Part shown: positions 1-26,333 of the stretch, piece after piece | How the letters are laid out: the number at the start of each line of letters is the position of its first letter | Numbering within the stretch: the stretch's first letter is position 1 | Source of the DNA: a virus | Virus record (IMG/VR): IMGVR_UViG_3300042864_002183 | Span: 1 to 26,333 of that record | Strand: one strand, 5' to 3' | Length of the DNA: 26,333 bases | The notes under the pieces: model-generated | Databases searched by the model: none | The model's input: the letters and a program-made list of their open reading frames with translations, nothing else | What the model was told of the DNA's origin: nothing | Position numbers and translations under genes: made by a program

Positions 1-1158
1 TTCGATCATAATAAAGCGACGTGGCTCTTCGTTAGAATTCGCCGCGTTCATCTTCGAGACGGAATGGCCGGTAGTGCCGCTGCCGCCGAAAGAATCGAGC
101 ACGAGGTCGCCGGGATTCGTTGCGATTTGTAGAATGCGTTCGATCAGGCGAGTCGGCTTTGGCGTGATAAATACCGATTCCGAATCCGCAAAATCCATGA
201 GAGCAACCAACTCCTGTTTTGCTTCTTGTGTGTGACCTACGTCTTTGTAGAACCACATCGTCTGCGGAACGACGCCCTGTTTTACATCCGTGAGGAACCG
301 CTTGAATTGAGGAATCGAATCTCCTTTGTTTCCCCACCAAATTCGGTTTTCCGAATTGAACGTCTCAAACTTGGTCTTAGAAATAGTCCAATAGCGCCCT
401 GTCGGAGGCCCCTTTATGACCCTTCCAGAAGGACAGGTGACCGGATAAAGTCCGTCGTTATATGGATTTCTAGCAGAGAGATCGCTTGTTTTCCACGGGC
501 CGCGTGGATCATTATCGCGATTTTTGTATGCGGCGTCTTGATCATCAGAACGCGCAACAAGATTCGGCCTCCAAGTATCTGCCTTTTTCGCATAGATCAC
601 CACGTAATCGTGATCTACCGAAAAGTGTTTTGCTGAATTTTTGGGTGAGTAAACCTTCTGCCACAACACCGTCGCGACAAAGTTGGATGCTCCGAAGATT
701 TCATCCATTAGCAGACGCAATGGTCCGATTTCGTTATCATCAAGGCAGACGAATATCGCGCCATCTTCAGTCAGAAAATCCCTCAACAGCGCAATCCGAG
801 GATACATCATGCAGAGCCACCGATCATGCCGGTCGAGAGTTTCACCTTCCTTGCCGACAGTTTTCCCATCCAGCGCTTCCTTCAGCCACTTCTGCATTGC
901 CGGGCTGTTGACGTTGTCGTTGTAGGCCCAGCCCTCGTTACCGGTGTTGTAAGGCGGGTCGATGCAGATGCATTTCACTTTGCCCTTGTAGTAGGGAATC
1001 AGCGCCTTGAGTGCCACGAGGTTGTCACCTTCCACGATCAGATTGCCGCTGCCGGGATCGCCGCAGGAGAGGTCAGGCACGTCCTTGAGCAGGTGAAACG
1101 GAACCTCCAGGTGATGGTTGATGACGGCGTCCTTGCCGATCCAGTTGAGTGTGGGCAT
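1..1158 (-). CDS. Type III-like DNA N6-adenine methyltransferase (Mod), partial
   Basis: Partial gene, open at the left edge of the window; 386 codons are present. The protein begins MPTLNWIGKD, typical of a widespread Mod family of type III restriction-modification systems. The catalytic motif IV DPPYNTGN is at residues 67-74 and the SAM-binding motif DSFGGSG lies near residues 355-361, so the motif order is that of the beta class. It should transfer methyl from SAM to the N6 of adenine in a short asymmetric site. The usual partner, a Res helicase-nuclease, would lie beyond position 1 and cannot be seen. No Shine-Dalgarno is visible; the start was chosen because family members begin here. 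It is the last visible gene of a five-gene minus-strand operon, 45 nt after the previous stop. Confidence 0.92.
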   Translation of the reverse strand, partial: MPTLNWIGKDAVINHHLEVPFHLLKDVPDLSCGDPGSGNLIVEGDNLVALKALIPYYKGKVKCICIDPPYNTGNEGWAYNDNVNSPAMQKWLKEALDGKTVGKEGETLDRHDRWLCMMYPRIALLRDFLTEDGAIFVCLDDNEIGPLRLLMDEIFGASNFVATVLWQKVYSPKNSAKHFSVDHDYVVIYAKKADTWRPNLVARSDDQDAAYKNRDNDPRGPWKTSDLSARNPYNDGLYPVTCPSGRVIKGPPTGRYWTISKTKFETFNSENRIWWGNKGDSIPQFKRFLTDVKQGVVPQTMWFYKDVGHTQEAKQELVALMDFADSESVFITPKPTRLIERILQIATNPGDLVLDSFGGSGTTGHSVSKMNAANSNEEPRRFIMIE

Positions 1159-1203
1159 GCGGGTGGATGTCTAATGGAAGATGATGGCGAATGGAATGAA
1201 AAC

Positions 1204-2301
1204 CTATGCGCGGAAGTTATGATAACCCTCCTCGTCCGCATCGAAGACGGAGCGCGGGGCGTCGAAGCGGATTTCCTCGTCGTTGTCGTCGGCTTCCCAT
1301 GCGGTGACTTGTTTGCGGGCGACGGAGCCATCGACGCGGAACTCGGCGGCCCAGCCATCGCTGCATTTTTTGAACGGATTGCCGTGGATGCCGATGAGAT
1401 CGACAAGCAGCTTGCGGGCGACGGAGATTTGCTGCCTTTCCGCCTCGTCGCGGCGGCGCTGGGTGATGCGCCCGCCATTGGCCAGCATGCCAATGAGAGC
1501 CAGGGTCTTGTTGGTTTCTCCGCTGTGGATGGGTTTCATCCTGAGCTGCGCCCAGGTTTGAAAGGCATCCTCGCCCCGGATGCTGAAATTCAGGCCATCG
1601 CGGCGCATGGTGATGAGGAGGTCTTTCCACTGCCAGTCCTTCTTCGGGGTGAAGAGCTGGTTGCGGGAAGGGCTGCGCTTGCCACGCGGCGGTCGCTTGG
1701 AGGGTGCGATGGAGAGTTTTTCCAGTCCTGCCGTGGTGGCGAGCACGCGGACGTGGACATCATGCTTGGCTGCCAGTTCCGCAATGTCGGAGGTGTAGCC
1801 GATGGACACCGGTAACAACACGATGGCGCGGGGAGTGCCACAGATCCCCGCTTTCATGACTGCCTGCCGCGAGCGGGAGTCGGGGATGAAGAGGTGGACC
1901 GGGCGCGGGTTTTCGCGTCCGCATGGGAGAGTGCCGATTTCGTGGAGGCAGGTATCGCTCCAGCGCGGTGCTTCTGCGGCATCGAAGCCGAGTTTTCCCG
2001 AGAGCATCGCGGCGAGCGCCCGGAGATCCGGCGCGAGACGCACGCATAAGGCGCGTGATACCCGCAGTGGCGGGCGGTGTGCTGGAATGGCCGTGCTGAA
2101 GGCGATGAAGTCTCCGGTCGGTGGTTTTTCGAGTTCAAGGATTTCGCTGGGGCAGTCCGGGTCCTCGATGGAGTTCACGGTGCCGCGAGGTTGGAGGAAC
2201 TCGCTCCATGTCTCAAAATCGTCGCCCAATGCCGCCTGCCATGCGGCACGGGTGGCACCGATCTTGCCGAAAAGGTCAATGGTTTGCCAAAGCTGGAGCA
2301 T
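1204..2301 (-). CDS. Unrecognised protein of the Mod operon (365 aa)
   Basis: I do not recognise this family. The first half (to about residue 200) looks like an alpha/beta fold with a short hydrophobic strand followed by a glycine turn (around AIVLLPVSIGYT). A basic linker follows at about 200-215 (PSKRPPRGKRSPSR), and the last 130 residues look like a winged-helix or similar DNA-binding domain (region ALIGMLANGGRITQ onward). The C-terminus is acidic. The start ATG lies 26 nt inside the preceding gene in another frame, and no Shine-Dalgarno precedes it, so translation is probably coupled to the gene before it. A DNA-binding or specificity role beside the methyltransferase is a guess from context only. 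Confidence 0.8.
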   Translation of the reverse strand: MLQLWQTIDLFGKIGATRAAWQAALGDDFETWSEFLQPRGTVNSIEDPDCPSEILELEKPPTGDFIAFSTAIPAHRPPLRVSRALCVRLAPDLRALAAMLSGKLGFDAAEAPRWSDTCLHEIGTLPCGRENPRPVHLFIPDSRSRQAVMKAGICGTPRAIVLLPVSIGYTSDIAELAAKHDVHVRVLATTAGLEKLSIAPSKRPPRGKRSPSRNQLFTPKKDWQWKDLLITMRRDGLNFSIRGEDAFQTWAQLRMKPIHSGETNKTLALIGMLANGGRITQRRRDEAERQQISVARKLLVDLIGIHGNPFKKCSDGWAAEFRVDGSVARKQVTAWEADDNDEEIRFDAPRSVFDADEEGYHNFRA

Positions 2302-3427
2302 GGGAAAGGAGGTTGAACGGACAGTGGTCGAGCCATTGCCTGACGACCGGGTGATGGATGTCGCCGCGGATCATGTCCTGATCCGGGCAGATGATGACGG
2401 ATGGGGATTTGCGCTCGCCTTCGACGTCGAGAGTGAATCGGGCGCGCACGAGATGGAATGGACGGAGGAAGTCCGATCCAAGTTCTTCAAGTTCGTCGAA
2501 CACGTTGTCGCCATGAATGAAGAGCGAGCGATTGACACCGCGCCGCTTGATCTGCAGCTCCCGCAACACCGGCATGGCGGAGGCGTCCAGTTCGGTGGGA
2601 TTCAGGCAATCGCGCCCACGGCGGATGGGTTCGAGGGTGAAGCGTTTGGAGGGAACCAGAACCTTCTTGTCGCCGAAGAGATGCTGCGAAAACACGCTGC
2701 GGTAAGTTTCCCTCACTCCCTCGCTGCGTCCGGAGAGCAGCACTTCGCCGGTGTGATAGACGAATGCGACGTCATGCTTGAGAAGACGCAGGGCGCGGGT
2801 GTCGCGCTTGTTTTCGTCGTCAAGAATCTCGAATCGCTTCACATGCTCGCCATGGCGGATGAGGAACGCGTGGCCGTCGTCATCGTCAAAGGAAAGCACC
2901 TCGCAGGTGGGGCTGTCGAAGAAATCGGCGCAGGCGAATTCCAGATCCTTTTCCATCGCCCGGCAGATGGCGCGGTCGGGAGTCACGGGCCGGTGCCCCT
3001 TGCCGGGACTGAAGCATTTCATGGTGCGACCACGGTCGATGCTGAACTTGGTGTAGATGCGTTCGAGCGCGGTGCGGTCCATGAGCCAGACCTTGACGGC
3101 GATGTCTCCTGCGGAGTCGCCCTTTTCCTGCACCTTGCGCACCAGTTCACCGTCCACCATGCGGAGTTCGTCGAGGCCGGCGTTGGAACTGAGGGTGTCT
3201 AGCATGTCCACGGCATCAAGGAATGCGCCGGGGCAGGTGCTTGGCGGCGATACGATGAGTGCGGACAATTGCTCAAGCTGGGCGTCGTTCAGTGATGCTC
3301 CGCTGAAGTCCATGCCGCGACTGCGGAAAAATTCGTCGAAGCATCGCAAGAGCTTGAGCAGCGTCTCGGGCTTGATTTCGCGGAGGAATTCGGGGTTTCC
3401 GAAGCGTTTGATTTTGGGTTTGGCCAT
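2276..3427 (-). CDS. Unrecognised protein of the Mod operon (383 aa)
   Basis: No family recognised. The protein is soluble, with no signal peptide or membrane segment. It opens with a basic helical region (MAKPKIKRFGNPEFL) and has an acidic cluster near the middle (SFDDDDG) followed by HAFLIRHGEHVKRFEIL, which reads as beta strands. The C-terminal third contains further charged beta-rich sequence. The start is 27 nt after the ImmA/IrrE-like gene and the end overlaps the next gene by 26 nt, so all five genes probably share one transcript. Long open frames on the opposite strand are low-complexity shadows. The company of a repressor, a metallopeptidase and a Mod methyltransferase points to defence or immunity, but nothing in the sequence itself proves a function. 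Confidence 0.82.
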   Translation of the reverse strand: MAKPKIKRFGNPEFLREIKPETLLKLLRCFDEFFRSRGMDFSGASLNDAQLEQLSALIVSPPSTCPGAFLDAVDMLDTLSSNAGLDELRMVDGELVRKVQEKGDSAGDIAVKVWLMDRTALERIYTKFSIDRGRTMKCFSPGKGHRPVTPDRAICRAMEKDLEFACADFFDSPTCEVLSFDDDDGHAFLIRHGEHVKRFEILDDENKRDTRALRLLKHDVAFVYHTGEVLLSGRSEGVRETYRSVFSQHLFGDKKVLVPSKRFTLEPIRRGRDCLNPTELDASAMPVLRELQIKRRGVNRSLFIHGDNVFDELEELGSDFLRPFHLVRARFTLDVEGERKSPSVIICPDQDMIRGDIHHPVVRQWLDHCPFNLLSHAPALANH

Positions 3428-3454
3428 GGCTGGTTGTGGGACGGTTGGGACTGG

Positions 3455-4168
3455 TTAGAAGAGGGACGGCTGGCTGGATTGCTCGAACCACCACTTGCCA
3501 AGGCGGATCGAAACCATGCGGCGGCTGACCTTGAACAAGGCGGCCAACTCGCGCTCGGCGGCGGTCACGCGTGCCTCGAACGAGCCGGAGCCTGACAGAA
3601 CACGCGGAAGATGGGCGCGGGCGGCCTCGATCACGAGTTGCTTGGGCAGCAGGATGGCGGCCATCGCGAGATTCGCCTGATATTCCCACCACTCGAATTT
3701 CGGCACCTGTGCCATTCCTGCCTCGGCGCGGCACATGAATCCCTCGCCGCTGACGCTATCGAAAATGCCGTCGCCATCGTCCAACAGTCGCGAGGTGGCG
3801 TCGCGTTCGAGTTTCTCGATGAAAAGCTGGTTGTGAAAAATGCCATGCCCGACTTCGTGGGCCAGCGTCGAGCGGACGCGGAGACGGCTTACCGGATCAT
3901 CCTGTTCGGCGAGTTGTCGGTTGACGGTGATCCGGCACAGCCCGCGCCGGGTGAACTTGGCGCATCCCATGATTTGATCCGGCAGCGTCTCGTATTCCTC
4001 CTCGAAGCCAAACAGCAGATAGATGAGACGCTCGATGCGGATCGGGCCGGGGGTTTCGGGCAGCAAATCTACCGAGGCAAGAGCCTCGCGGCACATGCGC
4101 TCGATGTCGTTTTCGGGGATGTAGAGTCGCCGACAGAAGGGGCCGGCTGCTTGGCTTCCGGCATTCAT
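3455..4168 (-). CDS. ImmA/IrrE-like zinc metallopeptidase
   Basis: 237 aa. The zinc signature HEVGH is at residues 104-108 in the context STLAHEVGHGIFH, and the downstream third-ligand region WEYQANLAMAAILLP (Glu162) matches the EYxANxFAAxLLMP pattern of this family. ImmA of ICEBs1 cleaves the XRE repressor ImmR and releases mobile-element genes; IrrE uses the same fold in the radiation response. The start codon overlaps the stop of the XRE gene by 4 nt (ATGA), so the two are translationally coupled, as repressor and protease pairs usually are. The last 60 residues contain a possible HTH-like segment (AALFKVSRRMVSIRL). The likely job is induction of the element by cleaving the neighbour; it could also act as a sensor for the Mod operon. 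Confidence 0.92.
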   Translation of the reverse strand: MNAGSQAAGPFCRRLYIPENDIERMCREALASVDLLPETPGPIRIERLIYLLFGFEEEYETLPDQIMGCAKFTRRGLCRITVNRQLAEQDDPVSRLRVRSTLAHEVGHGIFHNQLFIEKLERDATSRLLDDGDGIFDSVSGEGFMCRAEAGMAQVPKFEWWEYQANLAMAAILLPKQLVIEAARAHLPRVLSGSGSFEARVTAAERELAALFKVSRRMVSIRLGKWWFEQSSQPSLF

Positions 4169-4521
4169 GTTTTTTTCGGCAACCGCTCCGAAAGATCCAT
4201 GATCTCGGACGGCGGGATGTTATTCTCTCGCACCGCATCGACGAATTTGCGGAAGGCGAGGCTGTATTGGGTGTCCTGTTCGATGAGTTCCTCCATCTGC
4301 CTGGACGGCGGACGGGTGGAGTATTGCAGCAGGTGATCGAGCTCGGTATCGAGCGCGGCGGCCATTTTCTCAAGCAGGGCTTCGGACGGACGCCGATTTC
4401 CCTGCTCGATGTCGCGGACGTGTGGAGCGGACGCGCCGACCAAGTCCCCCATCTCTCGAAAGGAAAGTCCTTTGGCGAGGCGGAGTTCCTCAAGTCGCTG
4501 ACCTAGTGTCATCTCAGGCAT
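4165..4521 (-). CDS. XRE-family repressor (ImmR-like)
   Basis: 118 aa. Residues about 5-62 form an HTH_3/XRE domain: LGQRLEELRLAKGLSFREMG, then the recognition helix region ASAPHVRDIEQGNRRPS. The C-terminal half is helical and lacks a peptidase domain, so it is not a LexA/CI-type self-cleaving repressor; cleavage would fall to the overlapping ImmA-like protein. It is divergent from the recombination operon that starts at 4799, and the space between holds TGTGTGAG palindromes that are good candidates for its binding sites. Met1 (4521) is used; Met4 (4512) is possible. No Shine-Dalgarno is evident. The likely function is to keep the early operon silent and to control its own operon. Confidence 0.93.
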   Translation of the reverse strand: MPEMTLGQRLEELRLAKGLSFREMGDLVGASAPHVRDIEQGNRRPSEALLEKMAAALDTELDHLLQYSTRPPSRQMEELIEQDTQYSLAFRKFVDAVRENNIPPSEIMDLSERLPKKT

Positions 4522-4587
4522 GTAAGCAGCGTTGCTTCGATGCCTCGCCGCGTCAATTCTGTTTTTTCTCTTCCTGCGATTTCTGGG

Positions 4588-4598
4588 TGTGTGAGGAC
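4588..4598. promoter_or_regulatory. Operator half-site, TGTGTGAGGAC
   Basis: Single arm of the motif that forms perfect palindromes at 4611-4630 and 4735-4752. The second arm is not present here (GACACT follows). It is the site closest to the XRE repressor start, so it may be a weaker autoregulatory site. Inferred from sequence repetition only. Confidence 0.5.
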
Positions 4599-4610
4599 AC
4601 TGGCGATGGA

Positions 4611-4630
4611 TGTGTGAGGACTCTCACACA
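4611..4630. promoter_or_regulatory. Operator palindrome, 8-bp arms with 4-nt spacer
   Basis: TGTGTGAG, spacer GACT, then CTCACACA: a perfect inverted repeat in the divergent region between the XRE repressor operon (minus) and the recombination operon (plus). A dimeric XRE protein is the natural candidate to bind it. Confidence 0.65.
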
Positions 4631-4734
4631 TGGAAATACCGGAAGTTTGAGACTGATGCAATTCCGGATATTCCGTTGAGGGCTAATGGGTTGCGATGAG
4701 GAATGACTAGGGAGGATGCGGTGCGGCGGGTGCG

Positions 4735-4752
4735 TGTGTGAGGACTCACACA
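4735..4752. promoter_or_regulatory. Operator palindrome, 8-bp arms with 2-nt spacer
   Basis: TGTGTGAG, spacer GA, then CTCACACA. Same arms as at 4611-4630 but two nt closer together. It lies 46 nt before the start of the Sak4-like gene at 4799, a position suited to blocking the early promoter. I see no convincing -35/-10 pair, so the promoter itself is not called. The rest of 4522-4798 shows no gene. Confidence 0.62.
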
Positions 4753-4798
4753 AAGGCGTAGCGACGGCGGTCATTTGACACCCCGCCGCACTCGCAAG

Positions 4799-5797
4799 AT
4801 GCAAACCACAACCAAATCGACCAATCCCCTGGCCATTCGCCGGGGCAAAATCTCTCGACCGCAGAAGGTCGTCATCTATGGACCCGAAGGCGTCGGCAAA
4901 TCGACGCTGGCCGGTCAAGCGCCAGAACCCGTCTTCCTCGATACCGAAGGCGGCACCCACCACCTCGACGTCGCCCGCTTGGATGCGGTGACGACTTGGG
5001 AGGAAATCATCGCCGCCGTCACCCAACTCGCGAAGGCGGATCATCCGTTCAAGACGCTGGTACTGGACACCGCCGACTGGTTAGAAAAACGGTTGGCTGA
5101 GCACTTGTGCCGGAAGTCGAACAAGGAATCCATCGAAGATTTCGGATACGGCAAAGGCTGGGTGATTCTCACCGAAGAGTTCGCCCGGTTTCTCACCTCG
5201 CTCGATGGCCTAACGGATCGCGGGATGCACGTCGTGTTTCTCGCGCACTCAACGGTGAAGAAATTCGAGGCTCCGGATCAGGCGGGCAGTTACGACCGCT
5301 TTGAGTTAAAGCTCAGCAAGCAGAACGCGCCTCTGCTCAAGGAGTGGGCTGATCTGGTTTTGTTCGGCAACTTCGTCACCAAGGTCGCGGAGAAGGACAA
5401 CGGCAAGATGCGCGGCGTTGGCGGCAAGGAGCGTGTGCTGTTTGCAAATCACAGCGCGGCCTATGATGCGAAAAATCGTCACGGTCTTCCGGACAAACTT
5501 CCGTTCACCATCGAGGCTCTCGCCCCGGTGTTCGGCGCGGCTGCGACGGTGTCGGGGGGCACTGTCGCAGCCAAAGCGGAAGCGGCACCGACGCTGGCCG
5601 ACAAGCTCCGCGAGGCATTCGGTGCTCGCGAGGCGGAAGTGATCCCATTCCTGATCGACCGTCAGCAGATCAAGGCGGGTGAAAGCTGGGATGCTGTCCC
5701 GAAGGAATACGCCGAGCGGGTGCTGAACGCACCGGATCGTTTCCTGCAGGCCGTGGAGGAATTCCATCAGGCGAGGGAGGTCGCGGCAGCATCATGA
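4799..5797 (+). CDS. Sak4-like RecA-fold ATPase (AAA_24)
   Basis: 332 aa. The Walker A motif GPEGVGKST is at residues 28-36 after a short basic N-terminus, and the Walker B region FKTLVLDTADW lies near residues 84-94. The pattern fits the AAA_24 family, which includes the phage Sak4 single-strand-annealing/Rad51-like recombinases. A low-complexity Ala/Gly-rich linker (about 240-265) joins a helical C-terminal tail. Sak4 proteins pair single DNA strands and work with an SSB; here the gene is followed by a nuclease and an SSB-like DUF669 gene. I chose ATG 4799 rather than an upstream TTG at 4775. This is the first gene of the early operon and its stop overlaps the next start by 4 nt. Confidence 0.85.
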   Translation: MQTTTKSTNPLAIRRGKISRPQKVVIYGPEGVGKSTLAGQAPEPVFLDTEGGTHHLDVARLDAVTTWEEIIAAVTQLAKADHPFKTLVLDTADWLEKRLAEHLCRKSNKESIEDFGYGKGWVILTEEFARFLTSLDGLTDRGMHVVFLAHSTVKKFEAPDQAGSYDRFELKLSKQNAPLLKEWADLVLFGNFVTKVAEKDNGKMRGVGGKERVLFANHSAAYDAKNRHGLPDKLPFTIEALAPVFGAAATVSGGTVAAKAEAAPTLADKLREAFGAREAEVIPFLIDRQQIKAGESWDAVPKEYAERVLNAPDRFLQAVEEFHQAREVAAAS

Positions 5798-6798
5798 GTG
5801 CGCTGCGTCCTTCCAACCTGCCAAAGCTGGCAGTGTGCGCCTGCTACGAGAGCAATCCCGTGGCCGGCCCCGCCGCCGAGCGCGGCACTCTGCTCGACAC
5901 CGCGTTCCGCGCCGAACTGCTCGGACTCGAAGAACGCTTCGTGATCGCCAACAAACTTACCGCCGATGAAATCGCGGCTGTTAGCTGGTCGATCTCGATG
6001 GTGCGGGCGATGTCGGGCCGCGAACGCGTTCTTGCCCGCGAGGACGACTGCCGAGTGAAGATCCTCAATCTCACCGGCACGGCGGATGCCATCGTCCCGA
6101 CCAAGCTCACCCACTTTGATCTGAAGACCGGGGCGCGGCGCAACTACCGCGAGCAGATGGCGGCTTACGCGCTCGGATTGATGGGCGCGCACTTTGCCGG
6201 CGAGTGGACAGCTCATCTCTTGTTCTGCGACCAGCGCGAGATCGAGACCCACAAGTTCACCTACGAAGAGGCACATGCCATCGTCGATCAGGTCGTCAAA
6301 TCGTTCAACGATCCGGCGAAGCAGCCTAATCCCTGCGAATACTGCTCGTGGTGCGCCAAGGCGGATACCTGTCCGGCGCGGCTGGCGATGGTCGCTGAGA
6401 CGCTGACCGTCACGGAACCCGGCTTCGATTTCGATGCCGTGCTGTCCGATCCAGAAAAGCTCGGACGGTTTCTAGCAGCCAGTGCGGTGGTGGAGGACTT
6501 CCGCGACCGGGCGAAGCAGATCGCGACCGAACGACTCAAGACCGGCGGGGAAGTGCCCGGTTGGAAGCTCGTCACGCGCAAAGGCAACGAGTTCGTCGAT
6601 TGCGAAACCGTCGGCCACCACATCTCCGCGATGGGTTTCGGCCCGGTGCTCGCTGCCTACGGAAATTTATCCGCCGCGAAGTTCCGCGACCTGTGGAGCC
6701 AGCGGATGTCCAGCGAGAAGGCATTCCCGGAGGAGTCGGTGAAGCACGCCGCGCCATCGACCTATCTCAAGCAATCCAAAACCAATGCGAAGTCATGA
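5794..6798 (+). CDS. PD-(D/E)XK nuclease, Cas4/RecB-like (DUF2800 type)
   Basis: 334 aa. The nuclease core is GTAD (95-98), DLK (109-111) and the conserved Gln/Tyr helix YREQMAAYALGL (118-129), the RecB/Cas4 arrangement. An early Cys pair (C15, C17) and a C-terminal set C181, C184, C187, C193 resemble the four-cysteine iron-sulfur cluster of AddB and Cas4. It probably resects DNA ends to give single strands for the Sak4-like partner just upstream, with which it overlaps by 4 nt (ATGA). It carries roughly 140 residues after the cysteine cluster, mostly helical, of unknown role. Nuclease activity is inferred from motifs; the exact polarity cannot be read from sequence. Confidence 0.85.
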   Translation: MSALRPSNLPKLAVCACYESNPVAGPAAERGTLLDTAFRAELLGLEERFVIANKLTADEIAAVSWSISMVRAMSGRERVLAREDDCRVKILNLTGTADAIVPTKLTHFDLKTGARRNYREQMAAYALGLMGAHFAGEWTAHLLFCDQREIETHKFTYEEAHAIVDQVVKSFNDPAKQPNPCEYCSWCAKADTCPARLAMVAETLTVTEPGFDFDAVLSDPEKLGRFLAASAVVEDFRDRAKQIATERLKTGGEVPGWKLVTRKGNEFVDCETVGHHISAMGFGPVLAAYGNLSAAKFRDLWSQRMSSEKAFPEESVKHAAPSTYLKQSKTNAKS

Positions 6799-7025
6799 AG
6801 TCTAAAGAAAATCAAAGGCCGATTCTCAGGAAGACTACGGCGCGAGCCTATTACCTGCGGATCGCGGCGGAGTGGATGACGGGCAGGAAGCGGTTTCCAT
6901 CCGCAATCCTCGCCGATGCCGAAAAGGCCGCCCGTGGCGTCCTGGCCCGTCATGCCTGCCAGCCGAAAGCACACGTCAAGCCCCCGCTCTCCGAGCGGAG
7001 CGATGAGACATTCACCAATTCATAA
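6795..7025 (+). CDS. Small basic protein of the recombination operon (76 aa)
   Basis: Starts at an ATG that overlaps the stop of the nuclease gene (ATGA), so the start is chosen by coupling although the open frame extends far upstream. The protein is basic at the N-terminus (MKSKENQRPILRKTTARAYY) and helical up to about residue 55. I do not recognise it. The tail after about residue 55 is disordered-looking. Its place inside the recombination operon suggests an accessory role for the nuclease or the DUF669-like protein. Confidence 0.65.
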   Translation: MKSKENQRPILRKTTARAYYLRIAAEWMTGRKRFPSAILADAEKAARGVLARHACQPKAHVKPPLSERSDETFTNS

Positions 7026-7070
7026 ACATGCCATTCACCAATCTCAAACCAACCAAACAGAACTAACATC

Positions 7071-7496
7071 ATGCCATCATACACCGCATCCACCCCGACC
7101 GAACGTCCCGATTTCGTTGATCCGGGCGACTATCAGGTCGAAGTCATCGACGCCATCGAGACGGTTTCCAAAACCGGCCATGAGATGATCGAACTCAAGC
7201 TCAAGACGCTGCTTGGAAGTTACCTCTACGACTTCCTCGTCTTCATCCCGAACGCGTTCTGGAAAATCGACAGCTTCCGCGCCGCCACCGGCGAGGAGGT
7301 TTCACCGGAGCAGGAAGTCGAAATCATCGCGGACGACCTGATCGGCCGCACCGGCAAGGCCCGCCTCACCGTCGAGGAATACAACGGCAAGAAGCGCAAC
7401 AAAGTCGTCGCGTGGCTGCCCTCTAGGCCCGGCGCGTCCGCAGCACCGAAGTCCACCGCGAAACCCGCACCCCGCAATTCAAATGAACCGTTCTAA
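7071..7496 (+). CDS. DUF669-like protein, possible ssDNA-binding protein
   Basis: 141 aa. The first 115 residues are beta-rich and begin with VDPGDYQVEVIDAIETVSKTG, the style of the DUF669 family found beside phage recombinases and primases. A Pro/Ala/Ser-rich linker follows and the protein ends NEPF, resembling the acidic-Pro-Phe tip by which SSB proteins recruit partners (DDDIPF in E. coli SSB). Sak4-type annealing needs an SSB, so an SSB-like role fits the neighbours. The leader is AC-rich (ACCAAACAGAACTAACATC) and has no Shine-Dalgarno. The last 14 nt overlap the next gene. Family assignment is from memory of the pattern. Confidence 0.75.
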   Translation: MPSYTASTPTERPDFVDPGDYQVEVIDAIETVSKTGHEMIELKLKTLLGSYLYDFLVFIPNAFWKIDSFRAATGEEVSPEQEVEIIADDLIGRTGKARLTVEEYNGKKRNKVVAWLPSRPGASAAPKSTAKPAPRNSNEPF

Positions 7497-7839
7497 CTCC
7501 AAGCCCAGAAACCTCGGCCGTCGGCTGGCAAAGATCGCCCGCAAGACTGAACTCAACGAGGCGGACCGGAAGACGTTGGTCCAAGCATCCCGCCTCCTTG
7601 TGGACATTCACAGCCTGCTTCATGTCCATGTTCGCCGCTTTGCGCGAGCCGCCGCCGATCCCCTCGGTGTGGAGTTTCGGCATGCATGCGGCCGGCATCC
7701 TAATGGCCCGGCTGACGCGCTCACGCTTCTCGGCCGTGAGGCATTCCGGATCGACGCCTGCATCGGGCTCGACTGCTCGGAAAAACCACCGGTCGTGGAA
7801 TTGGCCAAGTTCATTGTCTCTGAAAGGAGGTTCGTATGA
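7483..7839 (+). CDS. Unknown basic protein (118 aa)
   Basis: Basic N-terminus (RNLGRRLAKIARKTELNEADRK) followed by helices; two Cys (in HACG and GLDC) and no clear motif. The start overlaps the DUF669-like gene by 14 nt and the end overlaps the helicase start by 4 nt (ATGA), so it is embedded in the operon. The final codons contain the strong ribosome-binding site for the helicase gene. Function unknown; a DNA-binding accessory is plausible given its charge and neighbours. Confidence 0.7.
   Translation: MNRSNSKPRNLGRRLAKIARKTELNEADRKTLVQASRLLVDIHSLLHVHVRRFARAAADPLGVEFRHACGRHPNGPADALTLLGREAFRIDACIGLDCSEKPPVVELAKFIVSERRFV
7820..7833 (+). promoter_or_regulatory. Extended Shine-Dalgarno before the helicase
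   Basis: CTGAAAGGAGGTTC, a near-complete anti-16S match, ends 2 nt before the helicase ATG at 7836. The identical 14-mer occurs at 11617-11630 before the HTH gene. Most other genes here have no Shine-Dalgarno, so these two are exceptional and suggest high or specially controlled translation. Confidence 0.8.
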
Positions 7840-9356
7840 GCGAGGCTCCGAAAATGGGCCTGCGCGCCTATCAGATGAAAGCCCGGCAGGACATCCACAA
7901 GGGTTTTGAGAATTTTGACCGACAGCTCGGCGTGCTCCCGACCGGTGGAGGCAAGACGATCCTCTTCAGCCGACTGGCTCAGGACTATCAACCGTCGCGC
8001 ACGCTGATCCTCGCCCACCGCGAGGAACTCATCACCCAGGCTGTTGACAAGCTCCGCAGTTCCACGGGCCTTGAAGCCCAAGTGGAAATGGGTGAAGAGC
8101 GGGCGTCGCTCGATGCTCCGGTGGTTGTTGCCTCGGTTCAGACGCTCATGCGTGAAAAGCGCCGTGAGCGGTGGCCGCGGGATCACTTTGGACTGGTGGT
8201 CGTTGATGAAGCACACCATGCGCTCGCCGATAGCTATCTCAACACGCTGGGTCATTTCGACGATCACGCAAAGGTGTTAGGTGTCACCGCGACGCCTGAC
8301 CGTGGTGACAAGAAGAACCTTGGAAAATACTTCGAGAACATCGCTTGCGAGGTGACCTTGCTGGATCTGGTCAACCAGGGATGGCTGTCACCAATCCGGG
8401 TGAAAACGGTGCCGCTCGAAATGAGCCTTCGCGGCGTTCGGACCACGGCGGGTGACTTCAGCGCCGATGACCTCGGCCACGCACTCGAACCGTATCTCGA
8501 AAAGATCGCCGACGTCTTGGTCGAGCACCGACACCGCAAGACACTCGTTTTCCTGCCATTGATCGCGGTGTCGAAACGCTTCGCGCAAATGTGTCGCGAC
8601 CGTGGCTTGCTGGCCGAACACGTCGATGGCCAGACTACTGAGCGGCAGGCGGCGCTTGAGCGGTTCAAGCGGGACGAGACGCGCATCCTCACCAATGCGA
8701 TGCTGCTCACTGAAGGATACGACGAACCGTCCATCGACTGTGTCGTGTGCCTGCGGCCAACCAAAATCCGTGCGCTGTATTCCCAGATCATCGGTCGTGG
8801 TACCCGTATCTGGCCTGGCAAGGATCACCTGCTCGTGCTCGATTTCCTCTGGCAGGCCGAAGAACTCAGCCTGATGCGTCCGGCGAACCTGATCGCCGAA
8901 GACGATCTGGATGCGAAGGCGCTCACTGACAAGCTTGGTGCCGAGGGCGACCTCGAAGAGGCACGTGAGGAGGTGAACGCGGATCGCACCCGTTCGCTCA
9001 CCGAGCGGCTCAATGAGAACCGGTCCCGAAGCGGCAGCGTGCTCGATCCCCTGGAGCTCGCCGTCTCTCTCAACGAAGTGGCGTTGGCCGAATACGTCCC
9101 GACCATGGCATGGCAGGCACAGGCACCCACTGCCAAGCAGCTCGATGTGCTGCAGAAGTTCGGCCTCAACACCATGAGTATCCTGAGCAAGGGGCACGCG
9201 TCGATGATTCTCGACCGCCTCATCTCCCGCCGCCAGCTCGGCCTGGCGACGCCGAAACAAGTCCGCGTGATGCGCCGCTACGGCCACAAGCGCCCGGAAC
9301 TCGCCACGTTCGAGGAGGCAAAACAATTCCTCGATGCCCGATTTGCCAACCGCTGA
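7836..9356 (+). CDS. DEAD/DEAH-box superfamily 2 helicase
   Basis: 506 aa. Motifs in order: LRAYQ (9-13), Walker A PTGGGKT (35-41), motif Ia TLILAHREEL, motif II VDEAHH (123-128), motif III GVTATPDR, and in the second domain motif VI QIIGRGTR followed by a KDHLLVLDF strand. It should couple ATP hydrolysis to unwinding or remodelling of DNA; phage members of this group act in replication or recombination. The last 100 residues (LAEYVPTMAWQAQAPTAKQLDVLQKFG onward) are an extra helical domain similar to that seen in other phage helicases of this sort. The strong ribosome-binding site and 4-nt overlap with the previous gene fix the start. Confidence 0.93.
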   Translation: MSEAPKMGLRAYQMKARQDIHKGFENFDRQLGVLPTGGGKTILFSRLAQDYQPSRTLILAHREELITQAVDKLRSSTGLEAQVEMGEERASLDAPVVVASVQTLMREKRRERWPRDHFGLVVVDEAHHALADSYLNTLGHFDDHAKVLGVTATPDRGDKKNLGKYFENIACEVTLLDLVNQGWLSPIRVKTVPLEMSLRGVRTTAGDFSADDLGHALEPYLEKIADVLVEHRHRKTLVFLPLIAVSKRFAQMCRDRGLLAEHVDGQTTERQAALERFKRDETRILTNAMLLTEGYDEPSIDCVVCLRPTKIRALYSQIIGRGTRIWPGKDHLLVLDFLWQAEELSLMRPANLIAEDDLDAKALTDKLGAEGDLEEAREEVNADRTRSLTERLNENRSRSGSVLDPLELAVSLNEVALAEYVPTMAWQAQAPTAKQLDVLQKFGLNTMSILSKGHASMILDRLISRRQLGLATPKQVRVMRRYGHKRPELATFEEAKQFLDARFANR

Positions 9357-9371
9357 TCACTCACCCACAAG

Positions 9372-11390
9372 ATGCCAAAATACCGATCAACCGGGCTAGC
9401 TCTGCCCCGGCGCACCCTCGACTACCTGCAACGCGGGGCAAGTGAGGGCATGCGCAATGCAGAACTCTTCGATGCAGCCTGTCAGTTTCGTGACGCCGGC
9501 CACGCGCTGGAAGATGCGGAAGGCCAACTTCTCGCCCGCGCACTGGCCGACGGGCTGACAGAATCCGAGGCGCGCCATACCATCCGCTCGGTCTATGCGC
9601 GGACCTCCAGGGAACCGCTAGGGGCGTCCGGGCCATTGCCTGCCGCATCGCCACCTGTGCCACGACGTGCCATGCCATCGCCGGTCCGGCACGAGCGGTC
9701 CACGATGGCGCTGCCGGTCACCATCGACGATGGATTTGTTAGGCTGATCGACTCGTGCTTCCAGCCTGATGAATTCGTCGCCATCTCACCGGCGGCGGAG
9801 AACGAAGAGGGCGAGATCGTTCCGCGCCGTGGTGTCACGCTCACCACGAGCGAGTGGAAATCCAAAGTGGCAGCGAAGGGCGGCATCGACCGCGTGTTCG
9901 GCACCAAGCTCGGGTTGTTTCTCCGGATCAACCCGATGGCCAAAGGCGGGGCGAAGAACGAGGATGTGACCGCGTTCCGCCATGTGCTGGTCGAGTTCGA
10001 CCGCGATGAGGCCGGCAAGCTGATCCCCAAGGAAGAGCAATACCATGCGGTCGTTGCCAGCGGCATGCCGGTGGCCGCCTTGATCGACTCGGGCAACAAG
10101 AGCCTGCACGCGTGGATCCGGGTGGATGCTCCGGACGAGAAAGAATACAAGCGCCGGGTCGAAATCATCTGGGGCTGGTTTTCCGGGATCAACCTGGACA
10201 AGCAGAACCGGAATCCCTCACGCCTGTCGCGTTGTCCTGACGGCTGGCGCACGGTCGATGGCGATGTTCGTCGTCAGGCCTTGCTCGCGCTCGAATTCGG
10301 CGCGGAATCATGGACGGCATGGGAGGCAGCACACTCGAATTCCGACCTGCCGCCGATTCTGCCCGGTCGTGCCTTCATGGGCCAGCCGGAACCAGAGCCG
10401 CCGCAGCTCGTTGATGGTGTTCTCCATCAGGGTGCGAAGATGGTGTTAGGTGGCCCGTCCAAGGCACGCAAGAGCTGGTCGTTGATCGACCTGATGCTCT
10501 CGGTGTCCACCGGCACGCCGTGGTGGGGATTTCCGACGCGTCCCGGCCGCGCCTTGTATCTCAACTTCGAGCTGCCTGCTTTCGCGCTGCAATACCGGAT
10601 TACCCGGATCGCGGCGGCGAAGGAAATCGAGGATTTCACCGGATTCGACATCTGGAACCTGCGCGGCCATGCCACCGACTTCTCTGCACTCATTCCCAAG
10701 ATTCTCGGCCGTATCCGCGACACCGGGTATTCCTTGATCCTGATTGACCCTATCTACAAGGGCCTCGGCGCACGGAATGAAAACGACGCCGGCGACATCG
10801 CCAGCCTGCTCAATGAAGTCGAGCAACTCGCGGCGAAGTCCGGAGCAGCAGCCGTCTTCGGCGCGCACTTCTCCAAGGGCAACCAGGCGGGCAAGGAGTC
10901 CATCGACCGGATCGGCGGGTCAGGTGTGTTCGCCCGCGACCCCGACGTGATCCTGACCATGACGCCTCATCAGGAAGACGACGCCCATGTCATCGACCTC
11001 ACGCTGCGCGCCCTGCCTCCCGTCAAGCCGTTCGTCGTCCGCTGGTGCGAGTCTATCTTCATCACCGACCGGAACGCCGACCCAGCCCAGCTCAAGGCTC
11101 CTCAGGGCAATCCCAAGAGCGAGAAGGCGAAGGCGACCTACAAGATGGGCAGCGCGGCTGACCGCTACGCCAGCGCCGTTGAAACCATGCCGCCGCTCGC
11201 CAATGGCAAGGTCCCCCAGGAATCAGCCGTGCTGGCCTATGTTTCAGACCGGATCGCTGAGATCGACGGCGACTGCACGCTCAAGGAGGCACAGAGGGTT
11301 TTCCACTGCCTCGCCAACATGCGGAAGGGATCACCCTTCGTTTTCGATAAAGCAACCCGCCTATGGAGGGGGAGTCGTCATGGAATTTGA
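9372..11390 (+). CDS. Primase-helicase (AEP-like domain plus RepA-like AAA ATPase)
   Basis: 672 aa. N-terminus (about 1-80) is helical and resembles a primase C-terminal or PriCT-like segment. Residues about 120-310 look like an archaeo-eukaryotic primase-type domain: VLVEFDRD (206-212), SGNKSLHAWIRVD (240-252) and the NRNPSRLSRCPDGWR region (279-293). A RecA-fold helicase follows with Walker A GGPSKARKS (360-368), Walker B SLILIDP and a sensor-like AAVFGAHFSKG. This order suggests a self-contained replication initiator able to prime and unwind. It follows the SF2 helicase by 15 nt with an AC-rich leader. The stop codon lies inside the first of a set of iteron-like repeats, which this protein might recognise. 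Confidence 0.85.
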   Translation: MPKYRSTGLALPRRTLDYLQRGASEGMRNAELFDAACQFRDAGHALEDAEGQLLARALADGLTESEARHTIRSVYARTSREPLGASGPLPAASPPVPRRAMPSPVRHERSTMALPVTIDDGFVRLIDSCFQPDEFVAISPAAENEEGEIVPRRGVTLTTSEWKSKVAAKGGIDRVFGTKLGLFLRINPMAKGGAKNEDVTAFRHVLVEFDRDEAGKLIPKEEQYHAVVASGMPVAALIDSGNKSLHAWIRVDAPDEKEYKRRVEIIWGWFSGINLDKQNRNPSRLSRCPDGWRTVDGDVRRQALLALEFGAESWTAWEAAHSNSDLPPILPGRAFMGQPEPEPPQLVDGVLHQGAKMVLGGPSKARKSWSLIDLMLSVSTGTPWWGFPTRPGRALYLNFELPAFALQYRITRIAAAKEIEDFTGFDIWNLRGHATDFSALIPKILGRIRDTGYSLILIDPIYKGLGARNENDAGDIASLLNEVEQLAAKSGAAAVFGAHFSKGNQAGKESIDRIGGSGVFARDPDVILTMTPHQEDDAHVIDLTLRALPPVKPFVVRWCESIFITDRNADPAQLKAPQGNPKSEKAKATYKMGSAADRYASAVETMPPLANGKVPQESAVLAYVSDRIAEIDGDCTLKEAQRVFHCLANMRKGSPFVFDKATRLWRGSRHGI

Positions 11391-11454
11391 ACCCGTCATT
11401 TCAGCAGGGTTTGCACCCCGGATTCAAATTGGTTTGAACCCGTTTGAATCCGTC
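11386..11454. repeat. Iteron-like repeats, TTTGAAYCCGTC
   Basis: Three direct copies at 11386-11397 (TTTGAACCCGTC), 11433-11443 (TTTGAACCCGT) and 11443-11454 (TTTGAATCCGTC), and one inverted copy CGGATTCAAA at 11419-11428. The first overlaps the stop codon of the primase-helicase. Direct repeats right behind a replication gene are the usual layout of a phage or plasmid origin. Origin function is inference. Confidence 0.6.
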
Positions 11455-11489
11455 GTATCTAACGGAGCAGCGCGGCTTATAAGCAACAA

Positions 11490-11513
11490 GCTGATTAGCA
11501 TGCTGATTGGCAT
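11490..11513. repeat. Tandem 12-bp repeat
   Basis: GCTGATTAGCAT followed directly by GCTGATTGGCAT, 11 of 12 identical. It lies between the iteron-like repeats and the palindrome at 11521, in a locally AT-richer part of the 243-nt non-coding region 11391-11633. Possibly part of an origin or a regulator site. Confidence 0.5.
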
Positions 11514-11519
11514 GATGAT

Positions 11520-11558
11520 GGTTTACCTAAAGGTAAACAGAGCGCGAATCGGTAAACC
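11520..11558. promoter_or_regulatory. GGTTTACC/GGTAAACC operator-like cluster
   Basis: Perfect inverted repeat GTTTACCT-AA-AGGTAAAC at 11521-11538; with its flanking G the left arm is GGTTTACC. A third half-site GGTAAACC is at 11551-11558, inside the loop of the next hairpin. Three copies of one half-site just upstream of an HTH gene suggest binding of a regulator, perhaps the HTH protein encoded from 11634. Confidence 0.55.
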
Positions 11559-11622
11559 GAGATTCGCGCGCTCTGGTTCTCCCTTTCAGGGACCAGAGCC
11601 ATCAGTTTCAGATCGGCTGAAA
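11538..11622 (+). promoter_or_regulatory. Stacked and competing hairpins in the leader of the HTH gene
   Basis: Stem 1: CAGAGCGCGAATC (11538-11550) with GATTCGCG and CTCTG (11561-11575; two extra bases bulge). Stem 2: CTCTGGT and CCCT (11571-11584) with AGGGACCAGAG (11588-11598). Both need CTCTG, so they exclude each other. Stem 3: TTTCAG (11606-11611) with CTGAAA (11617-11622), whose 3' arm enters the ribosome-binding site. There is no U-tract, so a simple terminator is unlikely; attenuation or translational control is possible. Confidence 0.5.
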
Positions 11623-11630
11623 GGAGGTTC
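11617..11630 (+). promoter_or_regulatory. Extended Shine-Dalgarno partly inside a hairpin
   Basis: CTGAAAGGAGGTTC, identical to the 14-mer at 7820-7833, ends 3 nt before ATG 11634. Its first six bases pair with TTTCAG at 11606-11611, so access of the ribosome could be regulated. Confidence 0.75.
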
Positions 11631-11633
11631 AAA

Positions 11634-12191
11634 ATGAACTCCAACGACTACGCCAAAAAGCAGGCGAAGAAGGATGCCGAATACGAACGTGAATACGAGA
11701 CCTGGGTGAAGTCCATGACCCTCGAAGAACGTCGGGAGGCGGAGAAGCTTGGTCTGCTCAAACCCTGCCTTCAACGCCACGGCAATGGTTCGCCGGACCA
11801 CGACATGGCCGAATCATCGCGAGCCAGTCACACGCCGGACATCGCAGCATTGGTCGATCACGATGAGGATGCTCAAGAGGAAGTGATCGCGGCAGGCATG
11901 GCCGAGGCGAACCGGATTCTGCGGCACCTTGTTGCCGACCTCATCGACGCGGAAAACATGCGACTCACCATCGAGTGTTTGGCGGCCTCACTCGGCCTCA
12001 GCGCCTACAATGGTGAGAGCATGACGTCCATCGCCAAACGATGCGGAGTGACCCGTGCGGCAGTCAGCAAGCGCTGCGTTGACATCACCAAACGGCTGAA
12101 GGTTCTGCCGTCGAGAGCAATGCGCAGCGAGAAGGCACGCAAGATCTACCAGAAGGCTCAAATCAAACAGCACCTCAAAAACAATCCATGA
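11634..12191 (+). CDS. HTH (sigma region 4-like) regulatory protein
   Basis: 185 aa. Residues 1-45 are a highly charged helix (KKQAKKDAEYEREYETW), probably coiled. The C-terminal part holds a helix-turn-helix at about 129-155 (SMTSIAKRCGVTRAAVSKRC) of the sigma-70 region 4 or terminase-small-subunit style, then a basic tail. It may control phage transcription or bind the palindromes just upstream. The ribosome-binding site is strong and sits in a structured 5' leader, so expression is probably regulated. The stop overlaps the next start by 4 nt. I could not assign a more exact family. Confidence 0.75.
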   Translation: MNSNDYAKKQAKKDAEYEREYETWVKSMTLEERREAEKLGLLKPCLQRHGNGSPDHDMAESSRASHTPDIAALVDHDEDAQEEVIAAGMAEANRILRHLVADLIDAENMRLTIECLAASLGLSAYNGESMTSIAKRCGVTRAAVSKRCVDITKRLKVLPSRAMRSEKARKIYQKAQIKQHLKNNP

Positions 12192-12793
12192 ACACTCTCG
12201 CAATCAACGACCCGAAGTTTGCCATCACTTCTACTGGCATCAAATTCAACGAGGAACTCAGTTTCGAAGAATGGGACGAGCTGGGCCAGAAACTTGCACC
12301 CGTTGGCAAGTCTATCGGCTTCATTATCGGCGACTGGATCAACTATGGAGAGAATCGATGGGGCGACAAATACGAAGAAGCTTTGGGACGCACCGGAATG
12401 GCCTACCAAACTCTTGCCGACTTCGCTTATGTGGCGCGGAAAGTGCAATTTTCGTTCCGGAACGAAAAACTCGATTACACGCACCATCGAGTTGTCGCCA
12501 AGATCAAGGATCCCGAAGAACAGCGGCATTGGCTTGAGATGGCCGTGCAACACAAGCTGGGCAAACGACGACTCCAGAAGTCGATCAACTTTGGGCGACT
12601 CGCCACCGAACAGGAAGTCGCGGGTGATCCACACGATAAGCGCCATACGACCTACCTCTCGCTCTTGAACAAGATCCGCCGTTGGTGGCAGGAGCAGACT
12701 GAGACAGCCCCAGTCGATGAGTGGGACGAAGAACGTCGGCAGGCACTCAAAGAGGACTTCGAATTCGTGAAGGACATCTACGAAGCACTCTAA
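12188..12793 (+). CDS. Probable DNA-binding protein (201 aa), LmbU-like pattern
   Basis: The region SFEEWDELGQKL, then GFIIGDWINYGENRWGDKY, YQTLADFAYVARKV and YTHHRVVAKI matches a family seen in phages and actinobacterial regulators (LmbU-like) in which a helical domain of this kind is thought to bind DNA. The C-terminus is acidic and Trp-rich (IRRWWQEQTETAPVDEWDEE). It is coupled by ATGA to the HTH gene upstream, so the two may act together. The tRNA-like gene begins 6 nt after its stop. Family assignment is from pattern memory and moderate. Confidence 0.65.
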   Translation: MNTLAINDPKFAITSTGIKFNEELSFEEWDELGQKLAPVGKSIGFIIGDWINYGENRWGDKYEEALGRTGMAYQTLADFAYVARKVQFSFRNEKLDYTHHRVVAKIKDPEEQRHWLEMAVQHKLGKRRLQKSINFGRLATEQEVAGDPHDKRHTTYLSLLNKIRRWWQEQTETAPVDEWDEERRQALKEDFEFVKDIYEAL

Positions 12794-12798
12794 CCAAA

Positions 12799-12870
12799 CG
12801 CAGGGAGGGACGGTCCCAGGCGAGCCTCATACTCTCGCCCCTGCGGGTTCAACTCCCGCCCCTGCAACCA
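12799..12870 (+). tRNA. Initiator-type tRNA-Met(CAU)-like gene with a shortened D-arm
   Basis: 72 nt with CCA encoded. Acceptor CGCAGGG (12799-12805) pairs with CCCTGCA (12860-12866) except for C1-A72, the mismatch typical of bacterial initiator tRNA. The T-arm is perfect: GCGGG, loop TTCAACT, CCCGC (12843-12859). The anticodon loop CTCATAC gives U33, anticodon CAU (12828-12830) and A37. The variable loop is 5 nt. Oddities: only 13 nt for positions 10-26, so no normal D-arm; a C-U mismatch at the top of the anticodon stem; and no run of three G-C pairs in that stem. It could be a functional minimal tRNA, a decaying one, or a tRNA mimic. Confidence 0.65.
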
Positions 12871-12881
12871 CTCACCCCATC

Positions 12882-13073
12882 ATGACCACACCAATCCAGC
12901 GACTTACGCGTCTCCTCAATGAAGGGGCGCGGTTCATGGTTGAACTGCCAGGGCAAACGTCCATCGACCTCACACCGGACGTGATTGCCGCGATGGCACA
13001 GGCTCAAACCTGCAACGTGCAGTGCGCCAAGATAACGATCACGATTGAAGCGAATCGAAGGGGCGAAGAGTAA
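12882..13073 (+). CDS. Small protein of unknown function (63 aa)
   Basis: Short protein with an amphipathic helix (IQRLTRLLNEGARFMVELPG) and a C-terminal strand KITITIEANRRGEE. No family recognised. It starts 11 nt after the tRNA-like gene with an AC-rich leader and ends in a TAATG junction with the HNH gene. Supported by coupling to the next gene and reasonable composition only. Confidence 0.55.
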   Translation: MTTPIQRLTRLLNEGARFMVELPGQTSIDLTPDVIAAMAQAQTCNVQCAKITITIEANRRGEE

Positions 13074-13450
13074 TGCAGATGACGTTCGACATCTTCGAAA
13101 CGAAATCCCCGGGCATGGGCATTGGCGAAGAGAGCTGGAGGCCCATCACTTACGCCCCGGGATACGAGGTTTCGACGTTTGGTAAGTTTAGGCACCTAAT
13201 CAGAGGTTCGCTCAAAGGGACGAAAGCTCACAACGGATACATCCACATCGGTCTGATGATCGATGGCTATCAGAAGTGGATGTTGGCACACAGGGTCGTG
13301 GCCATGGAATTTCTGGAAAATCCGAAGAGCCATCCCGTGGTCAATCACATTGACGGCAACAGGGAAAACAACCGTGTCGATAACCTTGAGTGGGCAAGCA
13401 GATCCCACAACGCCCGCGACATGTGGGCACGAAAGAAGGGGCATGTCTGA
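13073..13450 (+). CDS. NUMOD4/HNH homing endonuclease
   Basis: 125 aa. NUMOD4 motif ESWRPITYAPGYEVSTFG (20-37) followed by an HNH domain: HRVVAMEFL with H73, then NHIDGNRENN (91-100), DNLEW (103-107) and a closing SHN. These are free-standing or intron-borne homing enzymes that nick DNA and spread their own gene. The ATG overlaps the stop of the preceding gene (TAATG). Residues 1-15 (MQMTFDIFETKSPGM) are not part of the usual domain, so Met15 or Met16-like internal starts around 13115 are possible. No group I intron core was found nearby. It is probably a mobile insertion in the phage. Confidence 0.88.
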   Translation: MQMTFDIFETKSPGMGIGEESWRPITYAPGYEVSTFGKFRHLIRGSLKGTKAHNGYIHIGLMIDGYQKWMLAHRVVAMEFLENPKSHPVVNHIDGNRENNRVDNLEWASRSHNARDMWARKKGHV

Positions 13451-13595
13451 GAACGGCCTGAACCGAGTAGGGAGTCTTCTAGCCGTCCAGACTGCTGGCG
13501 GGGATGTCCCGACCCTCATTGAATTTACGTGATAAATTGTTTTCGCGTTTCCCACATAACGGACGCTCGGGACGTTGACTCCGGACGCCAGGGAA

Positions 13596-13964
13596 ATGGC
13601 TACATCCCTCTTGGAATCAAGGTTTCTGCTACTCTGGAGGGTGGCGCAAGGTCCGCCCCTGGAGCGGGAAGTGAGGTTCCATGCTTCCCGTTTGTGGCGC
13701 GCCGACTTTGCACATGTTGCAAGCCGCACGCTGATCGAAATCGAGGGCGGGATTTTCCAGCGCGGAGCTGGTCGGCACAACCGCGGAGCGGGTTACGCCA
13801 AGGACGCCGAGAAGTATCTCGAAGCCGTGTTGGCGGGCTGGACCGTCATCCGGTTGACTGAAAAGCAGCTCGATCTCGACTTCATCGAGCGCATCGTCGC
13901 GCTGCTTCGGCAATCGTCTTCATCGGAAGAAACAGCTTTCGGACAAATCCGCCGAACGGAATGA
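13596..13964 (+). CDS. Vsr/DUF559-like PD-(D/E)XK nuclease
   Basis: 122 aa from ATG 13596; a TTG at 13575 would add seven residues. The core is VRFHASRLWRADFA, then TLIEIEGG (E-x-E-G-G), GRHNRGAGYAKDAEKY and LAGWTVIRLT, matching the very-short-patch-repair-like fold of DUF559-type phage nucleases. Such proteins cut DNA as small endonucleases; a Holliday-junction or nicking role is possible. Its 3' end overlaps the convergent toxin gene by 83 nt. No clear Shine-Dalgarno separates the two candidate starts. The 145 nt between the HNH gene and this start contain small hairpins (AGTCT/AGACT near 13470-13490) and no gene. Confidence 0.78.
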   Translation: MATSLLESRFLLLWRVAQGPPLEREVRFHASRLWRADFAHVASRTLIEIEGGIFQRGAGRHNRGAGYAKDAEKYLEAVLAGWTVIRLTEKQLDLDFIERIVALLRQSSSSEETAFGQIRRTE

Positions 13965-14397
13965 AGCCGTGCTTTCGATAGAAAGACTCCGCGCCATCAT
14001 ACTTTGCATCGACCACCACCAGAGCGGAAGCCACCTCCCGTGTGTTTACCAGAATCCGCCCAAGGGCATCGGCCAGAAGCAAACTGCCCATGCCAGGTTG
14101 GTCAACAGCCCTCGCCAGTCTGCCGATCAGCGTTGCGGGGGTGGTCGGATAGCGCGGCAGCTTTTTGGCCGTTTCATCGGGCAGTCCGCTTGTCTCGACC
14201 GCATACGAGGCAAGCGTGTAATAGCCGAGGATCGTCTTCGGTTGGTCCTCTCCGACCATGACAAACACCGCCGCCACATGACGCCGCATGTCCTGCGAGG
14301 CCTGCCGCTGCAGGTAGTTGTTCAGAGCAGCAACGCCGCACGTAAATCCCTCTCGGTCGTGGGACGGACTCAGAGATTCGGAGCGCAGACCGTTCAT
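13882..14397 (-). CDS. GNAT-family toxin (TacT-like)
   Basis: 171 aa. Acetyltransferase toxins of this type acetylate aminoacyl-tRNA and stop translation. Visible signatures: opening with an FTCGVAALNNYLQRQA helix, ILGYYTLASYAVE, the acetyl-CoA loop RLARAVDQPGMGSLLLADAL (93-112) and AESFYRKHGF with Tyr140 at the expected catalytic place. The CoA loop seems about two residues shorter than in the relatives I remember, which may weaken activity. The gene overlaps its antitoxin by 4 nt (ATGA), the standard order. It ends inside the convergent nuclease gene. Confidence 0.9.
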   Translation of the reverse strand: MNGLRSESLSPSHDREGFTCGVAALNNYLQRQASQDMRRHVAAVFVMVGEDQPKTILGYYTLASYAVETSGLPDETAKKLPRYPTTPATLIGRLARAVDQPGMGSLLLADALGRILVNTREVASALVVVDAKYDGAESFYRKHGFIPFGGFVRKLFLPMKTIAEAARRCAR

Positions 14398-14696
14398 CGC
14401 ACGGTGACGTTTTTCCGATGGCTGGCGAACGCCTGGGTGAGTTTGCGGTTGGGTTTCGGCGGAGCGAGCATGGCTTTGGCGAATGCCGCGCTGTCCTTGA
14501 CGCTGAGGTTCAAAACCTCGTGCTCGCGCACTACTTCGGCGGCGCTTTTCTGCAAGGTGGCGATGACGAAATCGGTCAGGCTCACGCCTTCAAGGGAAGC
14601 CGCACGCCCAATCAGATCCTTGATCGGTGCGGGAACCCGGGCTTCAAGTCGCTCGGTTGTTGGCTTGGCGGGTCGTTTCGCTGTCGTGGCGCACAT
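14394..14696 (-). CDS. DUF1778 ribbon-helix-helix antitoxin (TacA-like)
   Basis: 100 aa from ATG 14696; a TTG at 14714 would add six residues but would lie in the operator palindrome. The N-terminal RLEARVPAPIKDLIGRAASLEG segment is the ribbon-helix-helix DNA-binding part, SLTDFVIATLQKSAAEV follows, and the C-terminal tail (ALAPPKPNRKL-like) is the toxin-binding part. These antitoxins neutralise the GNAT toxin and repress their own promoter. The palindrome immediately upstream is the probable binding site. Confidence 0.88.
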   Translation of the reverse strand: MCATTAKRPAKPTTERLEARVPAPIKDLIGRAASLEGVSLTDFVIATLQKSAAEVVREHEVLNLSVKDSAAFAKAMLAPPKPNRKLTQAFASHRKNVTVR

Positions 14697-14704
14697 GCCG
14701 GGAG

Positions 14705-14725
14705 TTTCCGGCAATTTGCCGGAAA
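14705..14725. promoter_or_regulatory. Antitoxin operator, 21-bp perfect palindrome
   Basis: TTTCCGGCAA, one central T, then TTGCCGGAAA: 10-bp arms without mismatch, 9 nt before the antitoxin ATG on the minus strand. A -35-like TTGACT (complement of 14725-14730) touches its edge, so bound antitoxin would block the promoter. No clear -10 is visible. Confidence 0.75.
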
Positions 14726-14726
14726 G

Positions 14727-15005
14727 TCAATATTCTTCCGGGAGCATGATGCAAGTCGAGCTGCGGTCCCATTCGGTGATGATGTAGATCCGCCGGCCGC
14801 CACCGAGCTTGTAGTGGCTCAGGATGCGGTCGCCGTGGATCAGGGCATCTTCGTTCGCCTGCTTGTCGCATTCGTCGAGGTCGCCCCAGTCGCCGCAATG
14901 ATGGCGGTGCATGTAGGACGCCAGGTCGATGCCGAGTGCCATCGCGGTCGGTGTCGCGACTGTCCTTCCCAGCGGGAAGCGTGGTTCCATGATTCGGTAT
15001 GCCAT
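14727..15005 (-). CDS. Mobile-element protein of unknown function (92 aa)
   Basis: The sequence LGRTVATPTAM, HHCGDWGDLDECDKQANEDAL, RILSHYKLGGG, IYIITEWDRSSTCIMLPEEY matches a small protein common on plasmids and phages that I remember by pattern but not by function. It has no membrane segment. It sits 6 nt after the preceding gene and 30 nt before the antitoxin start. The conserved GDWG and LLPEEY-like ends make the reading frame secure. Confidence 0.8.
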   Translation of the reverse strand: MAYRIMEPRFPLGRTVATPTAMALGIDLASYMHRHHCGDWGDLDECDKQANEDALIHGDRILSHYKLGGGRRIYIITEWDRSSTCIMLPEEY

Positions 15006-15011
15006 GGCCGT

Positions 15012-15290
15012 TCAGTCGTTGGTGGTTCCCCATTCCGGGTGGCGCTTGCCGGTGGCGATCAGGCCGGAGGCGAGCATGTCCTCGACCAGTGCCTTCGGCG
15101 GCCACGGGCGGTGAGGTTTGCCGGTCTGCATCTTGGACGCCCGTGCGGTGGCGCGGCAGTAGGATGGCAGGTCGGCTTCCGGGTTGAAGCTGTCGGCCCG
15201 CAGTTGGGTCATCAGGTCGGTGGCATCAACGGCGGAGAAGGTCGCCCCGTCGATGGTGTGGTATTCGGTGTTCATGGTGGTCATTGTCAT
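15012..15290 (-). CDS. Unknown small protein (92 aa)
   Basis: No family recognised. Mostly polar; contains a helical stretch DATDLMTQLRADSFN and RPWPPKALVEDMLASGLI. It lies 9 nt after the amidoligase and 6 nt before the next gene, so it belongs to the same minus-strand operon. The start could be any of three methionines in MTMTTMNTEY (15290, 15284 or 15275). Confidence 0.65.
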   Translation of the reverse strand: MTMTTMNTEYHTIDGATFSAVDATDLMTQLRADSFNPEADLPSYCRATARASKMQTGKPHRPWPPKALVEDMLASGLIATGKRHPEWGTTND

Positions 15291-15299
15291 TGGTGGAAA

Positions 15300-16106
15300 T
15301 CAGGCGGCCAGTTTTTTGGCGCGGGCGGTGTAGAATTTCGTGAGGCCACGGGCGTCGATGGCTTGGAAGAACCACTTCATGCGGCTGGCTCCAACTCCGG
15401 TGTCCTCTGGCCGGTTGCGGACGGTGGTGGCGGTTTCGGCGGCGTCGAAGAGGCGGGCCATCAGTCGCACCCAGTTGGTGATCTTGGCCGGATCGGTGGT
15501 GCCCGAATGGTGACGGACTTCGAGCGTCTGGTGGCGGAAGAAGGAATGGATGTTGAGCTTGCGGTAGCGGCAGGGATAGAGCTGCTTCATTTGTTCCATG
15601 CTGCGGCAGGCGTCGATCTTGCTGAACATCTCGGAGCATTGGCCCCGGTGATTCCCGGCGTTGATGATGCCGTGGTCTAGGTTCGTGCGGCAGTAGGTGT
15701 TGGCATTCCCCCGGCGGGAGGCGGGCTGGAAGGTGTCGAGGACGTCCTCGAATTTGAGCCACATCTTGAAGAGGTTCTTCACCGCTTTCAGTGACATCGT
15801 GCGGGCGTCGAAATGGACGTGGAGTCCGCAGCGCTTGTCCACTTGGGCACCGGCGGCTTCGAGGGCGGCGGCGGCGATTCTGACTTCCTCGATACCGGCT
15901 TCACCTTCGAGAACTGGTGAGACGAGTTCCAAACCGCAGGAGCCGTCGGTGACGACCTTCCAATAGGGCGTGGTGTCGTGGGTGTAGTAGGAGGACTCGA
16001 CCCGGATGCCTGCGGCTCTCAGGCTCATGACGGCTTGTTCTTTGGTGATGGTGGAGAGGAATTCGATCTCGACTCCGAAGCGGCGGGACATGGTTGGCGT
16101 TGTCAT
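15300..16106 (-). CDS. Amidoligase (glutamine-synthetase-like COOH-NH2 ligase)
   Basis: 268 aa from ATG 16106 (MTTPTMSRRFGVEIEFL); ATG 16091 is possible. Motifs of the Amidoligase_2 family are visible: FGVEIEF near the start, CGLHVHFD in the middle and LEVRHHSGTTDPAKI.NW toward the end. These enzymes use ATP to join carboxylate and amine groups, and in phages are thought to modify peptides, cell-wall parts or proteins; the substrate here is unknown. It leads a five-gene operon with two small unknowns and the toxin-antitoxin pair, and is divergent from small plus-strand genes. The open frame extends to 16208 but the extra part is not family-like. Confidence 0.85.
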   Translation of the reverse strand: MTTPTMSRRFGVEIEFLSTITKEQAVMSLRAAGIRVESSYYTHDTTPYWKVVTDGSCGLELVSPVLEGEAGIEEVRIAAAALEAAGAQVDKRCGLHVHFDARTMSLKAVKNLFKMWLKFEDVLDTFQPASRRGNANTYCRTNLDHGIINAGNHRGQCSEMFSKIDACRSMEQMKQLYPCRYRKLNIHSFFRHQTLEVRHHSGTTDPAKITNWVRLMARLFDAAETATTVRNRPEDTGVGASRMKWFFQAIDARGLTKFYTARAKKLAA

Positions 16107-16193
16107 GGTTAATATCTGCCATGGTGCCACCTCACGTCCATGGCTAAGTGTAGTTAGAGGAAAAAAGACATGATTTCTCCGCATCGTTTCACT

Positions 16194-16280
16194 CATGAAA
16201 CGTGCCAATCGAAACAGAATCGGAGTCTGCGGAATGACGCATGATTAGCACGCATCATGACGTTCATGCACCGTGCCAAT
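16194..16280. repeat. Pair of 17-bp direct repeats, TCATGMAMCGTGCCAAT
   Basis: TCATGAAACGTGCCAAT at 16193-16209 and TCATGCACCGTGCCAAT at 16264-16280, 15 of 17 identical and 71 nt apart. Between them CATGAT (16240-16245) and ATCATG (16254-16259) form an inverted repeat. All lie in the 260-nt divergent region 16107-16366 between the amidoligase and the small plus-strand genes, so they are probably regulator sites. No gene is seen in this stretch. Confidence 0.5.
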
Positions 16281-16307
16281 TCATCATCTAACGGGCATTC
16301 AGAACGG

Positions 16308-16364
16308 GACGAAAAAAGACGAAAAAAGACATGGACTCAAGTTGTCAGACTGGCAGATGAGGGA
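16308..16364 (+). promoter_or_regulatory. Repeated leader element, copy 1
   Basis: GACGAAAAAAGAC twice (16308-16320, 16318-16330), then ATGGAC, eight variable bases, TCAGAC, one variable base and GGCAGATGAGGGA. The same arrangement recurs at 17808-17864. It ends in GAGGGA, a possible ribosome-binding site 2 nt before ATG 16367. Likely a shared 5' leader or control element for small genes. Confidence 0.6.
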
Positions 16365-16366
16365 CG

Positions 16367-16585
16367 ATGAAAGGGACTGCCAACGCCGGAAATGACACCG
16401 CATACGTCACCGGAATGTTAGTCCTGATCCGCCCCGAGTGGGATGGAGACGACACGCTCCATGTAGTTGCCGAATGGAGCGGCGACCGCGGATTCATCCG
16501 GCCTGTCGAATGGCCGCACGGCGGGATCATCCCGACCGAACTCGTTACCGCTGAAATGATTCAACCCGCAACCATCAATCCCTGA
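16367..16585 (+). CDS. Unknown small protein (72 aa)
   Basis: Beta-rich soluble protein; contains YVTGMLVLIRPEWDGDD and a repeated aromatic pattern (VVAEWSGDRGFIRPVEWPHGG). Not recognised. It directly follows leader copy 1, which supplies a GAGGGA ribosome-binding site. First gene of a run of small plus-strand genes ending at the DUF2786 gene. Confidence 0.6.
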   Translation: MKGTANAGNDTAYVTGMLVLIRPEWDGDDTLHVVAEWSGDRGFIRPVEWPHGGIIPTELVTAEMIQPATINP

Positions 16586-16592
16586 AACCACC

Positions 16593-16760
16593 ATGTACAC
16601 CGCCAGTGAAATAGACGCCATGACCATCGAGGAAATCGAACAAGTCGCCGAACTGCTCACCGATGAAGCCCGCGAGGAATGGGCTGCCGCCGGATACTCC
16701 GGCGAGTCCTACTGCAATCTCGGAATGAACGACGCCGAGAAATCTATCAACTCCCACTGA
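16593..16760 (+). CDS. Unknown small acidic protein (55 aa)
   Basis: Too short for most gene callers but well placed: MYTASEIDAMTIEEIEQVAE, then a helix LLTDEAREEWAAAGYSG and a C-terminal SYCNLGMNDAEK. It is strongly acidic. It begins 7 nt after the previous stop, with the AC-rich leader GAAACCACC and no Shine-Dalgarno, and ends 27 nt before the next gene. Function unknown; a helical adaptor or inhibitor is one possibility. Confidence 0.6.
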   Translation: MYTASEIDAMTIEEIEQVAELLTDEAREEWAAAGYSGESYCNLGMNDAEKSINSH

Positions 16761-16787
16761 ACTGACCAACCCCAACCAAACAACACC

Positions 16788-17078
16788 ATGGACATCGAAT
16801 ACATCAAGCAACACCGCAGCCTCACTCTTGAATACGGACGCGGCGAAACCTACTGCTCCAACAAGCCGACGCTCTACGGTCATTCGACCTATGGACGCAG
16901 CTCGGTTCTCGCCGGTCGCCCGCGCCGGGTCTTCCTCGAAAGCTGGGATGATCTGGACACCGCCCGCGCCGAACTCAAGGCAGCGAAGATCCGCTACTCC
17001 GATCTCTGCGACACGGGCGGTTCCACTCACATCCCGGTGGATGTCATCACCGCAGGCATCCCCGACGAAGAAATCTAA
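16788..17078 (+). CDS. Unknown small protein (96 aa)
   Basis: Begins MDIEYIKQHRSLTLEYGRGE and carries several Tyr/Gly-rich stretches (YGHSTYGRSSVLAGRPRRVF), then a helix WDDLDTARAELKAAKI and a closing strand. Not recognised. The leader is AC-rich (CCAACCAAACAACACC) without a Shine-Dalgarno. It is 20 nt upstream of the DUF2786 gene, probably in one operon. Confidence 0.65.
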   Translation: MDIEYIKQHRSLTLEYGRGETYCSNKPTLYGHSTYGRSSVLAGRPRRVFLESWDDLDTARAELKAAKIRYSDLCDTGGSTHIPVDVITAGIPDEEI

Positions 17079-17098
17079 CTACCAACCACCAAGATCCC

Positions 17099-17800
17099 AT
17101 GAAATCCGAATCCGAAATCCTCGAAAAAATCCGCAAGCTCCTGCGCCTGGCTGACCGCTCCCGCGGTTCCACCGAGAACGAAGCGAAAGTGGCACTGGCG
17201 AAAGCGCAGGAATTGATGACCCGCCACAACATCGACTCGGCGCTGCTCCGCATGGAGCGCGGCGAATCGGGCGGCGCGGGCTTCACCGTCAACAAGGGCA
17301 AGGTCGATCTGCCGAAGACCCTCAACCCGGCCGACCTGATGATTCTCTCGATCCTGCAGGCGCACTTCAACGTGAAGACGATCCTGATGCCCGATGGGCG
17401 GGGGACACCGGTGGACATCATTGGTGCCGCCGCCGACATCGACTTTGCCATCTATGCCTTCAACTACCTGCGGCAGACATTCTTCCGCTGTTGGAACGAG
17501 TTCAAGCGGACCCACGCCAACCCGGACAAGGCATCCTACTACCGGGGCTTGCGCGACGGCCTGAACGCCGAACTCAAAGCGGCGAAACAACGGGCCGAAC
17601 AATCCTACGCCGCCGACCAGCGCCAAACATACGGACTGGTCGTCGTGGACCAGCAGGCGGTCATCACCCGATACGTCGAGGACAATTACGGCAAGCTCCG
17701 CAATCGCAACACCCGGTCGCGCCGCCTGCATTCGGGCAGTTACACCGCCGGTGAAACCAAAGGCCGCACCATCCAAATCAACCGCCCACTTCCGTCATGA
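17099..17800 (+). CDS. DUF2786-domain protein
   Basis: 233 aa. Residues about 5-45 (ILEKIRKLLRLADRSRGSTE, then NEAKVALAKAQELMTRHNID) are the DUF2786 helical hairpin, a common phage and actinobacterial domain of unknown function. The rest is an alpha/beta region that includes IIGAAADIDFAIYAFNYL and SYYRGLRDGLNAEL, as in longer members of the family. The C-terminus is basic and Arg-rich. Start ATG 17099 has the AC-rich leader CCAACCACCAAGATCCC. The stop overlaps an ATG at 17797 that I do not consider a start. Confidence 0.82.
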   Translation: MKSESEILEKIRKLLRLADRSRGSTENEAKVALAKAQELMTRHNIDSALLRMERGESGGAGFTVNKGKVDLPKTLNPADLMILSILQAHFNVKTILMPDGRGTPVDIIGAAADIDFAIYAFNYLRQTFFRCWNEFKRTHANPDKASYYRGLRDGLNAELKAAKQRAEQSYAADQRQTYGLVVVDQQAVITRYVEDNYGKLRNRNTRSRRLHSGSYTAGETKGRTIQINRPLPS

Positions 17801-17807
17801 AAACTCT

Positions 17808-17864
17808 CCAACAGAAAGACGAAAAAAGACATGGACGTGCCCGATCAGACGGGCAGATGAGGGA
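17808..17864 (+). promoter_or_regulatory. Repeated leader element, copy 2
   Basis: GACGAAAAAAGACATGGAC at 17818-17836, eight variable bases, TCAGAC, one variable base, GGCAGATGAGGGA to 17864, matching copy 1 at 16308-16364. In this copy TGCCCG and CGGGCA (17838-17843, 17850-17855) form a 6-bp stem around the conserved loop ATCAGA. It precedes ATG 17869 by 4 nt. Confidence 0.6.
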
Positions 17865-17868
17865 TGCT

Positions 17869-18099
17869 ATGACAACAGCATCTATCACCAACAGATACCT
17901 CACCAAGGCGATGCAGCAAAGCATCCGCAGTCTTGAACAAAACGGCTTCACCGTTCGGCGCATCCTGCCGGTCGATCCCATGGCCGGAATCCACGCCCGC
18001 GAGTTCCGGGCCAACTTCGCCAAGCAAACAAAAATCGGACTGCTGGTGTTCAGCGTCCGGATCGACACCGACGGCAACATCACCAACACCAAACCATAA
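17869..18099 (+). CDS. Unknown small protein (76 aa)
   Basis: Starts at ATG 17869 (MTTASITNRYLTKAM), directly behind leader copy 2; the upstream ATG at 17797 would translate the leader itself, which in copy 1 is non-coding, so the shorter form is preferred. The fold looks like a helix and beta strands (SIRSLEQNGFTVRRILPVDP, then IGLLVFSVRIDTDGNI), similar in size to small phage regulatory proteins. Not recognised. Confidence 0.65.
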   Translation: MTTASITNRYLTKAMQQSIRSLEQNGFTVRRILPVDPMAGIHAREFRANFAKQTKIGLLVFSVRIDTDGNITNTKP

Positions 18100-18106
18100 C
18101 ACCACC

Positions 18107-18625
18107 ATGAACAAACTGTATTGGATCGTCTGCGACGACAAAGAAACCAATGTATTCGAAGGCCGCTATCAGGGCCGCACCCGAGGTGAGGCTTTGAAGT
18201 TTCTCAAGCAGTCCATCGGGCGCAAGACGCTCAACGGACTGGTTTTCACCATCACCGAAATCCCCGTGCCACTGATCCGTGAAATCGTCGCGGAAATCCT
18301 CGCCGGGGGCGACGGCAACAACGTCGCGCCCGCTGCGAATGTCGTGCCGCTCACCCGTCCGGCGACCGAGGCCAGCCCGGGACGTTACGACGCGTTCGCT
18401 GACGCGGCTGAGCCCGAACCAACGCCCGCAGAGGCCACGCCACCCAAGGCGAAGGCATCCAAGCCCGCCAAGAAGGTCGGCAATCCCGGCCACGGTGACG
18501 ACCACTGGTCGCAGGTCCGGGACTACTGGCTCGAATGCCGCAGCGTGAAGCAGACCGCCGAGCATTACGGACTGTCCCCCAACTCGATCAAGACCCGCAG
18601 TCGGAGGGAGGGGTGGGGCAAATGA
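18107..18625 (+). CDS. Protein with C-terminal HTH (172 aa)
   Basis: The first 65 residues are an alpha/beta domain (MNKLYWIVCDDKETNVFEG, then KFLKQSIGRKTLNGLVFTIT). A Pro/Ala/Lys-rich flexible linker follows (about 85-125), then a helix-turn-helix: WSQVRDYWLECRSVKQTAEHY, then GLSPNSIKTRSRREGW. This tail resembles the DNA-binding segment of small terminase-like proteins, but a dedicated small terminase lies at 23146, so a regulatory role is more likely. It starts behind an AC-rich leader (ACCATAACACCACC) and overlaps the next gene by 4 nt. Confidence 0.72.
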   Translation: MNKLYWIVCDDKETNVFEGRYQGRTRGEALKFLKQSIGRKTLNGLVFTITEIPVPLIREIVAEILAGGDGNNVAPAANVVPLTRPATEASPGRYDAFADAAEPEPTPAEATPPKAKASKPAKKVGNPGHGDDHWSQVRDYWLECRSVKQTAEHYGLSPNSIKTRSRREGWGK

Positions 18626-18957
18626 GCGCGCCCGACTGGACACCGACTGTCGGTGACGGCGCGACCGTCTGCCACTACAGCGACCGGACCGCCTGCACGG
18701 TGATCCGCGTCAGCCCCAGCGGCAAGACCATCTGGATGCAGGAGGACACCGCCGTTCTCGACGACTGGAAACCCGAGTTCATCCCTGGCGGATTCGCCGG
18801 CCACTGCGTGAACAACGCCGAACAGCGGTATGCCTATCAGTCGAATCCGCAGGGTGCGATCCATCGCGCCAGCGTCCGCAAGGATGGCAAACTCCGCACC
18901 ACCAACGGCGAACGGGTTGTTTCCGGCCGCCATCACTTCCACGACTACAACTTCTGA
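18622..18957 (+). CDS. Conserved phage protein of unknown function (111 aa)
   Basis: The pattern DWTPTVGDGATVCHYSDR, then ACTVIRVSPSGKTIWMQED, GHCVNNAEQRYAYQSNPQG and VVSGRHHFHDYNF is common among phage hypothetical proteins, though no function is known to me. The fold is beta-rich. The ATG overlaps the stop of the HTH gene (ATGA), and its own stop overlaps the next ATG (TGATG), so the three genes are coupled. Confidence 0.8.
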   Translation: MSAPDWTPTVGDGATVCHYSDRTACTVIRVSPSGKTIWMQEDTAVLDDWKPEFIPGGFAGHCVNNAEQRYAYQSNPQGAIHRASVRKDGKLRTTNGERVVSGRHHFHDYNF

Positions 18958-19196
18958 TGAAGGTCGCAGTCGAAAAATACCGCAAACCCGATGGCTACGC
19001 CACGCGCTACTGGTCGGTGTGGGTGGATGGCGAATTGCTCGCCGTCACCCTCTACCGCAAGGGCGCGGAGGCCGTCGCCCGGGCCATCACCAACCCCAAT
19101 CCATATCCCCATGTCACAACCCTTGAAGATCCTGCCAACCCCGCCGCCACGCCCTGCAAGCCCGCCGCTGGCCTGGCGACCTACAGAACCCGATGA
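18957..19196 (+). CDS. Unknown small protein (79 aa)
   Basis: MKVAVEKYRKPDGYATRYW followed by VWVDGELLAVTLYRKGAEAV is a coherent beta-sheet protein of a kind I have seen next to other phage genes. The C-terminal 25 residues read as low-complexity because the frame overlaps the AAA ATPase gene by 86 nt, so the protein may tolerate a variable tail. Coupled to the preceding gene by TGATG. Not assigned to a family. Confidence 0.6.
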   Translation: MKVAVEKYRKPDGYATRYWSVWVDGELLAVTLYRKGAEAVARAITNPNPYPHVTTLEDPANPAATPCKPAAGLATYRTR

Positions 19197-19776
19197 CCTT
19201 TGCGGACCCGCCGCCACGGTCGCAGCTCGCCTCGTCACTAAAGCCCGCAAGCTCCACGACGATCCTGCCGTCCCGGTGAAGATCCTGCTCTACGGCCCGC
19301 CCGGTGTCGGCAAGACCAGCATCGCCGACATGGTGGCTGACGAGTTGGCCGGCACGCGCTTCGCTGTCGAGGAGTTCAACGGCAAGCTCGTCACCGTCGA
19401 AACCGTGAAGCAATGGATGTCCAGCCTCGGCACCTGCTCGCTGTTTGGAGTCTATTCCGTTCGCATCATCAACGAAATGGATCGCTGCACGCGGGATGCA
19501 CAGGACTTGATCCTGAGCTATCTCGACCGACTGCCACCGGGTCGTGCAGTGATCGGCACCAGCAATCTGCAACTCGATCTCCTAACGGAGCGGTTCCAGA
19601 CACGCTTCCAGTCGATCAAGCTCGCCGCTCCGTCCACCGAGGAAATTGCAGCCATGCTCCGCCGTCACTGGCCAGTGGATGAAGCGACCTCCTTGAGGAT
19701 CGCGGTTGGCAGCGGCGGATGCGTCCGGGCCGCGCTGGCCGATCTGGAATCCTGGCTGGATGCGGGCGACTGTTGA
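19111..19776 (+). CDS. Clamp-loader-like AAA+ ATPase
   Basis: 222 aa. Walker A YGPPGVGKTS (61-70), a Walker B-like strand RIINEMDR in which Asn stands before the Glu, sensor 1 AVIGTSN, and the arginine finger region RFQTRF. This is the order of DNA-polymerase clamp-loader or RuvB-like AAA+ modules, with the N-terminal lead AWRPTEPDDLCGPAATVAARL resembling replication factor subunits. It may help load a replication protein or remodel DNA in packaging. The start ATG follows an AC-rich leader and lies inside the preceding gene. Confidence 0.8.
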   Translation: MSQPLKILPTPPPRPASPPLAWRPTEPDDLCGPAATVAARLVTKARKLHDDPAVPVKILLYGPPGVGKTSIADMVADELAGTRFAVEEFNGKLVTVETVKQWMSSLGTCSLFGVYSVRIINEMDRCTRDAQDLILSYLDRLPPGRAVIGTSNLQLDLLTERFQTRFQSIKLAAPSTEEIAAMLRRHWPVDEATSLRIAVGSGGCVRAALADLESWLDAGDC

Positions 19777-19793
19777 CAGCGGCAGCCACGGCG

Positions 19794-20450
19794 ATGACGG
19801 ATGACACCCCAAAAGCCCGCACTCTCGCCAATGGCATCGAAGTCTGGTGTAGCTTCGACAAGCTCGTGCCGGTTGGTGAACTGAAACCCAACCCGCGCAA
19901 CCCGAACACCCACCCGCAGCGGCAGATTGAACTGCTCGCCAAGAACATCCGCTACTTCGGATGGCGGCAAACAATCACCGTCTCCAATCTCACCGGCCTG
20001 ATCGTTTCCGGCCACGGCCGCTTGATGGCAGCCAAGCACCTCGGCGTCGAGGTCGTGCCGGTGGACTATCAGAACTTCGCCAGCGAGAACGACGAACTTG
20101 CCGTGCTGGTGGCCGACAATCGCTTGGCCGAACTGTCCACGGTCGATCTCAACGAACTCGAAAAAATCGCCAACGAGTGGAAGGCCGCCGACTTCGATAC
20201 GATTCTCGCGGGCTTCGAGCCTGCCGACATCGAGGGCCTGCTCAATCCGGGCGGCAACGACGATGACGAGGATGACGACGACCGCCACGACAAGGAACTC
20301 GACAAGAGCGATGTCACGGTTGCGGTCGGACTCTACCGGTTCCGCATCACCCAGGAGGAATTCATCGCGTGGTGTGACCGCGTGAAACAGGACGCCGGTT
20401 TCGACAAAGAAAGTGTGCTCAACGAAATCCGCAGCCGCCTCGGACTATGA
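19794..20450 (+). CDS. ParB-fold protein (218 aa)
   Basis: ParB/Srx N-terminal domain: LVPVGELKPNPRNPNTHPQR (25-43) and the motif SGHGRLMAAKHLG (72-84), as in ParB and in the ParB-like domains of phage DNA methylases. After a helical part an acidic tract NDDDEDDDD occupies about residues 156-164. ParB-fold domains bind CTP or ATP and DNA, or nick DNA. The catalytic methylase domain usually attached to this type is absent; the following gene carries one. Start ATG 19794 lies 17 nt after the ATPase stop and the end overlaps the next gene by 4 nt. Confidence 0.82.
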   Translation: MTDDTPKARTLANGIEVWCSFDKLVPVGELKPNPRNPNTHPQRQIELLAKNIRYFGWRQTITVSNLTGLIVSGHGRLMAAKHLGVEVVPVDYQNFASENDELAVLVADNRLAELSTVDLNELEKIANEWKAADFDTILAGFEPADIEGLLNPGGNDDDEDDDDRHDKELDKSDVTVAVGLYRFRITQEEFIAWCDRVKQDAGFDKESVLNEIRSRLGL

Positions 20451-21961
20451 ACATCACCCTCGAATCCATCGACGCCGTTAGACCATCGACCTACAATCCA
20501 CGGTCGGCGGTTGCCGAGCGGCTTGACCTGATCGAACTGTCGCTTCGCAAGCTCGGTTTCATCGCCCCGATCTTCGCCGACTCGGACGGCGAGATTCTTT
20601 CCGGCCACCAGCGCCACCTCGTCGCATCGCGAATGGGGGCCACGCACGTCCCTGTTTCCCGGACCAAGGCGCTCGACCTCGACCAGCGCAAAGCGCTCAA
20701 CATCGTGTTCAACCGGGCGACCAACGATTTCGATTTCAACAGCACGCCTGGCAGGGTCACCAGTGAGTTGCAATCGCTGGACATTGAGGCGCTCGCTGCC
20801 TGCATCCCCGACAAGGAGGTCGGCAGCGATGGTTTCTTGCGCTGCCTCAAGCCCGCGGAAGTGAGCGTGAAGGATCTCTGCAAGGTGAACTCGGGCCGCT
20901 GGATTCAGTATGCCCGCAACCTCGCCCGCACGTTGCATCGTCACGGCATCCTCATGCCCATCGTTTGCCGCGAGGATCTGACCGTCATCAACGGAATCGG
21001 TCGTTTGGAAATGCTGGCTGAGAAAGGCGCGGCCTTCGCGCCGGTCGTGTTCGTCACCGAGCAGGAAGCTGAATTCGCCCGAGCCATGATGAATCTGCTC
21101 TCGATGGATTTCGACATCCACACGCGCTATGCCGACATGCTGCGCTTCAACTCATTTCGCCGCGCCCGCCGGGTCCGGCGCGAGCTTGGCAACGGATTCG
21201 TCTTCGCCACGCACGGCGCGAAACCATGCAAGGACTTCGACATTGGCAAGGCATCCGACCGCACCCGCTGGACCAAGGAGCACGGGACGACGATTCTCGA
21301 CTTCGGTGCCGGCCACCTGACGGAAACCTTCCTCCTGCGCCAGGCCGGGATCGACTGCACGCCGTTCGAGCCCTACCGCCTCGGCCCTGGGGGCATCAAC
21401 AAAGCGGAGAGCGTGGAACTGGCACGCGCATTTCTCGCAGAGGTGGCGGCAGGCAAGGAATGGACGAGCATCTTCATCGCAAGCGTGCTGAATTCCGTGC
21501 CGTTCCGTGAAGACCGCGAGCACATCGCCTGCCTCTGCGCCGCTCTGTGCAAACCGTTCACCAAGGTCTATGCCTGCGCGTCCTCTGCCGGTGAGTCCGG
21601 CTGGCGGCAGGTCAATGGCAAGGCGTTCATGAACGAGAGCAACGCGGGCAACATCGCGTTCCGCCTCGACTACGAACCGGGCATCCGCATCGGCGATTTT
21701 CAGGACAAGCCCAAGGTCCAGAAGTATCACACTGTTTCGGAGTTCCGCGACCTCTTCGGCCCATTCTTCCGCTCGGTGAAAGTCGATGACTTTTCCAACA
21801 ACATCAACGCGGCCTGCGCGGCGGCACGTCCCGTCGATCCAGCCCGCCTGCGTGCGGCCATCGAGTTCGAATTCAACCTGCCCTATCCGGACGGCACCCG
21901 CATGGAACTCGCGCAATGCGCCATGGACTCTTTCTCCCAACGTCTTCAGATTACCCTATGA
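20447..21961 (+). CDS. ParB-fold and SAM-methyltransferase-like fusion protein
   Basis: 504 aa. Region 1-100 is a ParB-like domain (NITLESIDAVRPSTYNPRS, SGHQRHLVASRMG at 52-64). Residues about 140-230 look like a second, diverged ParB-type domain (LTVINGIGRLEMLAEKG, 178-194). A Rossmann fold follows: TTILDFGAGHLTETFLL (281-297) as SAM motif I, CTPFEPYRL with Glu308 as the ribose-binding acid, and SVLNSVPFREDREHI as the motif seen in class I methyltransferases. No DPPY or PC catalytic motif of DNA methylases is visible, so the target atom is unclear. It overlaps the HAD gene by 4 nt. Probably part of a nucleic-acid modification pathway. Confidence 0.8.
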   Translation: MNITLESIDAVRPSTYNPRSAVAERLDLIELSLRKLGFIAPIFADSDGEILSGHQRHLVASRMGATHVPVSRTKALDLDQRKALNIVFNRATNDFDFNSTPGRVTSELQSLDIEALAACIPDKEVGSDGFLRCLKPAEVSVKDLCKVNSGRWIQYARNLARTLHRHGILMPIVCREDLTVINGIGRLEMLAEKGAAFAPVVFVTEQEAEFARAMMNLLSMDFDIHTRYADMLRFNSFRRARRVRRELGNGFVFATHGAKPCKDFDIGKASDRTRWTKEHGTTILDFGAGHLTETFLLRQAGIDCTPFEPYRLGPGGINKAESVELARAFLAEVAAGKEWTSIFIASVLNSVPFREDREHIACLCAALCKPFTKVYACASSAGESGWRQVNGKAFMNESNAGNIAFRLDYEPGIRIGDFQDKPKVQKYHTVSEFRDLFGPFFRSVKVDDFSNNINAACAAARPVDPARLRAAIEFEFNLPYPDGTRMELAQCAMDSFSQRLQITL

Positions 21962-22410
21962 TCATCCTGCTAGACCTCAACTACACGCTGGTGGCGAACA
22001 ATCCGGCACGCGGCACCACGCCCGAGCGCATGGAGAAGCGGCTCGCCAACGAGCAATACCGGCAATGGCTGGTGGAACTCGTCCGGCCTCACACCGTCGT
22101 TCTCATCACCGCCCGCCCGGAAACCTGGACGATCAAAACGCTCGACCGCATCGAGGAGCAAACCGGCTGGCGACCACAGGACGCGTGCTTCGCGCCCAAA
22201 GGCTGGTGGAATCCTCCTGCGATCAAGGAGCATCTGCTGAAAAAAGACGTGTTCCCGATTCACGGCGATGACGCCCGCTACATCGCGATTGAGAGCAATC
22301 CTCGGACCCGCGAGATGTATGCGAAGTTCTCCATTCCCTGCTTATGGGTGACGGCGGAAGGCACCTGCCTGACAGAAGGAACGCGGATCGTCAAACGCCT
22401 GCCGCGTTGA
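21958..22410 (+). CDS. HAD-like phosphatase with DxN active site
   Basis: 150 aa. HAD motif I is LLDLNYTLV, with Asp6 as nucleophile but Asn8 in place of the usual second Asp; motif II is VLITARP (Thr51), Lys90 is a candidate for motif III, and GDD (103-105) is motif IV. Many HAD enzymes of this size remove phosphate from nucleotides or DNA 3' ends. With Asn at +2 the acid-base step may be lost, or a different reaction may be used. The gene overlaps its neighbour by 4 nt (ATGA) and is followed 16 nt later by the CmoA homologue, so it is likely one pathway. Confidence 0.8.
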   Translation: MIILLDLNYTLVANNPARGTTPERMEKRLANEQYRQWLVELVRPHTVVLITARPETWTIKTLDRIEEQTGWRPQDACFAPKGWWNPPAIKEHLLKKDVFPIHGDDARYIAIESNPRTREMYAKFSIPCLWVTAEGTCLTEGTRIVKRLPR

Positions 22411-22426
22411 CATCCGCCACGCGGGC

Positions 22427-23149
22427 ATGAGTGAAGCCCAACGTGACGAGGTGATTCCACGCGGAGCCTGGCAGTTCGATCAGGAAGTGACCGCAGTGTT
22501 CGACGACATGCTCCAGCGGAGCATCCCGCAATACAACGCGATGCGGATGGTGACCTTCGAAGTTGGCCGGCGATTCGTGCAACCCGGCACCGCCATCATC
22601 GACATGGGATGCTCCCGCGGCCAGGCGCTGCTGCCGTTCGTCTCAAACTTTGGCGCGGCCAACGATTACATCGGCCTGGAAATCAGCGATCCGATGATCG
22701 AGGCGGCGCGTCAGAACTTCACCTACCACCCTCACGGCAATCGCGTCAGCATCCAGTCTGCCGACCTGCGCCACGAGTTTCCCGGTGTGACCTCCAGCCT
22801 TGTGCTCTCGGTGCTCACCCTGCAATTCACCCCCATCGAATACCGTCAGCAGATCGTGCGACGGGTGTTCGAGTCACTGGCTCCCGGTGGAGCTTTCATC
22901 CTGGTAGAGAAGGTTCTCGGTGCCACGGCGAAACTCGATGAGGCGTTCGTGAATCTCTTCCTCAACATCAAGCGGGAGAACGGATATTCCGAGAGCCAGA
23001 TCGACCGCAAGCGGATGTCACTCGAAGGCGTGCTGGTTCCCGTCACCGCACGCTGGAACGAGGAACTTCTCCATCAGGAAGGTTTCACATCGGTCGATTG
23101 CTTCTGGCGGCATCTGAACTTCGCCGGATGGGTGGCGGTGAAGCCATGA
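22427..23149 (+). CDS. cmoA: Carboxy-SAM synthase homologue (CmoA-like)
   Basis: 240 aa. E. coli CmoA turns SAM and prephenate into carboxy-SAM, used by CmoB on tRNA wobble uridine. Matching blocks from memory are FDQEVTAVFDDMLQRSIPQY (17-36), RRFVQPGTAIIDMGCSRG (48-65), LTLQFTPIEYRQQIVRRVF (130-148), the NGYSES block and NFAGWVAVK at the end, over nearly the full length. Arg196 in DRKRMSLEG aligns with the E. coli Arg199 that I recall binding the carboxylate, which argues for carboxy-SAM rather than plain SAM. No CmoB is seen here. The gene sits between a HAD-like phosphatase and the terminase, and its stop overlaps the terS start by 4 nt. Confidence 0.88.
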   Translation: MSEAQRDEVIPRGAWQFDQEVTAVFDDMLQRSIPQYNAMRMVTFEVGRRFVQPGTAIIDMGCSRGQALLPFVSNFGAANDYIGLEISDPMIEAARQNFTYHPHGNRVSIQSADLRHEFPGVTSSLVLSVLTLQFTPIEYRQQIVRRVFESLAPGGAFILVEKVLGATAKLDEAFVNLFLNIKRENGYSESQIDRKRMSLEGVLVPVTARWNEELLHQEGFTSVDCFWRHLNFAGWVAVKP

Positions 23150-23766
23150 GCAATCCACGATCTCACGACGAAGCGCGGCAAACTCTCGCCCCGGACATCG
23201 CCGAGAAGATCCTCGATGCCGATTTCCAGAACATCGTCAAGAAGGTCGCCGCTGGAAAGCCGCTCACGGTTGCCGAACGCACACGCATCGAATCCCGGGC
23301 GGCGGGCAGTGCGGAAACGCTGGCCTACACCAAGACACTCGTGGAACTCGCTGCCGTACTTGGCGTTTCCCGCCGCACGCTTTCGACTTGGCAGAAGATA
23401 GACGGCGCGCCCAAGGCTTTATCTAACGGACTCTGGCCGGTGGCCGATTGGCGCGAGTTCGTCAGGATGCGCGGATTGAATGCCGGACGCGTGCCTGTCG
23501 GCAACGAGGAGGCGCTCAAAGCCCGCAAACTATTGGCCGAAGTGGAGGAACGTGAGCTGCGCATCGCAGTGAAGAAGGGTGAATACGTCGCGCTCACCAA
23601 AGTCCGCGAGGAGTGGATCGGTCTGGTTGCCCAGGCGACATCCATCCTGCGGGCGAAATTTGAAAACGAACTCCCGCCAGTCCTATCAGGACTCGACGCC
23701 ACCGGCATCCAGCGGGAATGCCGCCGTGCGATTGATGAAGTCCTGCGCTGCCTCCATGAAGGCTGA
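23146..23766 (+). CDS. terS: Terminase small subunit (Nu1-like)
   Basis: 206 aa. N-terminal helices lead to an HTH at about residues 63-106 (LVELAAVLGVSRRTLSTWQK, then GLWPVADWREFV), the arrangement of Nu1-like packaging initiators that recognise phage DNA. A charged coiled segment (LLAEVEERELRIAVKKGEYV) follows for oligomerisation and a Pro-containing C-terminus ends in a helix. ATG 23146 overlaps the CmoA-like stop. The large subunit begins 27 nt later, the usual order. Confidence 0.88.
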   Translation: MSNPRSHDEARQTLAPDIAEKILDADFQNIVKKVAAGKPLTVAERTRIESRAAGSAETLAYTKTLVELAAVLGVSRRTLSTWQKIDGAPKALSNGLWPVADWREFVRMRGLNAGRVPVGNEEALKARKLLAEVEERELRIAVKKGEYVALTKVREEWIGLVAQATSILRAKFENELPPVLSGLDATGIQRECRRAIDEVLRCLHEG

Positions 23767-23793
23767 TGGGGTGTTGACGTTGGCGGCAAGGGC

Positions 23794-25614
23794 ATGAGTG
23801 TCCTTAAAGAAATCTGGCGCGAGGCGTGGCAACCGCCGGACCGTCGCCCTGCTTGGGAATGGTGTGAGGATCACATCGAGGCCATTCCCTATTCGCCCAA
23901 TCCCGGACGCTTCCGGTCGGAAAACTCGCCATGGATTCGCGAGGTCATGGAATCATTGGTCGATCCGCGCATTCGCCTGGTCTCGATCATCGCGTCCGTT
24001 CAGTCATCGAAGACCACCGCTCCCGAGCTGACGCTCTGCTACATCATTTCGAACCTGCCGGGACCCGCACTTTGGCTCGACCAAACTGACGAGGATGCCC
24101 GCGATTATTCCGAGTCGCGCCTGCAGAAGCTCTTCGACCAGTGCGAGCCGGTCGCACGGCTCATGCCCACCGGCGTTCACCGCCACAAGCGCAAGAATAA
24201 CGCGATCCAGTTTACCAACGGCATGACGCTCTGGATTCTCGGGGCGCACAACAAGACCAACCTCCAGCGCCGTTCGATCCGCTGGTTGATCGGTGATGAA
24301 ACCTGGCGCTGGCCACAGGGGCACATGGCGGAAGCGGAGGCCCGCGTCACTGCCTTCGGCTGGCTCGGCAAGTGCATCTTCATGAGTCAGGGCGGCGAGG
24401 AAGAAGACGACACCCACCGCAAATTCGAGATGACCGACCAGCGCGAATGGACGTTCGCCTGTCCGGAGTGCCATCACCGTCAGCCGTTCAAGTGGGAGTG
24501 CGTGGAGTGGAGCAAGTCGGCCCGCGATGAATCAGGCGAATGGGATTTCGATGAAGTCCGGCGCACCGCCGCGATGCGCTGCGAATCGTGCAACCACTAC
24601 TTCAACGATGGCGAGCGCACCCGGCGCGAACTCAACGCCACCGGTGCCTTCGTCGCCAAGAATCCAAAGGCATCGAAAGAAAACGTCGGCTTTCACTGGA
24701 ACGCCCTGTGCGCGATGAGCTGGGGTCAGTTGGCGGAACTCTACTTGCGGGCGAAGGCGGCGGCGCGGAAAGGTGACGTATCGTTGCTGCAACAGTTCTA
24801 TCAGAAGCGCCTCGGTTTGCCGTGGCGGGAATACGTCGAGGATTACAAATTCGAAATCGTCAAATCCGGCTACAAGCGGGGCGAGACGTGGGAAGAGGAA
24901 GGCGCGATTGATCCGAAGACCGGCAAAATCCTCGCCGCGCCGCTGCCCGAGCGCGCCGGCCTCATTCCGCTGCGTTTCATCACGGTGGACTGCCAGATGG
25001 ATCACCTGTTCGTCGTGGTCCGCTCGTGGTCGGCGGAGGGATCGAGCCGCCTCATGTGGAATGAGCGCATCCTGACATTCACCGACATCGACGTGTTGCA
25101 GGAGCGGTTCGAAGTGCATCCAAGTCTCGTGTTTCTCGACGCCGGCTATGCGACCTACGACGTCTATCGAGAGTGCGCCAAGCGGGGATGGGTGGCATTG
25201 ATCGGCGACCGCCGCCCGGTCTATCCGCACAAGGGACGCGACGGCAAAACCGTTCAGCGGTTCTACTCACCCAGGCGAAAGGTGGTGTTGTCGCATCGCC
25301 AACACTGCCACGTTCACTATTGGAGCAACCTCAACATCAAGGACACTCTCGCCCGTCTGCGTCGCAATCAGGATCCGGCTCAGGGGCCAACATGGGAAGT
25401 GCCCGACGACATCGACGACGACTATCTCGCCCAACTGGAAAGCGAGCAACGCATCAAGGAAAAGGGCCAATGGATGTGGAAGCAAATCGGCTCGCGACCG
25501 AACCACTACTTCGACTGCGAGGCGGAACAAGCCGCTGCCGCGACCATGCTCAAGATCGTCGGACGGGAGTCCATCGCTGCTGCCCCGGTTGACACCCCGG
25601 ACGGGGAGTTATGA
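23794..25614 (+). CDS. terL: Terminase large subunit (GpA family)
   Basis: 606 aa. ATPase domain: a P-loop-like SVQSSKTT at 69-75 in the place where lambda gpA also departs from the textbook Walker A, and Walker B IRWLIGDETW. Four Cys in CPECHHRQPF and CESCNHYF probably bind zinc between the domains. Nuclease domain: VDCQMDHLFVVV, VFLDAGYATYDVYRE and HYFDCEAEQAA supply the acidic residues. The protein packages phage DNA into the prohead. Its end overlaps the next ATG by 4 nt. It is the clearest sign that the window is a phage rather than a plasmid. Confidence 0.95.
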   Translation: MSVLKEIWREAWQPPDRRPAWEWCEDHIEAIPYSPNPGRFRSENSPWIREVMESLVDPRIRLVSIIASVQSSKTTAPELTLCYIISNLPGPALWLDQTDEDARDYSESRLQKLFDQCEPVARLMPTGVHRHKRKNNAIQFTNGMTLWILGAHNKTNLQRRSIRWLIGDETWRWPQGHMAEAEARVTAFGWLGKCIFMSQGGEEEDDTHRKFEMTDQREWTFACPECHHRQPFKWECVEWSKSARDESGEWDFDEVRRTAAMRCESCNHYFNDGERTRRELNATGAFVAKNPKASKENVGFHWNALCAMSWGQLAELYLRAKAAARKGDVSLLQQFYQKRLGLPWREYVEDYKFEIVKSGYKRGETWEEEGAIDPKTGKILAAPLPERAGLIPLRFITVDCQMDHLFVVVRSWSAEGSSRLMWNERILTFTDIDVLQERFEVHPSLVFLDAGYATYDVYRECAKRGWVALIGDRRPVYPHKGRDGKTVQRFYSPRRKVVLSHRQHCHVHYWSNLNIKDTLARLRRNQDPAQGPTWEVPDDIDDDYLAQLESEQRIKEKGQWMWKQIGSRPNHYFDCEAEQAAAATMLKIVGRESIAAAPVDTPDGEL

Positions 25615-25988
25615 AAACCGTCACTATCCTCCGCTTCCTCACCTTCCTTGGTTCCGGTCTCACCACAATGGCCGCGATTGACCTCTCGGGCATCGCCAAC
25701 CTGCTCGACGCGGACAAGGCGCAATACCTGCTCATCGCTGGTCCCGCCGCGCTGGCATTGAAGGAACTGGTTGTCGTTCTTGGCGACCTCTTCGACGACG
25801 GCAAGCCCAACAAATCGTTCAAGGTCGGGCTGTTCTGCTTCGCCATGGCGGTGCTGACCGTTCCGTTCCTCGCCTCGTGCGCCACGCCCCCTGCGGTCAC
25901 TGGTGAATTCATCAGCAAGGACGGACGCATCCGGGTTCATCCGGACGGTCGCGTCGAAATCGTCGTGGAACCCCTCACCGCCAAGTAA
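25611..25988 (+). CDS. Membrane protein with internal lipobox, holin-like
   Basis: 125 aa. Three hydrophobic stretches: about 5-25 (ILRFLTFLGSGLTTMAA), 39-60 (YLLIAGPAALALKELVVVLG) and 71-90 (KVGLFCFAMAVLTVPFLASC). The last ends in LASC, a good lipoprotein lipobox with Cys90, followed by a short soluble tail of mixed strands. Position after the terminase and before an M15 endolysin suggests a lysis role: a holin whose tail doubles as an outer spanin-like lipoprotein, or two functions on one chain. The start overlaps the terL stop (ATGA). An internal start at 25845 would lack the positive charge a signal peptide needs. Confidence 0.72.
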   Translation: MKTVTILRFLTFLGSGLTTMAAIDLSGIANLLDADKAQYLLIAGPAALALKELVVVLGDLFDDGKPNKSFKVGLFCFAMAVLTVPFLASCATPPAVTGEFISKDGRIRVHPDGRVEIVVEPLTAK

Positions 25989-25991
25989 GCC

Positions 25992-26333
25992 ATGAACTCG
26001 TTCAATGAATGGTTCGCCGCTCAGAAGTTCCGCCACTTCGGCGCGGGCGAGTTCACCAGCTACTTCGCCCGCGAGCGAAAAGGCGTGAAGAACGGCCCGC
26101 CACCGAGGCGGTTGTGGAAGAACATCGTTCCGACACTTCGCATCGTGGACGAGCTTCGCGAATCATTCGGCAAGCCGTGTCGCATCCTGAGTTCCTATCG
26201 TGCCCCGGCTTACAACAAGACGGTCGGTGGTGCCCCGCTCAGTCAGCATCTTGAGTTTACGGCTCTCGACATCGCTTTCGACGGCATCAGCCCGCAACGC
26301 GTCTATGACCGTCTGCTTGAATGGCGCAAGGCG
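25992..26333 (+). CDS. M15-family peptidase (endolysin), partial
   Basis: Partial gene, open at the right edge; 114 codons are present. The signature SSYRAPAYNKTVGGAPLSQH (67-86) with His86 and then Asp93 in LDIAFD is the zinc-binding core of the M15 D-Ala-D-Ala peptidase group used by phages as endolysin. The N-terminal part is a helical segment typical of these proteins. It begins 3 nt after the stop of the holin-like gene (TAAGCCATG). The missing C-terminus should carry the remaining zinc ligand His. Probably cuts peptide cross-links in peptidoglycan during lysis. Confidence 0.87.
   Translation, partial: MNSFNEWFAAQKFRHFGAGEFTSYFARERKGVKNGPPPRRLWKNIVPTLRIVDELRESFGKPCRILSSYRAPAYNKTVGGAPLSQHLEFTALDIAFDGISPQRVYDRLLEWRKA

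Follow-up and report, generated by a model that had tools for sequence, protein, structure and literature searches.

Background

Initiation and formylation in Bacteria have been tied to a small set of tRNA features, namely a mismatch at 1:72, the pairs G2-C71 and C3-G70, and A11-U24 (PMC7949028). In the ribosomal P site, the 16S rRNA residues A1339 and G1338 contact the tRNA pairs 30-40 and 29-41 (PMC11497404). An anticodon stem of four base pairs occurs in 82 of 50,849 bacterial tRNA-fMet genes (0.2%; PMC13092985), a rarity which suggests that an open 31:39 may harm ordinary initiation. VapC toxins cleave tRNAs between the anticodon stem and the loop, and several of them target the initiator (PMC8522696). 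Phage tRNAs with altered anticodon loops have been proposed to evade nucleases of the VapC or PrrC type, and where tRNA-fMet is a target of VapC, phages as a rule do not carry it (PMC10264068).

Here we describe a 72-nt cloverleaf encoded on the plus strand of a 26,333-base virus record, the whole of which is referred to as the window. As far as sequence comparison can tell, it is a genuine tRNA gene, maintained by selection in a temperate group of Verrucomicrobiota phages. Its identity as a tRNA is well supported, while its function is one that we infer: on balance, we think that it serves these phages as a formylmethionine initiator tRNA of their own, in which the D-arm is miniature and the anticodon stem is open at its base.

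The element and its surroundings

The element takes up 72 nt of the 88-nt gap that separates a gene for a 201-aa protein from an ORF of 63 aa (Table 1). The preliminary description had placed a C1·A72 mismatch, U33-CAU, a perfect T-arm and an encoded CCA in this sequence; these are confirmed and the coordinates are exact, and A73 is present as well. The upstream protein scores 114.9 bits with NF038070, just below the cut-off of 125, and its matches to the Pfam families DUF1016_N and HTH_ParB both fall below the cut-off. The body of this LmbU-like protein falls to about 50% identity, while the last residues, KKDFKLILDIYEAL, hardly vary in most relatives adjacent to the RNA; they may mark a recombination boundary.

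The replication genes of the window encode a Sak4-like annealing protein, an exonuclease, a helicase, a primase and a clamp-loader-like protein, and the other products include HNH and ParB-like proteins, a CmoA-like protein and a terminase. The gene for the CmoA-like carboxy-SAM synthase (22427-23149; TIGR00740 with 167 bits, cut-off 193; PHROG "tRNA methyltransferase") recurs in eight related loci that extend to this region; a CmoB partner was not seen in the set of scanned genes. A NUMOD4/HNH endonuclease gene (13073-13450) lies near the RNA in six related loci only, and therefore probably entered this position, behind the 63-aa ORF, by recent homing.

Table 1. Parts of the miniature tRNA and its neighbouring genes, in window coordinates
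Feature	Position	Strand	Evidence or remark
Miniature initiator-type tRNA (CAU), whole	12799..12870	+	Coordinates, relatives, pair counts, fold
C1, unpaired with A72 (12866)	12799	+	C·A in 41/44 variants
Acceptor stem, 5' strand GCAGGG (2-7), partner 12860-12865	12800..12805	+	99.4% of cells paired
A8, lone linker nucleotide in place of canonical U8	12806	+	A in every variant
Miniature D-arm, stem GGGA/TCCC, loop CGG (proposed G18 G19)	12807..12817	+	Pair counts, predicted fold
Anticodon arm GGCGAG-CCTCATACT-CTCGCC	12819..12839	+	Stem shifted up (25'-30 with 40-45), 31:39 unpaired, 9-nt loop
Anticodon CAU	12828..12830	+	44/44 variants
Short variable region CCT	12840..12842	+	3-4 nt beyond the extended stem
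T-arm GCGGG-TTCAACT-CCCGC	12843..12859	+	100% of cells paired
A72 (12866), A73 (12867), encoded CCA (12868-12870)	12866..12870	+	Sequence, counts in 44 variants
Upstream gene, LmbU-like / ParB-HTH-like DNA-binding protein, 201 aa	12188..12793	+	Stop codon 5 nt before the RNA
Downstream small ORF, 63 aa	12882..13073	+	Begins 11 nt after CCA; homologues at +83/+84 in most loci

Structure and detection

The minimum-energy fold of the element is a cloverleaf (-33.6 kcal/mol, z=-2.65), and fold and pair counts alike give acceptor, D, anticodon and T arms. For the counts a padded alignment (alignment A4; 30 distinct sequences) was used; the MAFFT alignment (A3) had misplaced the D-arm and the variable loop. 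In the padded alignment 93.8% of cells are paired, a value that leans towards the proposed structure, to which the alignment was registered by hand; the minimum-energy folds of single sequences agree with that structure. Pairs in which both partners have changed number 11, against 6.4 in shuffled alignments (none of 500 reached 11), among them the replacement of A4-U69 in the acceptor stem by G4-C69. The covariation score is 0.256 against 0.116, and pairing falls to 46-58% in a control with the partners slid. The stems are thus maintained by compensatory changes.

These data correct the picture of the D region. The arm GGGA-CGG-TCCC, with a stem of 4 bp and a CGG(N) loop, has 97.5% of its cells paired, and at three of the four pairs both partners have changed; therefore the earlier opinion that the RNA has no room for a D-arm was wrong. 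A subgroup with GCGGGG has an even smaller arm (GGA-ATGT-TCC). The D region measures 14-16 nt in the miniature forms and 18-22 nt in the other CAU tRNAs collected, with none at 17, and a single A links the D-arm to the anticodon arm. The canonical core of U8, A14, R15 and A21 with G18 G19 is missing: position 8 is A throughout, the loop retains only the GG, of which some variants (TG loop) keep one G, and U8, A14, R15 and A21 have no counterpart, so that the three-dimensional fold is uncertain.

ARAGORN reported no tRNA in the window, and the Rfam model RF00005 did not match the element up to an E-value of 1. One relative (L284) reaches 26.6 bits with RF00005, below the gathering score of 29, and a few relatives outside the phage group are called tRNA-Met. 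The element is probably missed because these models expect a canonical D-arm. The rejection in a covariance search that the preliminary description had regarded as fatal did occur with the general tools, but is overturned by a model specific to the family (see below) and by the covariation. Two other assignments were rejected. RF00233 (Tymo_tRNA-like) gave 25.3 bits (E 0.17) over the arms against a gathering score of 40, and the element lacks the pseudoknotted acceptor of that family and is not a member. A two-piece tmRNA finds no support, as the element has a complete anticodon arm and CCA. What the common annotation tools miss here appears to be a naturally evolved minimal initiator tRNA, and phage-borne initiators are therefore probably under-counted.

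Distribution among phages

A first pattern scan of viral contigs returned about 30 relatives of identical length; a second added more, including some in genomes of Verrucomicrobiota (Akkermansiaceae and Verrucomicrobiaceae), where the same RNA is found in prophages. Homologues of window genes flank the RNA in about 50 loci, mostly at about 611 nt from the LmbU-like gene start and 83-84 nt from the 63-aa ORF. An alignment of the upstream protein, used as query, retrieved 51 loci of at least 49% identity. Downstream of the LmbU-like gene, and no more than about 250 nt from it, 49 of them have the RNA (a count that includes L116 and several near-identical loci); it was not seen in the other two (L308 and L309). 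The expectation that related phages keep it is thus borne out, in the same place. Distant LmbU-like homologues (L313, L316-L339) have no RNA at the same locus. The RNA is still 86% (about 85%) identical between phages whose upstream proteins share 52% and whose third codon positions share 41%. Since RNA identity is uncoupled from protein identity, exchange of the RNA between phages by recombination is likely, as judged from these comparisons. Two or three copies of the phage group can reside in one genome, each with its own miniature initiator (L190 and L203 on one 278-kb Verrucomicrobiota contig; L211, L234 and L237 in one MAG).

The spacing to the downstream ORF, fixed at +83/+84 in most loci, raises the question of a tRNA-like 5' element acting in cis, which would either stay in the mRNA and control the 63-aa gene or leave a nearly leaderless mRNA upon excision. 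There is also no obvious Shine-Dalgarno sequence ahead of 12882. However, the RNA family occurs without these neighbours in other phage contexts (L046, L050, L081 and L149), the RNA can be separated from the upstream gene by small inserted ORFs (L269, L272), and such a role does not require an encoded CCA or a mismatch at 1:72; we regard it as improbable. In the same four loci and in L093, the CAU tRNAs with a miniature D-arm and no LmbU-like neighbour have 31:39 paired where checked, which suggests that the small D-arm arose or spread independently of the open stem.

Integration often takes place in tRNA genes and the phage group is temperate, so the RNA might also be what is left of an attachment site, or a host tRNA that was captured and is decaying. 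In three host copies on long contigs an integrase is encoded on the opposite strand, 31-39 kb downstream of the RNA (the prophage ends being unmapped); the group therefore looks temperate, with the RNA in the middle of the phage and away from the attachment site, and an attachment-site remnant was rejected. Decay, which the preliminary description had allowed for among relatives, is excluded by full length, compensatory changes and strong conservation; the element is no decayed relic. An unrelated element does seem to occupy the host initiator gene in one case, but taken together this origin is very improbable indeed. In that case (L262 at G005:C14:171606, and G005:C14:99270), a second copy of the 3' half of the host initiator lies about 72 kb away from the complete gene, which itself has an integrase beside it, as would probably result from integration of the unrelated element into the host initiator tRNA gene.

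Initiator character and the anticodon arm

Among the 44 distinct variants found, 1:72 is C·A in 41 and C·T in one, G2-C71 is kept in 43 and C3-G70 in all, A73 is present in 43, CCA is encoded in 40, and U33 is as invariant as the anticodon. Position 11 is a purine (R11:Y24) in all except the outlier L149, which has C11-G24. Hence G2-C71, C3-G70, R11:Y24 and A73, the last also one of the formylation determinants, are all in place. A covariance model made from the phage RNAs alone (R1) gives 42.7 and 37.2 bits with host initiators but 25.1 bits with the host elongator tRNA-Met, a preference of about 12-18 bits for the initiator, and the miniature RNA is about 56% identical to the former and 45% to the latter. 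Across 388 genomes of the phylum, R1 exceeds 70 bits in three only; the other matches listed do not exceed 55 bits and include the identified initiator of G005. The designation "initiator-type" is supported by this model preference together with the 1:72, 2:71, 3:70, 73, 11:24 and anticodon identities.

The three G-C pairs at 29-41, 30-40 and 31-39 of bacterial initiators are absent, as previously noticed: the element has A29-U41, G30-C40 and C31·U39. A29-U41 recurs in 40 of the 44 variants, G30-C40 in 42, and 31:39 is open in 40, its mismatch being kept while the bases vary (A·C 19, U·C 12, C·C 6). The stem gains 26:44 instead, and in many variants 25':45, leaving a 9-nt loop. Overall, 31:39 is unpaired in 39 of 48 miniature forms versus 9 of 113 longer CAU tRNAs. 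Host-type Verrucomicrobiota initiators likewise have A29-U41, so within the three pairs 31:39 is the only break from the host, and 30-40 and 29-41 keep the identity of the host initiator.

In other tRNAs, decoding has been reported to broaden when the anticodon stem is shortened (PMC13092985), and in tRNA-fMet a change of pair 30-40 affects how start codons are discriminated (PMC11497404). The open stem could accordingly denote an initiator with deliberately relaxed start-codon choice, superwobble permitting AUA or other starts. Yet genes of the relatives begin overwhelmingly with ATG, GTG or TTG, a search for unusual start codons in the phage group gave nothing convincing, and the apparent exceptions resemble misplaced starts, many with a normal start codon nearby, so that we give this idea a slim chance.

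Possible function

If the RNA is a working initiator, it would be cut from the transcript of the replication-module operon by RNase P and trimmed at the 3' end. It would be charged by the host MetRS through CAU and A73, formylated by the host Fmt, for which the unpaired C1·A72, G2-C71, C3-G70 and R11:Y24 are kept, and would avoid EF-Tu through its open 1:72 end. IF2 could then place it in the P site, to which it would present pairs 30-40 and 29-41 identical to those of the host initiator. The most likely effect of the open 31:39, C38 and the remodelled D-arm would be protection from a nuclease or modifying enzyme whose substrate is the host initiator, so that initiation could continue for the phage. 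By analogy with the phage tRNAs cited above, the RNA would probably sustain initiation when the host initiator is cut or limiting.

Change is concentrated in the D-arm and at the base of the anticodon stem, the region of VapC-type cuts, and seven likely host genomes contain 6-30 PIN-domain genes each, although PIN domains are common in many genomes and these counts give plausibility only. Replacement of the host initiator is favoured for these reasons among the three functions suggested earlier; that of altered start-site choice finds no support in the start codons. The third, a decoy that is charged, formylated or bound without being used in initiation and that occupies Fmt, IF2, MetRS or an initiator-cutting toxin, is the main rival, though an unlikely one. 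The acceptor end and the T-arm, which hold the Fmt and IF2 determinants, are most conserved while the ribosome-facing stem base is opened, and initiators with an open anticodon stem are counter-selected in Bacteria (PMC13092985). On the other hand, a decoy at the acceptor end has no need of the invariant CAU and U33 or of the host identity at 29-41 and 30-40.

More tentatively, it is possible that this minimal initiator, with its unpaired 31:39 and 3-nt D-loop, goes unrecognised by host initiator-cutting toxins and modification enzymes during infection. If this were true, a tRNA-fMet architecture that has been considered inadmissible would be tolerated in initiation. The RNA allows a direct test of which initiator features, such as the D-arm core and the third G-C pair, the ribosome needs, and it bears on whether phages and host toxins compete over the initiator tRNA.

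Comparison with known systems

The miniature RNA resembles the host-type Verrucomicrobiota tRNA-fMet (L260 and L261; the former reads CGCGGGATGGAGC...GTCAGGCTCATAACCTGA...TCCCGCAACCA) in C1·A72, G2-C71, C3-G70, A73-CCA, purine 11:pyrimidine 24, U33-CAU, A29-U41, G30-C40 and the T-loop TTCAA. It differs in its D region (14-16 nt as opposed to 18-22), in lacking the U8/A14/A21 core, and in the open 31:39, C38 and the stem extended at 26:44 (and 25':45 in many).

Phage-borne CAU tRNAs are annotated as tRNA-fMet in the Caulobacter phage CcrSC and occur unannotated in the Erythrobacter phages ZS04 and R6L and in the Xanthomonas phage Elanor, but all of these copies have full-length D-arms and a paired 31:39. 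Those of ZS04 (L360, about 1504), R6L (L363, about 585) and Elanor (L361, about 1527) lie downstream of the terminase large subunit gene, look initiator-like, and belong to cultured systems. In viral loci of IMG/VR, CAU tRNAs with an unpaired 1:72 are common and often the sole tRNA of the stretch, so phage initiators look widespread on this evidence. No isolated phage was found with the miniature form, no isolate record covering 80% of the RNA, and no description of it was found in the literature searched, a scope that mostly leaves aside subscription journals and preprints. Initiator-like tRNAs of phages are therefore already known, and the form with a miniature D-arm and an open stem appears to be new.

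As in the nuclease-resistant phage tRNAs (PMC10264068), the phage copy differs from that of the host at the cleavage region; unlike the pattern described there, the initiator is fixed in a whole phage group. In the tRNAs with 4-bp anticodon stems (PMC13092985) one terminal pair is opened; in the miniature RNA it is the bottom pair, which leads to the 9-nt loop, and the open stem of 0.2% of bacterial tRNA-fMet genes is here the rule. Thus, this phage group runs opposite to both trends in the literature, as it encodes a tRNA-fMet, and one with the open stem apparently purged in Bacteria.
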